From NCBI GenBank assembly GCA_028679075.1, contig JAJRCF010000017.1:1-64000 (forward strand): DNA of 64,000 nucleotides, read 5' to 3'. The stretch is from Methanoregula sp. (GTDB lineage Archaea > Halobacteriota > Methanomicrobia > Methanomicrobiales > Methanospirillaceae). The notes beneath the pieces were generated by a model that did not search any database, was not told the origin of the DNA, and saw only the letters and a program-made list of their open reading frames with translations. Each line of letters starts with the position of its first letter. Position 1 is the first letter of the stretch. The position numbers and the translations under genes are program-made. Below, in pieces: positions 1-64,000 of this stretch.

Positions 1-59
1 CCCCAATCCCCCACGACTCCTGCCGCGCTAAAGGCGGCCGGCGTGGAAGGAGAGTGTGA
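1..59 (+). CDS. rps11: 30S ribosomal protein S11 (uS11), C-terminal end only
   Basis: Reading from base 3, the last 18 codons give PIPHDSCRAKGGRRGRRV followed by TGA at 57-59. This matches the conserved C-terminus of archaeal S11 (TPIPHDGCRPKGGRRGRRV-like). The rest of the gene lies left of the window. The stop overlaps the rpoD start as TGATG, and rps11-rpoD is the standard archaeal order, so translational coupling is likely. Confidence 0.9.
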   Translation, partial: PIPHDSCRAKGGRRGRRV

Positions 60-889
60 TGGAGATCGAATTCGCCAGTCTGGACGACTCCCTCGCACGA
101 TTCACGCTCTCGGGAGCGAGCCCTGCCTTTGCCAACGCCTTCAGGCGGGCAATGATCGGTGAAGTACCCACCCTCGCGATCGAGGATGTGCGCATCTACG
201 ACAACACGAGCGCACTCTTCGACGAGATGCTGGCACACCGTATCGGGCTCATTCCCATCAAGACAGACCTTACGACCTATTCGACTCAGGACACCTGCTC
301 GTGCGGTGGTGCCGGATGCACCGGCTGCACGGCCACCTACACCCTCAGCGTCGAGGGTCCCCGGACGGTCACCTCCAGTGATCTCATCCCCCAGGACCCC
401 GGCGCAGCGCCGGTGTATGACAACATCCCGATCGTGAAACTCACGAAAGGGCAGAAACTTGTCATCGAGGCACGCGCCATCCTCAACACGGGGAAGGCCC
501 ACGCAAAATGGCAGCCAACGCTCGTATGCGGGTACAAGAACCACCCGGTCATTACGATCAGCGATGTCTGCGATGCCTGTGGTATGTGCGTCGAGGAGTG
601 CCCCCGCGAAATTCTCGAAACGAAGGGCAAGAAAGTCCAGGTTGCAGAAGGAAAACTTCCCGACTGTTCCATGTGCAAGCTCTGTGAACGGGCCTGCCTT
701 GCGAGCGGTATCGGGGATGAACCGGCAATAAAAATAACCGCTGAACCCGACCGATTTATCTTCGTGGTCGAGGGCGACGGGTCGCTGCCGGCAAAAGAGA
801 TCATGAACCGTGCGCTCCTGTATATCAGGGAGCGGGCAGACGAGCTGGAAAAACAGCTTGGCGAATTATCAGGGGATGAAAAGAAATGA
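59..889 (+). CDS. rpoD: DNA-directed RNA polymerase subunit D (Rpo3)
   Basis: This is the archaeal counterpart of bacterial alpha and eukaryotic RPB3/RPC40. It forms the D/L assembly platform of RNA polymerase. The 276 residues start with the expected MEIEF and contain the conserved assembly region (FANAFRRAMIGEVPTLAIEDV, about 24-44). A ferredoxin-like insert carries two four-cysteine sets, C171/C174/C177/C181 and C203/C206/C209/C213, the ligands for 4Fe-4S clusters seen in several archaeal D subunits. A third set, C80/C82/C87/C90, could bind another metal. ATG 59 was preferred to GTG 56 because it overlaps the rps11 stop and has AAGGAGA at 47-53. The gene overlaps rpl18e by ATGA. Confidence 0.97.
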   Translation: MEIEFASLDDSLARFTLSGASPAFANAFRRAMIGEVPTLAIEDVRIYDNTSALFDEMLAHRIGLIPIKTDLTTYSTQDTCSCGGAGCTGCTATYTLSVEGPRTVTSSDLIPQDPGAAPVYDNIPIVKLTKGQKLVIEARAILNTGKAHAKWQPTLVCGYKNHPVITISDVCDACGMCVEECPREILETKGKKVQVAEGKLPDCSMCKLCERACLASGIGDEPAIKITAEPDRFIFVVEGDGSLPAKEIMNRALLYIRERADELEKQLGELSGDEKK

Positions 890-1251
890 CAAGAATTGTA
901 GAAAAGACGAACCCCCGTCTTACCAGTCTCATCTCGCTCCTGAAGAACAAGGGCCGCGAGAATGAGGCGAAGATCTGGCGCGAGATTGCAAACAGGCTCG
1001 AGACCCCGAACCGGAATTATGCCGAGGTCAACCTGTCCAAGATCAACCGCTATGCCCAGAACGGCGAGACGATCATCGTCCCGGGAAAGGTACTGGGCAG
1101 CGGCGTACTGGAGCAGTCCGTGAAAGTTGCGGCGCTGAATTTTTCAGCATCGGCGACCAGCAAGATCAAGGACGCGAAGGGACAGTGCATGACGATTGAG
1201 CAGCTCATCAGGGACAACCCGAAAGGCAGCGGTGTCCGGATCCTGAGGTGA
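886..1251 (+). CDS. rpl18e: 50S ribosomal protein L18e (eL18)
   Basis: Structural protein of the archaeal large ribosomal subunit, homologous to eukaryotic L18. It has no close bacterial equivalent by name but shares the L15/L18e fold. The 121 residues show the family pattern: [13 protein letters not shown] at the start, [26 protein letters not shown] in the middle and the GSGVRILR end. The ATG overlaps the rpoD stop. The protein is short, basic and complete, and sits in the invariant rpoD-rpl18e-rpl13-rps9 block. Confidence 0.97.
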
Positions 1252-1258
1252 ACAAGAC

Positions 1259-1687
1259 ATGGTTACAGTAATCAACGGTGACGGAATGCTTCTCGGGCGC
1301 CTTGCAAGCCTTGTCGCACAGCGCGGGCTTGCCGGTGAAGAGATTGCGATCGTCAATGTCGAGAAAGCAGTCATCTCCGGCAGCCGTGCACGCGTGCTTG
1401 CCAACTACCGGCACAAGAGGGAACGCGGTGCCTCCGGCAACCGCTGGGGACCATTCGTCCCCCGACGGCCGGACCACCTCATGAAGCGGACGATCCGCGG
1501 CATGCTCCCCTACAAGCGCCCCCGTGGCGTCGAGGCCATGAAGAATATCAAGTGCTATGTCGGCGTCCCGGTCGAGCTCGTAGGCAAAGAGATGGAAGTG
1601 CCCGAAGAGGCGCACATGAACCGTCTGAACAACCCGAACCACATCACGCTCGCGGCAGTGAGCACGTTCCTCGGAGCAAAGTTCTAA
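1259..1687 (+). CDS. rpl13: 50S ribosomal protein L13 (uL13)
   Basis: Universal large-subunit protein, 142 residues, close to the archaeal norm. Landmarks are [17 protein letters not shown] at the N-terminus, the RGMLPYK segment typical of L13, and the archaeal [17 protein letters not shown] end. It starts 7 nt after rpl18e and precedes rps9 by about 10 nt. L13 and S9 are a fixed pair in all domains, which supports both calls. Confidence 0.97.
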
Positions 1688-1697
1688 GGTGACCATC

Positions 1698-2099
1698 ATG
1701 GTAAAGATCATCAACACAAGCGGAAAACGCAAGACGGCGATCGCACGGGCGACCTTAAAGGCCGGCAAAGGTGTGATCCGGGTCAACTCCGTTCCTCTCG
1801 AGGCCTACGGCTCTGACACGACCCGGATGAAGATCGCCGAGCCGATCCTCCTTATCCCCAACGCGGTCAACGGAATCGATGTCACCATTGACGTTGCCGG
1901 TGGCGGTGTCATGGGACAGGCAGAAGCGGTCCGGACGGCACTCGCCCGGGGCATCATCAAGTGGCACAACGACCCCGCGATGAAGGACATCTACCTGGCA
2001 TATGACAGGACGCTCCTCGTCAACGATTCCCGGCAGAAAGAAGCGAAGAAACCGCACGGCTCCGGTGCACGTGCAAAGTTCCAAAAGTCTTATCGTTAA
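1698..2099 (+). CDS. rps9: 30S ribosomal protein S9 (uS9)
   Basis: Small-subunit protein whose C-terminal tail reaches the P site. The 133 residues read MVKIINTSGKRKTAIARAT and end in FQKSYR, the classic S9 tail (K/R-SYR). ATG 1698 is preferred to in-frame GTG 1689 because AAGGTG (1686-1691) sits at a good distance from it and it gives the usual archaeal N-terminus. It is co-transcribed with rpl13. Confidence 0.96.
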   Translation: MVKIINTSGKRKTAIARATLKAGKGVIRVNSVPLEAYGSDTTRMKIAEPILLIPNAVNGIDVTIDVAGGGVMGQAEAVRTALARGIIKWHNDPAMKDIYLAYDRTLLVNDSRQKEAKKPHGSGARAKFQKSYR

Positions 2100-2129
2100 A
2101 CCAGAATATATGATGAGAGGTCAGATATC

Positions 2130-2318
2130 TTGATACCCGTACGATGTTTCACCTGTGGAAAACCGATCTCCACAGCATGGGATGAGTTCAAGGTCAGGAA
2201 AGAGAAAGGCGAGGATCCCAGAAAGATCCTCGACGATCTCAATATTTCCCGGTACTGTTGCCGGCGCATGCTCCTGACGCACAAAGAGATTATCGATGAG
2301 CTCAACCCGTACCAGTAA
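2130..2318 (+). CDS. rpoN: DNA-directed RNA polymerase subunit N (Rpo10)
   Basis: Homologue of eukaryotic RPB10, a small zinc-bundle protein that caps the D/L subcomplex of RNA polymerase. The 62 residues show the invariant pattern [13 protein letters not shown] followed by [10 protein letters not shown], giving the CxxC and CC zinc ligands. The start is TTG, supported by GAGAGG at 2115-2120 and by the fixed N-terminus of the family. It lies between rps9 and a tRNA gene, then rpoK, as in most euryarchaea. Confidence 0.97.
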
Positions 2319-2340
2319 AAGCAGTTGACATGATGAACGC

Positions 2341-2415
2341 GGGGTCGTAGGGTAGCCTGGACCATCCTATTGCGTTCGGGACGCAGTGACCTGAGTTCGA
2401 ATCTCAGCGACCCCA
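2341..2415 (+). tRNA. tRNA-Pro (anticodon CGG)
   Basis: A full cloverleaf can be folded by eye. The acceptor stem GGGGTCG (2341-2347) pairs with CGACCCC (2408-2414), and A2415 is the discriminator. The anticodon stem TTGCG/CGCAG encloses the loop TTCGGGA with anticodon CGG. The T arm is CTGAG-TTCGAAT-CTCAG. CCA is not encoded. It reads proline codon CCG. It lies between rpoN and rpoK in the same direction, so it is probably cut from the same transcript. Confidence 0.95.
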
Positions 2416-2468
2416 TTCAAGAGACAAGGAAAAATTAAAGAAAAATTCATTTCAACCTGAGGACGAGA

Positions 2469-2642
2469 ATGCAGACGCAGACATATACCCGGTATGAACG
2501 GGCTAGGATCATTGGAGCAAGGGCTCTGCAGATATCAATGGGTGCTCCGTTACTTATCACCACGACACGGATCGATCCGCTTGAGATTGCGATCGAGGAA
2601 TACAACAACAACACCATCCCCATTACAGTAAAGAGGAAGTAG
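2469..2642 (+). CDS. rpoK: DNA-directed RNA polymerase subunit K (Rpo6)
   Basis: Homologue of RPB6/omega, needed for RNA polymerase assembly and stability. The 57 residues include [17 protein letters not shown] and [20 protein letters not shown], the hallmark of RPB6-type subunits (YE-ARI-GARALQ, then P--IA--E). TGAGGA just upstream (2458-2463) is a plausible ribosome site for ATG 2469. It sits between the tRNA and enolase, its normal archaeal position. Confidence 0.96.
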
Positions 2643-2648
2643 GGCGTT

Positions 2649-3836
2649 ATGACGATCATTGAGGTTATCGAGCTGCGGACAATCCTTGACAGCCGGGGCA
2701 ACCCGACGGTCGAGGCAGATGTCTATACTTCAAGCGGTTTTGGCAGATCGGCTGCCCCGAGCGGTGCCAGTACCGGTACCCTTGAGGCAAAAGTCCGGGC
2801 GCCGCGGGAAGCAGTGGACAATGCGATCCAGAACGTGCTCCCCGCACTCATCGGTATCGACGCCTGTGACCAGGAAGGGTTCGACGAACAGCTCCGCGAT
2901 ATCGACGGGTCTGCGGACTTCTCCGGGATCGGCGCCAATGTCGCTGTTGCCCTCTCGCTTGCAAACGCAAAGGCCGCAGCCTCATCGATGGACATGCCGC
3001 TCTTCCGGTACCTCGGGGGGGCATTTGCCAAGGAGATACCGCTCCCGCTCGGGAACGTGATCGGCGGCGGGGCCCACGCGGCAAACGCAACCGAGATCCA
3101 GGAGTTCCTCATCGTCCCCGGGGACGCGGCGGATGCAGAAGAAGCAGTCTTTGCAAACGCAGCCGTCCACCGCACGGTGAAAGAACTCTTAAAGAAGAAA
3201 GGAATTGCCGCCGGCAAGGGTGATGAGGGTGCATGGGCACCGCAGATTGACGATGCCCTCGCATTTGAGCTCATTGCCGAAGCGGCCGGAATAGTCGCAG
3301 ACGAGATGAATGTCTCGGTCGATATGGGTATCGACGTTGCGTCGAGCCAGATGTGGAACGGGAAGGAGTATAAGTACCGCTCCACCGCCCGTTCGACCGA
3401 AGACCAGATCGCCTACATTGCAGAACTCGTGGACAAGTACAACCTTGTCTACGTGGAAGATCCCCTCCACGAGGACGATTTCGACGCATTTGCGGAACTC
3501 AACAGCCAGGTCGGCAACCGCTGCCTGGTCTGCGGCGACGATATCTTCGTCACGCAGGTCGACCGCATCCTGCAGGGCATCGAACGGGATGCCGCAAACT
3601 GCGTCTTAATAAAACCCAACCAGGTGGGAACGCTCACTGACACCTTCGATGCAGTGACGCTCGCCCACACCCACGGTCTGGACACGGTGATGAGCCACCG
3701 GTCCGGTGAGACAACCGATACCACCATTGCCCACCTTGCCACTGCATTCTCCTGCGTTTTCTTAAAATGCGGTATTGTCGGCGGGGAACGCATTGCAAAA
3801 CTGAACGAACTGATTCGCATCGAGGAACAGATATGA
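2649..3836 (+). CDS. eno: Enolase (phosphopyruvate hydratase)
   Basis: Interconverts 2-phosphoglycerate and phosphoenolpyruvate in gluconeogenesis and glycolysis. The 395 residues are at the short end for the family. Visible landmarks are SRGNPTVE (15-22), a [13 protein letters not shown] loop near 141-153, metal-ligand acidic residues at VEDPL (E270/D271) and GDDIF (D297), catalytic lysine in IKPNQ (K322) and the SHRSGET loop (349-355). The stop overlaps the rps2 ATG by ATGA. Enolase inside the ribosomal/RNA polymerase run is conserved in euryarchaea. Confidence 0.97.
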
Positions 3837-4444
3837 CCCAAGTAAATGAAATGGAAATTGAACTGAAAGAACCGCTCATCCCCGTCGAGGAGTACCTGGC
3901 AGCCGGTGTCCACATCGGCACCCAGCAGAAGAGTGAGGACATGAAGAAGTTCATCTACCGCGTCCGCGGCGATGGCCTCTACATCCTCGACATCCGCGAG
4001 ACCGACGCCCGGATCAAGACCGCCGCGAAGTTCTTGAACCAGTACGAGGCCCCGAACATCCTCGTCGTCACCTCCCGGCAGTACGGCCAGTACCCGGCCA
4101 GGAAGTTTGCAGACACTGTTGGCGCAATGTCCGCCACCGGCCGGTTTATCCCAGGCCTTTTGACCAACCCGGTCTTACAGGCCTACATCGAGCCGCAGGT
4201 CATCGTTGTCACTGACCCGATCGGCGACGCACAGGTCATCAACGAGGCCGTCCAGTGCGGTATCCCCGTTGTTGCGCTCTGCGACACCAACAACATGACG
4301 AAGTTTGTCGACCTCGTCATCCCCACCAACAACAAAGGCCGGAAGGCGCTCTCGATGATCTACTTCCTGCTCACCCGCGAGATGCTCAGGCTCCGCGGTA
4401 TCTCGACAGCCCTCACCGCTGAAGACTTCGAGACTGAGTTCTAA
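3833..4444 (+). CDS. rps2: 30S ribosomal protein S2 (uS2)
   Basis: Small-subunit head/platform protein. The 203 residues from ATG 3833 include [31 protein letters not shown] and [11 protein letters not shown], diagnostic for archaeal S2. A longer in-frame extension back to 3767 exists, but it lies inside eno and is rejected because ATG 3833 overlaps the eno stop. It ends the translation block, and an oligo-T tract follows. Confidence 0.97.
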
Positions 4445-4460
4445 CATACTCCGGTCTCAC

Positions 4461-4466
4461 TTTTTT
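4461..4466 (+). terminator. Oligo-T terminator after rps2
   Basis: Six consecutive T residues 17 nt after the rps2 stop. T-runs on the coding strand are the usual archaeal termination signal. The following gene starts about 50 nt later, so read-through into the mevalonate genes is possible. Confidence 0.45.
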
Positions 4467-4514
4467 CCCGCAACCGATATCTGGATATACGAGGAGAACC
4501 AGAGGGTTGATTTG

Positions 4515-5309
4515 ATGATGATGCGTTCATGCGCAGTGGCTGGCATGTTCTATCCGCGTGAGCCTTCCCACCTTGAGCAACTGCTCGGGAAGTTCTTCTC
4601 GGGCACGAAAGCCCGGGTGGCAGGGAACACGTTCGGCATTGTCTCACCCCACGCCGGGTATATCTACTCCGGCCAGGTGGCCGCCCATGCATTCGCGGCA
4701 ATCCCCCGCGAATTTGCGGGTACCTTTGTCGTGATCGGGCCGTCGCACCGCGGGTACCTCACCTGCGTCTCCGAGGTCCCGTGGGAGACCCCCCTTGGTG
4801 TTGTTGATACCGATGCAGAGTTCGTCAGGGCCCTTGATATTGAAACCGACGAGTTCTCCCACCGGGACGAGCACTCAATCGAGGTCCAGGTCCCCTTCAT
4901 CAAGTACCGGTTCCCGCGGGCGCGGATTGCCCCGGTGATGATGGGACAGCAGGACTATGCGGGTGCCCTGCGGCTTGGCGAGAAGATCCTCGTGGCAATC
5001 CGGCAGACCCGGCGGGACGTCAGGATCGTGGCATCGAGCGACTTCTCGCACTACGTGCCGGAGCAGAAGGCCAGGGATGACGACCTCTGGGCGATCGAGC
5101 CCTTGAAGACCCTTGACACGCGGGAGTTCTACCGGCGGATCGCTGAGCGCCGGGTCACGGCCTGCGGGTACGGGCCGATCACCGCGATGGTGACTGCCTG
5201 TGCCGGCCTGGGTGCAAAGGCGGCTGAGCTGATCCGGTATGCAACGAGCGGTGAGACGACGGGCGACTATCGCGAAGTCGTAGGCTATGCCGGTATTGCG
5301 GTGATCTAG
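4515..5309 (+). CDS. MEMO-family protein (AmmeMemoRadiSam system protein B)
   Basis: Member of the MEMO/YjdA fold related to extradiol dioxygenases. Its biochemical role in archaea is unsettled. About 264 residues show the family blocks AVAGMFYPREP near the N-terminus, GIVSPHAGYIYSGQVAAHAF, VVIGPSHRG, DEHSIEVQVPF and SSDFSHY, which carry the conserved His residues lining the putative metal pocket. The start is ambiguous (TTG 4512 or ATG 4515/4518/4521). ATG 4515 is taken for its spacing from AGAGGG (4501-4506). The gene directly precedes mevalonate kinase, a frequent archaeal neighbourhood. Confidence 0.9.
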   Translation: MMMRSCAVAGMFYPREPSHLEQLLGKFFSGTKARVAGNTFGIVSPHAGYIYSGQVAAHAFAAIPREFAGTFVVIGPSHRGYLTCVSEVPWETPLGVVDTDAEFVRALDIETDEFSHRDEHSIEVQVPFIKYRFPRARIAPVMMGQQDYAGALRLGEKILVAIRQTRRDVRIVASSDFSHYVPEQKARDDDLWAIEPLKTLDTREFYRRIAERRVTACGYGPITAMVTACAGLGAKAAELIRYATSGETTGDYREVVGYAGIAVI

Positions 5310-5310
5310 G

Positions 5311-6180
5311 TTGGCAACGTGGAGTGCGCCGGGCAAGGTGTTTTTGTTCGGCGAGCATGCGGTGGTGTACGGCAAGCCCGGTATAGCGATGGCGATCAAA
5401 CCCCGCGTGTTTGTCACGGTACGGAACACCCGGCACGCCGCGAAGGCAAAGTCTCCCTATATCGATGGATGCTTCGATGCAATGGGAGTCGTGGGCAGCG
5501 TGTACATCAATTCCCAGATCCCGAGTTCCTCGGGCCTCGGGTCGTCGGCCGCAGTGACCGTTGCCACGCTCTCCGCGATCAACGACGAGTTCAAGCTGAA
5601 CAAGACCCGCGAGGATATCGCCAACATGGCGTTCGAGATCGAGAAGACCGTGCAGAAAGGGCGGGCGAGCCCCACGGACACCACGGTGTCGACCTATGGG
5701 GGCATTGTCCTGATCACCGGTGGTTCGCGACGGAGGCTTCCCCCCCAGAATATACACCTCGTGATCGGGGACTCGCTCGTCTCCCACAGCACCTCGAAGA
5801 TGGTGGAGCAGGTATCAGAGCTGAAAAAGAAGCACCCGGAGATCGTGGACCCGGTGCTGGATGCGATCCAGGGTGTGAGCCTCGCTGCGATCCACCAGCT
5901 CCATAACCCCCGCGAACTCGGGCGGTACATGAACATGAACCACGCGCTCCTCGATGCCCTCGGTGTCGGGCACCCGCAGCTTTCGCGGCTCGTGCTCGCG
6001 GCACGTTCCGCGGGAGCGTTCGGCGCGAAGATCACGGGAGCCGGCGGGGGCGGGAGCATGATCGCCCTCTGCCCCAAGCAGCTCAAGCACCGGGTCGCGA
6101 GTGCAATCGAGGCCTGCGATGCACGGGCGATTGTTACCGGCATCGACACGGAAGGCGTCAGAAAGGAGAAAAATGTCTGA
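5311..6180 (+). CDS. mvk: Mevalonate kinase (GHMP kinase)
   Basis: Phosphorylates mevalonate with ATP, the first committed kinase step toward archaeal isoprenoid lipids. The 289 residues carry the GHMP motifs: SAPGKVFLFGEHAVV at the N-terminus, SSGLGSSAAVTVATLS (ATP-binding glycine/serine loop) and KITGAGGGGSMIAL (motif 3). The start is TTG 5311, one base after the MEMO stop, and no better start fits the conserved N-terminus. It overlaps the next gene (IPK) by 8 nt. Confidence 0.96.
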   Translation: MATWSAPGKVFLFGEHAVVYGKPGIAMAIKPRVFVTVRNTRHAAKAKSPYIDGCFDAMGVVGSVYINSQIPSSSGLGSSAAVTVATLSAINDEFKLNKTREDIANMAFEIEKTVQKGRASPTDTTVSTYGGIVLITGGSRRRLPPQNIHLVIGDSLVSHSTSKMVEQVSELKKKHPEIVDPVLDAIQGVSLAAIHQLHNPRELGRYMNMNHALLDALGVGHPQLSRLVLAARSAGAFGAKITGAGGGGSMIALCPKQLKHRVASAIEACDARAIVTGIDTEGVRKEKNV

Positions 6181-6928
6181 TGGGGTAATTTTAAAACTCG
6201 GCGGGAGTATACTTACTGATAAGAGCGCCGACTGCGCAATCAACCGGGAGAGCCTTGCCACCATCGCCGCGGCAGTTGCGGAGGCAGGGACGGAAGGGAT
6301 CGTCATCATCCATGGTGCCGGTTCCTGTGGGCACCCCGAGGCAAAACGGTATCACCTCGATGTGGGGGCCGCTCGCGGTAAGACCGACGGGATCTATGTC
6401 ACGCACCGGGCGGTCAGCGGGCTCAATGATGCGGTCGTCACAGCACTCCGGGAAAAGGGTGTTGCGGCAGCCGGGGTCCACCCGTTCCACGTGGCGGTTG
6501 CGGACACCGGCAGGCTCCTCTCGTTCGAGTGCCGGCACCTCGAGAAGATGCTGGCACTGGGGATGGTCCCCGTGATCCACGGCGACGTGGTGATGGACCT
6601 CTCCCGGGGTGCCTGTATCGTATCGGGCGACCAGCTCGTGCGGTACCTCGCGGCTGCATTACAGATCCGCCGCGTAGGGCTCGCCACCGATGTACCGGGA
6701 GTGCTGGATGGAGGACGCGTTGTGCCGGAGATTACCCGGCACACGGTTGCGTCCCTCCATATCGGAGACTCGTTGCATACCGATGTTACCGGTGGAATGA
6801 GAGGGAAGATCGATGAACTGCTCGGCCTCGCGGATGCGGGGATCGGGTCGGATATCTTTCATGTCTCGCGGGTGGCGGACTTTCTTGCAGGGTCCGCCCA
6901 TGGCGGGACGATAGTTCGGGGAGAGTAA
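6173..6928 (+). CDS. Isopentenyl phosphate kinase
   Basis: Converts isopentenyl phosphate to isopentenyl diphosphate in the alternative archaeal mevalonate route. The 251 residues have the amino-acid-kinase fold motifs ILKLGGSILTDK (K8, K17) and IIHGAGSCGHPEAKRY, with H54 at the position expected for the catalytic His. The usual GSFGH is GSCGH here. ATG 6173 lies just after GAAAGGAG and overlaps the mvk stop. The neighbours mvk and IPP isomerase support the assignment. Confidence 0.95.
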   Translation: MSDGVILKLGGSILTDKSADCAINRESLATIAAAVAEAGTEGIVIIHGAGSCGHPEAKRYHLDVGAARGKTDGIYVTHRAVSGLNDAVVTALREKGVAAAGVHPFHVAVADTGRLLSFECRHLEKMLALGMVPVIHGDVVMDLSRGACIVSGDQLVRYLAAALQIRRVGLATDVPGVLDGGRVVPEITRHTVASLHIGDSLHTDVTGGMRGKIDELLGLADAGIGSDIFHVSRVADFLAGSAHGGTIVRGE

Positions 6929-6933
6929 GGACA

Positions 6934-8025
6934 ATGGGTGACAAAGTGAAGCTGACGTCGTCGCGAAAACTCGACCACCTGCGGATCTGCGCAGAGGAAG
7001 ACGTCGAGTGCGGGGATGCCGGGTTTAATGATATCAGGTTCGTGCACAATGCCCTGCCGGAATGCGACATGGGCAAGATCGACCTCTCGGCCCGGTTTCT
7101 CGGCCACACCCTCTCCTCCCCCCTTTTCATATCGGCAATGACCGGGGGACATCCCGGGACAAAAGACGTGAACGCACGGCTCGCCCGGGCAGCAGAACGG
7201 TTCAGGATCGGCATGGGTGTCGGCTCGCAGAGGGCTGCCCTTGAGGACAAAAAACTTGCAGACACGTTTGCGGTTGTCCGTGATCAGGCGCCGCATGCTT
7301 TTCTCGTGGCCAACCTTGGCGTTGTCCAGCTCCGCGACCATGGGATCGAATGGGCGGAACGTGCGGTCGAGATGATCGGTGCGGACGCACTGGCCATTCA
7401 CCTGAACTTCCTGCAGGAAGCGATCCAGCCGGAAGGCGACCATAACGCGGTCGGCTGTTTTGCCGCAATCGGGGAGCTCTGCCGTGATTTTAAGACCCCT
7501 GTCATCGTCAAGGAGACCGGGTGCGGGATCTCTGCGGCCACGGCACGGAAGTGCTGGGGTGCGGGTGTCGGGGCAATCGATATCGGCGGCTGGGGCGGGA
7601 CGTCCTGGGCGGCAGTCGAGGCTGTGCGTGCAGGCAAGGGTGTCCGTGCAACAGACAAGGCACTCAGGACGCTCGGGCAGGACTTCTCGGCATGGGGCAT
7701 ACCTACCGTGGTCAGCCTTGCCGAGGTGCTTGCAACCGGCGGGCCGGTCATCGCTTCCGGCGGTGTCCGGAGCGGCCTCGACATCGCGAAGGGACTTGCA
7801 TTCGGCGCAGACCTCTGCGGCATGGCACTCCCGCTCTTAAAACCGGCAATGGAGAGCGACGAGGCCCTTGCCCGGACGATAGATGCGATCCACCGGGAGC
7901 TGACCGCGGCCATGTTCCTGACCGGGTCGGCACGGATCACCGACCTCAGGAAGGCCCCGGTCTACCTCACGGGGCGCACACGCCAGCAGATCGACAAGGA
8001 TAACCCGGCACGGGTCCGGCGGTAA
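6934..8025 (+). CDS. fni: Isopentenyl-diphosphate delta-isomerase, type 2 (FMN)
   Basis: Interconverts isopentenyl and dimethylallyl diphosphate using reduced FMN. The 363 residues match the type 2 family: SSRKLDHLRIC near the start, FISAMTGGHPG, GVGSQRAAL, the IVKETGCGIS substrate/flavin segment, IDIGGWGGTSW and IASGGVRSGLDIAKGLAFGAD at the phosphate-binding end of the TIM barrel. It begins 5 nt after the IPK gene, in the same operon. Confidence 0.96.
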   Translation: MGDKVKLTSSRKLDHLRICAEEDVECGDAGFNDIRFVHNALPECDMGKIDLSARFLGHTLSSPLFISAMTGGHPGTKDVNARLARAAERFRIGMGVGSQRAALEDKKLADTFAVVRDQAPHAFLVANLGVVQLRDHGIEWAERAVEMIGADALAIHLNFLQEAIQPEGDHNAVGCFAAIGELCRDFKTPVIVKETGCGISAATARKCWGAGVGAIDIGGWGGTSWAAVEAVRAGKGVRATDKALRTLGQDFSAWGIPTVVSLAEVLATGGPVIASGGVRSGLDIAKGLAFGADLCGMALPLLKPAMESDEALARTIDAIHRELTAAMFLTGSARITDLRKAPVYLTGRTRQQIDKDNPARVRR

Positions 8026-8091
8026 AGGAATTACCACGACAAACGGGAATTTTTAGCAGAATACCCGTAACAGATACACAGGAGATACACC

Positions 8092-9429
8092 ATGGATATA
8101 GAAATTATTGCAGTGGGCGGATACGACGAGGTCGGGCGGAATATGACCGCCGTCCGTTGCGGAAAGGAAACCGTCATATTTGATATGGGGCTCCGCCTGG
8201 ACCAGATCGTTGTCCACGAGGACGCAGAGATCGAGACGATGAACACCCTTGACCTGATCAAGATCAAGGCGATCCCGGACGATAGCATGCTGAACGGGAT
8301 CGAAGGGTCCGTAACAGCCATTGTCTGCTCGCACGGGCACCTCGACCACATCGGCGCGATCCCGAAGCTGGCACACCGGTACAACGCACCGATCATTGCC
8401 ACCCCCTATACCACGGAACTGATCCGGCAGCAGATCTCAGGCGACCAGAAGTCAGGCACAAACAACAAGCTCTTCGCGCTCAAGGCCGGGCAGCGGTACA
8501 CGCTCTCGCAGAACCTCGTCCTGGAGTTTGTCCGCACCCAGCACTCCATCATCGATACGGTGACCCCGGTGCTCCACACCCCGCACGGCGCCATTGTCTA
8601 TGCACTTGACTTCAAGTTCGACCGGACACCGGTCATCGGCGAACCCCCGGACTTTGCCCGCCTCAAACAGATTGGCAAGGAGGGGGTGCTCGCCCTGATC
8701 GTCGAGAGCACGAACATCGACCGCAGGGGCCGGTGCCCGAGCGAGCGGATCGCACGGGACCTGGTCCGGGACACGATCACGAGCTACGAGGACGAAAAAA
8801 ACGCGCTTATCGTCTCGACCTTCTCGTCCCACATCGCCCGCATCAAGACGATCGCGGAGTGCGCCCACGAGATCGGGAGGAAACCGGTCCTGCTCGGCCG
8901 CTCGATGGAGAAGTATTCCGTTACTGCCGAACAGATGAAGCTCGTCTCGTTCCCCGAGACCACGAGCGTCTTTGGGAACCGGCGGACCGTCGACCGCACC
9001 CTGCGCCGGATGATGAAGGACGGGAAAGACAAGTTCCTGCCCATCGTTACCGGGCACCAGGGCGAGCCGGGCTCGATCCTTACCCGCATGGCGACCGGCG
9101 ACACGCCGTACCAGCTGGGAACCGGTGACAAGGTCATCTTCTCGGCGAACGTGATCCCGAGCCCAATGAACACCGGTCAGCGGTACATGGTGGAGGCCCG
9201 GCTCGGGCTCTCCGGTGTCCGGATCTTCGAGGACCTGCACGTGAGCGGCCACGCGTACCGGGAGGACCACTACGAGCTGGTCCAGCTCCTCTGCCCCCAG
9301 CATATCGTGCCCGCCCACGGGAACATGAAGATGACTGCAGCCTACACCCAGTTTGCCGGCGAGATGGGGTATACGCCCAACTCCACGGTCCACCTCGTGG
9401 GGAACAGCCAGCGTATCAGGATCAATTAA
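8092..9429 (+). CDS. RNase J-like metallo-beta-lactamase ribonuclease
   Basis: Beta-CASP metallo-beta-lactamase of the RNase J group. Euryarchaeal members act as 5'-3' exoribonucleases. The 445 residues carry the zinc motif HGHLDH (H81, H83, D85, H86), IVESTNIDRRG, a beta-CASP core (VSTFSSHIARI, GRSMEKY), VTGHQGEPGSIL and the C-terminal SGHAYREDHYELVQLLCPQHIVPAHG. It lies between IPP isomerase and the prenyl synthase, a common archaeal arrangement. Confidence 0.94.
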   Translation: MDIEIIAVGGYDEVGRNMTAVRCGKETVIFDMGLRLDQIVVHEDAEIETMNTLDLIKIKAIPDDSMLNGIEGSVTAIVCSHGHLDHIGAIPKLAHRYNAPIIATPYTTELIRQQISGDQKSGTNNKLFALKAGQRYTLSQNLVLEFVRTQHSIIDTVTPVLHTPHGAIVYALDFKFDRTPVIGEPPDFARLKQIGKEGVLALIVESTNIDRRGRCPSERIARDLVRDTITSYEDEKNALIVSTFSSHIARIKTIAECAHEIGRKPVLLGRSMEKYSVTAEQMKLVSFPETTSVFGNRRTVDRTLRRMMKDGKDKFLPIVTGHQGEPGSILTRMATGDTPYQLGTGDKVIFSANVIPSPMNTGQRYMVEARLGLSGVRIFEDLHVSGHAYREDHYELVQLLCPQHIVPAHGNMKMTAAYTQFAGEMGYTPNSTVHLVGNSQRIRIN

Positions 9430-9441
9430 GAGGAATATGTT

Positions 9442-10407
9442 ATGTCAGAACTTTCACCGTATCTGAAATCCGTCGCACAACAGATCGATCGCATGATCGA
9501 CCGTGATTATGCCGGCAAGGCTGGTGAACTGAACAAGGCGTCCGCCCACCTCCTTACAGCAGGAGGCAAGCGCCTGCGCCCCGCTGTCGTCATGCTTGCG
9601 GCAGATGCGGTGAAACCGGGCAGCTCGCGGGATCTCATGCAGGCCGCCCTTGCCCTTGAAGTGACCCACACCTTCACGCTGATCCACGACGACATCATGG
9701 ACGACGACAACCTGCGCCGCGGCGTACCGACCGTGCACACGAAGTGGGACATGCCCACCGGCATCCTTGCCGGCGATGTGCTGTACTCGCGGGCTTTCGA
9801 GCACATCAGCCTCGTGACGGCAAAGGACGATACAAAGGTCCGTGCCATCACGATGCTCGCCCGTGCCTGCGCCGACATCTGCGAGGGCCAGCACATGGAC
9901 ATGTCCTTCGAGCACCGCACCGACGTAACGGAAGCCGAGTACATGGAGATGGTGCGGATGAAGACCGGCGTCCTCTATGCCGCTGCCGCAGGGATCGGGG
10001 CCACGCTTGCCGGCGGTACTGAAGCACAGGTTGAGGCACTTTACACCTTCGGCCAGAATACCGGCATCGCGTTCCAGATCCAGGACGACCTTATCGACCT
10101 CCTCACTCCTTCCGACAAGAGCGGGAAGGACCAGGCATCGGACCTCCGCGAGGGCAAGCAGACCCTCATCATGATCAAGGCGCGGGAGAAGGGTCTTGAC
10201 CTGAAGAAATACCAGCGTGACCTTTCCCCCGCCGATATCAGTACGGCGATCCGGGAACTGAACGAGGCTGGCGTAATACCTGAGGTGAAGAAGATCGCCG
10301 CAGATCTGGTCGCTGACAGCAACCGGCACCTCTCGATCCTCCCGGCCTCAAAGGAACGGCAGCTCTTAATGGACGTTGGCGAGTTCTTCGTTACCCGGAG
10401 TCATTAG
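9442..10407 (+). CDS. idsA: Short-chain isoprenyl diphosphate synthase (FPP/GGPP synthase)
   Basis: Chain-elongating prenyltransferase that supplies geranylgeranyl diphosphate for archaeol. The 321 residues show the GGKRLRP motif (41-47), the first aspartate-rich motif DDIMDDDN starting at D83, and the second motif FQIQDDLIDL followed by the DKSGKDQ segment. Exact chain length cannot be told by eye. Both a C15/C20 bifunctional enzyme and a dedicated C20 enzyme are plausible. It starts 12 nt after the RNase J gene and is followed directly by gltX. Confidence 0.94.
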   Translation: MSELSPYLKSVAQQIDRMIDRDYAGKAGELNKASAHLLTAGGKRLRPAVVMLAADAVKPGSSRDLMQAALALEVTHTFTLIHDDIMDDDNLRRGVPTVHTKWDMPTGILAGDVLYSRAFEHISLVTAKDDTKVRAITMLARACADICEGQHMDMSFEHRTDVTEAEYMEMVRMKTGVLYAAAAGIGATLAGGTEAQVEALYTFGQNTGIAFQIQDDLIDLLTPSDKSGKDQASDLREGKQTLIMIKAREKGLDLKKYQRDLSPADISTAIRELNEAGVIPEVKKIAADLVADSNRHLSILPASKERQLLMDVGEFFVTRSH

Positions 10408-10408
10408 A

Positions 10409-12100
10409 ATGGCAGGGGACGATCCAAAGGAACTCCTCTTTTTGTGTGCACTCCAGAACGCGGTGAAGCATGGCGGCGTGCCACAGGCAGGCGCGGTCAT
10501 CGGCATGGTGATGGGTGCCCACCCGGAGCTCCGGAGCCGGGCAAAGGAGGTCTCGGCCCTTGCAAAGGAAGCAATCGCGGACGTGGCCAGACTCTCTCCT
10601 GAAGAGCGGGTCGCAACGCTCCAGTCAAGGGCGCCGGAAATGATCACGGCACTCTCGGAGAAACACGAGAAGAAGACGGGGCTTCCGGATCTTGAGGGAG
10701 CAGAAAAGGGGGTCGTGATGCGGTTTGCCCCGAACCCCTCCGGGCCACTCCATATCGGCCATGCCCGGGCAGCAGCGCTCAACGATGCCTACGTGAAGCA
10801 GTACGGCGGGAGGTACATCCTCCGGATCGAGGACACCGATCCGAAGCGCGTTGATCCTGAGGCTTACGCGACCGTGCAGGAAGATATCAGGTGGCTGGGT
10901 CTCGGGATCACCGAGGTCGTTACCCAGAGCGACCGGCTCCCGGTCTACTACGATCTCTGCAAACAGCTGATCGAACGGGGAGGAGCCTATGTCTGTACCT
11001 GCGACAACGAGCACTTCAAGGAGCTCAAGCAGCACAAGACCGCCTGCCCGTGTCGCAGCCAGCCTGTTGAGAAGAGCCTTGAACTCTGGCAGAAGATGCT
11101 CGACCACGGTTTTAAGGAGGGCGAGGCATCGGTCCGGATCAGGACCGACCTCAACCACCCCGATCCGGCCATGCGGGACTTCCCCGCGTTCCGGATCCTT
11201 GATTCCCCACCGCACCCGAAGGTGAAGGCGCACGTGTACCCGCTGATGAACTTCTCGGTAGTGGCGGACGACCACCTGCTCGGGGTCACGCACGTGATCC
11301 GGGGCAAGGACCATATCGCCAATACCCGGCGGCAGCGCTTCATCTACGACCACTTCGGATGGACGGTGCCGGTGTACCGGCACTATGGCCGGATGGGGAT
11401 CGAGGGCGTTGTCCTCTCAACATCCCAGATGCGGGCAGGGATCAACGAAGGTACCTACTCCGGCTGGGACGATATCCGGCTCGGCACTCTCCGTGCCCTT
11501 GCCCGGCGGGGGATCTTACCTGAAGCAGTGAAGAACGCGATGATCGCGATCGGTATCGGCGACGTGGACATCTCTTTCTCGTGGGACAACCTGTACGCGG
11601 AGAACAAAAAACTCGTTGACCCGACCGCGAACCGGTACTTCTTCGTGCCGGACCCGGTCGAGGCACGCATTGAGGGAGCACCGGCGCACACTGCCCACGC
11701 GATGCTCCACCCGAGCGATGCAGCCCGCGGGTCACGCACGCTGGAGTTCACCGGCACCGCCCTCCTCCCGAAGGCCGAACTGGTACCCGGGACTGCCATG
11801 CTCCGGTTAAAAGACCTCTTCAACGTGAAGATCGCGTGGAACGGCGACACCCCCTCGTTCTCGTACGGTGGCGACTCGCTGGCCGATGCCCGGGCGGCCA
11901 AAGCCCATATCGTCCAGTGGCTGCCGGCACAGGCAACCGTTCCCGGTACGCTCCTGACGCAGGAAGGGGAGATAAAAGGGGCCTGCGAACCGGCTGTCAG
12001 GGCTGAGCTCGGCAAGGTTGTCCAGTTCGAGCGGGTCGGCTTTGTGAAGATCGATACCGTTGGTGTGGATGGGGTACGGGCGTACTTCACGCATAAATAA
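10409..12100 (+). CDS. gltX: Glutamyl-tRNA synthetase (archaeal, non-discriminating type)
   Basis: Charges tRNA-Glu. In archaea the non-discriminating form also makes Glu-tRNA-Gln for the amidotransferase. The 563 residues have an archaeal N-terminal extension of about 100 aa, then the HIGH motif (PSGPLHIGHAR, H115-H118), RIEDTDPKR, and a degenerate KMSKS-like loop (VVLSTSQM). The beta-barrel anticodon domain resembles GlnRS, as is normal for archaea. ATG 10409 starts 1 nt after the prenyl synthase stop; an upstream in-frame start lies inside that gene and is rejected. Confidence 0.95.
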   Translation: MAGDDPKELLFLCALQNAVKHGGVPQAGAVIGMVMGAHPELRSRAKEVSALAKEAIADVARLSPEERVATLQSRAPEMITALSEKHEKKTGLPDLEGAEKGVVMRFAPNPSGPLHIGHARAAALNDAYVKQYGGRYILRIEDTDPKRVDPEAYATVQEDIRWLGLGITEVVTQSDRLPVYYDLCKQLIERGGAYVCTCDNEHFKELKQHKTACPCRSQPVEKSLELWQKMLDHGFKEGEASVRIRTDLNHPDPAMRDFPAFRILDSPPHPKVKAHVYPLMNFSVVADDHLLGVTHVIRGKDHIANTRRQRFIYDHFGWTVPVYRHYGRMGIEGVVLSTSQMRAGINEGTYSGWDDIRLGTLRALARRGILPEAVKNAMIAIGIGDVDISFSWDNLYAENKKLVDPTANRYFFVPDPVEARIEGAPAHTAHAMLHPSDAARGSRTLEFTGTALLPKAELVPGTAMLRLKDLFNVKIAWNGDTPSFSYGGDSLADARAAKAHIVQWLPAQATVPGTLLTQEGEIKGACEPAVRAELGKVVQFERVGFVKIDTVGVDGVRAYFTHK

Positions 12101-12528
12101 TCATTTTCACCCATTTTTCCGCAGTCCGGTTTGGTTGGACGGGAACGAACCATTCCCAGATGGTCCATGCGCGAATGCGATCGTGTTTTCGATCGTGCCC
12201 GCGTCTCGCGAAATTTTTTTATCGACCCTTCACCCCCTGCCCGGATTTTTTCAGGCAGGGTCCGGCCAATCCGGTCCGGTACTCACGCCGGAGAAGAGAA
12301 AAAATTGTAGGATACACTACCAGGTTGTAGGATAATTATCCGATAATCGCCTCACAAACTTACACCCTCCGATCGCGATTGAAAATGTTTCAGCAGGGTC
12401 AGGGCCTTGCAACATTGGAGGTGCTTGGACATTATCCGTCTCTTTCATGAGATGGTGCCCTCTATCAGGAAATCTGGTGTAGCTCCCTCACTTTTTTCAT
12501 CATCCGCGTCCTATGTGTACAAGCATAT
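12101..12528 (+). other. Intergenic region downstream of gltX and upstream of the CDF gene
   Basis: 428 nt without a convincing gene. It holds two T-runs on the plus strand (12114-12118 and 12214-12220) that probably terminate gltX transcription. It also holds a repeated TTGTAGGATA element listed separately. No tRNA or other recognisable RNA was seen. Confidence 0.5.
12305..12341. repeat. Direct repeat TTGTAGGATA x2 plus palindrome GGATAATTATCC
   Basis: TTGTAGGATA occurs at 12305-12314 and 12325-12334, exactly 20 bp (two helical turns) apart. The second copy runs into the perfect 12-bp palindrome GGATAATTATCC (12330-12341). The phasing suggests a binding site for a dimeric or tandem regulator upstream of the CDF gene, about 190 bp before its ATG. 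This is inference, and no regulator is identified. Confidence 0.45.
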
Positions 12529-13440
12529 ATGACAGGCGGTGAGATCGTGAACGGTGCAGAGGGTGCTAAAGAGTCCCGCGAAAAGCTCGTCTTTCACGGT
12601 CTCTGCGTGGATTTTCTTATCCTTGTCCCGGAGACCATTGCCGTCATCCTCTCCGGGTCTGCTGCGCTCTTGTCCGATGTCTTCAAATATGCAAATGAGG
12701 TCCTCGCCACCCTCTTTGCTCTCATGATCATCAGAAGGATGAAAGCCGGCGGGAAGTTCACCTACGATTACGGCATGGGAAAATTCGAGACCCTGACCCG
12801 GATCATCACGGGTGGCGTGATGGTCGTCTCCATCTGTATCCTCGTCCTCTTTACTATCCAGCGGCTCCTGCATCCCGAGGCATTCGAGATGGTTGCCGCA
12901 TATATCGGTATCCCGCTCATGCTCATCGCAAGCATTGCCGATTACCACCACTGGCATACCTATAAGAACCGTTCAAAACAGGATCCCTCCCCGATCATGG
13001 AGTCGCAGTGGCGCCTGCGGAGGGCCAAGACATTCTCCAATCTCCTTCTCCTCTTTGCGCTGTCGCTATCAGTTCTCTGCATCCAGTACGAATGGGCGCA
13101 TTATATCGACCCGATCGTCTCCTTCATCATCATCGGCTTCCTCCTGTTTGCCGGGTACCGCGAGTTCTCCTCCTCCCTTCCGGACCTCTTTGACAAGACC
13201 CTTGATGAGGAACTCCAGATTGTCATCCTCCATGAACTTGCCTCCTCGTTTGACAAGTACAGTGAGTTCCACGGCGTCCGCTCACGCCGGTCCGGCAGCA
13301 GGATCTACATCGAGATCTTCCTCGGGTTTGACCCGGAACAGAGGATGGGCGATGTCCAGGACTTTGCCATCTCCCTGAAACGGTCCTTAGAGTCCAGGAT
13401 CGCGGGCAGCGTGGTCTCCGTTGTCCTAAGCCAAGACTGA
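12529..13440 (+). CDS. CDF-family cation-efflux-like membrane protein with altered metal site
   Basis: Shows the cation diffusion facilitator layout: about six membrane spans in the first 200 residues and a soluble C-terminal domain (about 205-303). Family landmarks are SGSAALLSDVFKYANE in TM2 and YDYGMGKFETL after it. The usual zinc ligands look replaced. Where TM2 normally has H and D (pattern DxxHxxxD) this protein has K53 and E57, and where TM5 has HxxxD it has K167 and N171. It may move another ion, use a different mechanism, or have lost transport. Start ATG 12529. Confidence 0.75.
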   Translation: MTGGEIVNGAEGAKESREKLVFHGLCVDFLILVPETIAVILSGSAALLSDVFKYANEVLATLFALMIIRRMKAGGKFTYDYGMGKFETLTRIITGGVMVVSICILVLFTIQRLLHPEAFEMVAAYIGIPLMLIASIADYHHWHTYKNRSKQDPSPIMESQWRLRRAKTFSNLLLLFALSLSVLCIQYEWAHYIDPIVSFIIIGFLLFAGYREFSSSLPDLFDKTLDEELQIVILHELASSFDKYSEFHGVRSRRSGSRIYIEIFLGFDPEQRMGDVQDFAISLKRSLESRIAGSVVSVVLSQD

Positions 13441-13518
13441 ACCCGGGAGTGCCTCCAGGAAAGAGATCAGTGCACTATACGGGTCTGAAGAAAATAGCCC
13501 GCCAGCCGCGCCGGACTG

Positions 13519-14106
13519 TTACGGTACTACTCTGACCAGTTGCTCCAGTGCTGCAATCCAGACTGCTTTTGCCTCGTCCCTGTCCATGCCCATCAGGACA
13601 TCCATGAGGAGGCCGTTGGCCAGCGCATCGCAGGCAACCGCGAGGACCCGGGGATCGAGCCTGGATGAGATGAGCCCTGTTTCCTGCTGGTGGGCGATGA
13701 AGCGCTCGATCACCCGGATGTCCTCGGTCCGGTCCTGCACGAGCACCAAGCGCAGGTGGTCATTCCGGGTGGCGAGCAGCAGCATCTCGGAGTACAGGCC
13801 GTTGAACTGCGGCACGTAATTCAGCAAGGCATCGAAAAGCGCAGCGCTTCCGTCCCGGATATTCCTGCCCGCATAGGAACGTTCGAGCGTCCCCTTGAAC
13901 TCCTGCCTCGCATGTTCGGCAACTGCGGTAAAGAGGTCCTCCTTGCCGGGGAAGTACTGGTAGAGTGCCGGTTTGGTGACACCAAGGCTCTCCGCAATCT
14001 CCCCCATCGTGGTACCATGGTAGCCTTTCTCGATGAAGAGCGTGAACGCAGCGGCAACGATCTTCTGCTTCACCTCTTCCCTGTATTGCGGGATAATGCG
14101 TGGCAT
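13519..14106 (-). CDS. TetR/AcrR-family transcriptional regulator
   Basis: 195 residues with the typical N-terminal helix-turn-helix: AAFTLFIEKGYHGTTMGEIAESLGVTKPALYQYFPGKEDLF, about 15-55. A helical ligand-binding/dimerisation domain follows. The start is placed at MPRIIPQYREEV; in-frame ATGs lie up to 11 codons upstream. It converges with the CDF gene. A strong inverted repeat 75 nt upstream (14182-14211) is the probable autoregulatory operator. The ligand is unknown. Confidence 0.9.
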   Translation of the reverse strand: MPRIIPQYREEVKQKIVAAAFTLFIEKGYHGTTMGEIAESLGVTKPALYQYFPGKEDLFTAVAEHARQEFKGTLERSYAGRNIRDGSAALFDALLNYVPQFNGLYSEMLLLATRNDHLRLVLVQDRTEDIRVIERFIAHQQETGLISSRLDPRVLAVACDALANGLLMDVLMGMDRDEAKAVWIAALEQLVRVVP

Positions 14107-14181
14107 GGTTCTCCAGTTCATTTCTCGCGCGTGCAGCAAAAAAATTCCTGTCTCGCGTAAATACTCCTAGTACGGTTAAGT

Positions 14182-14211
14182 TACCCGCGGTAAGTTTTAT
14201 ACCTGCGGGTA
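14182..14211. promoter_or_regulatory. Candidate TetR operator (inverted repeat TACCCGC...GCGGGTA)
   Basis: Arms TACCCGCGGTA (14182-14192) and TACC-T-GCGGGTA (14200-14211) form a near-perfect inverted repeat. The outer 7 bp match exactly, and the AT-rich centre AGTTTTA resembles a TATA box. It lies upstream of the divergent-facing tetR gene, the usual place for self-repression. Confidence 0.55.
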
Positions 14212-14350
14212 TTTCACCTTTGTACAGGAACAAGCTGCCGTGCTGAGGAGGCTCACACTCTTATCAGGTGTTTGCAGGTGGCGATCCGGTAATAGCTACG
14301 GGGAAGGGGGTGAGTGATTCCCTGAGGGGAAATACATAAAATCGATGGAA

Positions 14351-14401
14351 TTATATACGTGGCATTCTCAACAATAGTAAGTACCTTGCATAGCAAGATA
14401 C
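14351..14401 (+). promoter_or_regulatory. padR operon promoter: TATA box plus palindrome at the expected transcription start
   Basis: TTATATAC (14351-14358) is a good archaeal TATA box. About 24-30 bp downstream, where transcription should begin, lies GTACCTTGC-ATA-GCAAGATAC (14381-14401), an inverted repeat with one mismatch. A repressor bound there would block initiation. PadR, the first gene of the operon, is the obvious candidate. The leader before the padR ATG would be about 120-135 nt. Confidence 0.55.
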
Positions 14402-14517
14402 TGTGTTAAACACTTGACACGTGCACGCCCGGCACATTTACCCTCTGTACTCTGCCCCGGTACCACAACACTCACCGTACCGGGGACCGGGCATGCCACG
14501 GGCCAGGGAGATATCCC

Positions 14518-14844
14518 ATGAATATCCAGTTCAAAAAAGGTGTACTCGAGATCTGCGTTCTCTCTGTTCTGGCCCGCAAGGACTGCTATGGCTACGAACT
14601 GGTGGGCGAGATCTCAAAACGGATTGATATCTCCGAAGGTACGATCTACCCGCTCCTCCACCGGCTCAAGGATGTCGGGTATGTCACTACCTACCTGCAG
14701 GAATCCGCAGGCGGACCGTCACGGAAATATTACCGGCTGACAGAGGCCGGAAGGAAAGAAGAGCATGAACAAAAGGAAGAATGGATGCGGTTTGCGGCAT
14801 CGGTAAATGCGCTCCTGGAAGGTAAGAACGATGCTGCAGACTGA
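14518..14844 (+). CDS. PadR-family transcriptional regulator
   Basis: 108 residues forming a single winged helix-turn-helix with a C-terminal helix. The family pattern is clear: [28 protein letters not shown], then [18 protein letters not shown] and [17 protein letters not shown]. PadR proteins usually repress their own operon. CAGGGAG precedes ATG 14518. The gene overlaps the next one by 14 nt, and PadR followed by a DUF1700-like membrane protein is a widespread pair. Confidence 0.93.
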
Positions 14845-15424
14845 ACAGGAATTCATCCGTATCCTCCGGAGCCGGCTCGAAGGCACGCTCCCTGAGGAAG
14901 AACTGAACGATATCGTCTCTGATTATGCCGAGCACTTCCGGATCGGAAAGGCAGACGGCCGGTCGGAAGAGGAGCTCTTCTGCTCGCTCGGGTCCCCTGA
15001 TGACGTTGCACGGGAGATCCGTGCTACCCACCTCGTGAAGAAAGCCGAGGACGTGAAGAGCTGTAAAAATATCTTCCATGCGATGCTCGCCACCCTGGGG
15101 CTCGGGCTCTTCAACCTGGTCTTTGTCCTCATACCGTTCATCCTCCTCGTGGTCCTGCTTCTCGTGGTCTTTCTCTTCGGGATCGTCTTTGCGATCGCCG
15201 GGCCTGCTGCGTTCATCTACTCGGTCCTGCAGATCCTGGGTATTCCGGCATTCGCAATCTGGCAGTCGCCCGTGGCAGGAGTGTTCTTCTCTATCGGTAT
15301 CACGACGTTCGGACTCCTGCTCGTGATCGGGGATTACTACCTTGCACGGTTCTTCTACCGCATCGGCATACGCTATCTCAAATGGAATATCAGTGTGATC
15401 ACCGGAACGGAGGATGAAGCATGA
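14831..15424 (+). CDS. DUF1700/HAAS-like membrane protein
   Basis: 197 residues. The N-terminal 65-70 residues are a soluble helical domain ([27 protein letters not shown], then [17 protein letters not shown]) characteristic of HAAS/DUF1700 proteins. About four hydrophobic spans follow between residues 78 and 185. Family members are encoded beside PadR and are thought to act as its partner or as membrane modulators; the exact function is unknown. It overlaps padR and the next gene (ATGA). Confidence 0.8.
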
Positions 15425-16266
15425 GCACTGATGATCAGAAACCCCGGCATCCTCTCTGCATGGCCTGCAACCTCCAGATCGGAGGCATCAGCGCAACCCG
15501 GATTATCCTCTGGCTGGTAGCGCTCACGATCATATCCTTCTTTATAGGATTTGGCATCCTTGCACTCTCCGGGGATTTCCCCCCGCAACCGGGCCAGGCA
15601 GTGTCACCCTTCCGGCACACGACAATTCTTACTCCCAATACAACCGTGATCCCGCTTGACGGGGCTACAGAAGGAGATGTCAGGATTACTCTCGGCGCCG
15701 GGGATCTCTCCCTGCAGGGAGGTGCACCCGCCACGGCACTGATGGAGTCAACGGTCTTTTCAACGGCCGCTGTATGGCAGCCGGAACTGGTACAAGGCAT
15801 CAATGGCTCGGTAAAATCCGTGACCATGACCGAGAAAGGGCACAAGGGAAAGGAGTGGTTTGCGGTAGACTCCCCCAACAACTGGGCGATCTCCTTAAAC
15901 GATCAGGTCCCGTTACGGCTCAGCGTGAATGTCGGGGCAGGTGACAACCTGCTCGATCTTGGTACGCTCAACCTTGAGACCCTGAAAGTCCAGACCGCCG
16001 CAGGTGACACGATCATCGATCTTGGCGGGTACCACGGCGAGCGATACGACGCCGTGATCAATTGCGGTGTCGGCGACCTTACCCTGCGAGTTCCCCGGGA
16101 CAGCAACACCCGTATCAGGGTACACAACGCTCTCGGAGATATCGATAACCGCGGGTTTGTACAGGACGACGATCAGTTCGTGACTGCCGTGTTCAATTCG
16201 TCACAAGCGGTCAATGAGATCACCCTGAACCAGGGTATTGGTTCTCTCACTCTGGAATCAATATGA
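15421..16266 (+). CDS. Membrane-anchored beta-repeat protein (toast-rack/DUF4097-like)
   Basis: 281 residues. A short N-terminal tail with a CMAC motif precedes a membrane span (about 27-50). The extracytoplasmic part is rich in short beta repeats (ITLGAGDLSLQGG, LSVNVGAGDNLLDLGTL, KVQTAAGDTIIDLGG, INCGVGDLTLRVP), the G-x-G-D pattern seen in toast-rack/DUF4097 domains that accompany PadR-DUF1700 modules. No catalytic residues are evident. Translationally coupled on both sides. Confidence 0.7.
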   Translation: MSTDDQKPRHPLCMACNLQIGGISATRIILWLVALTIISFFIGFGILALSGDFPPQPGQAVSPFRHTTILTPNTTVIPLDGATEGDVRITLGAGDLSLQGGAPATALMESTVFSTAAVWQPELVQGINGSVKSVTMTEKGHKGKEWFAVDSPNNWAISLNDQVPLRLSVNVGAGDNLLDLGTLNLETLKVQTAAGDTIIDLGGYHGERYDAVINCGVGDLTLRVPRDSNTRIRVHNALGDIDNRGFVQDDDQFVTAVFNSSQAVNEITLNQGIGSLTLESI

Positions 16267-17567
16267 ACGAATATGGAAATAACCGGAATGAAATCATGAA
16301 AAAATTCAGCACGATCATCGCCCTCATAGTCCTGTTCGGACTCATGGTCCTGCTGGTGTCCCCGGCCCATGCCGCCGATGCACCGACAGTAACGATCACC
16401 AGTTACACGGTCTCTCCATCGGTAATGATGCCGGACAGTCTCGGGACGATCACGGTCGTACTCAAGAACACCGCCGGCAGTGCCAGTGTCGTCGAGAAAT
16501 CCGGAAAACTCTCCGCTGACGATTACACGGTTGTCAAGACCACGGACATGACGGTCAACATCGAGAATGTCCATCTCGAGGGAAACGGTATTACCGTCCT
16601 GACCAAGGACTATGACAATGTCGGGAGCATCGGCCCGGGCCAGTCCATCCCTGTCACCTTCTCGTTTAAGGCCCCGTCGAACAACGGGCTCTATTACCCG
16701 GAAGTCTGGATTGATGCCAAAGGAGCAAGCAGCTCAAAATACCCGATCCCGGTCAATGTCAACACCGCTCTCGGTATCCAGAAGACGGCCGTCCTGATCA
16801 TGGACAGCACCCTGACCGGCAGCCAGAACCCGGGGGACGAGATCCCGGTCACCGTGACAGTCCAAAACTCCGGTGAGATGCTGGCGTCTGATGTCACCCT
16901 GAAGATAGAGAACGTCAGCAGCGCCATGGTTGCCCCAAAGAATACTGACCTGTATCACCTCGGCACGATCCAGGCGGGAGAGAACAAGACTGCCCAGGTC
17001 GTCCTCCTCTCCGATAAGAAAATGTCCGCCGGCCTGGTAAAAGTTCCCGTGACCATCCAGTACAGCGCCATCGACGGTACAGTCAAGACCCAGACCACCA
17101 GCATCGATATCCTGTTCCTGGGCAAGGCCGAGCTCGGTTTTGTGTCGGTAGACACCAACCCCACGCGGCTTACCCAGGATACTCCGTTCGATCTTACGGT
17201 CCGGATCGAGAATACCGGCACCGGTGAGGCAAAGCAGGTCTCGGCAAAGATCGACCTGCCGGCCGAAGGTACTAAAGAAGCATTCATCGGAAAGATCAAA
17301 CCGGGCAACGATGCCCCGGCCATTTTCCTGCTCGAAGGCATGAAGGGAGGGAACCACCCCTACAACCTGACGATTGTTTATACCGACGATATGGGGTCCC
17401 ACGCGCTTACCCGGCAGATGGACATGCGGGTCCCGCCAGCGGACAGTTCCGGGACGATCATCCTCGGGCTCATTATCCTCGGCATTCTCGGCTTCCTTGC
17501 CTACCGGTACTGGTACCTGCCTACGAAGAATGATGACGGAAACTTCCCATGGGTAAAAAAGAATTAA
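16263..17567 (+). CDS. Secreted, C-terminally anchored CARDB/COG1361-type surface protein
   Basis: 434 residues from ATG 16263, which overlaps the previous stop; ATG 16296 (MKKFSTIIALIV) is an alternative start giving a more standard signal peptide. The signal sequence ends near AHAADA. Two or three Ig-like segments follow (VVLKNTAGS, VTVTVQNSGEM, LTVRIENTGTG are CARDB-type strands). A C-terminal span (about 398-418) and basic tail anchor it. It is encoded with an ABC permease and ATPase, so it probably acts as the extracytoplasmic partner of that transporter. Confidence 0.75.
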   Translation: MNEYGNNRNEIMKKFSTIIALIVLFGLMVLLVSPAHAADAPTVTITSYTVSPSVMMPDSLGTITVVLKNTAGSASVVEKSGKLSADDYTVVKTTDMTVNIENVHLEGNGITVLTKDYDNVGSIGPGQSIPVTFSFKAPSNNGLYYPEVWIDAKGASSSKYPIPVNVNTALGIQKTAVLIMDSTLTGSQNPGDEIPVTVTVQNSGEMLASDVTLKIENVSSAMVAPKNTDLYHLGTIQAGENKTAQVVLLSDKKMSAGLVKVPVTIQYSAIDGTVKTQTTSIDILFLGKAELGFVSVDTNPTRLTQDTPFDLTVRIENTGTGEAKQVSAKIDLPAEGTKEAFIGKIKPGNDAPAIFLLEGMKGGNHPYNLTIVYTDDMGSHALTRQMDMRVPPADSSGTIILGLIILGILGFLAYRYWYLPTKNDDGNFPWVKKN

Positions 17568-18763
17568 AGGTCGCGTTCCTCCTCGCGCTGCGTTCGCTCC
17601 AGCGGGGCAGCAGGTCGAGCGTGATCCTGACCATCCTTATCATCGGGATGTGCTTCACCAACATGATCTTCCTGCCCGGCCTGTTCAACGGGATCGGGCA
17701 GAGCATCACCAAGCAGGTCGTGGACTACGAGATAGGGAACGTGCTCGTCAGCCCCAAGACGGGTGACCAGTACGTCAGCGATCTCGGAGCAACGCTCGAC
17801 CTGATCAATGGCATGCCCGGCGTGGAACGGGCCACGCCCCACTTCAGCAAGGGTGCGACCCTTAAGTACCGGCAGCGGATGCTCGGCGTATCGGTGCGGG
17901 CCATCAAGCCCAATGACGAGAAGCTGGTCTCTCCCCTGTACACCAAGATGGTAGCCGGCAGTTATCTCGGCGAGGATGATACCGGTGAGGTGATTATCGG
18001 GAGACCGGTGGCCGGCGATACCTCGATCCGGGAGGAAGATGAGTTCCAGTCCTCGCTCGGGGGTGTCCGTGTCGGTGACTCGATCACAATCGATTACGGC
18101 AACGGGTACGTCAAGGATTACCGGGTAAAGGGGATCTATTACACCGGCTGGAGCTCTGCGGACAGCGCAGTCTACGTAACGTATACGGACATGGCGCTCG
18201 CAGATCCCAAGGCAGTTGATAATGCAGATTACATTACGGTGAAGACACGGCCCGGGTATTCCGAGAAGTTCGTCAAGGACGAGCTGATCCAGTACGGGGT
18301 ATCGCAGAAAGTCCAGACCACGGCCGACCTGTTGGCTAAGAGCATGGGCCGGGCGCTCCAGAGTTTTGCGATCATCAACATGGTCTCCCTGATCGTGGGC
18401 ATCATCATCACCACGGTCGTGCTCTTCATCGTGATCACCATCAAGACCATCAACAGCCGGCGCCAGATCGGGATCCTCAAGGCCATCGGTGTGGACCAGG
18501 AGGTCATCATGCACAGCTACGGGTTCCAGGTGATCATCATGGCAGTGCTGGGGATCCTCTTCGGTCTCGTGCTTACCCTCCTGATGGCCGCATACCTGGC
18601 AGCCAATCCCATTGTTACACCCGAATGGTCGGCAACCCTGTACCTGACCCCGATGGATCTGATCCAGAACTCCCTGATCCTCTTTGCCGCATCGATTGTT
18701 GCCGGGTACGTCCCCGCGTACCAGGTATCGCGCGAGGATATCCAGAGTGCAATGAGGGCCTGA
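17549..18763 (+). CDS. ABC transporter permease, MacB/FtsX-like
   Basis: 404 residues with the MacB topology. One N-terminal span (about 25-50) is followed by a large extracytoplasmic domain (about 55-260) and three C-terminal spans forming the FtsX domain (about 270-400), with INSRRQIGILKAIGVDQEVI typical of the coupling region. It ends with QVSREDIQSAMRA, resembling the P-x-D-A-LR end of MacB proteins. The first 19 nt overlap the surface-protein gene, and the ATPase gene follows after 1 nt. The substrate is unknown; lipid, lipoprotein or peptide export is the family norm. Confidence 0.88.
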   Translation: MGKKELKVAFLLALRSLQRGSRSSVILTILIIGMCFTNMIFLPGLFNGIGQSITKQVVDYEIGNVLVSPKTGDQYVSDLGATLDLINGMPGVERATPHFSKGATLKYRQRMLGVSVRAIKPNDEKLVSPLYTKMVAGSYLGEDDTGEVIIGRPVAGDTSIREEDEFQSSLGGVRVGDSITIDYGNGYVKDYRVKGIYYTGWSSADSAVYVTYTDMALADPKAVDNADYITVKTRPGYSEKFVKDELIQYGVSQKVQTTADLLAKSMGRALQSFAIINMVSLIVGIIITTVVLFIVITIKTINSRRQIGILKAIGVDQEVIMHSYGFQVIIMAVLGILFGLVLTLLMAAYLAANPIVTPEWSATLYLTPMDLIQNSLILFAASIVAGYVPAYQVSREDIQSAMRA

Positions 18764-18764
18764 A

Positions 18765-19460
18765 ATGATCGAGATTACCGATTTACAGAAAATCTACCGC
18801 ATGGGGGATGTCGAAGTCAGGGCACTTGACGGGGTCACGCTCGATATTGCAAAGGGCGAGTTCCTCGGTATCATGGGAGCGAGCGGGAGCGGCAAGACTA
18901 CGCTTCTGCACATGCTGGGCCTGCTCGATGAACCCACGTCCGGGAAGATTATCATCGACGGGACGGATATCTCGACCCTGAACGATTACGACAAGACGAT
19001 GTTCCGGCTCTACAAGCTCGGGTACGTCTTCCAGGACTACGCCCTTGTCCCGGATCTGACGGTGAGGGAGAATGTCACCCTGCCGGCGATGCTCCGGAAG
19101 GATCTTACCGAGGGACAGTACCGCGATGCATGTACCGACATCCTCACGAAGATCGGCATGCTCGACCGGCAGGACCATCTCCCGAGGGAACTCTCCGGGG
19201 GCCAGCAGCAGCGGGTCTCGATCGCCCGTGCGATTGTGAACAAGCCCGACATCCTCTTTGCCGACGAACCGTGCGCGAACCTCGACACGGAGAACTCGCG
19301 GATGGTACTCGACCTCTTCCGCGAGATCAACGAGGAGATGAAACAGACGATCGTGATGGTCTCCCACGAGGACTGGCACAAGGACTATTTCCACCGTATC
19401 ATCCGGCTCAGGGACGGGAAGGTCACGAGCGACGGGATAAACGACCGAAACGCTCACTGA
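18765..19460 (+). CDS. ABC transporter ATP-binding protein, LolD/MacB-like
   Basis: 231 residues with all nucleotide-binding motifs: Walker A GASGSGKTTLL (about 37-47), Q-loop VFQDYALVP, signature LSGGQQQR, Walker B ILFADEPCANLD (the usual T-G-N is C-A-N) and H-loop VSHED. It pairs with the MacB-like permease immediately upstream. An oligo-T tract (19487-19492) follows and probably ends the PadR operon. Confidence 0.93.
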   Translation: MIEITDLQKIYRMGDVEVRALDGVTLDIAKGEFLGIMGASGSGKTTLLHMLGLLDEPTSGKIIIDGTDISTLNDYDKTMFRLYKLGYVFQDYALVPDLTVRENVTLPAMLRKDLTEGQYRDACTDILTKIGMLDRQDHLPRELSGGQQQRVSIARAIVNKPDILFADEPCANLDTENSRMVLDLFREINEEMKQTIVMVSHEDWHKDYFHRIIRLRDGKVTSDGINDRNAH

Positions 19461-19530
19461 CAGACCGGTGTGCCGTATCCCTTACCTTTTTTCCCGCACA
19501 CATCCACGGTACTGGTAATACGGTGCAGCC

Positions 19531-20202
19531 ATGCCCGAGATTCCCGTTGAGAAGATCATCCGCTCCCGCCGCAGGACGATTGCGCTCGAGGTGACCCCCC
19601 GTGCAACCGTCATCGTGCGGGCACCCCACCGGGTCCCCACATCGTATATCGAAGCGATGATCCGGGAGAAGCGTGCGTGGATTATAAAAAAGATCACCGA
19701 GATGAAACAGCGGCCGCAGGCAGCTGCCCATAGGTATGAGGAGGGCGAGATCTTCTGGTTCCTTGGCCGTGCGTACCCGCTGCATATCACTGACGAAACC
19801 AGCGGGGCCATCACGCGCACCGATAAGCTCGTGGTCTCCCGGATGCTGGAGCCCGATATCCGGAATGCGATCAAGCGCTGGTACGTGGCGGAAGCCCACA
19901 CGGAGATCCATGCCCGGTGCATGTATTATGCGATGATGACCGGCTATTCCCCGGCATCGCTCCGTATCAGCGATGCCCGTCAGCGCTGGGGCTCCTGCAC
20001 GTCACGAGGCGGGCTCAACTTCAGCTGGAGGCTCGTCCAGGCACCGCTTTCGATCGTAGACTACGTCATCGTCCACGAGCTCGTCCATCTCAGACAACAC
20101 GACCACTCGAAGAAGTTCTGGGCGAAGGTGGAAGAGCTGATGCCAGATTACAGACAGCGGCGGGACTGGCTGCGTGCACATGAGCAGCTGCTTGTGATCT
20201 GA
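19531..20202 (+). CDS. YgjP/DUF45-family zinc metallopeptidase-like protein
   Basis: 223 residues. The C-terminal half contains RQRWGSCTSRGGLNFSWRL and VHELVHLRQHDHSKKFW, the conserved DUF45 signature with the HExxH-type zinc motif (H-E-L-V-H) and a third downstream His. Such stand-alone SprT-like cytosolic peptidases are found beside DNA-repair genes in some genomes, but the substrate here is unknown. No signal peptide is present. Confidence 0.88.
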   Translation: MPEIPVEKIIRSRRRTIALEVTPRATVIVRAPHRVPTSYIEAMIREKRAWIIKKITEMKQRPQAAAHRYEEGEIFWFLGRAYPLHITDETSGAITRTDKLVVSRMLEPDIRNAIKRWYVAEAHTEIHARCMYYAMMTGYSPASLRISDARQRWGSCTSRGGLNFSWRLVQAPLSIVDYVIVHELVHLRQHDHSKKFWAKVEELMPDYRQRRDWLRAHEQLLVI

Positions 20203-20264
20203 GATTGTGCCTCATGCCTGTCCGGGGACGCTCCCTTATCACCCCTCACGACCAACAGGTAGAG

Positions 20265-20801
20265 ATGGATTCCTTTTATATCTGCCCGGAATCTCCCGAC
20301 GATTTTCCCGCCATTTACGAGGTGAACCGTGAGGCGTTCGGACAGGACGGGGAAGCCCGGCTGGTCAGTGCCCTGCGGGAAGACGGGGACTATGACCCCG
20401 AGCTCTCGCTTGTTGCCGTCCATGACGGTAAGATCATCGGCCATATCATGTTCCCCCCCGTCAATATAGTCTCCGACACCGCGACAACTCCCGCGCTCGC
20501 CCTTGCCCCGCTCTCGGTCCACCAGGATTACCAGTGCCGGGGGATCGGCGCGGCCCTTGTCGAGGAAGGTCTGGCAGAATGCCGGCGACTCGGTCACCGG
20601 ATCGTGATCGTTGTCGGCCACCCGGGATATTACCCGCGGTTCGGGTTCACGCCTGCAAGGGACAATGACATCCATGCACCGTTCCCCTGCCCGGATGAAG
20701 CGTTCATGGCGCTCGGGCTTTCCGACAATGCGCTGGACGGGATCTCCGGCACGGTCGAGTATCCCCTCGCGTTCGATGCGACCGGCGCTCACACATCGTA
20801 G
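20265..20801 (+). CDS. GNAT-family N-acetyltransferase (YhbS-like)
   Basis: About 178 residues with the GNAT acetyl-CoA-binding core: LAPLSVHQDYQCRGIGAALVEEGL (Q-x-x-G-x-G/A loop), then VVGHPGYYPRFGF, typical of the YhbS subgroup. ATG 20265 follows an AGGTAG ribosome-site-like stretch; an in-frame start at 20205 would add 20 non-conserved residues. The substrate cannot be predicted. It begins 62 nt after the metallopeptidase gene. Confidence 0.85.
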   Translation: MDSFYICPESPDDFPAIYEVNREAFGQDGEARLVSALREDGDYDPELSLVAVHDGKIIGHIMFPPVNIVSDTATTPALALAPLSVHQDYQCRGIGAALVEEGLAECRRLGHRIVIVVGHPGYYPRFGFTPARDNDIHAPFPCPDEAFMALGLSDNALDGISGTVEYPLAFDATGAHTS

Positions 20802-20927
20802 CCGGCAACCCTGCACTTTTTACACGTGTCTCTCCTCTCACTTCCCGATGCGTGATATGCGCATATCGGTGCGGCCAGATCAGACCGTACAGCATATACC
20901 CTCAATCCGCCAACCGGAGTACACGAC

Positions 20928-22172
20928 ATGGCGACCGGTTCCCCTTCCCCTGCTGGTGATGACCTGAGCGGCTACCTGCGGAGCTTTGAGCCTCCCTCGG
21001 GTATTCCCATACAGGCAGACACCGTGACGATCGGGGACCGGAAGGTCATAAAGTACACGGGCGAGTTCTGGACCTCCCGCCAGCGCCAGGGAGGATCGAT
21101 CCATGAGATCTCCTACAGGGCGTGTTTCAAGCCGCAGCTGCCCCGGTTCTTCATCCAGCTCCTGACCCGGAAGGGGGACACCGTATACGACCCGTTCAGC
21201 GGTCGGGGGACAACCGTCCTTGAGGCCGGCCTCCTTGGCAGGGACGTGATCACCAACGATACCAACCCGCTGTCCCGGATCATGACCGAGCCCCGGTTCT
21301 TTCCCCCGGATATTACCACGGTGGAGAAACGGCTCCTCGCGATCCCGCAGGAAGGCAGGAAAGCGGACATCGACCTCTCGATGTTCTACCACCCCGACAC
21401 CGAACAGGAGATCGTTGCACTGCGGGAATACCTCCTTGCCCGGAAAAACGCACACCGCGACGACATGATCGACCGCTGGATCGCGATGGTTGCCACCAAC
21501 CGCTTAACCGGCCACTCAAAGGGCTTCTTCTCGGTCTACACCCTCCCCCCTAACCAGGCGGTATCACCGCAGAGCCAGCGGAGGATCAACCAGAAGCGCA
21601 GCCAGGTCCCGGAATACCGGGATACCCGGCGGATCATCATCAACAAGACAAAAAGCCTCCTGCGTACCCTGGCAGACGATGAAAAGAAGAACCTGGCAAA
21701 GGCCGGCAAAAAGGCGATGCTCCTGTCGGGAGATGCCCAGGATACCCCGGAGATCGCCGACAGGTCCGTGCAGCTGACGGTCACCTCGCCCCCGTTCCTT
21801 GACATCGTGCAGTACCGCGAAGACAACTGGCTCCGGTGCTGGTTAAACGGCCTTGACGAGAAAGCGATCGGGAAGCGCATCACGATGGCGCGGACCGTGG
21901 ACGAGTGGACGGCGGTCATGGGCCGGGTGTTCTGTGAACTCTTCCGTATCACAAGCGCCGGGGGATATGTGGCATTCGAAGTCGGGGAGGTGCGCAAGCG
22001 GACGATCCGGCTGGAGGAGCATGTGGTCCCCCTCGGGACGGAGGCCGGCTTTGTGTGCGACTGCATCCTGATCAACCAGCAGGTGTTCACCAAGACCTCG
22101 AACATCTGGGGCGTGGACAACAACACCTGCGGCACGAACACCAACCGGATCGTGGTGTTCCGGAAATCCTGA
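20928..22172 (+). CDS. DNA methyltransferase (N4-cytosine/N6-adenine type), apparently orphan
   Basis: 414 residues. The AdoMet-binding motif DPFSGRGTT lies at 88-96 and the catalytic motif TSPPF at 286-290, with FEVGEVR beyond. A TSPPF tetrapeptide points to an amino-methyltransferase acting on cytosine N4 or adenine N6. Motif I precedes motif IV with about 190 residues between them, probably the target-recognition region. No restriction endonuclease gene is adjacent, so it may serve regulation or protection. The target sequence is unknown. Confidence 0.85.
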   Translation: MATGSPSPAGDDLSGYLRSFEPPSGIPIQADTVTIGDRKVIKYTGEFWTSRQRQGGSIHEISYRACFKPQLPRFFIQLLTRKGDTVYDPFSGRGTTVLEAGLLGRDVITNDTNPLSRIMTEPRFFPPDITTVEKRLLAIPQEGRKADIDLSMFYHPDTEQEIVALREYLLARKNAHRDDMIDRWIAMVATNRLTGHSKGFFSVYTLPPNQAVSPQSQRRINQKRSQVPEYRDTRRIIINKTKSLLRTLADDEKKNLAKAGKKAMLLSGDAQDTPEIADRSVQLTVTSPPFLDIVQYREDNWLRCWLNGLDEKAIGKRITMARTVDEWTAVMGRVFCELFRITSAGGYVAFEVGEVRKRTIRLEEHVVPLGTEAGFVCDCILINQQVFTKTSNIWGVDNNTCGTNTNRIVVFRKS

Positions 22173-22331
22173 ACATTGCTGCCCGGCCCTTCGATCTGCC
22201 TGATTGTGAACCGGAAACCGGCAAATCTTGATATTTAAATAACAATAACTTCTGTTTGTGAAACCGGGACTACGATGGATTTTTTTAACCGCAGCCGGGA
22301 ACAGGACCTGCATCCGGGAGGAGAAACCGCA

Positions 22332-23381
22332 ATGAAGGCACCGTTCCGTATCCTGCCGGTAGTCCTTGTGCTCGTGGCACTTCTCTGCCTGCCGGTGACT
22401 GCCATTGACAACACCACGGCCCTGCACAACGTGGAGATACGGCAGGCGCACCTGGCATGGACCGCGCTTGATATGGATGTCGAGATGAATGCCGCCGTCA
22501 CCTACTGCAGCACGCTCTATGGTGCGGATACATCCGGCATGAGCGCACTGCTCGCACAGTTCCGGGAGAAAGAGGCCCTTATCCCGTCAGCAGTTACTGA
22601 TGAGGAGGTCGATGCCCTGGTCGCGGGCATGAAGAACACGACCAGCCTGTTCCGCGACGAGACCTTTGTCGTTGTCACCAAGGGACAGGGGAAATGGGAA
22701 GACCTGAATGTCCAGGTGCTGGCGGCAAAGGAGAACAACCCCTATATCCTCAACAAACAGGAGGCCTACTGGGCGGTGAGGAAGGCAAACCACTTGGCGG
22801 ATTTCGATGCCTGGGTAAAGGACGGCCAGCAGAAACTCGATACCCTGAAAGCCAGGGGTTACGACACCACCGCCGCGCAGCGGGCGCTCGATGTCTTCGC
22901 ATCGAAACGTCCTGCGGTCGAGGCGGCACTTACCTCAAAAACCGAGATCGCAATCCTCACGGTCAGCCCGCAGGTGCTGTCCCTTTCGGAAGATTTTGTC
23001 CGGAACCTTGCGGTTGCACAGGAACAGGTCCCGGACAGTATGCGCCTTAAGCTCCTCCTCGACCAGGCCGACCGGGCCGTGGTACTGGCGGACAAGGTTA
23101 ACACTGACCTGGTGCCCTACCTGCTCGATATCGGTGATGCAGATCCTGTCTTATCGAAGACCAAGACCGATATCACGGCCTCAAGAAAGGTACTGGACAC
23201 CGGGAACCTCGGGGCGACCCGGACCGAGATGGTCCATGTACAGAAGGACCTGGTGGACCTTGCCCAGGCCTACCGTGACGTGGCGCACAGTGCCGCCCTG
23301 CCCGAAGAGTTCACCGCAGAACTGAACACGATGGCGCTCCGGCTGGATGACGCTGCCGACCAGATGGGGGCCGCCTTATGA
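22332..23381 (+). CDS. Secreted helical protein of unknown function
   Basis: 349 residues. A clear signal peptide (KAPFRILPVVLVLVALLCLP...TA) is followed by an almost entirely helical, charged region with heptad-like stretches and no recognised domain or catalytic motif. AGGAG-rich sequence at 22316-22322 fixes ATG 22332; an in-frame ATG at 22275 would place 19 polar residues before the signal. A TATA-like ATATTTAAAT lies at 22231-22240. It overlaps the lipoprotein gene downstream by 4 nt, so the two probably act together at the cell surface. Confidence 0.7.
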   Translation: MKAPFRILPVVLVLVALLCLPVTAIDNTTALHNVEIRQAHLAWTALDMDVEMNAAVTYCSTLYGADTSGMSALLAQFREKEALIPSAVTDEEVDALVAGMKNTTSLFRDETFVVVTKGQGKWEDLNVQVLAAKENNPYILNKQEAYWAVRKANHLADFDAWVKDGQQKLDTLKARGYDTTAAQRALDVFASKRPAVEAALTSKTEIAILTVSPQVLSLSEDFVRNLAVAQEQVPDSMRLKLLLDQADRAVVLADKVNTDLVPYLLDIGDADPVLSKTKTDITASRKVLDTGNLGATRTEMVHVQKDLVDLAQAYRDVAHSAALPEEFTAELNTMALRLDDAADQMGAAL

Positions 23382-23845
23382 AGACAATGACCTCTGCATT
23401 CTCCCTGCTCGCGGTCCTCCTCCTTGTGCTCTCGCCTGTCGTGGCCGGCTGCCTGTCGATCCCCGGGCCGGAGAGCAGTAAGAAGACCCCGGCCGTCACG
23501 ACAACCGTGACGGGCATGAAAACGGTCCAGACCCCCATAACGAAATCCCCGGCCGCACAGGTAACTCCGGTAAAGACCACGAAAGCACCGGTTGTGACAA
23601 CGGTCCCTGCGGTCACAACGAAACAGTCCGGGTACGAGTCAGAGACCTGCACGCAGCAGGGCGGAACCGTGGTGACTGCCGGCCAGCAGTGCACAGGTAC
23701 ATGGCTTGCAGCAACGGACACATTCAGCTGCTGCTCTTCGAAACCTGTTGCTGAATCAGGAATGAATGCAACAGAGATCCTCACCGTCCCGCCGTTCAAC
23801 CTCACGGTCAACATTAACGATAGTCCCGGGAGCATCAGGCCCTGA
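23378..23845 (+). CDS. Thr-rich lipoprotein-like secreted protein
   Basis: 155 residues. The signal sequence ends in a lipobox-like VVAGC (C25). A long Thr/Pro/Lys linker follows (about 35-90, likely O-glycosylated or wall-spanning), then a small cysteine-bearing domain (CTQQGG, QQCTGTW, SCCSS) that could be disulphide-bonded. No family recognised. ATGA overlap with the preceding secreted-protein gene suggests one operon. T-run terminator at 23868-23873. Confidence 0.7.
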   Translation: MKTMTSAFSLLAVLLLVLSPVVAGCLSIPGPESSKKTPAVTTTVTGMKTVQTPITKSPAAQVTPVKTTKAPVVTTVPAVTTKQSGYESETCTQQGGTVVTAGQQCTGTWLAATDTFSCCSSKPVAESGMNATEILTVPPFNLTVNINDSPGSIRP

Positions 23846-23867
23846 GGCTGTGAAGTCTCTTTCACTC

Positions 23868-23873
23868 TTTTTT
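23868..23873 (+). terminator. Oligo-T terminator after the lipoprotein gene
   Basis: TTTTTT followed by ATTATTT, 22 nt after the stop at 23845. Typical archaeal T-rich terminator separating this pair from the ABC1 kinase gene. Confidence 0.45.
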
Positions 23874-23950
23874 ATTATTTACCGGCAGGCCGATGACCGG
23901 TCTCACGATGAAAAGCACGCATTAAGTATCACCACATCCAAGTGGTACTC

Positions 23951-25618
23951 ATGGTCACCCGTATCGTCCGGTATGCGCAGATCGCGGATATCCTGAGCAA
24001 GTATGGCCTGAGTATCGGGCTCGAGAAGATATTCCCCGGGCGGCTGAAGATATCGATACCCGGTTCCGGGAAACCTTCCGAAGATACCACCATCTACGAA
24101 CGGATACGCCTCGCACTCGAGGAACTCGGCCCCACCTTCGTGAAGTTCGGGCAGATCATGAGCACGAGGGCCGAGCTGCTCCCGCCGGAGATGATCGAGC
24201 AGCTCAAGAGACTGCAGGACCATGCCAAACCCGTCCCCTTCTCAGAAGTCATGGCGGTGATCGAGGAGAACTGCCCGAACTGGGAAGACTGTCTCTGTGA
24301 CATCGAAGAAACCCCGGTCGCGTCCGCATCGATCGGCCAGGTGCACCGCGCCTATCTCAAGGACGGCACGAAAGTCGCCCTCAAGATCCAGCGCCCGGGC
24401 ATCCCGGAACTGATCGAGACGGATATTCTCATCCTCCAGTCCATGGCGGAACGCATCGAGACCATATTCCCCGAGTCCCGTCTCTATAACCCGGTCGGGA
24501 TGGTCGAGGATTTCTCCCACCAGATCGTAAAAGAGCTCGACTTTACCAGCGAAGCCCGGAACGCGGACCGGATGGCCCGGAACTTCCAGAACGTCCCGGG
24601 TGTCCGGTCCCCGAAGATCTACTGGGAGTTCTGTACCCCCCACTTTATCGTTATGGAATTTGTCGAGGGTGTCAGGATCGACGATGCAGAGGCGATGACT
24701 ACGATGGGCATCGACCCGCACGAGATCGGTGTCCGCGGGTTTCATGCCTACCTCCAGATGATCTTCGAAGACGGCTTCTTCCATGGCGACCCCCACCCGG
24801 GCAACCTGCTCGTGACAAGGAACGGGGAGATCGTCTTCCTCGACTTTGGGATCGTGGGCATCCTCCGCCCTGAGAAGCGCCAGAACTTTATCAACCTGCT
24901 CTTTGCGCTCTCAACGGATGACGTTGAACTGATGATCCGGTCGCTCGAAGGTTTCGGCATCGTGATCGCCGAAGAGTACCGCGAGCCGCTCCGCGACGAT
25001 CTCTATATCATGATGCATGATTTCTCGGGTGGCGGAGCGGAAGGGGTGTCCCAGCTCAATTTCGGTCTTGTCGTGAACGAGCTGACCGAATCGATGCGGC
25101 GGTACCAGCTCAAGGTGCCGATGAGCCTGATGCTCCTCCTGAAGGTCTTCATGATGGTGCTCGATATCGGTGTGCGGCTCGACCCGAAGTTCAATTTCGG
25201 GAAGGAGGTCACGCCGTATCTCACCAAGCTTGCCGATACCAATACGTTCTCTGCGGGATACGTGAAGCGGGCGTCCATGGCGCTCCTTGAGGGTGCGGAT
25301 GCGCTCCTCGACATGCCCCGCAACCTGAACCTGATGTTACGAAGGCTCTCGACCGGGTCCTTCAAGCTGGAGATCGTAGAAAATGATATCCAGAAAGTGA
25401 CGATGGCTCTTGACAAGGCAAGCGACAAGATGATGATGGGCATCGTGGTCGCCTCGCTCGTGATCGGGTCGTCGCTAGTGCTGCAGGTTTCATCGGTTAC
25501 CCTTCCCCGCGAGATCTCGTGGCTGGCGATCGCGGGATACACAGCAGCCGTGCTCTGCGGGTTCTACGCGATCTACCACGTCATCTTCCTGAGGTTCCGG
25601 ATGGAACGGCAGGGATGA
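23951..25618 (+). CDS. ABC1/UbiB-family atypical kinase-like membrane protein
   Basis: About 555 residues from ATG 23951 (GTG 23942 is an alternative). Diagnostic ABC1 motifs are visible: KFGQIMSTRAELLPPEMIEQL (KxGQ), PVASASIGQVHRA (the alanine-rich loop), VALKIQRPG (lysine), ELDFTSEARNA, DGFFHGDPHPGNLLV and FLDFGIVG (metal-binding D). Two C-terminal membrane spans (about 495-550) are usual for UbiB. Bacterial homologues assist ubiquinone synthesis or lipid handling. Methanogens lack quinones, so a role in isoprenoid-lipid or methanophenazine-like metabolism is only a guess. Confidence 0.92.
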   Translation: MVTRIVRYAQIADILSKYGLSIGLEKIFPGRLKISIPGSGKPSEDTTIYERIRLALEELGPTFVKFGQIMSTRAELLPPEMIEQLKRLQDHAKPVPFSEVMAVIEENCPNWEDCLCDIEETPVASASIGQVHRAYLKDGTKVALKIQRPGIPELIETDILILQSMAERIETIFPESRLYNPVGMVEDFSHQIVKELDFTSEARNADRMARNFQNVPGVRSPKIYWEFCTPHFIVMEFVEGVRIDDAEAMTTMGIDPHEIGVRGFHAYLQMIFEDGFFHGDPHPGNLLVTRNGEIVFLDFGIVGILRPEKRQNFINLLFALSTDDVELMIRSLEGFGIVIAEEYREPLRDDLYIMMHDFSGGGAEGVSQLNFGLVVNELTESMRRYQLKVPMSLMLLLKVFMMVLDIGVRLDPKFNFGKEVTPYLTKLADTNTFSAGYVKRASMALLEGADALLDMPRNLNLMLRRLSTGSFKLEIVENDIQKVTMALDKASDKMMMGIVVASLVIGSSLVLQVSSVTLPREISWLAIAGYTAAVLCGFYAIYHVIFLRFRMERQG

Positions 25619-26049
25619 GCGATAACCATCACAATTAATTCACATTTTTTCCATCGCGATTTTCAGGAGATTTTATTTCTCATTTCCCCGGATCAAAACG
25701 GCCGGCAAAAATATTTCCGGAAGGACAGCGATTCACATGAATGCCCGGTACCGGGCCGTGATCATTTCTGCGATTCATCACTGCATCGACCCCCTGCCGT
25801 CGCAGCTCTCGCCCTATAAAATTCCAGTACTATTCCGGGCCCTATACGGGCTCCGTCTGGCAAAAGGACGAAGATCGGATCCGGTTCCCGTGGAAGTGCG
25901 TCAACGCTTATGAAAAATACTGATATAAATGCGTATTTTTCGAAAATCTTCAAAATAAACGGGATTTGACCTGTCAAAATAGCGGGCTTCCAGCAGCCCC
26001 GGGTTTCCGGCCGTACAACAGACCCTGCAAATGAAAAAAACCCCACTTT
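25619..26049. other. Intergenic region between convergent ABC1-kinase and DNA-glycosylase genes
   Basis: 431 nt, AT-richer than its neighbours. It contains a T-run (25646-25651) that may end the kinase transcript and the inverted repeat listed at 25912-25941. No coding region or recognisable RNA was found. Confidence 0.5.
25912..25941. repeat. Inverted repeat GAAAAATAC...GTATTTTTC
   Basis: Perfect 9-bp arms (25912-25920 and 25933-25941) around a 12-nt AT-rich loop. In a convergent intergenic region it may act as a bidirectional terminator, since each strand ends in a T-rich arm. Confidence 0.4.
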
Positions 26050-26568
26050 TCAGATCTGTCGGAGATACCAGGTATCTTCGACTCGGGGATCTACGACGGA
26101 GAACCCCTCCTGCCACCTCCGCACCTTCTCCGCAAACGGCATCGCGGCATGTGCCGGGCTCGTGGAAGGAAGTACAACAGAAGCCAGACCCGACACCTCC
26201 GCAAGCTTATGGTAGAGCCGGCCGGCCGTGCACCCGTTCAGCGCAACGAGCCGGAGGGTCGGGTGCCCGGAAAAAAACCCGGCAAGATCATTCGGCACCG
26301 GGTTTTTTATCCGGCTGTCGGCACTGCCCGGCCGCTCGCAGGCCCGGACAACGTCCCAGAGCGCGACGCCGTGCTGCGTAAGAAGCGTGGCCCTGTCCGG
26401 ATACGGAAGCGATGCCGGTACCGAAAAAATTTCTTCCATCACGGCCCAGAACCGGTTCCTCGGGTTCCCGTAGTACTCCTGCCGCTCTAACGAGAGAACG
26501 CTTGGGAAACTGCCGAGAATGAGAACGCGGGGTCCTGGGCCGGTGAGCGGGCCAAGACCGGAAGACAT
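26050..26568 (-). CDS. DNA glycosylase of the hypoxanthine/uracil-DNA glycosylase superfamily (HDG, family 6-like)
   Basis: About 172 residues. The N-terminal motif VLILGSFPSVLSLERQ and YYGNPRNRFW match the family 6 hypoxanthine-DNA glycosylase signature, and LPSTSPAHA near the C-terminus is the DNA-intercalation motif of the superfamily. Family 6 enzymes remove deaminated adenine (hypoxanthine) from DNA, important where spontaneous deamination is frequent. The start is uncertain; ATG 26598 would add ten residues. It lies downstream of the thioredoxin-reductase subunit gene in the same direction. Confidence 0.85.
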   Translation of the reverse strand: MSSGLGPLTGPGPRVLILGSFPSVLSLERQEYYGNPRNRFWAVMEEIFSVPASLPYPDRATLLTQHGVALWDVVRACERPGSADSRIKNPVPNDLAGFFSGHPTLRLVALNGCTAGRLYHKLAEVSGLASVVLPSTSPAHAAMPFAEKVRRWQEGFSVVDPRVEDTWYLRQI

Positions 26569-26615
26569 CTCCGTCTTTTCTCGCGGGAGACCGGGCATGG
26601 GAAAATGGATTGTGG

Positions 26616-26900
26616 TTATTGGGGTTCTTTGAAATAGAGGTGGCAGTGGCAGTGGCCCTGGTTTGCGACCTCTTCCTTGTGGTACACGCAGGGGCACTCG
26701 ATTGCCCGGTCCTTCTCCTCGTCACCGCTCCGGAGCCGGCAGGGGCAGTAGGGGTGCCCGAACTTCGTCTTGTTGCGGACGAGCCCCCTGATCACGGTGC
26801 CGAGCTGCTTCTCATCCGCGTTGAGAGACCAGCCGTGTTTCTGTGCGTAGCCGTTTGCCCATTTGAGCATTTCCGCTTCGTCTGCGTTTGTTTCTGTCAT
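26616..26900 (-). CDS. Ferredoxin-thioredoxin reductase catalytic subunit-like protein
   Basis: 94 residues with the full FTR catalytic cysteine set: HPYCPCRL, IECPCVYH and GHCHCHLY (CPC, CPC, CHC), which hold a 4Fe-4S cluster next to a redox-active disulphide. In methanogens this subunit occurs without the plant-type variable subunit and can reduce thioredoxin-like partners using ferredoxin. No thioredoxin gene is adjacent. It starts 96 nt downstream of purC on the same strand. Confidence 0.92.
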   Translation of the reverse strand: MTETNADEAEMLKWANGYAQKHGWSLNADEKQLGTVIRGLVRNKTKFGHPYCPCRLRSGDEEKDRAIECPCVYHKEEVANQGHCHCHLYFKEPQ

Positions 26901-26996
26901 GGTATCAGGTCAGGCACTCTTGTCAGGATCATGTATGCACCCGGCACATTAGACTTTGCGATCAGGGTGCCGGGCGGTGCAGCAGTGGGTGGCTGG

Positions 26997-27779
26997 TTAT
27001 CGTTTCTTTGCAGCAGGCTTTTTTGTGGAAGTCTTCTTCGCTGCCACGGCTTTTTGTTTTGCTTTTGCGGGCGCACGTTTTGTGATCCGCTGCACCACGC
27101 TGTTGTAGGTCTCCATCACGTCGCCCTTCTCGAAACGGTACACGTCCTTGTCGAGCGACTCCCCGGTCTTTTTGTCCCAGAGGCGCATCGAGTCCATACT
27201 GATCTCGTCGCCAAGGCAGATCGTCTTCCCTGCCCGCCCGAACTCGATCTTGAAGTCCACGAGCGTGATACCCTGCGCAGCCATGAGTTTGACGAGGAGC
27301 GTGTTGATCTTCAGGGCGATCTTCTTGATCTTTTCCAGTTCCGCGGGGGTCGCAATCTTCAGTGCCACGATCAGGTCGTCGTTGAGCATCGGGTCGTGCC
27401 GGGCATCGTCCTTGTAATCGATCACGATGACGGGCGGGTTGAGCTTCGACCCTTCCTTGAAGGGATAGTTCCGGACAATCGACCCTGCGGCGATATTTCT
27501 CACGATCACTTCGAGCGGGATCATTTTGAGTTCCCGCACTACCATATGGCGCGGGTCGAGCATCTTCACGAAGTGGGTAGAAACCCCGTTCTTCTCAAGA
27601 TATTCGAAGATGAAGGCCGAGGCTTCCGCATTGTAGCTGCCCTTATTCTTGAGCCTGTCTTTCTTCCCGCCGTCGAATGCGGTGATGTCATCGCGGAACT
27701 CCACGATCAGCTGTCCTTTCACGTCCGTGTGGTACACGGACTTCGCCTTGCCGGTATAGAGGAGGCCCTTCTGTTTCAC
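26997..27779 (-). CDS. purC: SAICAR synthase (purine biosynthesis)
   Basis: Ligates aspartate to CAIR in de novo purine synthesis. The 260 residues show YTGKAKSVYHTD at the start, FRDDITAFDGGKKD, the NIAAGSIVRNYPF segment, DDEI-like GDEISMDSMRLWDKKTGESLDKD and VYRFEKGD. After the normal family end near residue 233 there is a tail of about 27 residues rich in Lys and Ala (ITKRAPAKAKQKAVAAKK...), resembling a histone H1 tail. The start overlaps the cofG stop. Confidence 0.95.
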   Translation of the reverse strand: MKQKGLLYTGKAKSVYHTDVKGQLIVEFRDDITAFDGGKKDRLKNKGSYNAEASAFIFEYLEKNGVSTHFVKMLDPRHMVVRELKMIPLEVIVRNIAAGSIVRNYPFKEGSKLNPPVIVIDYKDDARHDPMLNDDLIVALKIATPAELEKIKKIALKINTLLVKLMAAQGITLVDFKIEFGRAGKTICLGDEISMDSMRLWDKKTGESLDKDVYRFEKGDVMETYNSVVQRITKRAPAKAKQKAVAAKKTSTKKPAAKKR

Positions 27780-28765
27780 AGTCCACTGCTCCTTGGCTGT
27801 ACTGTTTGTGCGAGCCGGTTTATCAGGGGTTGCATGCCGGGGTCAAACCAGCCGCGTTCGATGTACCGCGGGTAGATGCAGAGCCGCTCGACGAGGTGTG
27901 CGTTACCTGCGATTGTTTTCAGTTCCTCCAGTGCCGGCCACGGGTGTTCCGGGTTTACGTAATCGATGGTGAGGGGCGAGACCCCCCCGAGGTCATCGAC
28001 ACCACACGCGATCAGCCGGCCCGCGTCGATCAGGTTCGGCGGGATCTGGACCGCGATCTCCGGCTGGAGGATGTCCTTTGCCATCCGGATCGTGGCGCAG
28101 ATCTCATCGGTTGTCGGGACCGGGCTCTGCGCGAGGGGAGTGCCCGGCTTCGGGCAGAAGTTCTGGATGATAATTTCCTGGATATGGCCATAGCGCCTGT
28201 GGAGGTCGCGGATCGCAAGGAGCGAGTCCTCGCGGTCGGTCATGGTCTCGCCGATCCCGAGGAGCAGGCCGGTGGTGAACGGGATCTTCAGCTTCCCCGC
28301 GTCCTCCATCATCGCAAGCCGGACATCCGGCGATTTCCCTTTCGATGTTGCGTGCGCCGGGATCTCCGCGGTGGTCTCGAGCATCAGCCCCATGCTCGCG
28401 TTCACCGGGCGCAGCCGCTCCATCTCCTCGTAGGTGAGGATGCCGGCATTCGTGTGGGGGAGGATGCCGAATTCGATCGCCTTCCGGCACATCGCCTCGC
28501 AGTAATCGAGGATCGTGGCATACCCGAGCGGGGCGAGCATGGCGGAGAAGCCCGGCTCCTCCTCCGGCCGCTCGCCGAATGTGAAGAGCGCCTCGGTGCA
28601 CCCGAGCGCCGCCCCGTTCTTCAGAGTTTTCTCGACCTCTGCCTGCGCCATGATGCACCCCTCCTGCACCGGCGTCCGGAAACAGCAATACCCGCACCGG
28701 TTCCGGCATGCGGTCGTGAGGGGAAGGAAGACATTCCGTGAAAAGGTGATCGTCCTGTGCTGCAT
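27776..28765 (-). CDS. cofG: 7,8-didemethyl-8-hydroxy-5-deazariboflavin synthase, CofG subunit
   Basis: Radical SAM subunit of FO synthase, which makes the deazaflavin chromophore of coenzyme F420 together with CofH. The 329 residues (ATG 28765; 28771 also possible) carry the radical SAM cysteines in LTTACRNRCGYCCF (CxxxCxxC), then FTFGERPEEEPGF, PHTNAGIL, GLMLETT and LLLGIGET. No cofH was seen in the window. It overlaps purC by 4 nt, so an unrelated purine gene shares the operon. Confidence 0.95.
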   Translation of the reverse strand: MQHRTITFSRNVFLPLTTACRNRCGYCCFRTPVQEGCIMAQAEVEKTLKNGAALGCTEALFTFGERPEEEPGFSAMLAPLGYATILDYCEAMCRKAIEFGILPHTNAGILTYEEMERLRPVNASMGLMLETTAEIPAHATSKGKSPDVRLAMMEDAGKLKIPFTTGLLLGIGETMTDREDSLLAIRDLHRRYGHIQEIIIQNFCPKPGTPLAQSPVPTTDEICATIRMAKDILQPEIAVQIPPNLIDAGRLIACGVDDLGGVSPLTIDYVNPEHPWPALEELKTIAGNAHLVERLCIYPRYIERGWFDPGMQPLINRLAQTVQPRSSGL

Positions 28766-28771
28766 GTACAA

Positions 28772-28934
28772 GAGGTTCTCCCTGCAACCTCATGAAAGCT
28801 CGGGACATGCCCGCACTTCCGGCGCTGTTCCCGGGTATAAAAAATGATAATCATAAATAACCGGACAGGATATAGTTCATCATCCTGTTACCCATCCCCG
28901 TGCAGATCCGCGGGGCTGGCAGGGGGTTTCGTCT
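28772..28934. promoter_or_regulatory. Divergent promoter region between cofG and the histidine kinase
   Basis: AT-rich core GGTATAAAAAATGATAATCA (28834-28853). On the minus strand it offers a TATA-like element for cofG, and on the plus strand GGTATAAAAAATG and GATATAG (28868-28874) can serve the kinase gene. AGGGGG at 28921-28926 is the kinase ribosome site. Confidence 0.45.
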
Positions 28935-29678
28935 TTGGAAGATCACGGGGATGCAAAAAGCGGCCGGTCCATCGCAGGCCCGCCCCTTTCATTGGAAGAG
29001 GAGAACAAAAAACTCAAAGCCGAGATCGCCTTCCTGCAGAAGAAACTCCAGCTTGTCGGGAGCGTCACCCGGCACGATGTCCTCAACCAGATGACCGCGA
29101 TCGTCGGGTATAATGAACTGCTCGGCATGGTGATCGAGGACGAAAAACAGAAGGCTTTCCTTGAGCGTGAGCGGTATGCGGTGAACAAGATCCGCCGGCA
29201 GTTCCAGTTTGCCAAGGACTACCAGAACATCGCGACAGACCCCCCCCGCTGGCAGAACCTGGCCAATGCCGTGAACCGCGTGAAGGAAGCACTGGATAAG
29301 CAGGTCATCCGGTTCACCACCCCGCCAGGCAATTTTGCGGTCTATGCCGATCCCCTTTTTGACAAGGTCCTCCACCAGGTGTTCGACAATTCAGTCTGTC
29401 ATGCCGGCGTGCCAACCGAGATCCGTCTGACCCTGCAGGACGACGGCTCATCGGCCCGGCTGATCATCGAGGATGATGGCGCCGGTATCCCGGCCAAGGA
29501 CAAGGAGAGGATCTTCGAGCGGGGGTACGGCAAAGGGACCGGGTGGGGGCTTTTCCTCGCACGCGAGATCCTTCTTATCACGGGCATCACGATCCGGGAG
29601 GAGGGGGAGCCGGGGAAAGGCGCCCGCTTTGTCATAACGCTGCCGCCGGGTACGTTCCGTGAGGGAGACGGGGAATAA
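28935..29678 (+). CDS. Soluble histidine kinase (HisKA-like box plus HATPase), no sensor domain
   Basis: 247 residues. After about 20 residues comes a short coiled coil (EEENKKLKAEIAFLQKKLQL), then the phospho-acceptor box SVTRHDVLNQMTAIVGYNELL (H47), an N-box (QVFDNSVCHAG), G1 (EDDGAGIPAKD), and the FERGYGKGTGWGLFLAREIL lid region. No membrane span or PAS/GAF domain precedes the kinase core. The start is TTG with AGGGGG upstream. The H-box and lid closely resemble those of the 7TM-PAS kinase at 62333, so both belong to one methanogen kinase family. Confidence 0.88.
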   Translation: MEDHGDAKSGRSIAGPPLSLEEENKKLKAEIAFLQKKLQLVGSVTRHDVLNQMTAIVGYNELLGMVIEDEKQKAFLERERYAVNKIRRQFQFAKDYQNIATDPPRWQNLANAVNRVKEALDKQVIRFTTPPGNFAVYADPLFDKVLHQVFDNSVCHAGVPTEIRLTLQDDGSSARLIIEDDGAGIPAKDKERIFERGYGKGTGWGLFLAREILLITGITIREEGEPGKGARFVITLPPGTFREGDGE

Positions 29679-29803
29679 TTTCCCCGCCTGCAGGTGCGCA
29701 TTGCGGGGATATTTCCCGGCACCCCGCGAACCGGATACCTGTTCGTACCGGCGCCGTGCCAGACCAGCGGGTTTTACATTCCCGGCAAAAGAACTGTTCT
29801 CAG

Positions 29804-30373
29804 ATGTTTGAGCTCTTCCGCAAACTGGTGCACCTCGTCTTCGGCCTGGCGATTGCCGGCATGGTTCTCGCTCTCGGTCAGACAGCTGCCATCGCGGTCC
29901 TCGCGGGCGGGCTCTTTATTGGTGTGGTCCTCGTGGACCTCCTCCTTCGCGGGTACAGGGTCCCGGTCTTCTCCGTGCTCGTGCAGTCCCTTGACCGGAG
30001 CGATCGCCTGCCCGGCCGGGGAGCGCTCTATTTTGCGGTCAGCGCACTTGCCTGTGTCATCCTCTTTCCGGTTGTTATCTCCGTGCCGGCCCTCGTTACC
30101 CTTGCGGTACTTGACGGCGTGACGACAATCGTCGGGAGGCGGTTTGGCCGGACCCGGATCTATAATGGCAAGTCATGGGAGGGGACAATTGCCGGGATTG
30201 CCGTGACAATCGTTGTCCTGCTCCCGTTCCTGACCAGTACCGGTGCGGTTGCGGTAGCAGTCCTGGCCGGTATTATCGAACTTTTATCCCCGGTTGATGA
30301 CAACCTTGTCATCCCGGTTGCCGTCTGCGTGCTCCTCCAGCTCGTACCGGCGTTTATCCTGCCTGCCCTGTGA
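29804..30373 (+). CDS. Diacylglycerol/polyprenol kinase family integral membrane protein (Dgk1/SEC59-like)
   Basis: 189 residues and about six spans. FELFRKLVHLVFG at the N-terminus and LAVLDGVTTIVGRRFGRTRIYNGKSWEGTIAG in the middle are the characteristic motifs of CTP-dependent lipid kinases such as Dgk1 and dolichol kinase. In archaea members may phosphorylate geranylgeraniol or dolichol for lipid recycling or glycan carriers; the substrate here is not shown. ATG 29804 begins the conserved N-terminus. Confidence 0.82.
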   Translation: MFELFRKLVHLVFGLAIAGMVLALGQTAAIAVLAGGLFIGVVLVDLLLRGYRVPVFSVLVQSLDRSDRLPGRGALYFAVSALACVILFPVVISVPALVTLAVLDGVTTIVGRRFGRTRIYNGKSWEGTIAGIAVTIVVLLPFLTSTGAVAVAVLAGIIELLSPVDDNLVIPVAVCVLLQLVPAFILPAL

Positions 30374-30411
30374 TGGAGATCCCGTCCGGGCGAATGATGG
30401 AAAAGAGATGG

Positions 30412-30906
30412 TTATGAGCCGGCTTTTTCCAGCCGTTCGGGGTCGACTGCCACGTACACGTCGGCCTCTTTTGCCACCGGGCGCGTGAACCGCTTGTCGT
30501 ACACCTCGAAGTCGTACGTATAGGTCCGGGGCAGCTCCGATGACCAGATATTCGCCCAGACCCCGTAGATCTCATCCGGCATCCGTCCCTTGGCTTTGAA
30601 CACCGCGTATGTCTGCGGCGGGATGTTCCGGACCTCCATCATCTCCGGCACCTTGTCGGCCCGGGTCACCCCGCAGCCGAGCAGGTACGAGTAGGACTTG
30701 GTCCAGTCCTTCTCGTAGTCCGAATAGACCGCATACATGACCGGGGGGTTGACCCGGTGGGGGATCCGCGCCGGTGCATTGTTCACGAGAAATTCCTGCC
30801 AGCAGCGTGGGATCGTGTCCGGCGCCTCCGCGTTCGACGTGCGCCGGGCAATACCGATCACCGTGCGTGCGGGCAGTTTTTTTACGGTATATTTGAGGCC
30901 GTCCAT
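30412..30906 (-). CDS. GyrI-like (AraC effector-binding fold) protein
   Basis: 164 residues. Features are typical of the GyrI-like small-molecule-binding fold: MDGLKYTVKKLPARTVIGIAR at the start, VMYAVYSDYEKDWTKSYSYLLGC in the middle, IPPQTYAVFKAKGRMPDEIYGVWANIW and the acidic YDFEVYDKRF end. There is no DNA-binding domain, so it is a stand-alone ligand-binding or hydrolase-type member. It converges with the polyprenol-kinase-like gene. Confidence 0.8.
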   Translation of the reverse strand: MDGLKYTVKKLPARTVIGIARRTSNAEAPDTIPRCWQEFLVNNAPARIPHRVNPPVMYAVYSDYEKDWTKSYSYLLGCGVTRADKVPEMMEVRNIPPQTYAVFKAKGRMPDEIYGVWANIWSSELPRTYTYDFEVYDKRFTRPVAKEADVYVAVDPERLEKAGS

Positions 30907-31002
30907 TGCCGGAATGTGGAACCGCAGGATAAAATAAACCATTCATTTTTCACCGGACCATATCAGCACGTATTTTTGATCGCCCCGCATACGATCTGTA
31001 AT

Positions 31003-31629
31003 ATGTGTCCGCACGCGCTGATCCCGTACAAGCCGAAGAACCCGAAGACCCGGCTCTCTGCCATCCTCTCGCAGGAAGAGCGCGAGAAGTTCGCGTTTGC
31101 CATGCTCGAGGATGTTGTCAGTGCGGCAAAGGATGCGATGTGCACACCGGTTATTGTCGGGACCGAACTGTTCGATTCCGAGATGGTGCAGGTCACGGTA
31201 ACGGATGCGGACTTAAACCAGTCGCTCAACGAGATCCTGCCCACAACGGAGCAGAATATCCTCATCATCATGGCGGACCTCCCCCTCGCGGATGAGGCTT
31301 CGATCCGGCGGGTCACTTCAACGACAAAGGACATGGCCATCGTGCCCGGGCGGGGCGGCGGGACGAACGCCATCTATATCAGGGACCCGAAAAAGTTCCA
31401 TGTCGACTATTATGGCGCAAGCTTCTCAAAGCACATGAAGATCGCACAGGACGCCGGCCTCTCGGTAGAAGTGATCGACTCGTTCCGCCTCCACACGGAT
31501 ATCGATGAGGACGACGATTTCGTGGAGCTGCTGATCCACGGGACCGGGAAGAGCCGGGCATATCTCGAGGAACTCGGCTTCCACCTTGAGACCGAGACCG
31601 GCCGGGTCCGTGTAGCCCGGAAACGATAG
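31003..31629 (+). CDS. cofC: 2-phospho-L-lactate guanylyltransferase (CofC)
   Basis: Activates phospholactate (or phosphoenolpyruvate) with GTP for coenzyme F420 assembly. 208 residues from ATG 31003: HALIPYKPKNPKTRLSAILS is the nucleotide-binding start, ILIIMADLPLADEASI the metal/substrate core, and VPGRGGGTNAIYIRD with FGASF-like YYGASFSKH completes the CofC pattern. It lies downstream of a convergent/divergent junction, so it probably has its own promoter. Confidence 0.94.
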   Translation: MCPHALIPYKPKNPKTRLSAILSQEEREKFAFAMLEDVVSAAKDAMCTPVIVGTELFDSEMVQVTVTDADLNQSLNEILPTTEQNILIIMADLPLADEASIRRVTSTTKDMAIVPGRGGGTNAIYIRDPKKFHVDYYGASFSKHMKIAQDAGLSVEVIDSFRLHTDIDEDDDFVELLIHGTGKSRAYLEELGFHLETETGRVRVARKR

Positions 31630-31661
31630 GATTATCTTTTCATTCAGCCGAATGGCACCAT

Positions 31662-32375
31662 ATGGCCAGTACATCCTGCCAGTCGCTGATCGAGCTCCTC
31701 CGTGCACCCGATCCGGATCTCAACCGGATCATCACCACGTTTATCTCCTGTTTCAACGCGGCGTATGGCGATCCTGCCCGGGACCACTGGGATGTTACCA
31801 AAGAGGAGTGGCAGCGGTACGAGTTTCTTGGCGACAGCGTCCTGAACCTGATCGTCTCCCAGTCGTTGTATACCCGGAGGAATGCGGCACTCACGGAAGG
31901 TGAGATGACCCGTATGCTGGGCGGGATGGTCTCGAACCGTTCGCTGGACCAGCTTGTCAGGAAGCACGGGGAGACGACGTTCACCCTTCTAATTCCCGCT
32001 GTGATCGGTGAACAGAAGACCTATGGGGAACGGATCACCGGGGGGGCATTCGAAGCGCTTGTCGGGGCACTGTACTGCGAGATCGGTCTCGATGACGTGG
32101 CATTCTTTGTCAATACGATGATGAGGGAGTCGCTGGACAGGTACGACCCGGGTGAGAATGCGATCGGGATCCTGCAGGAATATTTCCAGAAACGGTACAA
32201 ATCGGTCCCGACGTACCGGCAGACAAAACGTGAAGGCCCTGCCCACAAACCGATCTTTACGTTTGAGGTGCTGTTTGATAACCGGGTCCTTGGCAGGGGA
32301 AGCGGGGAGAGCACCCGGCAGGCACAGCAGGAGGCAGCACGCAGGGCGCTGGATGCCCTGAAGAAGGAATCCTGA
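31662..32375 (+). CDS. Bacterial-type ribonuclease III with dsRNA-binding domain
   Basis: 237 residues. An endonuclease domain with the signature RYEFLGDSVLNLIVSQSL (52-69) and GGAFEALVGALY (127-138) is followed by a dsRNA-binding domain (about 166-235, ending ESTRQAQQEAARRAL). By alignment to E. coli RNase III, E54, D58 and E131 match E41, D45 and E117, while Q51 and G128 replace E38 and D114. RNase III is uncommon in archaea. It starts 32 nt after cofC. Confidence 0.87.
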   Translation: MASTSCQSLIELLRAPDPDLNRIITTFISCFNAAYGDPARDHWDVTKEEWQRYEFLGDSVLNLIVSQSLYTRRNAALTEGEMTRMLGGMVSNRSLDQLVRKHGETTFTLLIPAVIGEQKTYGERITGGAFEALVGALYCEIGLDDVAFFVNTMMRESLDRYDPGENAIGILQEYFQKRYKSVPTYRQTKREGPAHKPIFTFEVLFDNRVLGRGSGESTRQAQQEAARRALDALKKES

Positions 32376-32420
32376 CCCCGGCGCGACCGGCTTTTAACAG
32401 CGCTGTTACCCGTTGGGTTT

Positions 32421-32903
32421 TTACCGGATCACCTGGTATCCCGCCCCGGAAAGGACGCGTTCTGCGTGCTCTTCCCAGAGCGCCTCGTCCACGATCCCGG
32501 CCCCCGCGATCTCCCGGTCCCAGAGTGCCCGGAGTTCCGGGTCCATGGTCGTGAAATACCGCGAGGCATCGACCACCCGGCCGAGCCGTTCCCCTCCGGG
32601 CCCGCAGACGAGGATGCGAAAACAGGCATACCGGCGGCAGAGGTCGGGGCGGGTGAGGTGCACGGTGCAGATGAGAGAACCCGCAAAACGCTCCCGGAGA
32701 AACGGGCAGGCCATGGGGCGGACCTTCCGGATATCCTGCCCGGCAAATAGGTCATGTTTGTCCGGATCGATCCGGACCCGCCGCTCCTCGCCCGTGATCC
32801 TGAACCAGATCAGAAAGTCGGATGGCCCGGTCTTCTCCCGGATGCCGATCACGTCCCCCATGGAGCTGCAACACTCCCCGCACTGCTGGCACCGGAATGC
32901 CAC
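32421..32903 (-). CDS. YkgJ-family cysteine-cluster protein
   Basis: About 160 residues. The N-terminal FRCQQCGECCSSMGD is the CxxCxxCC metal-binding signature of the YkgJ/UPF0153 family, with further cysteines in MACPFL, LICTVH and RPDLCRRYACF. These probably bind iron-sulphur or zinc. The molecular role is unknown. GTG 32903 is chosen over GTG 32912 because an AGGAAGG ribosome-site sequence sits at proper distance from it. It converges with the RNase III gene. Confidence 0.85.
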   Translation of the reverse strand: MAFRCQQCGECCSSMGDVIGIREKTGPSDFLIWFRITGEERRVRIDPDKHDLFAGQDIRKVRPMACPFLRERFAGSLICTVHLTRPDLCRRYACFRILVCGPGGERLGRVVDASRYFTTMDPELRALWDREIAGAGIVDEALWEEHAERVLSGAGYQVIR

Positions 32904-33214
32904 GAGTACCACCTTCCTGATCCGGTTCCGTCACGGGAACGGATAAATTACACGATTTACTAAAGACCGTCCCGGACTCCCAACCGGCTTTTCCTGCCCG
33001 CTCCCCCCTTGGCGATATATGCAACCACCCGGTTCAATTAATCCCGGTTTCCGACAATAATTGGCCTCCTGCCGTGATGCGAATATAATAGAGACATCAT
33101 GTAAAGTTTACCAAACAATTTCGGGGTAAAACCCTGGTTGGGAGTGGCCCGGTGCCTCCCTCATGGGAAGGCGGGGCCCCCTCCTCTCATCAGAGAATTG
33201 GAACACGTGAAATC
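32904..33214. other. Intergenic region between the cysteine-cluster gene and the surface-protein operon
   Basis: 311 nt. It contains the promoter element listed at 33031-33090 and a leader of roughly 100 nt before ATG 33215 with small foldable segments (GTAAAGTTTAC at 33101-33111, GGGAG...CTCCC at 33140-33160). No gene. Confidence 0.5.
33031..33090 (+). promoter_or_regulatory. Promoter P1: GGTTCAATTAAT box and TATA GAATATAATA, 50 bp apart
   Basis: GGTTCAATTAAT at 33031-33042 and the TATA-like GAATATAATA at 33081-33090. The start-to-start distance is exactly 50 bp, the same as at 36706/36756, 37293/37343 and 40987/41037. It drives the surface-protein/ABC-transporter operon at 33215. Confidence 0.7.
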
Positions 33215-34546
33215 ATGAAGATCAAATACTTGTTAACCAGCTGTATCCTGCTGGTGCTGATGGCATCAGTAGTACCAGTGAGTGCAGATACCAACCAGAA
33301 CCAGGGAGGCTCATCCTATGTCTACGTATCCTCGGTCACCATGGACCCTGAGGTATTCTATCCCTATGAGTCGGGAACGGTAAGTATCACCCTGACCAAT
33401 GATGGCAACACATCAGTCGGGGTAACCCACCCGAATCTCCTCGCGGCATCGAATGATATCAGCATCCTGAAAGAGGACAAGTGGCAGACCCTCTCCTATA
33501 TCGGATCCGCGAACTCGATCACCTACACATTTGAGGTGACCGTGAACGGGATGGATGGAAAGTACTATGCCCTCTTCTCTGCGGAGACAAAGGACGGGAC
33601 AAACCTCCACTACCCGATCACCTTCGAGGTGGATTCGGAGGACCTGCACGCTGCCATCTCCAAGAAGCCGGAGACCTTCACCCTTGACAGCGAGGCTTCC
33701 GTCAACCTGAGCCTGATCAACCCGCGCGATGGCGCAATCAAGAGTATCTACATTATTACTACGGACAGCGGTTCGGATATCACCCCTTCGGTGACCTTTA
33801 TCAGTGAAATTCCGGCGAACAGTGTTACCGAGGTACCCTTTACCATCACTCCCCACCAGGCAACCAATATCACGTTCAACATCAGCTACCAGAACGGGGA
33901 TGTCAAACGCCAGCTCTCAATAGACATGCCGATCAATCCCGGCAATGCCAAGGACGCCGCAGTACCGACGATCAATAACCTTGCGCTCACCTCCTCCGGG
34001 AGTACCTACGACCTGACCGGGGATATCACCAATACGGGCGTAACGGATGCAAATGGCGTTGTTGTATCGGTGGGCTTACCCGCCAAGGGGACGGGCACCT
34101 ATCCGGAATATGCCGTAGGCAGCCTTGCCTCGGACGATTCGTCAAGTTTCGAGGTCACCTTCACCTGCACGGACCTGTCCTCTGTCCCGCTGGTCATCCA
34201 CTGGAAGGATTCGGCCGGTACCGATTACTCAGTGACCAAGACCCTTGATCTGACGACATACTCCAGCTCCGGAAGCGTGCCTTCGGGCAGCACCACACGA
34301 TCATCCAGCTCCAGCGGCTCGATGCCAACCGGCATGAGCGGCGGACCCGGTGGGGATATGGGCGGCATGAGCGGCGGTCCCGGCGGAAGTTCTTCGTCCA
34401 GCAGCAGTGTCCTTTCCAGCATCACGAACCCGAAGGGCGGCATCAGCTCGTTCTACCCGGTCATCGGGATGTTCGCACTCATCATTGTCGGCGTGGTTGC
34501 GTACACCAAGCGGAAATGGATCATGTCAAAGATCAAGAAACAGTGA
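33215..34546 (+). CDS. Surface protein with CARDB-type domains, Gly/Met/Ser-rich stalk and C-terminal anchor
   Basis: 443 residues. The signal peptide MKIKYLLTSCILL...VSA is followed by beta-rich Ig-like segments (VSITLTNDGNTSVG, VNLSLINPRDG, TSSGSTYDLTGDITNTG) of the COG1361/CARDB type. A low-complexity stalk (MSGGPGGDMGGMSGGPGG, then poly-Ser), one membrane span (about 412-432) and a basic cytoplasmic end follow. The next two genes encode an ABC ATPase and a MacB-like permease, so it plausibly takes the place of a MacA-type adaptor. The gene is led by promoter P1. Confidence 0.75.
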   Translation: MKIKYLLTSCILLVLMASVVPVSADTNQNQGGSSYVYVSSVTMDPEVFYPYESGTVSITLTNDGNTSVGVTHPNLLAASNDISILKEDKWQTLSYIGSANSITYTFEVTVNGMDGKYYALFSAETKDGTNLHYPITFEVDSEDLHAAISKKPETFTLDSEASVNLSLINPRDGAIKSIYIITTDSGSDITPSVTFISEIPANSVTEVPFTITPHQATNITFNISYQNGDVKRQLSIDMPINPGNAKDAAVPTINNLALTSSGSTYDLTGDITNTGVTDANGVVVSVGLPAKGTGTYPEYAVGSLASDDSSSFEVTFTCTDLSSVPLVIHWKDSAGTDYSVTKTLDLTTYSSSGSVPSGSTTRSSSSSGSMPTGMSGGPGGDMGGMSGGPGGSSSSSSSVLSSITNPKGGISSFYPVIGMFALIIVGVVAYTKRKWIMSKIKKQ

Positions 34547-34557
34547 GGGGACAAACC

Positions 34558-35241
34558 ATGTCCGATACTCCCCTTATCCAGCTGGTGGATGTCACCAAGA
34601 CCTACCACCTCGAGAGCGGGGACTTTACGGCGCTCAATCACGTCTCGCTCGATATCATGGAGAACGATTTCGTTGCGATCATGGGACCGTCGGGCTCCGG
34701 GAAATCGACGATAATGAACCAGCTCGGGATCCTCGACGTCCCCTCAACCGGGGAACTCTACATCGATGGGAAGAACGTGGCAAAGATGACCAACCTGGAG
34801 CGGACGCACCTGCGGCGCGACGCAATCGGGTACATCTTCCAGAAGTTCTACCTGATCCCCCTCCTCTCGGCGTACGAGAACGTTGAGTACCCGCTGATCC
34901 TGAAGAACAAAACGCGGGACACCACCGGGAGGGCCTCGGCAATGCTTGAAGCAGTGGGTATCGATAAGGAGAAGAGCGAGCACCGCCCGAACCAGCTCTC
35001 CGGCGGTCAGCAGCAGCGCGTTGCGATTGCACGTGCGCTGGTCAATGACCCGAAGATCCTGCTCTGCGATGAGCCGACCGGCAACCTCGATAAAAAGACC
35101 GGGTTCCAGATCATGGATATCCTCTGCAACCTGCAGAAAGAAGGAAAGACGGTCATCCTCGTCACCCATGACCCGAAAGTAGCGGAATATGCAAAACGCA
35201 CGATACGCCTTGATGACGGGAGGATTGCTGAGGAATCATGA
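34558..35241 (+). CDS. ABC transporter ATP-binding protein, MacB/LolD-like
   Basis: 227 residues. Walker A GPSGSGKSTIMNQLG (about 43-57), Q-loop IFQKFYLIPLLS, signature LSGGQQQRVAIARAL, Walker B ILLCDEPTGNLD and H-loop VTHDPKVAEYAKR are all intact. ATG 34558 is 11 nt after the surface-protein gene and the stop overlaps the permease start. Compared with the ATPase at 18765 the gene order is swapped (ATPase before permease). Confidence 0.93.
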   Translation: MSDTPLIQLVDVTKTYHLESGDFTALNHVSLDIMENDFVAIMGPSGSGKSTIMNQLGILDVPSTGELYIDGKNVAKMTNLERTHLRRDAIGYIFQKFYLIPLLSAYENVEYPLILKNKTRDTTGRASAMLEAVGIDKEKSEHRPNQLSGGQQQRVAIARALVNDPKILLCDEPTGNLDKKTGFQIMDILCNLQKEGKTVILVTHDPKVAEYAKRTIRLDDGRIAEES

Positions 35242-36473
35242 TCGGCGATATCTTCCTCCAGCTCTCGGTGCGCAGCGTGAAGCTGAACTTCACGCGTTCT
35301 CTCCTTGCATCGATAGGTATCGTGATCGGCGTTGTCGCCATCTCGACCATGGGAATGCTCGGGACCAACATGTCCCTACAGGTCGAGGACCAGCTCTCGG
35401 CAAGCGCGAACACGATTGTCATCACAGCAGACGCCATCCGGATGGGGCCGCCGGGTACGAGTTCATCATCCTCGTCATCATCAGGTATCTCCAAGACCCA
35501 GCTGAATAAGATAAAAGCTGCGGTAGGAACGAACGGGACGGTCATTCCGCTGTACTCGACGACGACGCAGTTCACTTCAGGAAATGTCCAGGGGCGCGGG
35601 ACCATTTACGGGATGAACCCGAGCGATGTGAACGAGTTTTTGACCATCGGGAACGGGACCAATATCGCTGGTATCAATGAAGCGCTCATCGGGTTATCCC
35701 TTGCAGAGTCAATAGGAGTGGATGTCGGTGACCGGCTCAAGGTCAGTTCCGCATCAGAAGGCCCCCCCACGAATTCCTCCTCGTCAGCGTCCCGTGCAAC
35801 CATCACGGTCGTCGGGATCATCGATGACCGTGGCACCGTCACGGACAGCGTGAGCACCGATAACGGGATTGTGGTCTCCAAGGAGTGGTACACCGCCCAG
35901 TATGGCGGCAAGGACCAGTATACCCAGGTCAACGTGATCGTTGACGATACCGACATGATCACCGAGATTGAAGACGCGATCGATGCCAGGATCAACACGG
36001 ACGAGAAGAAACAGTCAATCAGGATCACCGACGCCAGTTCGCAGCTCGATACGATCTCGTCGACCCTGGAGACCCTGACCCTGTTCTGCCTGGCAATCGG
36101 CGGTATCTCGCTGGTCGTGGCAGCAGTCAGCATCTTTAACGTGATGATGATGTCGGTCAACGAACGCGTGCAGGAGATCGGTATCCTCCTCTCTATCGGC
36201 ACGGAGACCGGTGAGGTGCGACGGATGTTCCTGTACGAGGCCTTCATCCTTGGCCTCCTCGGGGCGGGGATGGGCGGGCTGATGAGTATCGTCATCGGAT
36301 ACTCGGTGGTGGATGCGATGATCGGGACAACGGAATACTTCTTCATGCCGGCCAGTATCTTCTACGTCCCCATCGGGATGTTCGTAGGATTAGTGGTCTG
36401 CGTGATCTCCGGGCTCTACCCCGCATGGCGGGCGTCGAACATGGACCCGATCGATGCGCTGAGAAGCGATTGA
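35238..36473 (+). CDS. ABC transporter permease, MacB-like
   Basis: 411 residues. One N-terminal span (about 20-40), a large extracytoplasmic domain (about 45-275) with a Ser-rich loop (SSSSSSSSGIS), then three spans forming the FtsX domain. FNVMMMSVNERVQEIGILLSIG is the classic MacB coupling region, and it ends YPAWRASNMDPIDALRSD, the family's invariant end. It couples with the ATPase upstream (ATGA overlap). The likely role is mechanotransmission or export coupled to the surface protein of the same operon. Confidence 0.92.
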   Translation: MIGDIFLQLSVRSVKLNFTRSLLASIGIVIGVVAISTMGMLGTNMSLQVEDQLSASANTIVITADAIRMGPPGTSSSSSSSSGISKTQLNKIKAAVGTNGTVIPLYSTTTQFTSGNVQGRGTIYGMNPSDVNEFLTIGNGTNIAGINEALIGLSLAESIGVDVGDRLKVSSASEGPPTNSSSSASRATITVVGIIDDRGTVTDSVSTDNGIVVSKEWYTAQYGGKDQYTQVNVIVDDTDMITEIEDAIDARINTDEKKQSIRITDASSQLDTISSTLETLTLFCLAIGGISLVVAAVSIFNVMMMSVNERVQEIGILLSIGTETGEVRRMFLYEAFILGLLGAGMGGLMSIVIGYSVVDAMIGTTEYFFMPASIFYVPIGMFVGLVVCVISGLYPAWRASNMDPIDALRSD

Positions 36474-36604
36474 CATGGAAGGAGGTGACCAGTCCCATGT
36501 CCCTGTTACTCCGGTATTATGTTCAGAGAGTAATTTCAAAGATATCCTCACCAAAAAACCGGCAGCGGGTCCCTCAACGGATAACCAGAAAACGCCGGGA
36601 ATAA

Positions 36605-36623
36605 ATTTTTTATTTTTGTTTAA
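36605..36623 (+). terminator. T-rich terminator after the MacB-type operon
   Basis: TTTTTTATTTTTGTTTAAT about 130 nt after the permease stop. The preceding GCCGGGAATAAA may add weak structure. Typical archaeal poly-T termination site. Confidence 0.5.
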
Positions 36624-36705
36624 TTCCCGTGATCGCACCATCGCGGTTCCGGACCCCCGGGTAAATACTCTTTTACCGGCCGGGGCGGGATTGTGTTGAC
36701 CAGCC

Positions 36706-36765
36706 GGTATAATGAATGCAGGGGGTTGTGCAATATTTCACCCCTCTCATGCACCGAATATAAGA
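36706..36765 (+). promoter_or_regulatory. Promoter P3: GGTATAATGAAT box and TATA GAATATAAGA, 50 bp apart
   Basis: GGTATAATGAAT (36706-36717, 9 of 12 bases matching GGTTCAATTAAT) and GAATATAAGA (36756-36765). The stretch before the TATA box (CAATATTTCACCCCTCTCATG) is nearly the same as at the lipoprotein promoter near 37318. A hairpin, GATGACT...AGTCATC, begins 34 nt after the TATA start, as it does in the lipoprotein leader. No protein gene follows. Confidence 0.6.
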
Positions 36766-36784
36766 GCCGCTGCGGTGATCGTGA

Positions 36785-37260
36785 TGCAGGATGACTACCC
36801 GGCAGGGCAGTCATCAGGACCTGGAGGTGGTTGCCAGAAGACCAGCACCGTGAAGCACTGACACGATAGCCGGCCAGGTTGGTGTCCTCCCGCTCTCACG
36901 GGACCGTGCAGGGCAGGGAAGGCAACCGGGCAGGGCCGGCACCCAGTGGGCATGAAGGCCCCGGTCAGCAGGGGCCGGTACCAGGGTCTCATACGAGGCC
37001 CTGCCAGAGGATGCACAAGGTTCAGGAGAATTACAAAAACCCGAGGAGGACAGTCAGTCTGTCAACTGCCAGGAACCCCATGGGGGGAAAGCAGCACATA
37101 ACAAACCCTCATGCCAACAGGTTCCTGCGCACGAGATGATCTCATCATTGCCGGGAAGACCGGGCGGGGCCCACAACGCCCTCTCATCCCCGGCACATGT
37201 CACGGAGGGATACGGGGATTTCCCCGGTCCCGGCCGTACCCTCTTTTTAATCCCCTGCTG
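36785..37260 (+). ncRNA. Candidate structured non-coding RNA (or decayed gene) behind promoter P3
   Basis: About 480 nt with no credible reading frame but many strong hairpins: GATGACT/AGTCATC (36790-36815), TCCCG-CTCTCA-CGGGA, GGCCCC/GGGGCC with an 8-nt loop, CAGGGTCTC-ATAC-GAGGCCCTG, GACAG-TCAGT-CTGTC, and a long-range CAGGAACC/GGTTCCTG pair (about 37070-37135). It ends with GGGGATTTCCCC and a T5 run (37243-37247). It lacks the conserved cores of RNase P RNA and SRP RNA as far as I can see. The extent is approximate, and a degenerated lipoprotein gene is the main alternative. Confidence 0.35.
37214..37247 (+). terminator. Hairpin plus T-run ending the candidate RNA
   Basis: GGGGATTTCCCC hairpin followed within about 20 nt by CTCTTTTTAA. 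A second small hairpin, CCCTG-CTG-CAGGG, follows at 37252-37264. It lies before promoter P2 and would separate the two transcripts. Confidence 0.4.
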
Positions 37261-37292
37261 CAGGGACTAATCCACCATAATGTACACTCACG

Positions 37293-37352
37293 GGTTCAAT
37301 TAATGCGGTTTCCAGGACAGTATTTCACTCCCCTCATGCGTTGAATATAAAA
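37293..37352 (+). promoter_or_regulatory. Promoter P2: GGTTCAATTAAT box and TATA GAATATAAAA, 50 bp apart
   Basis: GGTTCAATTAAT (37293-37304) is identical to the box at 33031 and is followed by GCGGTTTCC, also shared with it. The TATA-like GAATATAAAA starts 50 bp downstream (37343). It drives the small lipoprotein gene at 37456. Confidence 0.7.
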
Positions 37353-37376
37353 GAGCCGGGGGCCATCTTCATGGCA

Positions 37377-37432
37377 GATGACCTCCCCTGTGGAGATCAT
37401 AGGTCCGGGCCTCAGGGAAGATCCCTGTCCGG
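37377..37432 (+). promoter_or_regulatory. Structured 5' leader of the lipoprotein mRNA (two hairpins)
   Basis: Hairpin 1, ATGA-C-CTCC/GGAG-A-TCAT (37378-37400), starts at the same distance from the TATA box as the P3 hairpin. Hairpin 2 has an outer TCCGG/CCGGA stem and an inner CAGGGA-AGA-TCCCTG stem (about 37404-37432). AAGGAG and the ATG follow. This may set mRNA stability or translation. Confidence 0.5.
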
Positions 37433-37455
37433 ATACCAAAAAGGAGACATATCCC

Positions 37456-37839
37456 ATGAAAAGAAGCATTATCATCATGTTGGTCGCGTCAGCGATCCTC
37501 GTAGCAGGAATTCTTGTCGCGGGCTGCACGTCAGATTCCGGAAGTTCTTCCACGCAATCTGCCGCATCCAGCCCGGCATCGTCCGAGCAGGTCCAGGCCA
37601 CACCCGCTGCAAGTGCAGCCGGGTCATCAGAACAATCCGGCACAGCTCCAGCGGGAGTGGAGATAAATGGTACCAGACCCTCCGGCACACCTCCGGATGG
37701 TATGCAGATGAATGGCACCGCACCCGCCGGCGGCCCGGGTGGCATGCAGGGTAACGGCACTGCACCCTCCGGGGAAAAGCCGTCCGGTGAGAAGCCCTCC
37801 GGTACACCCCCGTCGGGTACCCCGGCAACCAGTACATAA
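37456..37839 (+). CDS. Small Pro/Gly/Ser-rich lipoprotein
   Basis: 127 residues. Signal peptide with lipobox LVAGC (C24), then a wholly low-complexity mature part: Ser/Ala-rich (about 25-60), then repeats of the type NGTAPAGGPGGMQGNGTAPSG and GEKPSGEKPSGTPPSGTP. The NGT sequons could be N-glycosylated. AAGGAG at 37441-37446 gives a strong ribosome site. It has no recognised domain. It shares its promoter type with the surface-protein operon (33215) and the GT39 gene (41143), both of which also encode Gly/Met-rich segments. Confidence 0.75.
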   Translation: MKRSIIIMLVASAILVAGILVAGCTSDSGSSSTQSAASSPASSEQVQATPAASAAGSSEQSGTAPAGVEINGTRPSGTPPDGMQMNGTAPAGGPGGMQGNGTAPSGEKPSGEKPSGTPPSGTPATST

Positions 37840-37982
37840 CCTGGCAGTGGGGATCGCAAAACAGATCTGGTAATCAGCCAGATCCCCTTTTATTCAGTAT
37901 TTCATAAGGATTGCCGGTTATGCCGGTAATTAAAAGGTTAATTCTGATTTAAAAAATCGCGTGAAGACAGGCGCTGTCCCGG

Positions 37983-40031
37983 TTATTCTTCGTAACCCAG
38001 ATGCCGGAGATCGGCAAGGACGTCGGCAATGGATGCATACCGGTCCTGCGGTTTTTTCTGCAGGCATTTCTCGATGATGCGCCTGATCGCGTCCGCGTTC
38101 CTTCCTGAGGGTTCCGGGGGCAGCGGCGTATCGTGGAGGATCGCCTGCGTAATCTCCCCCATACCGGTACCACTGAACGGCAGCCTGCCGGTCACCATCT
38201 CGTAAAAGAGGACGCCGAGCTGGTAGATATCCGTCGGTTTCCCGGCCTCACCATAGATATTCGGGGCGAGCTGCTCGGGTGCAGCATAGTGCAGTGAGAA
38301 ACTGATCACGCCGGTATGTTTTGTGTCCGTGAGCGCCTTTGCGAGCCCCCAGTCCGTGATCTTCGGGATCCCCCCGGCAGTGATAAGGACGTTTTCCGGC
38401 TTGATGTCACGGTGGGCAATACCCTGTTCGTGGGCATACCGGAGCCCCTCTGCCACACCGGATATAATTGTTACCGCCTTATCCGTGTCAAGGGGGAATT
38501 TCATCAGGGCAAGGGACGATTCGACATACTCCATCTCGATGTAGGGCATGGGGAAGATGTTTGCTGCATACATCTCGACGATATTTTTATGGTGGAGCCC
38601 CTGCCAGATATGCAGCTCCTTGGTGAACTGCGAGCCCGTCACCTCGTCAAACCGGACCGGGATCTTCACCGCCACGTGGCGGCCTTCGTCTGGATCCCAT
38701 GCCCGGAATACCCGGCCCACTCCCCCCTCTCCCATGTATTCTGCGTCGGGATACTTCCTCTCCAGTCCGGGCGGGAGGTGGGCGGTGAAATATGACTGGT
38801 CCTTCCATTCCCCGGACGCCGGATCTGTTGTCCCGGGCCGCTTTACAACCGTTGCATTGGTCGTGGGGCTGGCCTGTACATACTCCACGTGGGCTGCCGG
38901 TGGATGCACCTTCCTGCGGCTCCGCTCGACCCACACGCCGATAATCACGGAGACGATGATGACGATGAGGATCACCACCAAGAACAGGAGCAGGATCCCG
39001 GGAAACCCCCCGGGCGGCGGCGTTGTTCCTGCCCCGGGTCCGGAGGAAGGGACCGTTCCCGGGTACTGTCCCTGGCTCCCCGGGACGTCGGAGACCTGCG
39101 GGTTCTGGACCGGCTGGTCCGGGAGCTGCTGTTGTTCTGCCCCGGCCGGGATGTCCGGATGCGAGGCAGGACCGCTCATACCGGTGGCATTCGTGGGGAG
39201 GGTACTCTTCACGAGCAGGGAATATGCGCCGGGCAGGCTGATGAGCGGGGCATGGTCGGATATCTCTGCTGCACCTGCCGCTCCCGAGGAGGCGGCTGCT
39301 GTCTCCAGTACGGTGTAGGACGAATCCCCGACACCGTCGCCATTGCTGTCCGTTCCGGTATACGCTTTCCAGGAATTACCCAGCGGGCCGGAGAAGCTGT
39401 TCCCCCCATATCCATAGTCCTGGCGGGCCTGGTACCACAGGTTATCGGTTGACTGGCCGGTCACCTCGACGGTGTTTCCGAACTGGTTGAGGAAGAAGGT
39501 GTTGGAACGCGATGAGCGGTCGATCGTGACCCCGATGCTGTTGTTTACGAGGGTGTTTTCGGAGAAGATATTATTCGCCGCATTCTTTAGTTCAATCCCC
39601 CGGGACATCCCATCGATCGAGATATCGCTGATCCGGTTGTTGTCCGATCTCACGAGGAGCCCGGCCTGGGCCGTGCCGGAGATATGCAGCCCGTTGAGCG
39701 TGATCCCGTCGGCTTCAAGGGTGATCCCGGCACGGGAGTCATCCGCGACGATGGTCGGGGGGCTGGCCGTGTCCAGCGCACCAAACACGATGGACCGGTC
39801 AATGACCAGGCTCTCATGGTACGTCCCCGCGGGGATAAAGACAGAATCGCCGTTGGCTGTTGTGTTGATCAGGCCCTGGATCGTTCCGTTCCCGGTCGCA
39901 TTGTACATGTAGACCGTTGCGGACACCGGCGGGATTGTCAAGAAAAGGGTGACGAGGAGCAGGACCGGCAGTACGGCACGCAGTTGCTGGATATTCCCCC
40001 TCCCTGGTCCTGGACCGCTGTTGCCCGCCAT
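37983..40031 (-). CDS. Receptor-like Ser/Thr protein kinase with beta-helix ectodomain
   Basis: 682 residues. Signal/anchor segment about 18-38. Extracytoplasmic right-handed beta-helix repeats of the NosD/PbH1 kind (about 50-190: GITLEADGITLNGLHISG, AGLLVRSDNNRISDISIDG, GIELKNAANNIFSENTLVNN). A Pro/Gly-rich linker, then one membrane span (345-366). Kinase domain about 429-660 with Gly-loop GEGGVGRV (434-441), K456, E472, HRDIKPEN (540-547), DWG in place of DFG (560-562) and APE (584-586). All catalytic residues are present. It starts 7 nt after the FHA regulator gene and is probably co-transcribed. Confidence 0.9.
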   Translation of the reverse strand: MAGNSGPGPGRGNIQQLRAVLPVLLLVTLFLTIPPVSATVYMYNATGNGTIQGLINTTANGDSVFIPAGTYHESLVIDRSIVFGALDTASPPTIVADDSRAGITLEADGITLNGLHISGTAQAGLLVRSDNNRISDISIDGMSRGIELKNAANNIFSENTLVNNSIGVTIDRSSRSNTFFLNQFGNTVEVTGQSTDNLWYQARQDYGYGGNSFSGPLGNSWKAYTGTDSNGDGVGDSSYTVLETAAASSGAAGAAEISDHAPLISLPGAYSLLVKSTLPTNATGMSGPASHPDIPAGAEQQQLPDQPVQNPQVSDVPGSQGQYPGTVPSSGPGAGTTPPPGGFPGILLLFLVVILIVIIVSVIIGVWVERSRRKVHPPAAHVEYVQASPTTNATVVKRPGTTDPASGEWKDQSYFTAHLPPGLERKYPDAEYMGEGGVGRVFRAWDPDEGRHVAVKIPVRFDEVTGSQFTKELHIWQGLHHKNIVEMYAANIFPMPYIEMEYVESSLALMKFPLDTDKAVTIISGVAEGLRYAHEQGIAHRDIKPENVLITAGGIPKITDWGLAKALTDTKHTGVISFSLHYAAPEQLAPNIYGEAGKPTDIYQLGVLFYEMVTGRLPFSGTGMGEITQAILHDTPLPPEPSGRNADAIRRIIEKCLQKKPQDRYASIADVLADLRHLGYEE

Positions 40032-40038
40032 CTGTCGT

Positions 40039-40806
40039 TCACTCGTTTACTACGAACAGGAACCGTGCGGAACTCTCGCCGATCGCGAGGTCGATGACGT
40101 CGCCATTCTTCAGCACCGTCTTTGTCATCGGCGTGATGAGCCCGGCATTGATATAGGTCCCGCTCGAACTCCCCCGGTCCTCGATAAACCACTCCTCCCC
40201 CGACCGGAAGATGATGGCATGGGGTTTTGTGATCCGCGTCACTGCCGCGTATTCCACGGGAAGTGCGATGTCCCCTTCCTTTGCCGCTGCCGGGAAATCC
40301 GGATCGATCCGGCCGATGCTGGCACGGTCCTTTTTCAGGAGGAAGGTCCTCCCGGCTGCGCCGCCCTCCACGAGGTGCAGGGCCGGGCACTGTCCTCCCG
40401 ATTCTTCGAGGAGTGCCTTTTTGATGGGGCCGATGCGCGAGTGGAGGTCCCCGTATCCCATCGGGATGTTGATGCTGGAGAAGACACCGATGTTCCGGAT
40501 CAGTGTCTCGAGCCCCCCGTCAACAAGGGAGAATTTCCAGACCGGGTGGATGCCCTTGACGGTCTCCCTCCCGAACCCTGCCTCCTTCTTTACCAGGCCG
40601 ATGACAACGAGCTGGTCGATGTGTTTCTTGGTGTTGGCATAACTGGTATCGATGCGGGAGGCGATCTCGCTGATCTCGCGGGGTTCCTTCTCGATGACCT
40701 TGAGTATCTTCAGCCGCACCGGATTCGACAGGACCTCAAGGTACTCGGATAACTCCTTTAAAAATGCCGGATCTGTTGAAATGGAAACAGTCTGTTTGTC
40801 GGACAT
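40039..40806 (-). CDS. Winged-helix (ArsR-like)–FHA fusion regulator
   Basis: 255 residues. N-terminal winged helix (about 20-95: LEVLSNPVRLKILKVIEK, then EISEIASRIDTSYANTKKHIDQL). FHA domain at about 142-252 with IGR (164-166), TRITKPHA (190-197; the usual Ser three before His is T193) and RGSSSGTYIN (211-220). FHA domains bind phosphothreonine, so the kinase encoded directly downstream is the natural partner, perhaps autophosphorylating and recruiting or releasing this DNA-binding protein. An inverted repeat 46 bp upstream suggests autoregulation. Confidence 0.9.
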   Translation of the reverse strand: MSDKQTVSISTDPAFLKELSEYLEVLSNPVRLKILKVIEKEPREISEIASRIDTSYANTKKHIDQLVVIGLVKKEAGFGRETVKGIHPVWKFSLVDGGLETLIRNIGVFSSINIPMGYGDLHSRIGPIKKALLEESGGQCPALHLVEGGAAGRTFLLKKDRASIGRIDPDFPAAAKEGDIALPVEYAAVTRITKPHAIIFRSGEEWFIEDRGSSSGTYINAGLITPMTKTVLKNGDVIDLAIGESSARFLFVVNE

Positions 40807-40851
40807 GGTTGGATCACCCGGAACAAGTCCCTCTGCCTACAGGATGGAAAT

Positions 40852-40867
40852 GTATGGATTACCATAC
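40852..40867. promoter_or_regulatory. Palindrome GTATGG-ATTA-CCATAC upstream of the FHA regulator
   Basis: Perfect 6-bp arms around a 4-bp centre, 46 bp before the regulator's ATG. ArsR-type winged-helix proteins commonly bind such sites. It overlaps the probable core promoter of the minus-strand operon (CAATAATAGTAT on that strand). Confidence 0.5.
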
Positions 40868-40986
40868 TATTATTGTGTGTGATAAAATAGGTTGGTATTT
40901 TTTTGATCTGCCGGGTCCCGTGGGTGATCTGACGGAGGAACCGTGCTGGGGGTCTCCCTGATATGCCGCGATATATGATCCGGCCG

Positions 40987-41048
40987 GGTTCAATACATCC
41001 CTACACGGTATCATCGTCTCACCACGGCTGTATCATCAATATATAATA
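40987..41048 (+). promoter_or_regulatory. Promoter P4: GGTTCAATACAT box and TATA CAATATATAATA, 50 bp apart
   Basis: GGTTCAATACAT (40987-40998; 10 of 12 matching P1/P2) and CAATATATAATA starting at 41037, again exactly 50 bp. A GCGTTA/TAACGC hairpin begins 33 nt after the TATA start, echoing the P2 and P3 leaders. It drives the GT39 gene. Confidence 0.6.
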
Positions 41049-41142
41049 CCGGTCTTCCAAGGGACAACCGCGTTATTGACGGAGAGGTGCGATAGTAACG
41101 CCGCACTCTCTCCCGTATCGATTCTGTCCAGGACCGCTTCGC

Positions 41143-43416
41143 ATGACTGACACATCCATGATACAAAAATACCGGTACGAGATCCTCCTTGTCGGCATCC
41201 TCCTCCTCTCGGCATTCCTGAATATCTGGAACATCTGGGGGCAGGGTTATTCGAATGCCTATTACGCGGCAGCGGTCAGGAGTATGCTTGAGAACCCCTC
41301 CCTCCTCTTCTTCAATTCGTTCGATGCAGCAGGGTTCATCACGGTCGATAAGCCGCCTGTCGGGCTCTGGGTGCAGGCAGCGAGTGCGGCACTGCTGGGT
41401 TTTTCCGGCTGGTCGCTGGTCCTCCCCCAGGCGCTTGCCGGTGTCGGCTCGGTTGCGCTGGTCTACCTGATCGTCTCACGGGCGTTCGGGAAACCCGCGG
41501 GACTGGTATCGGCGCTTGCCCTTGCGATCACCCCGATCTTCGTGGCAGTCTCCCGGAACGGCACCATGGACGGGGTCCTCATCTTCGTCCTCCTCCTTGC
41601 GGTATGGGCTGGCCTGAAGGCGGCACGCGAGTCCTCCCTTCCCTGCCTCCTGTCAGCAGCCATCCTGATCGGCATCGGGTTCAATGTTAAGATGATCCAG
41701 GCGTTCATCGTCGTCCCCGCAGTCCTCGCCATCTATTTCCTGGGTGCAAAGGAACAGTCCCTGAAAAAACGGGCAGTCCACGTCATGGTGGCCATCGCTG
41801 TTCTTGCCGTTGTCTCCCTCTCGTGGGCGGTTGCCGTTGATACGGTCCCGGCCGACCAGCGCCCGTATATCGGGGGCAGCGGGGACAACACGGTCCTCGG
41901 CCTCATCGTTAATTATAACGGGATTCACCGGCTGGAAAGCGATTCAGCGGGGCCGGGCATGGGTCAGGGTGGATTCTCGCAGGGCGGCCCGTCAACCAGC
42001 GGGAATATGCCGCCGGACAACCAGCGTGATACATCGTCTGCACCGGGGGGTGCATGGAACCGTACCGCCGGTCGCACCCCGGGCCAGGATGTTGCTGACA
42101 TGGCCCGGCCGCCCGGGATGGGACAGGATGCAGTAATAGCCGGCGGACCTCCGGGTAGCGCTGCCAGCGGAATGCCCGGTGGACCCGGTACTGAAACCGG
42201 CAATGCACCCCAGTCCGGCAGCGGCAGAGGTGGCGGAGGCATGGGAGATGAGACCGGGACGCCCGGCATCGCCCGGCTCTTCAGCGAGGGGCTTGCCGGC
42301 CAGCTCAGCTGGCTGCTGCCCTTTGCCCTCCTCGGGCTCCTCGCGTTCTGGAGACGACCGGCCATACTCTCCCTCAAAGGGCTGGAAGCAGCAGGGCTGT
42401 CCGGTGAAAAAGGCCTGACCCTCATGGCGATGGGGCTCTGGCTCCTGCCCGGTCTCGTCTATTTCAGTCTCACCACGGGTTTCTGGCATACCTATTACCT
42501 TGCCACCATCGCCCCGCCGCTTGCGGCGCTTGTGGGGATCGGTGCGGTGGCGATGTATGATGCGTACGTTCGTGGAGGAGCACGGGACTGGCTCCTTGTG
42601 GCAGCAGTCCTCGTCACCGGCTGCATACAGGCAGTGATCCTGCTCTATACGGCCGCATGGTCCGGCCCGCTCACGGCAATTGTCGCGGTAGGGACAGCGG
42701 TACTGGCCGTCTTGCTGGTGTTCTATAAATTCCGGGACCGGGCCAGCACGGGAATGATACCGAAGCTCGTGGCGGCAGGAGCGGTTGCCCTCCTCTTCAT
42801 CGCACCGTTTGTCTGGGCCTGCACGCCGCTGATGTATGGGTCGGGGAATATCCTGCCTGTTGCCGGCCCACGGCTCTCGGGGCAGGCAGGTGGAGGCGGG
42901 GGGATGAATATGCCCGGTTCGTCATCCGGAGCAGGCACCTCATCGCTTGCAGAGTACCTCCTCTCCCATGCAACGGGCGAGACATGGATCGTTGCCGTAC
43001 CAAGCAGCATGAATGCCGCTTCCGACCTGATCATAGAGACGGGGAAACCCGTCCTGTCGCTTGGGGGTTTTGCCGGCAGCGACCAGGTCCTGACCGTGGA
43101 TGAGGTAAAGCAGATGGTATCTGGCGGGGAGATCCGCTATTTCTACCTGTCAGGTGGACAGGGTGGCGGGGGATCGGACTCCGGCAACAGCGCCATCTTC
43201 AGCTGGGTCCAGGGCACGTGCACAGCAATCCCCTCATCCGAATGGGACGATGGCAGCAGTGCACCGGCCAGCGACCGGGGCCTCCGGTCCCTTACCGGAA
43301 GCCAGAACAGCACGATCCCCGGCCTGCGGGACACCGTGCCTTCCCAGTCAGGAGCCGGGGGTTCAGGCTCAGGCAGCCAGAACGGCCTGTACGACTGTGC
43401 CGGGTATGCGGGGTAA
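41143..43416 (+). CDS. GT39-family membrane glycosyltransferase (ArnT/YkcB-like) with Gly/Met/Pro-rich insert
   Basis: 757 residues. A multi-span N-terminal half starts NIWNIWGQGYSNAYYAAAVRSM and contains FITVDKPPVGLWVQA, the conserved active-site loop of polyprenyl-phosphate-sugar transferases. A low-complexity extracytoplasmic insert runs about 269-374 (GPGMGQGGFSQGGP, SGMPGGPGTETG, GRGGGGMG). More spans follow, then a C-terminal extracytoplasmic domain (about 600-700: ETWIVAVPSSMNAASDLI, VLSLGGFAGSDQVLTVDEV, IRYFYLSGG) as in bacterial YkcB. It probably transfers sugar from a lipid carrier to surface proteins or lipids. A GtrA gene follows. Confidence 0.85.
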   Translation: MTDTSMIQKYRYEILLVGILLLSAFLNIWNIWGQGYSNAYYAAAVRSMLENPSLLFFNSFDAAGFITVDKPPVGLWVQAASAALLGFSGWSLVLPQALAGVGSVALVYLIVSRAFGKPAGLVSALALAITPIFVAVSRNGTMDGVLIFVLLLAVWAGLKAARESSLPCLLSAAILIGIGFNVKMIQAFIVVPAVLAIYFLGAKEQSLKKRAVHVMVAIAVLAVVSLSWAVAVDTVPADQRPYIGGSGDNTVLGLIVNYNGIHRLESDSAGPGMGQGGFSQGGPSTSGNMPPDNQRDTSSAPGGAWNRTAGRTPGQDVADMARPPGMGQDAVIAGGPPGSAASGMPGGPGTETGNAPQSGSGRGGGGMGDETGTPGIARLFSEGLAGQLSWLLPFALLGLLAFWRRPAILSLKGLEAAGLSGEKGLTLMAMGLWLLPGLVYFSLTTGFWHTYYLATIAPPLAALVGIGAVAMYDAYVRGGARDWLLVAAVLVTGCIQAVILLYTAAWSGPLTAIVAVGTAVLAVLLVFYKFRDRASTGMIPKLVAAGAVALLFIAPFVWACTPLMYGSGNILPVAGPRLSGQAGGGGGMNMPGSSSGAGTSSLAEYLLSHATGETWIVAVPSSMNAASDLIIETGKPVLSLGGFAGSDQVLTVDEVKQMVSGGEIRYFYLSGGQGGGGSDSGNSAIFSWVQGTCTAIPSSEWDDGSSAPASDRGLRSLTGSQNSTIPGLRDTVPSQSGAGGSGSGSQNGLYDCAGYAG

Positions 43417-43460
43417 ACGGCCGCATGAAACCGGACGGGTACTGCCATGGGGGGAGGGGG

Positions 43461-43862
43461 ATGCCTGACGGTTTTTCCATGCCGGCCCACGGACACCTCG
43501 TCTGGTTCTTCTTCGTTGGCGTGGTATCGTCGCTTGTCGATATCGGGCTGCTCTGGTATCTCTGCGAATCCTGGGGGATATGGTATATCCCGGCTGCCAT
43601 CGTCTCCTACGGTTGCGGGATCCTTGTCAGCTATTGCCTCAACAAATTCCTTACCTTCCATGACAGGACCCGTGACTATCTCTCCCAGTTCACCACGTTT
43701 GCCGTGATCTCCATCAGCTGCCTGCTGGTGAATGTCTGCATCATCTGGCTTCTCGTGGAACTGGCCGTGTTCAATTACCTGGTAGCAAAGGCGATCGCGA
43801 CGGCCTGCGCGTTCTTCTGGAGTTATTACGGACAGAGCAGGTTCACGTTCCGGGGGAGATGA
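43461..43862 (+). CDS. GtrA-family membrane protein
   Basis: 133 residues and four spans, matching GtrA size. WFFFVGVVSSLVDIGLLWYL, AAIVSYGCGILVSYCLNKFLTF and AFFWSYYGQSRFTFRGR are the family's hallmark segments. GtrA proteins are thought to flip or present polyprenyl-phosphate sugars, fitting the GT39 gene 44 nt upstream. ATG 43461 directly follows a GGGGAGGGGG run; ATG 43425 or 43479 are possible starts. Confidence 0.85.
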   Translation: MPDGFSMPAHGHLVWFFFVGVVSSLVDIGLLWYLCESWGIWYIPAAIVSYGCGILVSYCLNKFLTFHDRTRDYLSQFTTFAVISISCLLVNVCIIWLLVELAVFNYLVAKAIATACAFFWSYYGQSRFTFRGR

Positions 43863-43953
43863 CGGTGTTCCGGAATGCCCCGGGGTACGGTCACAGGATT
43901 AATATGGGGGAATGAAAATACGCTGATTCACACGACCCGGGCAGGTAATCCTG

Positions 43954-44340
43954 ATGTTTGATTCGCTCTTCGAGAAGGCGGCAGAGGGGACACTCAAAGC
44001 GCTCACGGTGGAGTGGACCTGCCCGAAGTGCGACGGGAGGAACTTCCGGATCCTGACGCGGGGCGAACGCTCCTCCGGGGAATACCATGGGCGGTGCCGG
44101 TACTGCCGTACAAAGTGCCGGGCCTCGTTTCCCCCGCCGGAACACGAGGTCGAAGGCGAAGCGGAGTTCATGGAGAATATATCGGACCCCGATTTTACCG
44201 CTGAGGAACAGACCGACATGATCCGGGACTTTGCCGAGATCGCGTCCCTTGTTGTAGACGGTGCTCCCCCGGCATACCTGCGGGGGAAGAGAAAGGCGCT
44301 GGAAGACAAGATTACGTTTGCGAAACGGCGGAGACGGTAG
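43954..44340 (+). CDS. Zinc-ribbon protein of unknown function
   Basis: 128 residues. VEWTCPKCDGRNF and GRCRYCRTKCRA supply two CxxC pairs about 25 residues apart, a likely zinc ribbon (about 20-56). An acidic helical region and a basic end (KITFAKRRRR) follow. No family recognised. It ends 6 nt from the convergent cofE gene. A role in binding nucleic acid is only suggested by the ribbon. Confidence 0.7.
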   Translation: MFDSLFEKAAEGTLKALTVEWTCPKCDGRNFRILTRGERSSGEYHGRCRYCRTKCRASFPPPEHEVEGEAEFMENISDPDFTAEEQTDMIRDFAEIASLVVDGAPPAYLRGKRKALEDKITFAKRRRR

Positions 44341-44346
44341 GGGCGC

Positions 44347-45123
44347 CTACCACGCTTTCCTGTCCTTGGCAAATGCCCCCATGAAGAGGCATTCGGTTGC
44401 ATCGATCGTATCGACACCGATGTGATCGCCGATAGGGAGGCCGATGCCGCGGATAATGGCAGCGGGCGTGCACTCGTCTGCTTCGCCCATCACCAGTTCG
44501 GCAGCAGAGGCGATGTTGTCGGCGACTGCACGTTTCGTCACCTCAAGCCTGCGCCCGAACAGGTCTTTTCTCCCCCGGTCATCGATCACGGACGGGATGC
44601 CGGCCGACCCGATCGCAACCCCGCTGCACCCGAGACGCATCGCGTGGGTGCGGCTGTCGGCAATGATCACCCCGATCTCCACACCGGCATGAGACTCGAT
44701 CGCTCGCTTGATCTGCTGGGCGCTCTGGTCCGGATCCGCCGGGAGGGGGGTGACGCAGCCGGGCGGGGCATTCGAAGCATCCACGCCGGCATTCGGGAGG
44801 AGCGTGCCGCCTTTCATGCAGAGCAGAAATCCCGGGATGCCCCCGACAATCGAGTCGCTCTCCCGGAGGACCACTTCCACCGTCCGGGGATCCATCTTGT
44901 ATTGTTCCCCGAGTTCCTGTGCCCGGGAACGGGGTGTAATGTCGGCAAGACGGATGACATTTCCTTCGGACGTTGCCACCGCGGTCTCGGCGAGGACAAG
45001 CACATCGCCATTCTCAAATCCCCCGCAGGTCTTTTCAGCCGTCGCGATGACCCGGTCGGCAATGGGGTCGCCGCTGTGGATGATCCCGGTCGGGAGCCCG
45101 AACACCTCGAACGAGGAGTTCAT
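44347..45123 (-). CDS. cofE: F420-0:gamma-glutamyl ligase (CofE)
   Basis: Adds glutamate residues to F420-0 with GTP, the last step of coenzyme F420 synthesis. 258 residues: GDVLVLAETAVATSEG, SDSIVGGIPGFLLCMKGGTLLPNAGVDASN (the nucleotide/substrate region), VIIADSRTHAMRLGCSGVAIG and DDRGRKDLFGRRLEVT are the conserved CofE blocks. Last gene of the glyA-folD-folP-cofE operon, overlapping folP by 4 nt. Confidence 0.95.
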   Translation of the reverse strand: MNSSFEVFGLPTGIIHSGDPIADRVIATAEKTCGGFENGDVLVLAETAVATSEGNVIRLADITPRSRAQELGEQYKMDPRTVEVVLRESDSIVGGIPGFLLCMKGGTLLPNAGVDASNAPPGCVTPLPADPDQSAQQIKRAIESHAGVEIGVIIADSRTHAMRLGCSGVAIGSAGIPSVIDDRGRKDLFGRRLEVTKRAVADNIASAAELVMGEADECTPAAIIRGIGLPIGDHIGVDTIDATECLFMGAFAKDRKAW

Positions 45124-45932
45124 GGTGTCTTCACCATCCGTTCGTACACCCTGACCATGTCCACCGTCTCCTTCACGTCATGGGTACGGACAACCGAGGC
45201 GCCTTTCTGGAGGAGGAAACCGGTGACGGCAAGGCTCCCGCTCAACCGCTCCTCCGGCTCGCGGTTGACCAGGTTCCCGATGAAACTCTTGCGGGAGATG
45301 GCGGCAAGGAGCGGCCGGTCGAACTTCCGGAACGCATCGAAGTGCCGGCAGAGCTCCCAGTTGTCATCGTACGAACGGAACGGGGTCCAGATCCCGATGC
45401 CCGGATCGAGCACGTAGTTATCGATACCTGCGGTTTCACACCGCCCGACGACGGTTGCAAGTGCCTTTTCCGTTGCTGCCACACCGATCGCATCCCCCGG
45501 GGTATAGTCCGTTGCCATAACAAAGGCGGGCAGCCCGGACCCGGCAACGCGTTTAGCATAGGCCTCCGATGCAAACCCGGCAATGTCATTCACGGCATGA
45601 ATCTCGTGTTTCAGGCAGATGTCCAGCACCCACGGGTTCATCGTGTCGACAGAGACCGTGAACCCGGTGCCGTCCAGTTCCTTTAACGCGGCATCGATCC
45701 GCGCCCCCTCTTCCGCACCGCTGATCGCTTGTGCATTGGGAGCGGTGCTCCGTGCCCCGACATCGAGCATATCGGCACCCTGCTCGATCATCTCAACGGC
45801 TTTTTTATGGATCTCGTTGGTCGGGATAAAAGAGTCGTGGTAGAAGGATTCCGGGCTGACGTTGAGTACGCCCATCACGCGGGGCGGGGCATCCCCGCCG
45901 ATAACGAGTTTATTTACAGTACACGATCGCAT
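45120..45932 (-). CDS. folP: Dihydropteroate synthase-like protein
   Basis: 270 residues with the DHPS TIM-barrel motifs: [16 protein letters not shown] (pterin-binding start), [41 protein letters not shown] and [12 protein letters not shown], ending VRTHDV. In methanogens it should serve tetrahydromethanopterin or folate synthesis by joining the pterin to an aryl amine; which one cannot be decided here. It overlaps folD by 19 nt and cofE by 4 nt. Confidence 0.9.
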
Positions 45933-46762
45933 GCCCTCTCCTTTGCCGATCGGAAGGTGTTCTCCATCAGCGTGGCGATCGTCATCGGGCCAACGCCCCC
46001 GGGAACCGGGGTGATGGCCGACGCGATCTCCTTTACTGCGTCGAAGTCCACGTCACCGACCAGTTTCCCCTCCAGCTGGTTGATGCCGACATCGATGACC
46101 ACGGCGCCTTCCTTCACCATCTCTTTTGTGATAAAGTGCGGTTTGCCGATCGCGGAGACGAGGATGTCCGCCCGCTTCAGTTCTTCGGCAAGGTCTTTTG
46201 TCCTGCTGTGGCAGATCGTGACCGTTGCGTCGGCATTCAGGAGCAGTGCAGCCATGGGCCGGCCCACATCGATGCTGCGCCCGGCAATGACCGCCCGGGC
46301 ACCGGCAACGGGTATCTGGTACTCGGCAAGGAGCGTCATGATCCCGGTTGGTGTGCAGGAGGAGAACCGGGGCTTTCCTAAAAAGAGGTGGCCCATGTTC
46401 TCCGGGTGGTACCCGTCCACATCCTTGTTCGGGTCGATGGCACCGATCACCCGTTCGGCGTCGATCTGCTGCGGCATCGGGAGCTGGACGAGGATGCCGT
46501 CGACCGTGCCGTCACGGTTCAGTGCCCGGACCTTGTCGACCACGGTGCGGGTCGTCACGTCGGCGGGGAGTTCTACCCCGACCGACCCGATCCCGACCTG
46601 CTCGCAGGCCCGGTGTTTCATCCGCACGTACATCTGCGATGCGGGGTCGTTGCCCACGATCACGGTGGCAAGGTGCGGGCGGAGTCCTGAACCTGCGATC
46701 TCCTCCTTGAGGGCCCCGAGGCGTTTCTCCGACGTCTTTTTTCCGTCAAGGATTGTGGTCAT
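45914..46762 (-). CDS. folD: Bifunctional methylene-tetrahydrofolate dehydrogenase/cyclohydrolase
   Basis: 282 residues: [17 protein letters not shown] (Tyr/Lys cyclohydrolase site), [21 protein letters not shown]-like [38 protein letters not shown] (nucleotide-binding) and [13 protein letters not shown]. It links formyl- and methylene-H4folate. Methanogens normally use H4MPT enzymes, so FolD next to glyA and folP points to a parallel folate-type one-carbon pool in this organism. Confidence 0.95.
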
Positions 46763-46787
46763 GGCAACTCCATCTCACTGTAAGCAT

Positions 46788-48026
46788 TTATTCCGGATAC
46801 AGCGTAAAACGGCTGGCGAGCGCAACGACCTTTGCGTGGATATCCTTTGCTGCCGCTTCGTTCCTGACATCCTTGACAATGGTCGCGATCCAGTTCCCGA
46901 TGAGGCGCATCTCGGCCTCCTTCATGCCCCGGGACGTGATAGCCGGCGTTCCGATGCGCAGGCCACTCGTGACAAACGGGCTCTTGGTCTCGTTCGGGAT
47001 CGTGTTCTTGTTGACCGTGATGCCGGCTTTCCCGAGTGCGGTCTCGGCTTCAAGGCCGGTGATGCCCTGTTCCGTGAGGTCGAGGAGCATCAGGTGGTTG
47101 TCGGTGCCGCCGGAGACGAGCCGGAGGCCGTTTGCCATCAGGGTCTCGGCAAGGGTCTTGGCGTTCCTGATGATCTGCTTGTTGTATTCCTTGAAGGAGG
47201 GCCTGAGCGCTTCCTCGAAGCAGACCGCCTTTGCGGTGATCGTGTGCATCAGGGGGCCGCCCTGCATGCCGGGGAAGACTGCCTTGTCGATGGCGGTCCC
47301 GAGATCGGCATTGCACATGATGGCGCCGCCGCGGGGGCCGCGGAGGGTCTTGTGGGTCGTGGTGGTGGTGAAGTTGACCACGCCGACCGATGTCGGGTGG
47401 AGGCCGGTGGCAACGAGGCCGGCGATGTGGGCGATATCTGCCATACAGTAGGCGCCGACATCGTCAGCGATCTCCTGGAAGGCCTTAAAATCAATGGTAC
47501 GGGGGTAGGCCGAGGCACCACAGACGATGATCTGCGGCTTCTCTTTCTTTGCCATCTCTGCTACTGCACCGTAGTCGATCATCTCGGTCTTCTCGTCAAC
47601 GCCGTATTGTGCCACCTGGTAGAACTTCCCGGTGAAGCTGACCGGCGAGCCGTGAGAAAGGTGGCCGCCCTGGTTGAGCTTCATGGAGAGGATCTTCTCT
47701 CCCAGTTTCATGTACGCAAAATAGACCGCCATGTTGGCCTGGGTGCCCGAGTGGGGCTGGACGTTGGCATACTCGGCGCCAAAGAGTTTCTTGAGCCGGT
47801 CGCGGGCCAGGTTCTCGGCCATATCGTGGAACTCGCAGCCGCCATAGTACCGCTTGCCCGGGTAGCCCTCGGCATACTTATTGGTCATGATCGATCCCAT
47901 TGCCTCGAGTACCGCTCTCGAAACAACGTTTTCGGATGCGATCAGCTCCAGACCGTTAACCTGGCGGAGCCTCTCCTTTTCGATGATATCTGCAATTGCT
48001 GGATCCGTTTTTGCCAGATACGACAT
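46788..48026 (-). CDS. glyA: Serine hydroxymethyltransferase
   Basis: PLP enzyme converting serine to glycine with transfer of a methylene group to a folate or methanopterin carrier. 412 residues: [42 protein letters not shown], and [18 protein letters not shown], where the Lys after THK-T is the PLP lysine. ATG 48026 gives the usual start; an upstream in-frame ATG at 48083 adds a basic, non-conserved stretch. First gene of the glyA-folD-folP-cofE operon. Confidence 0.96.
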
Positions 48027-48475
48027 ATGGAGAAAGGTTGGTTCTTTGGGGGTAATAGGTTTTCTTTTCCGAGGGGTTATCAAACCCCGAGGAGGAGAAG
48101 GGAGGCATCAGCCGACCTTCGACCCGATACCCGCGTTTTCCTGAACTCGCACGAATTACAGCAATTCTTCGATCCGGTGAGGGGCATCAGCCCCGAGCCG
48201 GGAGAAGAACGCATCAGCGTTCTTCGACTCGATACCCGCATTTTCCCGGGCACTTCCCTTCCCCCGCAGCCCCCCTCTGCCGGTCCGTCACAACGCGGAA
48301 GCATTGCTCTTGTTTTTTCAAGCCGGCCCCTCATCTTCCCTGATATCAGATAAGAACGGCAATTTTCACCTAAAACCCGGATTTCAGCCAAAACGCTTTT
48401 CTCCTAATCAGGCGATCACTACTATTAATATTAATTAAGGAGTGCGCCGCACCAGTACAGTAAGTGTTTTCGTGT
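48027..48475. other. Divergent intergenic region between glyA and the smc operon
   Basis: 449 nt. It holds a GGGGTT-ATCA-AACCCC hairpin (48073-48088) near the glyA start, the imperfect repeats listed separately, and the TATA-like ATTAATATTAATTAAGGAG (48423-48441) serving the smc operon. A minus-strand reading frame across 48080-48391 looks non-coding. Confidence 0.5.
48105..48247. repeat. Imperfect direct repeats (GCATCAGC...TTCGAC.CGATACCCGC)
   Basis: A unit of about 37 bp at 48105-48141 recurs at 48211-48247 with few mismatches (GCATCAGC, CTTCGAC, CGATACCCGC, TTTTCC are shared), 106 bp apart. A weaker third copy (CAGCAATTCTTCGATCCG, about 48159-48176) lies midway, giving a period near 53 bp. 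Function unknown. Confidence 0.5.
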
Positions 48476-49021
48476 ATGGCGTTGTCCGATGCAAAGATCA
48501 AATACCTTGAGCACGAACTCGATCAACAGGAGAAGCTGATTAGTATGATGGAAGGTTCAGGAGCCAGCGAGGACCGCGTCGCGGCCCTCGAGAAGAAGGT
48601 ACGGGATATGGAGGCGCTGGTCAAGGGGCTTACCCAGGAACTGCTTGACCTCAAGTCCATTGCAATGAAGATGTCCAAGCAGACCGAAGAGCGCAGCAGG
48701 CAGGAACTGAAGCGTGGCCCGATTGTCCAGGGAGCACAGCCCGGGGCATCGGCTGGCCCCTCGTTCTCGTCTTCCGGCGGCAGCACCGTCATCCGCCCGA
48801 AGGGACGGGCGCCGGAAGCCCCGGCGGCCCCGGCAGAACCGGTCATGGACATGATCATGCAGCCGGATGGCACCATGAAACTCGAGCCCCGCCGCGGCGA
48901 GAAGGACTATATCATCGCCCGGGCTGGCTATGGCAGGACCAAGAAGGGTGGTCCCCAACCCAAGCAGAGCGATCTCATCTATGCCGCTGAGGATGACAAG
49001 AAGGATCCTGCAAAGAAGTAA
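48476..49021 (+). CDS. Coiled-coil protein encoded upstream of smc
   Basis: 181 residues. N-terminal coiled coil (about 5-75: IKYLEHELDQQEKLISMMEG, AALEKKVRDMEALVKGL, LLDLKSIAMKMSKQ), a flexible Pro/Ala/Ser linker, then a short conserved-looking end (PDGTMKLEPRRGEKDYIIARAG). Unrecognised family. It is 12 nt upstream of smc in the same direction, so a role in chromosome organisation or as an SMC accessory factor is plausible but unproven. TATA-like element at 48423. Confidence 0.65.
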   Translation: MALSDAKIKYLEHELDQQEKLISMMEGSGASEDRVAALEKKVRDMEALVKGLTQELLDLKSIAMKMSKQTEERSRQELKRGPIVQGAQPGASAGPSFSSSGGSTVIRPKGRAPEAPAAPAEPVMDMIMQPDGTMKLEPRRGEKDYIIARAGYGRTKKGGPQPKQSDLIYAAEDDKKDPAKK

Positions 49022-49033
49022 GGAGCCGGATCT

Positions 49034-52000
49034 TTGCATATCACAGGACTGGAGATCGACAATTTCAAGTCTTTTTCAAAAAAGACAAAAATTCCCTTTT
49101 TAGAGGGGTTTACCGTTATATCCGGACCGAACGGCTCCGGTAAAAGCAATATCATCGATTCGATCCTTTTTGTCCTTGCCCTCTCGAGCTCCCGCAACCT
49201 GAGGGCGGAGAAGCTGACCGACCTGATCAACCTGAACTCCGGCCGGAACATCGCAGAAGTAGCCCTTGAATTTTCCGACGGCACCCGGATCCGGCGGCGC
49301 ATCAAGCGGACCGCAAACGGGTACTACAGCTACAATTACCTCAACGAACGCCTCTGCAAGCAGAGCGATATCGTCGATCATCTTGCAAAAGCCGGGATTA
49401 TCCCCCACGGGTATAACGTCGTGATGCAGGGGGATGTGACCCGCATCATGGAGATGAGCGATTTCGAGCGCCGGAAGATCATCGACGAGATCGCCGGGGT
49501 GTCGGAGTTCGATACCAAGAAACAGCAGTCGCTTGCCGAGCTCGAGATCGTGCGGGAGCGGATCGAGCGGGAAGAACTCCTCCTCATCGAACTGACCCGC
49601 CGGGCAAACGAGCTCAAGCGCGAGCGGACCCATGCCCTGGAGTACCAGAAGTGGCAGAACGAGCTCACGTTCTACCAGAACTGCCGCTCTGCCGCCCAGC
49701 TCCACGAGCGGATCAAGGAGTTCACCTCCCTCCAACGGTCTACCGAGGACCACAAGATCCAGCTCACCCGCATTGCATCGGACCATGGGATCGAGGAGAA
49801 CGAGCTCTCCTACCTGAAGGCGGACTTGAAGGACATCGACGAGCTGATCAACAAGAAGAGCGGGGCCGACTACCTCAAACTGATCGCGGAACTCGAGGAA
49901 GCCAAGAGCGGGATCAAGCTCGCCGAGCAGACCATTGTCCGCATGAAGAAGGAGAAGGAGACGAACCTCGAAGCGATCAACCGCGTGTACATGGACACGA
50001 AACGTGCCGAGGCACGCGTCGCGGAGTGCACGGACCAGATCCGGACCCTGACCATCGACCGGACGAACATCGCGATGGAGGTGGCGACCGCAAAGGCGCA
50101 GCTTGAGAAGTTCGAGACCGAGATCAAGGCGCACAGCGAGGACACGGAAGGCGCCCGCGACCGGCTCTTTGCGCTCTTAAAGGAGATCGAGGAGAAGAAA
50201 GGCCAGCGCTCGGAGATCCTCCACCAGCAGGACATGCTCATCGAGAAGAGCCGGATGCGGACCACCGAGCTCGAACGCCTCACCGGCCTCCTCCGGCAGC
50301 TGGACGAGGAATATAACGCGAAACAAACCCAGCTGACCGACAGCGACAAGAGCGTGAAGGACCTCCAGGCCGAGAAGAAGGAACTGGACCGGAACCTCTC
50401 GGAACTGGAGAGCACGCTCTTTGCCCAGCGCTCGTCCCTCGAACGTCTCCGCACCGAGATCCGCGACCGGGAGCAGGACGCGATCCGGCTCGAGGCGGCC
50501 CAGCAGGCCCGGGGCGAGTCCGGGGGGAGGGCGCTTGAGGCCATCAAGGCGATGGAAGGCGTACACGGTACCATCTCCGACCTCGGGAAGGCCCCGGCCG
50601 AGTATTCAATTGCCCTGAACATCGCGGCGGGCAACAAGCTCCAGTTCGTGGTCTGCGACAACGACCAGATTGCCTCGGACGCGATCCGGTACCTCAAGGA
50701 GGAGCGGCTCGGACGGGCCACGTTCCTCCCCCTGAACAAGCTCAAACCCCCACAGCTCCCGCCGCTCAAGGAACCCGGCGTCATCGATTATGCGGTGAAC
50801 CTGCTGGAGTACGATCCCAGGTACGACCGTGCCTTCTCCGTCATCCTCGGAGGGACGGTCGTGGTCGACACGCTCGAACGGGCCCGGAAGATGATCGGGA
50901 AGTTCCGGATGGTCACGCTCGACGGCGAACTGATCGAGAAGAGCGGTGCGATGACCGGCGGCTCGATGAAGAAACAGGGCGGCCCCCGCGGGTTTGGCGC
51001 CGCAGTGGACGACGAGATCATGCGCATCCGCTCGCACCTGGGTGAACTCCAGGGAGAGGCAGCCACGCTCGAAGCGGGCGTAAAGCGGCTCACGGAAGAG
51101 GTGGACGCAAAGCGGGCGACACGGAACGAGATCGACCAGAAAGTGGCCCGGTTCGGGATGTTCACCGAAGAGTTCTCCCGTCGGTTCGAAGCGATCACGG
51201 TCGAGAAGCAGACCATCGAGGCCGCGGTGGCACGCCAGCAGGACGAGACGAAGAACTGCGGCGCGGAACTCACCGCCCTTGAGACCGAACTGGACAAGAC
51301 CACCGAAGTTGTCAACGGGCTGAACAGCCAGATCGAGGAGATCAAGAAACGCCTCGACGATACGAATATCCCGGCGCTCACGGAACAGATCGAGAAGAAA
51401 CGCCGGGAGATAGAGGAGTCAGAGCGCCGTCTCAGGAACAAGGACGGGGACATCAACGATGCCCAGCGGGAGCGCCAGCACTTCAATGCCCGGCTCGAAG
51501 AACTGGCCGGGGAACGGAACCGGCAGGACGACCGCAACCTCCAGATCGATGCGGATATCGGTTCATCCCATGAACAGATCGCGGTCCACAAGACGCAGAT
51601 CGCCGCTCTCGAGGAACGGCAGAAAGAGTTCTCCGGGGTGCTGGATGAGCTGCGGACGAAACGGGGCGAAGTGTCCCAGCACATCCAGGACTCCGAACTG
51701 AAACTGATGAAGTTCGATGCCGAGCGCGAGCGGATCACGGTCCAGCTGGGGGCGATCGAGGAACGTGCCAGGACCCTCGGGATCGAGATCGAGATGCTCA
51801 GACAGCAGGTCGGTGAGATGGACACCGAACTGACGCTCTCGGAGATCGAGGGGAAGATCGCCGAGGCGGACGGGGCGCTCCGGAAGATCGGGGCCGTGAA
51901 CATGCTCGCGATCGAGGAGTACGACAAGGTCCAGCGGCAGGTGACGGAGCGGACGGAGCGGAAGGAGACGCTCTCGACCGAGCGTGAAACCTTGATCGAG

Positions 52001-52480
52001 CGTATCGAGCAGTTCGAGCAGATGAAGTACGAGGCCTTCACCACGGCGTTCAAGGCGATCGATGCCAATTTCCGGGAGATCTTTGCCCGGCTCACGAGCG
52101 GGAGCGGCCATCTTGTGCTGGAGAACGAGGAGGATCCGTTCACCGGCGGGATGACGTTCGCCGTACAGCCCCGCGACAAGAAAGTGCACCTGCTCAATTC
52201 GCTGTCAGGCGGCGAGAAGTCGCTCACCACCCTTGCGTTCATCTTCTCGATCCAGCACTACATCCCGGCACCGTTCTACGCCTTCGACGAAGTGGACATG
52301 TCCCTCGACGGCGCGAACGTGGAGCGGATCGCCTCCATGGTCACCGAACTGGCACCCAGTTCCCAGTTCGTCATCGTCTCCCTCAGGAAGCCGATGATCG
52401 AGGCTGCCCAGCGGATCATGGGCGTCACGCTGCGGTCGGATAAGAGCACCCTTGTTACCGGGGTAAAGGCGAATGGCTGA
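49034..52480 (+). CDS. smc: Chromosome segregation protein SMC
   Basis: 1148 residues. ATPase head halves at both ends: Walker A GPNGSGKSNIIDSI near residue 34, and signature LSGGEKSLTTLAFIF with Walker B YAFDEVDMSLDGANV near the C-terminus. Between them are two long coiled coils and a hinge around 510-670 (GRALEAIKAMEGVHGTISDL, GAMTGGSMKKQGG). It compacts and segregates chromosomes with ScpA. The start is TTG 49034, supported by AAGGAG at 49019-49024 and the invariant N-terminus. It overlaps scpA by 8 nt. Confidence 0.97.
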   Translation: MHITGLEIDNFKSFSKKTKIPFLEGFTVISGPNGSGKSNIIDSILFVLALSSSRNLRAEKLTDLINLNSGRNIAEVALEFSDGTRIRRRIKRTANGYYSYNYLNERLCKQSDIVDHLAKAGIIPHGYNVVMQGDVTRIMEMSDFERRKIIDEIAGVSEFDTKKQQSLAELEIVRERIEREELLLIELTRRANELKRERTHALEYQKWQNELTFYQNCRSAAQLHERIKEFTSLQRSTEDHKIQLTRIASDHGIEENELSYLKADLKDIDELINKKSGADYLKLIAELEEAKSGIKLAEQTIVRMKKEKETNLEAINRVYMDTKRAEARVAECTDQIRTLTIDRTNIAMEVATAKAQLEKFETEIKAHSEDTEGARDRLFALLKEIEEKKGQRSEILHQQDMLIEKSRMRTTELERLTGLLRQLDEEYNAKQTQLTDSDKSVKDLQAEKKELDRNLSELESTLFAQRSSLERLRTEIRDREQDAIRLEAAQQARGESGGRALEAIKAMEGVHGTISDLGKAPAEYSIALNIAAGNKLQFVVCDNDQIASDAIRYLKEERLGRATFLPLNKLKPPQLPPLKEPGVIDYAVNLLEYDPRYDRAFSVILGGTVVVDTLERARKMIGKFRMVTLDGELIEKSGAMTGGSMKKQGGPRGFGAAVDDEIMRIRSHLGELQGEAATLEAGVKRLTEEVDAKRATRNEIDQKVARFGMFTEEFSRRFEAITVEKQTIEAAVARQQDETKNCGAELTALETELDKTTEVVNGLNSQIEEIKKRLDDTNIPALTEQIEKKRREIEESERRLRNKDGDINDAQRERQHFNARLEELAGERNRQDDRNLQIDADIGSSHEQIAVHKTQIAALEERQKEFSGVLDELRTKRGEVSQHIQDSELKLMKFDAERERITVQLGAIEERARTLGIEIEMLRQQVGEMDTELTLSEIEGKIAEADGALRKIGAVNMLAIEEYDKVQRQVTERTERKETLSTERETLIERIEQFEQMKYEAFTTAFKAIDANFREIFARLTSGSGHLVLENEEDPFTGGMTFAVQPRDKKVHLLNSLSGGEKSLTTLAFIFSIQHYIPAPFYAFDEVDMSLDGANVERIASMVTELAPSSQFVIVSLRKPMIEAAQRIMGVTLRSDKSTLVTGVKANG

Positions 52481-53378
52481 AGAGCCTGACGGGAGGAAGC
52501 CGGAGGATCCGGCCCCTCTTCCCCCGGAAACAACGCAGCCCGTACATCCCGGGACGGACGACCCGCAGGCATCCCCGCCCGGTGATACCGGAGGACAGCA
52601 ACCTGTCACCCCGGGGGTTGTCGAGGACCCGGTGGAGATCCTTGTCGGCCTTGCGGAACGCGGGGAGATCGACCCGTGGAATATCAATATCATCGAGGTC
52701 ACAGACCGGTTCCTCTCCGAACTGGAGAGGCGGCGTGAACTCAACCTCCAGCTCTCGGGGAGGACACTCTTCTATGCCGCAACCCTCATCCGGATGAAGT
52801 CCGAGCTGCTCGTTGTCGTGGAGACCCCTGATGATGAAGGTGATAGCGACGATGACCTGTTCGGGGACGGGTTCGGGGGTGAGATGGGCGACGAGATCGA
52901 TTACGGCAGCCGGCTCGGCCCCATCGAGCGGCTGGAGAACGAGATCCAGCGTCGGCTCGACCGGAAGAGCATGCGCAAGAGCCCGATCACCCTCTTCGAG
53001 CTGATCACCGAGCTCAAGAACATCGAGAAGGAGGAGCGCCGGCGCCGCAGGATGGCAAACGGGTCTGCCGACATCTCCGACGATTCCCTGATCGATGCGG
53101 ACGACGTGGTCAGCATCGCCCACGAGGAAGGGTTCCAGGAGTCCTCGATGACCCGGCTCGCGGAGTACCTCGGAGGGCTGGAGATCGACGAGGAGATGAC
53201 GCTTGCCGAGTTATGCAGGCGGATGGAGTGGGGGATCCCGGAAGTGTTTATCCCGCTCCTCTTCCTTGCCCTTGACGGGCGGTGTTCCCTCCGGCAGGAG
53301 GAGTTTTATGGGGATATCTTTGTGCAGATCTGCCGGGCGGAGGAAGGAGAATCCCCGCCAGGTTCCACTGCTGAATAA
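52473..53378 (+). CDS. scpA: Segregation and condensation protein A (kleisin)
   Basis: 301 residues. After a disordered Pro-rich start (about 1-48) comes VEILVGLAERGEIDPWNINIIEVTDRFL, the SMC-neck-binding helix of ScpA, then LFYAATLIRMKSELL, an acidic middle, and a C-terminal winged helix (GGLEIDEEMTLAELCRRME, FIPLLFLALDGRCSLRQEEFYGDIFV). It bridges SMC heads. The gene overlaps smc. No scpB follows in the window; many archaea lack it. Confidence 0.93.
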   Translation: MAEEPDGRKPEDPAPLPPETTQPVHPGTDDPQASPPGDTGGQQPVTPGVVEDPVEILVGLAERGEIDPWNINIIEVTDRFLSELERRRELNLQLSGRTLFYAATLIRMKSELLVVVETPDDEGDSDDDLFGDGFGGEMGDEIDYGSRLGPIERLENEIQRRLDRKSMRKSPITLFELITELKNIEKEERRRRRMANGSADISDDSLIDADDVVSIAHEEGFQESSMTRLAEYLGGLEIDEEMTLAELCRRMEWGIPEVFIPLLFLALDGRCSLRQEEFYGDIFVQICRAEEGESPPGSTAE

Positions 53379-53486
53379 CATTCCGCGGACACGGGTGGAA
53401 ATGACAACCGGTATCCGTTCCCCGTGCGGGATGACCGGCTGGCATTTCCCGGTCCCGTTCATTCCGGTGGTTCGTTTTAAAAAAGA

Positions 53487-54968
53487 TTACCTCCGGCTGT
53501 ACTTCCTGAACATGTAATAGACCGCCCCGGCGATCAACGCCAGCAGCATGATCCCGAAAACGGCAACGAGCGACTGCTCCTTTACCTGTATGCGGAAATC
53601 ATCTTTCACCTCGGTCTGGTCGGATGTCACTTTCACCGTGATCTTGTACTCGCTGGCAACGATGTTACCCGGAGGGACGATCCGCACGCTGACATCGGCA
53701 GATTCGCCCGGTGGGATGCCGGCAATCGTCCCGGGCGTGATCTCGGCATTCCAGCCATCCGGCGCAACGATAGTGGTCTTCATGTTTGTCAGGCTCCCCG
53801 CATTGCCGGCATTGGTCAGCCGGATGTCGAACGTGAGCGTATCCCCCTTGTTCACGGAGTACTGGTACTTTTCGGCATAGACTTTCAGTTCATAATTCCC
53901 CTTGATCTTGGCCGTCAGGTTCTCGGTATAGGACGTGGCCGAGGAATCGATGATGAGCGGGATAAAGTAATCGCCCACCGCGACATCATAGGGAGGGATT
54001 GCCTCGACAACGAGCGCCTTCTCCTCGCCGCTCTTGATGAACAGCTCGGAGATGTCCGTCCCCGCCACCGCCTTCTGCTCGAAACGGACATACCACCCGG
54101 CAGGGATCTGCTCCGTTGTGAGCCGGAAGGTGTCGTCGTTCTTCCCGATGTTCCGGATCGTTACATCGTAGCGGGGCTTCTTGTCGGCCGTTGTCGTCAG
54201 CACGGGGGAATTCACCGTGACTTCCGCGGCAAACAGGGCCTTCTCCAGCATCACGGTCCCCGCATCGGTCGTGATCCCGCCCTTGATCCGGATGTCCTTC
54301 TTCTCCACTTCCTTGTACCCGTCCCTCCCGATGGTCAGGGTATAGCGACCCGGCTCGACATCGGCCGCCACTTTCCCGTCTGCCGAGCTTATCACTTCAT
54401 CGACGGTTGCATGGTCGGAGTCGCGGACAAACGTGACCTTTGCCCCCTTGATCTTCTCCCCGTCCTTATCGACAACACTGAGCTTGAATGTCCCTTTCTC
54501 GCCCTTGTGCGTCTCCGAGATGGTCACATACGCCCAGTACCATCCGTCCCCGATATGGACCCGGACAGCATACTCCCCCTCGGGGGTGTCCGAGCTGGTC
54601 TCCACCTCGAGCAGTATGGTCTTGGAACCATTGGGCGGCAGGGAGAGCTTGTTGATCTCGGTCTCGCCATCCTTGAAACGGACCTCCCAGTCGTACTTCT
54701 CCGTGTCAAAGGACTCGTACCAGAGCTTCTTGTTGTTCTCCTGGCCGTTGTTAACAACGTTCAGGCTGAAGACTGCCGTTTCGCCGGCTTCGATGATCTG
54801 GCCGGGCAGGTCGCACGTGATGGAGACGTACGTGTCCCTGGATGACGTAAGGTCGGCCGAGACCGGCTGGGGCAGGATGAGGAGAATTACCGCAGCGATG
54901 AGGAGGCCGGCAAGGAGGAGGGGGTCGCACCCACCCCGTCTCCTGAGGTCTGTTTTTTCCGGAATCAT
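53487..54968 (-). CDS. Membrane-anchored NEW3/CARDB-type surface protein (COG1470-like)
   Basis: 493 residues. A signal/anchor segment (about 17-38) precedes several beta-sandwich repeats: VFSLNVVNNGQ (NEW3-like), a carboxypeptidase-like KIKGAKVTFVRDSDH...GKVAADVEPGRYTLTIGRDGY segment (about 172-215), YDVTIRNIGKNDDTFRL and FDIRLTNAGNAGSL. A C-terminal span (about 465-487) and basic tail end it. The start overlaps the stop of the ABC-2 permease gene by 4 nt, so it is probably the extracytoplasmic part of that transporter system. Confidence 0.8.
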   Translation of the reverse strand: MIPEKTDLRRRGGCDPLLLAGLLIAAVILLILPQPVSADLTSSRDTYVSITCDLPGQIIEAGETAVFSLNVVNNGQENNKKLWYESFDTEKYDWEVRFKDGETEINKLSLPPNGSKTILLEVETSSDTPEGEYAVRVHIGDGWYWAYVTISETHKGEKGTFKLSVVDKDGEKIKGAKVTFVRDSDHATVDEVISSADGKVAADVEPGRYTLTIGRDGYKEVEKKDIRIKGGITTDAGTVMLEKALFAAEVTVNSPVLTTTADKKPRYDVTIRNIGKNDDTFRLTTEQIPAGWYVRFEQKAVAGTDISELFIKSGEEKALVVEAIPPYDVAVGDYFIPLIIDSSATSYTENLTAKIKGNYELKVYAEKYQYSVNKGDTLTFDIRLTNAGNAGSLTNMKTTIVAPDGWNAEITPGTIAGIPPGESADVSVRIVPPGNIVASEYKITVKVTSDQTEVKDDFRIQVKEQSLVAVFGIMLLALIAGAVYYMFRKYSRR

Positions 54969-56068
54969 CGCACATCAAGCCGCATGAACCGCAGGTACGC
55001 GAGGCCGAAGAAGACCACCGGGAAGAGGAGGAGGGCGATCATGGATGCGATGATCGGGTAGAGGAGGTCTTCGAGCCCGACATCCCCGGATGTTCCCACG
55101 CTGAACGCGGCGGTGGTAGTGGTGCTCCCCCTGCTTCCGATCACCGTCGCCGTGCTGCTATACTGCTGGGTAACCGCGGAGGCGATCGCGTCGTAGTTCA
55201 TCGTTGGTGAAAAGAGTGCCAGGGTACTGTACACCATCTGCCGCTTCTCCGAATAAGCCTGCATCTTCTCGCCGAACTCGTCCCATGCCCCGTTGTTCCC
55301 CTTGTCGGCAAACGTGACCGTTATTCCCGCACCTTCAGTTGCATTGGCCGGATGTTGCATCTGGTCGATGAGCTCACGCGGAAGTTCCGGCGGGTTGCCG
55401 ATAACGAGTTCGGTTACGGTTGTGCTGGCCAGCGTAGGAATGAGTGCCGAGAGCGCGATGAAGATGATCATTGTGTAGATCAGGGCCGATCCGCTCTCGT
55501 CCATGACGGTAGACATGAAGAGAGCGATGGCGAAGTACGCGAAGATGAGAAGGAACGAGGCGAGGCCGAAGATCCCGATCAGGATCAGTTCGTTCCCATC
55601 CGGCACGATGCCGTAGATGAGCAGGGTTGCAAGCGCGATGAAGAGCACGACAAAGAGCGCCCCCGCAAGGGCTGCGATCCCGCCGAGCGCCTTGCCATTG
55701 ATCACCTCGTCGCGGTACACCGGGTGAGAGAGGAGGATCTTTAAGGATTTGCTCTCCTTCTCTTTCGAGACAAGGTCGAACCCCATCGCGATCCCGAGGA
55801 TGCCCCCTACGAAGACGAGGTAGGTTGCAACCGATGAGAAGACCGAGAGGATGGAGGGTTTCTCTGCCATGTAACTGGAAAGCGGCGAGTCGATGGTGGA
55901 CTGGTGCTTGTTGTAATCCTCAAGGTTCTTGTTGTACTCCGAGATGCCCCCGATCATGCCGACGATGGCAACGATGAGCAGGATACCGAAGATGAGGAGG
56001 AACTTCCTGCTGTGGAGGTGGTCGAAGAACTCTTTTGCTGCAATGGTGGTAAGCCCGTTTCGTGCCAT
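54965..56068 (-). CDS. ABC-2-type transporter permease
   Basis: 367 residues. One N-terminal span (FLLIFGILLIVAIVGMIGGI), an extracytoplasmic part, then DLVSKEKESKSLKILLSHPVYRDEVINGKALGG, the conserved cytoplasmic loop of NosY-type permeases, and at least five more spans. A second extracytoplasmic segment (about 240-325) carries no known domain. ATG 56068 lies just after the ATPase stop. It works with the ATPase upstream. Confidence 0.88.
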   Translation of the reverse strand: MARNGLTTIAAKEFFDHLHSRKFLLIFGILLIVAIVGMIGGISEYNKNLEDYNKHQSTIDSPLSSYMAEKPSILSVFSSVATYLVFVGGILGIAMGFDLVSKEKESKSLKILLSHPVYRDEVINGKALGGIAALAGALFVVLFIALATLLIYGIVPDGNELILIGIFGLASFLLIFAYFAIALFMSTVMDESGSALIYTMIIFIALSALIPTLASTTVTELVIGNPPELPRELIDQMQHPANATEGAGITVTFADKGNNGAWDEFGEKMQAYSEKRQMVYSTLALFSPTMNYDAIASAVTQQYSSTATVIGSRGSTTTTAAFSVGTSGDVGLEDLLYPIIASMIALLLFPVVFFGLAYLRFMRLDVR

Positions 56069-56073
56069 GTTCT

Positions 56074-56991
56074 TCACCCCGCCACCTGGTAATACGAGAG
56101 GAAGGTCTCCTCCAGGGTCAGCCCCTCGCGGGAGAGACTTCGTATCCTGATGCCTGCCAGTGTCAGGCTGTCCGAGACAGCATCGCGGATGTCTGAGCGG
56201 GCGACAATAACGGCCCCGCACCGGTCATGTTCGTAGTTGATGCTGACAAGGTCCGGGTGGACGAGGTCTGGCATCGGGTCGCGGGTCTCGACAAGGATGG
56301 TCACGCGGGCATCAGCCTTCTCCGGGAGCTCGCGGGCGAGGTCTCTCCACGATCCCTGTGCAATGAGCCGGCCTTTCGAGAGGATCCCCACGGTTGTGCT
56401 GACCCGGCTCACCTCTTCGAGAATATGGGAGGAGACGACAACGGTCTTCCCCTTTCGTGCAACCTCCGTGATGATCCGGCGGTAATCGGCAACTCCCTGC
56501 GGGTCGAGGTTTGCCGTAGGTTCATCAAGGATGATCACCGCAGGGTCGTTTAAGAGTGCTTTTGCCAGGCCGAGCCGCTGGCGCATTCCCTTGGAATAAC
56601 CGCCCACGTCCTTGGTCACGCCGTCGAGGCCGACAAGGGAGAGCAGCTCCGCGGACCGCTCTCTGCAGGCAGGGGTATCCATACCGTACAGCCTGCCGAA
56701 GTAGGTGAGGTTCTCTTCCGCGCTGAGCGATGCATAGAAGCCGACGTCCTCGGGCATATACCCGATCTGCTGCTTGACCCTTATCGGGTCGCGGGCAACG
56801 TCGAGGCCGCCGATCAGGCAGCGGCCGGACGTTGGTTCGATGAGCCCGGTGAGCATCAGGATGGTCGTGCTCTTCCCGGCACCATTGGGGCCGAGGAGGC
56901 CGAAAATCTCCCCGTCCGGAATCTCTGTGGTCAGGTCATTGACCGCACGGACGCCGTTGTACTCTTTTGTGAGATGTTCGAGTTGTATCAT
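56074..56991 (-). CDS. ABC transporter ATP-binding protein (ABC-2 type)
   Basis: 305 residues. Walker A GPNGAGKSTTILML (about 35-48), Q-loop MPEDVGFYASLSAEENL, signature YSKGMRQRLGLAKALL, Walker B VIILDEPTANLDP and H-loop SSHILEEV, then a C-terminal regulatory extension of about 80 residues usual for the NatA/CcmA-like group. First gene of the three-gene minus-strand operon with permease and Ig-like surface protein. Substrate unknown. Confidence 0.93.
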   Translation of the reverse strand: MIQLEHLTKEYNGVRAVNDLTTEIPDGEIFGLLGPNGAGKSTTILMLTGLIEPTSGRCLIGGLDVARDPIRVKQQIGYMPEDVGFYASLSAEENLTYFGRLYGMDTPACRERSAELLSLVGLDGVTKDVGGYSKGMRQRLGLAKALLNDPAVIILDEPTANLDPQGVADYRRIITEVARKGKTVVVSSHILEEVSRVSTTVGILSKGRLIAQGSWRDLARELPEKADARVTILVETRDPMPDLVHPDLVSINYEHDRCGAVIVARSDIRDAVSDSLTLAGIRIRSLSREGLTLEETFLSYYQVAG

Positions 56992-57249
56992 GGTCTGCTC
57001 CGGGCCGGGATTTGTCCCGGCCGAAAGGATACCCGTGAAGTCGATGCCTGCTTAAAAAGGAGTTGTCGCACAGGTCTCTACACATCCGGCTACCCGAAAA
57101 CAGGTGTGCCGGAATCTTCAAATACAGGATGACGGCCGCGCCCGGGACCACGCATGGTTTCCCCTGCCATGCCGCACTTCCCGCAGAAAAATAACCTGTA
57201 GACAGTTGTGCCAGATATCTTATTTATCCCCGGAACCGGATATCTAACC

Positions 57250-57945
57250 ATGAATTTCCGGCTCATGGCGGGGACCTGTGTCCTCCTTGTTGTCCTGCTC
57301 GTCTTCCCTGCGGCAGCCCTGCCGGATATCGAAAATCTCTCCCCTGCAACCCGGACCGGTAAAGTCTGGGTTACCATGAACGACATCAATGGCACGGGGA
57401 CGCCGGAGTCGATGTATGTTTCTTATACCATGGGAACTGTCGCCGGGGTCGTTCCCTCATCGGTCCAGGAAGACGCAGAGACCGGTGTGGTAACCATCAC
57501 CATGCATGAAAGCGACGGTGCCCGGGGCTATACGTTCCTTACAAAGGAAATCCCACAGGAAAATGACTGGGATTCGGTTTATAAGGTCAGGACTATTGCC
57601 GTTGCAAAGGTGGAAGGGAGGGACGATTACCTGTTTGTCAATGGCATGGACTTTGGCGCTGCCCCGGCCATGGCCAATTATTATGCTGATGCGGTGCCTG
57701 AGGGGAAACAGCACGAGTGGATTGACCTTAACTGGAAAGATCCGGCAAAGGACCTCAACCTCACGGTCTATGCCCCGGACGAGACCTTCGGCCCGTACTC
57801 GGATGCAGCGGATGGCAGGAAGGATGGCCGGATCTTCCTTGACTTTGGCAGCCTGCTGAACGTGACCGCCGGCAACTGGTTCTTCAAAGTACAGAACAAC
57901 AACCAGGAATATACCCCGTATACCCTGAACACCTACTCCGCGTGA
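57250..57945 (+). CDS. Secreted protein of unknown function
   Basis: 231 residues. Signal peptide FRLMAGTCVLLVVLLVFPAAA, then a beta-rich domain with no recognised motif (VWVTMNDINGTGTPESMYVSY, MHESDGARGYTFLTKEIP, ANYYADAVPEGKQHEW). No C-terminal anchor. A TATA-like CTTATTTATCC (57218-57228) lies about 25 bp before ATG 57250, so the mRNA may be nearly leaderless. It overlaps the next gene, a membrane regulator, which may sense or control it. Confidence 0.65.
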   Translation: MNFRLMAGTCVLLVVLLVFPAAALPDIENLSPATRTGKVWVTMNDINGTGTPESMYVSYTMGTVAGVVPSSVQEDAETGVVTITMHESDGARGYTFLTKEIPQENDWDSVYKVRTIAVAKVEGRDDYLFVNGMDFGAAPAMANYYADAVPEGKQHEWIDLNWKDPAKDLNLTVYAPDETFGPYSDAADGRKDGRIFLDFGSLLNVTAGNWFFKVQNNNQEYTPYTLNTYSA

Positions 57946-58730
57946 GCATATCCATGAGACCGATCCCCGCACTCCTCATCCTGGCAGCAGTCATCCTGTG
58001 CATAGTGGCAGTGCCCGGGGTCTCGGCACAGGAATACATAGTGCGGTCCGGCTATGACAACCCGGTGCCTGAGGACACTGCTGCACGGACCCCCGTCCCC
58101 GTCGGTTTCTGGGCACTGCCCTTCTGGGTGATGCTGGCCCAGGTCCTGCTCTTCCCTCCCGAGATCTTCCTTGCGGCAAAGCTCTGGGCCGCCATGGGGA
58201 TCCGCCGGGTCTCCGGGAGCAATGTGCTCGACCAGGGAGTCCGTGCCCGGATTTACGGGTATATCTGTCAAAACCCGGGTATCCACCTCAGGGGCCTTTC
58301 AGCTGAGATGGGGATGAAGATGGGTACCCTGCGTTACCACCTTAACGTCCTGCACCACACGCACAAGATCGCCGTTGCCGGTGATGCGACATCAGTCAGG
58401 TTTTTCGAGAACAGCGGCACCTACAGTGCCGATGAGCAGCTCATCCACAAGCACCTGCGGAATGAGACAACCCGGAAGATCTTAAGTGTCCTGATCGAGC
58501 GGCCGCTGGCGACCCGGCAGAACCTTGCGGAGGCAGCCGGCATCACCGGCCCCTCTGTCTCGTGGCACATGAAACGCCTTGAAGAGGACCGCATTGTCAT
58601 TTCCCGGCGGGAGGGAAGGATCTCCGTGTACGAAATTCCCGCCCCGGTAGCCGGGTATCTTGCACGGCAGGTCCGGACCCCGGTGGCCGTGCCGGTCACG
58701 GAATGTCCGGGTGCAACCGGGCACGCGTGA
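57942..58730 (+). CDS. Membrane-bound regulator with two winged-helix domains
   Basis: 262 residues. The start is GTG 57942 (overlaps previous stop) or ATG 57954. A signal-like first span, a short extracytoplasmic loop and a second span (VGFWALPFWVMLAQVLLF) precede two tandem winged helices: GVRARIYGYICQNPGIHLRGLSAEMGMKMGTLRYHL and ETTRKILSVLIERPLATRQNLAEAAGITGPSVSWHMKRL. It is a transcription factor tethered to the membrane, a form frequent in Methanomicrobia. Coupling to the secreted-protein gene suggests a local signal. Confidence 0.82.
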   Translation: MSISMRPIPALLILAAVILCIVAVPGVSAQEYIVRSGYDNPVPEDTAARTPVPVGFWALPFWVMLAQVLLFPPEIFLAAKLWAAMGIRRVSGSNVLDQGVRARIYGYICQNPGIHLRGLSAEMGMKMGTLRYHLNVLHHTHKIAVAGDATSVRFFENSGTYSADEQLIHKHLRNETTRKILSVLIERPLATRQNLAEAAGITGPSVSWHMKRLEEDRIVISRREGRISVYEIPAPVAGYLARQVRTPVAVPVTECPGATGHA

Positions 58731-58786
58731 TACAATATCTCCCGGACAGGAACGGTGCATGGAGTAGATGCAGTAATCCTCCTGTC

Positions 58787-58885
58787 TTTTGTATCAGAGC
58801 GGCGAACCATTGAACGGATACGCGATAGATGTCAGCTATTATATCGGAGAGCCCGCGGCCTCTACCCCGGGGGACCCTGGCCGGG
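58787..58885 (+). pseudogene. Remnant of a DUF4013-type gene 5' end
   Basis: By eye about two thirds of the bases of 58787-58885 match 60149-60246, the region around the start of the DUF4013-like gene. Encoded segment YAIDVSYYIGEPAAS parallels HAMDISHFLGESASF. The start codon position reads ATA here instead of ATG and the similarity ends after about 100 bp, so this is a truncated duplicate without a working start. Confidence 0.5.
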
Positions 58886-59009
58886 CTGCTCTGCAATTTC
58901 CTGATCCCGGGATAGGTCGTGCATCCAGCGGGTTCTTCAGTACGGGCGACCGGCGGACCCTGAATCAAATCCTGTTCTTTTTTATACAATCGTCGGATAT
59001 TCAGGTAAT

Positions 59010-60092
59010 ATGACCCTGTATGGCCGATCTCTTATGTTCATAATTCTTGTCTGCCTCTTTACCCTGATCTCCCCGGTTGCGGCCGACACCCCCCAGTTCC
59101 GCGTCTATTCGGACCCCTCGGGCGCCTCCTTCTGTGTCGACTATCACTGCGGGTATTCCACCCCCGACGATTTCGCGGCCACGCCCAACTCCTGGCACAC
59201 GATCACCGTCTCCCTGCCCGGCTACCAGACGTGGAGCGACAGCGTCTACCTGGATGACTACGGCACCACCGTGGTCAACGCGAACCTCGACCCGAACCCC
59301 GCTTCGTTCGGGTACCTCGACATCTCCTCCTTTGGTGCGGATATCTATGTTGACGGGATCTACCACGGAAACGGCGACCAGACGATGCCGCTCTCCCCCG
59401 GGGGCCACAATCTCCGTCTCCAGAAAGCCGGCTATTACGACCACGAGGAATACTTCACGATCTCCGCTGACAGCACTACCTCCCTCGCCCCCGGGATGAC
59501 GCCCTACCCGCAGTCGTCCCCCTACGGTGACATCCAGGTCCAGTCGGTTCCCCCGGGTGCAGCGGTTACCGTGAATGGTTACTACAAGGGCACCACGTAT
59601 CCCGGAGACCCGGTATATGTCACCCAGCTGGCGCCGGGGAGCTATACGGTCAGCCTCTCCATGCCGGACTACCAGACTTACACCGAGACCGTGGCGGTCC
59701 AGGCAAACGGAGTGAAGACCGTTACGGCGCCCATGGTCCCCGTTGCGCCGGGACCCTCGCCCGACACGACCGGGCAGCTGACCGTCGGTTCTATTCCCTC
59801 GGGTGCCAGCGTCTACCTTGACAACTCGTACCGGGGCGTCACGCCGATGGTACTCTCCGATATCCCTGCCGGGAGCCATGCGGTCGTGCTGCGCCAGAAC
59901 GGGTACCAGGACTGGACTTCGTCGGTCGCGGTGACCGGCGGAGGCTACGAGGCGGTATCCGGGACGCTCGTTCCGGGCAGCACATCCCAAAACCCCACGC
60001 CCCAGCCGACAAAGTCCCCGCTGCCGGTCTTCATCCCCCTGACCGGCATCGGTATCTGTGCTGCGCTGGTCATCATGAGCAAGAGGGAGTAA
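59010..60092 (+). CDS. PEGA-domain surface protein
   Basis: 360 residues. Signal peptide (RSLMFIILVCLFTLISPVAA), then four PEGA-type beta repeats: FRVYSDPSGASFCVD, GYLDISSFGADIYVDGIYHG, IQVQSVPPGAAVTVNGYYKGTT and LTVGSIPSGASVYLDNSYRGVTP, each with the P-G-x-y/h pattern and a following G-Y. A Thr/Pro linker and a C-terminal span (about 337-356) anchor it. TTTTTTATAC (58978-58987) about 25 bp before the ATG suggests a leaderless message. Function: probably surface binding or S-layer association. Confidence 0.85.
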   Translation: MTLYGRSLMFIILVCLFTLISPVAADTPQFRVYSDPSGASFCVDYHCGYSTPDDFAATPNSWHTITVSLPGYQTWSDSVYLDDYGTTVVNANLDPNPASFGYLDISSFGADIYVDGIYHGNGDQTMPLSPGGHNLRLQKAGYYDHEEYFTISADSTTSLAPGMTPYPQSSPYGDIQVQSVPPGAAVTVNGYYKGTTYPGDPVYVTQLAPGSYTVSLSMPDYQTYTETVAVQANGVKTVTAPMVPVAPGPSPDTTGQLTVGSIPSGASVYLDNSYRGVTPMVLSDIPAGSHAVVLRQNGYQDWTSSVAVTGGGYEAVSGTLVPGSTSQNPTPQPTKSPLPVFIPLTGIGICAALVIMSKRE

Positions 60093-60104
60093 AATCTCCC
60101 GGTC

Positions 60105-60110
60105 TTTTTT
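60105..60110 (+). terminator. Oligo-T terminator after the PEGA gene
   Basis: TTTTTT 13 nt after the stop, followed by a second T5 run (60119-60123). Confidence 0.4.
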
Positions 60111-60186
60111 ACGCGGGCTTTTTCGCGTTCGCCCGGGAACCGCCTCCCTTTTGTACCCTCCCTGCAAACCATTGTATGAACACGCT

Positions 60187-61128
60187 ATGGATATCAGCCA
60201 TTTTCTCGGTGAGTCTGCCTCATTTACCCGTGCAACCCTTGCCGGGAGCAGGACCCGCTGGCTGATCCTCGTCCTGCTCGCCCTGCCGTGGCTGGCGCTC
60301 TCATCGCTTGCCGGCAGCCTGGACCTTATTGAAGGTACCCGGATCCACTGGGCACGTATGCCGTGGAATGAGGCCGGGATCCTGATCGCTCTCGGGCTCC
60401 TGTGCTATTTCCTGATCTCGGGATATGTCGTGCGGCTCCTGAAAGGTGATGCATCCCCGCCGGAGTTCGACAACTGGCTCCTGCTCTGCCTTGACGGCAT
60501 TAAGGTCCATACCATCCCGCTGGTCTGGATCATTGTGCCTTCCGTCCTTGCATACATCCAGTATCTGGTTGCTGAGGGAGGAATCCTGCCCGGCCTTCTC
60601 AAGGAAACGACTGCCGGACTGATCGTGATCCTTCTCCTACTGGGCATCCAGCTCCTGATCCTGTTCATCGCTGCCCAATACGTCGTTGTCGGGGCCATTC
60701 GGTTCGCCCGGACGGGATATGTCCGCGAGGCGTTTGACGTCATGGCAATCAAGGGGACCATGGACCGTGTGGGGATCGTGAGGTATTTCATTGCCCTCGC
60801 AGTCGTCACCATCGTGGGGCTGCTCTACTCGCTGGGTCTCCAAGCGGTCTCGTATGTGCCCTCCATCGGTGGAATCCTCGCCCTTGGTCTCTGGCCGCCC
60901 ATGATCGTTTTCACCGTACGGTTCATGGCCCATTTCTGCGATGAGGATATGGCCCCCGGGGGAAGAGCAACGGTCATGGACCGGGGAGCCCGGGCCTTGT
61001 CAAGGGTAGCCGCTATCGGCATGATACCGGAGATCCTTGCCTGGCTGTTCATCCTGGCGGTGCTCGTGGTCCTCAGCTGCACACCGATGGTTCTTGTGAT
61101 TGGGGCGGTCAGCGGGCTTTTTGCGTGA
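60187..61128 (+). CDS. DUF4013-like polytopic membrane protein
   Basis: 313 residues, mostly hydrophobic with about six to seven spans. DISHFLGESASFTRATLAG at the start resembles DUF4013 proteins, as do the glycine-rich loops, the FDNWLLLCLDGIKVHTIPLVW segment and repeated helix-pair architecture. Function unknown. ATG 60187 gives the usual N-terminus. A damaged partial copy of its 5' region lies upstream of the PEGA gene. Confidence 0.75.
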   Translation: MDISHFLGESASFTRATLAGSRTRWLILVLLALPWLALSSLAGSLDLIEGTRIHWARMPWNEAGILIALGLLCYFLISGYVVRLLKGDASPPEFDNWLLLCLDGIKVHTIPLVWIIVPSVLAYIQYLVAEGGILPGLLKETTAGLIVILLLLGIQLLILFIAAQYVVVGAIRFARTGYVREAFDVMAIKGTMDRVGIVRYFIALAVVTIVGLLYSLGLQAVSYVPSIGGILALGLWPPMIVFTVRFMAHFCDEDMAPGGRATVMDRGARALSRVAAIGMIPEILAWLFILAVLVVLSCTPMVLVIGAVSGLFA

Positions 61129-61192
61129 GGGCCGGGAGACCGCAACCCGAAGCCCCGGGATCCTGCCGGATCCTCTTCCCCTGGCATTCAGT

Positions 61193-61696
61193 TTATGCCA
61201 GTGCCGGCACACTGTCCGTCCACTTCTCAACCTTCTTCCGGATGATGTCATCCTTATAGGATGATACGGTAATGCGGTCCCGTGCAATACTCAGGAAGTA
61301 AAGTTCCCCATTCGGATCTTGGCATTTCAGCATAACGGAAAAGAGGTCTGCGGACGGGAGGTGTTTCACCCTGCCGCGGTGGGAGGCGATATTTGCCATG
61401 TTGGAGATGACTGCAGCAATCCCGGTCTCGTATCCTTCAACGGAATCGTACATTTCAATACTCGTCCCGATCCGCTTCTTTTTCTCATTCCTGTACTCGA
61501 ACTTTGCGGTATACATCTCCCTGACCTTCTCGACCGGGGGATGGTTCTTCTTTCGTGAGAAATAGGATATGCATCCGAGCGGGTTTTTGAAGATCAGGGA
61601 CCGGATGATTGCATCGAATCCTGTTATATCGGCAATCGGGCTTTTCAGCCTGTGGTACACCTTTTGAGTTCCGGGTCGTGGGCGGAAATCCGGCAT
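61193..61696 (-). CDS. Hypothetical protein, possibly an orphan
   Basis: 167 residues from ATG 61696. Rich in charged residues, with no membrane span or known motif. FEYRNEKKKRIGTSIEMYDSVEGYETGI and YFLSIARDRITVSSYKDDIIRKKVEKW suggest a mixed alpha/beta domain. Further in-frame sequence upstream (to 61885) runs through a repeated GGTCGGGCAGGGG element and is unlikely to be translated. The gene is convergent with the DUF4013 gene and isolated otherwise. Confidence 0.55.
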   Translation of the reverse strand: MPDFRPRPGTQKVYHRLKSPIADITGFDAIIRSLIFKNPLGCISYFSRKKNHPPVEKVREMYTAKFEYRNEKKKRIGTSIEMYDSVEGYETGIAAVISNMANIASHRGRVKHLPSADLFSVMLKCQDPNGELYFLSIARDRITVSSYKDDIIRKKVEKWTDSVPALA

Positions 61697-62332
61697 ATAA
61701 GAAAGGAAAATGTTCGGGTCCGATAAATCCTTGGTGGTCAGTTGGGGGGTCGGGCAGGGGCTGTTGATCCCTGCGTTCAAAATGAAATGGCGTGGCAATC
61801 GCGGACCGCGATCCTCATGCTCCGGTGAAGAAACCGGAAAATTTCTGCTGCGGTCCTCCGTGTTTTCCTGCAGTGGATCGTGCATTGCGTACAGAAAAAA
61901 AATATCTGCCCCTGCCCGACCCCCTTCATATATTCAGTACCGTTCGTTGTGAATTTTTCATGATTTACGGTGTAAATTTTGTGGGCAAACTATGCAATTT
62001 TCCGGAGCTTGTATGCAGGGGGTCGGGCAGGGGCAATCCGTTTTTCCCGGGACCCGGCTGGATGGAGCCCCCTCTTAAAAAACGGTCGGGAACCTTGACG
62101 GTGGACCCGGTCGGAACCCTTCGGGCATTCCTGCCCGGGTGGACCAGTTCACCGGACTCCGGAACTGCCCGGCCCTGACAATTCCGATGAATAAATAGCA
62201 AGCAATATTATGAAAAAAAATACATTCGTAAAGACTGACGAGTGATGCTGCCACGGATATTCCCTGCGTTCCCTGCCGTACCTTCACTACCGGTGAAGTA
62301 CAAGCCGGATAAAAACAGCGGATCTCTCTCTG
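61697..62332. other. Repeat-bearing non-coding region before the histidine kinase
   Basis: About 636 nt, AT-richer in its centre. It carries three copies of GGGGGTCGGGCAGGGGC in both orientations and a TATA-like GGATAAAAAC (62307-62316) for the kinase gene. Candidate start positions for the kinase lie about 20-30 bp downstream, suggesting a leaderless mRNA. Confidence 0.5.
61907..62035. repeat. Long inverted repeat (TGCCCCTGCCCGACCCCC / GGGGGTCGGGCAGGGGCA)
   Basis: Perfect 18-bp arms at 61907-61924 and 62018-62035, with further imperfect pairing inward (CTTCATA vs TATGCAG). They enclose about 93 bp of AT-rich DNA. A third copy of the arm (17 bp) is at 61745-61761. The GC-rich termini around an AT-rich core resemble a small non-autonomous mobile element, but no target-site duplication was confirmed. 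Confidence 0.5.
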
Positions 62333-64000
62333 GTGACTAAAACCGTGTCTCTCCCGTTACCTTCGTATGCAGCGTTCATTATCCTGCTGTACTTCATCTC
62401 CGGAACGATCACGCTCTATTTCACGGTCCTTGGGTGGCGGCACAGGAATATCAAAATCTCGCTCCCGTTCACGCTCATCATGGCGTGCCTTACGGTCTGG
62501 TTCTATGCCTATATCCTCGAAATAACAAGCCCTGACCTGGAAACCGCCCTGTTCTTTAACAATATCGAGGTCCCCTGCATTCTCAGTATATCGGTCGGTT
62601 TTCTCCTTATTGTCCTGTATTACACCGGCCGTGAACGCTATGTCACGATCCGTACCCTGCCGCTCTTCTTCCTTGTGCCCATTGTCCTGAGCATTGCAGA
62701 GATCACCAATCCCTTCCATCACCTGTATTACACAGGTTTTTCGGTGGCAACATTCGAATGGCTGAACCTCTGGATCTACATCCACGGGCCGTTCTTTTAT
62801 TTTGCCGTTGTGTACAGCTATGCCCTGTCGTTCATGGCGGTTCTCCTTATCTTGTCGCATATGTCCGAGACCGGAAGATGCCACCACCGCCCGCTCATTT
62901 TTCTCCTGTTTGCCTCGCTCGCCCCGTTCCTGGCAAACCTGATGTATGTGTGCCGGATCCCGCCGAGCCCCTACCTCGACCTGACGCCGCTCTCGTTCAT
63001 GGTCACGACCTTTCTCCTCATTGCCGGGCTCTTCCGGTACCTCTTCACCCGGGTCCCTGTTGCGTACGCCCGGATTATTGCCACCATGCGGGATGCCGTC
63101 ATCATCACCACCGAACCCTTCCGCGTGATCGACCTCAACCCTGCCGCGGAAAGGGTCCTGGGAATACCCCTGCGTGAAGCGGTTGGCCGTAATATCGGGG
63201 CGCTCCTCCCCGATCTCCCGGAATCCCTGACACGCTCCGTTCTCCCGGATGACGGGATACGGGCGGAATACCAGATGCACCGGGAAGGTATGCCGCGGTA
63301 TTTTGATGTCATGGCACTCCCCCTTGGCGAGACCGGGGCCGTCTCTGAGGGGAGCCTCTTTGTGCTGCGGGACGTTACGGAACGGAAGGAAGCCGAACTG
63401 GCACTGGCTGATGCAAACCGGAAGATACGGCTCCTCACCAGTATCACCCGGCATGATATCAGGAACCAGCTTACGGGCCTTTCCGGCTACCTTGAGCTGA
63501 GCAGGGATTCTGTGGACAGCCCTGCCGACATGACCCGGTATGTTTCCCGGATGCAGATGGTTGCAAAGGCAATCGAGAACCAGATTGCGTTCACCAAGGA
63601 CTATGAGAACCTGGGCGGAGGTCCTCCGGTCTGGCAGGATGTATCTCTCTCTGTCAGAAAAGCCATGGAGGGACTCCCGTTTGGCAGCGTCCAGGTCGTG
63701 ACGGACCCGATCAATCTTGAGATCCTTGCCGACCCGCTGCTCGGGAAAGTCTTCTACAATTTATTCGACAATGCCCTGCGGTATGGCGGGAACCGGATGA
63801 CCACGATCCATGTCTCTTCCTTTACCGACAATGCCTCGCAGGTGCTGGTGATCAATGATGACGGCGAGGGTATTTCGGAAGAGGACAAACTGCGGGTATT
63901 CGGGAAGGGTTTTGGGAAGAACACCGGCCTTGGGCTCTTCCTCACCCGGGAGATCCTCTCGCTTACCGGGATAACGATCGTCGAGAACGGTGAACCCGGC
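62333..64000 (+). CDS. 7TM–PAS histidine kinase, cut off by the window end
   Basis: At least 556 residues, open at the right edge. About seven N-terminal spans (LPSYAAFIILLYFISGTITLYF onward to about residue 230, HisKA_7TM-like), a PAS domain (about 240-360: MRDAVIITTEPFRVIDLNPAAERVLGI), the phospho-acceptor box SITRHDIRNQLTGLSGYLEL (H374), N-box NLFDNALRYGG, G1 NDDGEGISEEDK and FGKGFGKNTGLGLFLTREI. Start GTG 62333 or 62345; a TATA-like box at 62307 suggests a leaderless message. Its kinase core is of the same type as the soluble kinase at 28935. Confidence 0.9.
   Translation, partial: MTKTVSLPLPSYAAFIILLYFISGTITLYFTVLGWRHRNIKISLPFTLIMACLTVWFYAYILEITSPDLETALFFNNIEVPCILSISVGFLLIVLYYTGRERYVTIRTLPLFFLVPIVLSIAEITNPFHHLYYTGFSVATFEWLNLWIYIHGPFFYFAVVYSYALSFMAVLLILSHMSETGRCHHRPLIFLLFASLAPFLANLMYVCRIPPSPYLDLTPLSFMVTTFLLIAGLFRYLFTRVPVAYARIIATMRDAVIITTEPFRVIDLNPAAERVLGIPLREAVGRNIGALLPDLPESLTRSVLPDDGIRAEYQMHREGMPRYFDVMALPLGETGAVSEGSLFVLRDVTERKEAELALADANRKIRLLTSITRHDIRNQLTGLSGYLELSRDSVDSPADMTRYVSRMQMVAKAIENQIAFTKDYENLGGGPPVWQDVSLSVRKAMEGLPFGSVQVVTDPINLEILADPLLGKVFYNLFDNALRYGGNRMTTIHVSSFTDNASQVLVINDDGEGISEEDKLRVFGKGFGKNTGLGLFLTREILSLTGITIVENGEPG

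Follow-up and report, generated by a model that had tools for sequence, protein, structure and literature searches.

The window, a stretch of 64,000 nucleotides from a Methanoregula sp. contig, carries on its minus strand a gene pair whose two open reading frames, 7 bp apart, coincide exactly with those marked in an earlier, sequence-only reading of this DNA. The first encodes a winged-helix–FHA regulator and the second a receptor Ser/Thr kinase (Table 1), and the two genes are likely co-transcribed. Tail-to-tail with the kinase gene lies a gene for a small, low-complexity putative lipoprotein, which gave no match in Pfam and NCBIfam searches; by phmmer it is a conserved neighbour of pairs of this type, present at 12/12 of the closest orthologous loci. 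Other envelope genes adjoining such pairs encode a MacB-like permease (10/12 loci) and a PMT-like glycosyltransferase (9/12). A phosphatase was discarded as a further member of the pair, since in this genome the PP2C genes lie on different contigs, next to further Pkinase matches.

Table 1 Features of the kinase–regulator locus, in positions of the window
Feature	Position	Strand	Basis
Small putative lipoprotein gene	37378..37839	+	Tail-to-tail with kinase gene; phmmer
Receptor Ser/Thr kinase, 682 aa	37983..40031	-	ORF; Pfam; AF2; homologue conservation
Protein kinase domain, residues 421-676 (K456, E472, D542, N547, D560-W-G)	38004..38771	-	Pfam Pkinase, homologues
Thr394 codon, linker motif N-A-T-V-V-K (proposed docking site)	38850..38852	-	Position; motif statistics
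Transmembrane helix, residues 345-373	38913..38999	-	Hydropathy, AF2 (long hydrophobic helix)
Secreted right-handed beta-helix (NosD-like) sensor, residues 40-240	39312..39914	-	Pfam NosD/Beta_helix, AF2
Winged-helix–FHA regulator, 255 aa	40039..40806	-	ORF; Pfam; AlphaFold; homologues
FHA domain, residues 142-252; pocket R166, T193, H196, N220	40051..40383	-	Pfam, Foldseek, conservation
DNA-binding region: helix 13-26 and ArsR-like winged helix (residues 13-94)	40525..40770	-	Pfam HTH_20/HTH_5, AF2
Thr6 codon, conserved tail Thr (proposed phospho-acceptor and FHA ligand)	40789..40791	-	Aligned regulators
Perfect inverted repeat GTATGG-TAAT-CCATAC, possible operator	40852..40867	.	Sequence; orthologues keep it only in part, weak evidence
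Conserved promoter block ATACCAAC-N-TATTTTATC upstream of regulator gene	40881..40898	-	Close orthologues

Pfam searches of the kinase returned a kinase domain (E 5e-45) together with NosD (E 1.6e-17) and Beta_helix (E 1.6e-7), and its AlphaFold model contains a beta-helix at about residues 40-240 with pLDDT mostly >90. Together with hydropathy, these data bear out the beta-helix, single membrane span and kinase domain described from the letters alone, and the layout is that of a predicted extracellular sensor, a membrane span and a cytoplasmic kinase domain. PknB was the best-ranked solved fold for the kinase domain; in a fold search aimed at the beta-helix, the matches listed were all kinase structures. 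The catalytic residues K456, E472, D542, N547 and D560 had been numbered correctly. Alignment of 81 kinases showed K456, D542, N547 and D560-W561-G562 to be invariant (81/81), while the E472 position is E in 78/81 and D in three; the DWG triplet, read before as a replacement of DFG, is thus a family hallmark. With its catalytic residues intact the kinase looks active, and a pseudokinase was rejected in view of their conservation. In 6/17 odd or divergent kinases, Cys or Leu takes the place of the HRD arginine. Some Thr occurs in the activation loop of 69/81 kinases, though in no invariant column of the alignment, and an activation-loop Thr was set aside as candidate FHA ligand. The alignment has 81 kinases against 82 regulators because one locus, L054, was excluded for a kinase split into two ORFs; A1 and A2 contain 67/82 and 67/81, respectively.

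For the regulator, Pfam (FHA, E 1.9e-11; HTH_20, E 3.7e-9) and an AlphaFold model with a winged helix and an FHA fold substantiated the proposed fusion of a DNA-binding domain to an FHA domain of the phosphothreonine type. Among the best Foldseek matches of the FHA domain (best E 3.2e-7) were GarA, DgcB with its phospho-tail, OdhI and EmbR. The predicted phosphothreonine pocket is mostly intact, with R166 and H196 in 140/140 regulators and S/T193 and N220 in 139 each. The FHA consensus also includes the Asn of an N-G-T turn. This Asn, present in GarA, is mostly absent among 100 regulators (Gly 89, Ser 8, Asn 2, Ala 1; Ser in the window protein), which lowers certainty about ligand binding and leaves that about the fold unaffected. 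The regulator can probably read phosphothreonine. It lacks a BTAD by Pfam and its HTH is HTH_20/ArsR-like instead of OmpR-type, so that it would work like EmbR without being an EmbR. Likewise, its proposed mechanism is similar to that of OdhI/GarA, while a score of 23.4 bits against a cut-off of 200 for the NCBIfam OdhI model places it outside that family.

Regulator homologues were found in 154/232 genomes of the class. In a sample of the phylum, 43/294 genomes were positive, every one in the same order, which is Methanomicrobiales as judged by named relatives. The kinase follows the regulator at 70 of 80 named loci, and the remaining ten end too soon. Among 150 regulator and 150 kinase matches listed, at least 124 regulators precede a listed kinase in the same orientation, in one case at a distance of 4.9 kb. 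Inspection of 13 of the 24 regulators without a listed kinase revealed an adjoining kinase in ten (including the split kinase of L054) and a contig end within 1 kb in three. At locus L128 a second, divergent regulator, and not the first one, directly precedes the kinase, and the kinases of L135, L136 and L138 are solitary, no regulator being found within the 11 kb examined. Partners also co-vary: their distances correlated at 0.87 across 81 pairs, compared to a mean of 0.54 when kinases were swapped among pairs of one genome (0/1000 swaps reached 0.87). Because a second kinase–FHA regulator pair is present in the same Methanoregula genome and the arrangement recurs across the order, the pairing is not due to chance. 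The pair is thus conserved among relatives, the opposite of what had been named as grounds for rejecting the reading, and it is order-wide instead of unusual, as had been supposed.

In the regulator's own N-terminal tail, a Thr (Thr6 in the window protein) is present in 139/140 aligned regulators and in 28/29 representatives at 60% identity, amid variable columns (2-5 and 8-11). This count took 40 of the 80 named-locus regulators, namely those <95% identical to earlier ones, and, the regulators being homologous, its 140 rows equal far fewer independent events. The sole exception, with Ile in the aligned column, is the divergent L128 regulator directly before the kinase. The +1 position after the Thr is I/L/V in 135/140 and the +3 position in 108/140. 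FHA domains are specific for phosphothreonine, and the tail residue is never Ser, which fits this specificity. Residues 1-9 have pLDDT <50 and are predicted to be disordered. The regulator thereby shares with self-binding FHA switches a conserved Thr in a predicted flexible tail that precedes the FHA domain; here, the winged-helix domain sits between tail and FHA. An HTH-only outgroup was sought for the tail Thr and dropped: the frames listed in 40 genomes ranged from 211 to 363 aa, and the 211-aa frame (G002:C152) is possibly incomplete. On this evidence, the conserved tail Thr of the regulator itself is the candidate phospho-acceptor and the apparent switch residue.

A second Thr-specific signal was observed in the juxtamembrane linker of the kinase. 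The motif T[VILM][VILM] occurs in 53/81 kinases compared to a shuffle mean of 9.7 (8.3 once linkers were limited to 75 residues), whereas its Ser and reversed versions were at chance level. In a second set, the 35 kinases partnered with the 40 non-redundant regulators, 18/35 carry the motif (3.05 expected); a narrower, wrongly drawn cut of this set gave 6/19 versus 2.5, with 27/1000 shuffles as high. The strict motif was not significant in the 17 odd or divergent kinases (4/17 versus 1.9, reached by 91/1000 shuffles). The linker Thr is thus frequent but not fixed, and kept less strictly than the tail Thr. Both the tail phospho-acceptor candidate and the linker enrichment extend what had been read from the letters alone.

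As for the conserved block upstream of the regulator gene, a search of seven genomes placed all of its zero-mismatch sites ahead of regulator genes and gave just four sites elsewhere, each with two mismatches. This distribution indicates a conserved promoter or autoregulation, not a regulon. Orthologues preserve the inverted repeat only in part, and the regions upstream of the 82 regulators showed no shared palindrome; we therefore do not claim an operator.

Based on these features, we consider it somewhat better than evenly probable that the two proteins are dedicated partners in transmembrane signalling by phosphothreonine, functionally equivalent to a two-component system, with capture of the Thr6 tail. 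Such a pair may pass an extracellular signal to genes. The extracellular or membrane sensor, an exchangeable part that is a beta-helix at this locus, would upon ligand binding control the PknB-like kinase domain, and the kinase would autophosphorylate, probably also at Thr-Val-Val of the juxtamembrane linker. The phosphorylated linker would recruit the regulator via its FHA domain, and the docked kinase would phosphorylate Thr6 of the flexible tail. Either in cis or between the subunits of a dimer, the pThr6 segment would then fill the FHA pocket of the regulator itself, freeing the regulator from the kinase and altering its DNA binding, in a presumed direction and at presumed target genes, at least at its own promoter. 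By analogy with OdhI, GarA and DgcB, we infer docking on the linker, tail phosphorylation and capture by the regulator's own FHA domain.

Alternatively, the FHA domain might read phosphothreonine on the kinase only, in the linker or activation loop, so that an active kinase keeps the regulator at the membrane and off DNA while the tail Thr stays unphosphorylated. The Thr-specific linker motif and the Thr-bearing activation loops are in line with such tethering, as is the binding of the phosphorylated juxtamembrane domain of PknB by the FHA domain of FhaA described in excerpts of PMC12077195. However, tethering leaves the conservation of the tail Thr amid variable surroundings unexplained, and the linker motif is the less strictly conserved of the two; we regard it as unlikely. 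The tail Thr and its hydrophobic neighbours could instead be structural, as an edge strand or minor-groove arm, with the kinase modifying other sites of the regulator as in PknH–EmbR. Indeed, T-[ILV]-x-[ILV] could form an added beta strand, and for EmbR the sections consulted of PMC9239209 describe in vitro phosphorylation of several Thr. Yet the segment is predicted to be disordered, and its Thr is substituted only once in 140 regulators, which leaves a structural role rather improbable. That the kinase mainly targets other proteins, for example the envelope proteins encoded nearby, with the regulator just controlling the operon and its FHA domain reading an unrelated phosphoprotein, accords with the conserved envelope genes at these loci but not with the near-constant pairing and the co-variation across paralogues, and we give this very little credence.

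The favoured reading, Thr6 capture within a dedicated pair, has precedents, and the archaeal pair is a variation on kinase–FHA regulation already described. The earlier statement that no example was known is countered, in the portions available of the respective reports, by PknH–EmbR of Mycobacterium and by a promoter-binding FHA protein of Sulfolobus on which a kinase acts; from that interpretation, the active-looking kinase, the FHA–DNA-binding fusion and the conserved pair stand, while its unusualness and lack of precedent do not, and the extracellular ligand and any phosphorylation it invoked would be steps of the scheme proposed above. EmbR of Mycobacterium tuberculosis is the nearest in layout: as excerpted from PMC9239209, a regulator with a winged helix and C-terminal FHA domain is encoded upstream of a receptor Ser/Thr kinase gene in one operon, its FHA domain is required for phosphorylation by PknH, and EmbR phosphorylation went undetected in normally growing M. 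tuberculosis. In contrast to its OmpR-type wing and BTAD, the archaeal regulator has an ArsR-like wing, no BTAD by Pfam and a conserved tail Thr, and the archaeal pairs form an order-wide family with swapped sensors. OdhI/GarA of Actinobacteria and DgcB of Bdellovibrio share a flexible N-terminal tail whose pThr is a ligand of the FHA domain in the same protein (PMC6733907, in part), Thr14 of OdhI being phosphorylated by PknG (PMC2784874, in part); their output is through metabolic enzymes or a GGDEF domain, whereas that of the archaeal regulator is a DNA-binding domain. In Sulfolobales, St0829–St1565 and ArnA/ArnB/ArnC likewise involve an archaeal Ser/Thr kinase acting on a promoter-binding FHA protein (excerpts of PMC5300886, PMC10470591), and in Sulfolobus tokodaii such phosphorylation inhibited promoter binding (earlier work, as cited in PMC5300886). 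However, ArnA combines a zinc finger with an FHA domain and works alongside ArnB, a vWA protein (PMC12852372, in part), and ArnC was undetected in the membrane fraction in the part of PMC5300886 concerned. PknB–FhaA resembles the proposed docking in that a phosphorylated juxtamembrane segment of a receptor kinase is bound by an FHA domain, but FhaA appears in the excerpts of PMC12077195 as a cell-division and morphogenesis protein and not as a transcription factor.

A literature search did not find a described system combining these features, though it may be described elsewhere, as most subscription papers were outside its coverage; the portions consulted of PMC7226565 and PMC2877116 hold nothing on a kinase–FHA regulator pair. 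That Methanomicrobiales use modular pairs of one kinase and one regulator, with swapped sensors, docking on linker pThr and a near-invariant tail Thr captured by the regulator's own FHA domain, is in our judgement an even proposition. In this order-wide euryarchaeal family, kinase, reader and output are adjacent, and a single residue, Thr6, is pinpointed. If true, the pairs would represent a eukaryote-like receptor-to-DNA phospho-pathway made of two proteins and would offer a natural series of exchanged sensors on a constant core.

The regulator and the receptor Ser/Thr kinase are encoded by neighbouring genes (see table) of a 2.5 Mb assembly in 40 contigs that is 90% complete; the window corresponds to contig C17:1-64000. 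Pfam and AlphaFold concur on the domain assignments of both proteins, neither matches any NCBIfam model above the cut-off, and the closest named regulator, from Methanoregula sp. OWC_0058, shows 88% identity over 255 aligned residues.

Coordinates of the gene pair, related pairs and neighbouring features
Feature	Location	Strand	Remark
Regulator gene	window 40039-40806	minus	first gene of the pair
Kinase gene	window 37983-40031	minus	7 bp after regulator gene
Small putative lipoprotein gene	window 37378-37839		tail-to-tail with kinase gene; low-complexity, without family match
Promoter block and inverted repeat	window 40852-40898		ATACCAAC-N-TATTTTATC, then an imperfectly conserved inverted repeat
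PMT/YkcB-like glycosyltransferase	window 41143-43416		long low-complexity stretch rich in Gly/Met/Pro
Second pair (L008; C12:33135-36176)	regulator 5136-5978, kinase 6066-8177
Tail-to-tail pairs	L119:2745-5939; L120:5366-8604		regulator adjoins kinase
Locus with two regulators	L128:5068-11597
Split kinase of a pair	L054:4001-5270		one contig
PP2C phosphatase gene L139	C4:30084-30704		source genome
PP2C phosphatase gene L140	C1:238862-239575		source genome

Searching other archaea for the same gene pair, a check proposed by the sequence-only reading, revealed it throughout Methanomicrobiales. Regulator homologues were present in 111/149 relatives and kinase domain homologues in 117/149 (E up to 1e-25); in a phylum sample, all 43 regulator-positive genomes out of 294 (E up to 1e-15) belonged to this order, and a 67-regulator profile matched 154/232 genomes and 33/40 genera of the class. 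Among the matches listed, 126 of 150 regulators had a listed kinase match nearby. In 124 of these cases the kinase follows in the same orientation, its kinase domain lying within 1.9 kb for 123 of them and 4.9 kb away for the last. In the two tail-to-tail cases listed (G019:C63, locus L119; G025:C1, locus L120), the genes still adjoin each other, so the pair persists in the absence of a common transcript. Thirteen of the 24 regulators without a listed kinase nearby were read; ten had a kinase next door and three lay at contig ends. A named set of 80 loci, overlapping the first set of regulator matches, contained a same-strand downstream kinase for 70 regulators, and the other 10 loci end too soon. 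Most of these 80 bore the label Methanoregula, Methanolinea, Methanoculleus, Methanomicrobium, Methanospirillum, Methanofollis or a Methanomicrobiales group, with a few labelled merely Euryarchaeota and one Thermoplasmata. The Thermoplasmata-labelled locus L223 has a Methanoregula-like regulator tail and kinase linker, and its bin is possibly mislabelled. In locus L224, the kinase frame, comprising the kinase part only, starts ~0.9 kb downstream of the regulator. In L054 the kinase is split into two reading frames, which could reflect a genuine break or faulty assembly. Three loci (L135, L136, L138) carry family kinases with no regulator in the 11 kb covered, the L138 frame exceeding 1500 residues.

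Regulator and kinase-domain distances correlated at 0.87 over 81 pairs. Swapping kinases among pairs inside the 16 genomes with more than one pair gave a mean correlation of 0.54, and 0/1000 swaps reached 0.87, which shows that the pairs are inherited as units; the co-variation is compatible with specific partner recognition, without proving it. Of the five Pkinase matches in the source genome, two are strong, and the two FHA proteins that the genome encodes by this search lie directly upstream of these strong kinases, in the window pair and in L008 on contig C12. The L008 pair likewise combines a winged-helix–FHA regulator with a beta-helix kinase (NosD, E 3.3e-26, plus Beta_helix), and is diverged (full-length identity 45% for regulators, 36% for kinases) in a gene context unlike that of the window pair. 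The phosphatase genes L139 and L140, each beside another Pkinase match, are candidates for erasing the signal.

The catalytic residues numbered in the sequence-only reading (K456, E472, D542, N547, D560) were correctly placed. K456, D542, N547, D560, W561 and G562 were invariant in 81 kinases, the E472 position was Glu in 78 and Asp in 3, and the HRD arginine was present in 77. Seventeen odd or divergent kinases retained the other named residues, with the HRD arginine changed to Cys in five and Leu in one (HCD in L121, L122, L123, L124 and L129; HLD in L128). In 35 further kinases K456, E472, D542 and N547 were invariant and D560-W-G was found in 34, with a gap in the one other row. PknB was the top-ranked solved kinase in a structural search. 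Sensors differ: scans of 67 kinases gave matches to NosD in 29, to Beta_helix in 20, to DUF1565 in 10 and to PEGA in 8, and the number of hydrophobic stretches ahead of the kinase domain, counting the signal peptide, ranged from one to six. It is the input side that is exchanged, on a constant core.

In the linker, defined as the segment from the last hydrophobic stretch to the kinase domain, T[VILM][VILM] occurred in 53/81 kinases, while 300 composition shuffles gave a mean of 9.7 (sd 2.5); the window kinase reads N-A-T394-V-V-K. Both the Ser version (11 versus 11.2 expected) and the reversed motif (8 versus 9.6) were at chance in these 81 kinases. The motif was chosen after inspection of the same 81 linkers, and therefore the results from other kinases are important. 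When the 98 kinases were clustered at 55, 60 and 70% kinase-domain identity and each cluster was represented once, it was found in 15/22, 17/32 and 24/47, and none of 500 shuffles per identity level matched these counts. Taken by themselves, the 17 odd or divergent kinases gave 4 versus 1.9 in shuffles, which is not significant. A further set of 35 kinases, related to the first and so not fully independent, gave 18 versus 3.05 (0/1000 shuffles reaching 18), and an overly narrow selection from that set gave 6/19 versus 2.5 (27/1000 shuffles).

Across 140 aligned regulators, G165, R166 and H196 of the FHA domain were invariant, N220 was Asn in 139, and position 193 was Ser (105), Thr (34) or Gly (1). 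The FHA consensus includes the asparagine of 'NGT', a position usually occupied by Gly in these regulators, which thereby depart from it. GarA, DgcB, OdhI and EmbR chains were among the best structural matches of the FHA domain. In the tail ahead of the first helix, Thr6 was conserved in 82/82, 17/18 and 40/40 regulators (139/140 in total; 28/29 representatives at 60% identity) and never replaced by Ser. Its column entropy was 0.08 bit, compared to 2.8 to 3.4 for tail columns 2-5 and 8-11 (100-row alignment). Ile, Leu or Val followed at +1 in 135/140 and at +3 in 108/140, and residues 1-9 had pLDDT <50 in AlphaFold. The second regulator of L128, strongly diverged and directly preceding the kinase, lacks the aligned threonine and has K-T-F-E-L at other spacing.

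Upstream of the closest orthologues, ATACCAAC-N-TATTTTATC is retained with some substitutions. That this block is kept between diverging flanks makes the regulator's own promoter a likely first target; the conservation may be that of a core promoter alone. Seven genomes searched held five zero-mismatch sites, every one of which precedes a regulator gene. In genome G025 the site at its own promoter has one mismatch, and genome G011 had no site within two mismatches. In the 12 closest orthologous loci (L039-L050; some contigs short, two loci seemingly near-identical), all 12 had a small putative lipoprotein gene tail-to-tail with that of the kinase, 10 had a MacB-like permease nearby and 9 a PMT-like glycosyltransferase. 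Their recurrence may point to an input or output related to the envelope for pairs of this type, with the small putative lipoprotein as a candidate extracellular partner or target.

We infer each step of the following mechanism: the kinase input side would sense a signal, the kinase would autophosphorylate, linker included, the regulator's FHA domain would dock on the phosphorylated linker, Thr6 would be phosphorylated, and a regulator FHA domain would capture pThr6. PknB–FhaA is a precedent for docking on juxtamembrane pThr (PMC12077195), and the DgcB tail peptide reads EK(p)TSIV, with the +3 residue as a key contact (PMC6733907). The regulator resembles OdhI, GarA and DgcB: a tail predicted to be disordered carries a near-invariant Thr that Ser never replaces, hydrophobic residues follow it, and the protein has its own pThr reader; the proposed switch matches theirs. 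The sequence-only reading knew of no described example, a claim that fails: the gene layout is that of PknH–EmbR (PMC9239209), and the proposed biochemistry corresponds to St0829–St1565 (as cited in PMC5300886). In the literature searched, none of these five systems joins a receptor kinase, a winged-helix–FHA factor and a tail Thr switch in an archaeon. The core idea of a kinase signalling to an FHA regulator is sound and now more specific: the pair is real, order-wide and probably functional.
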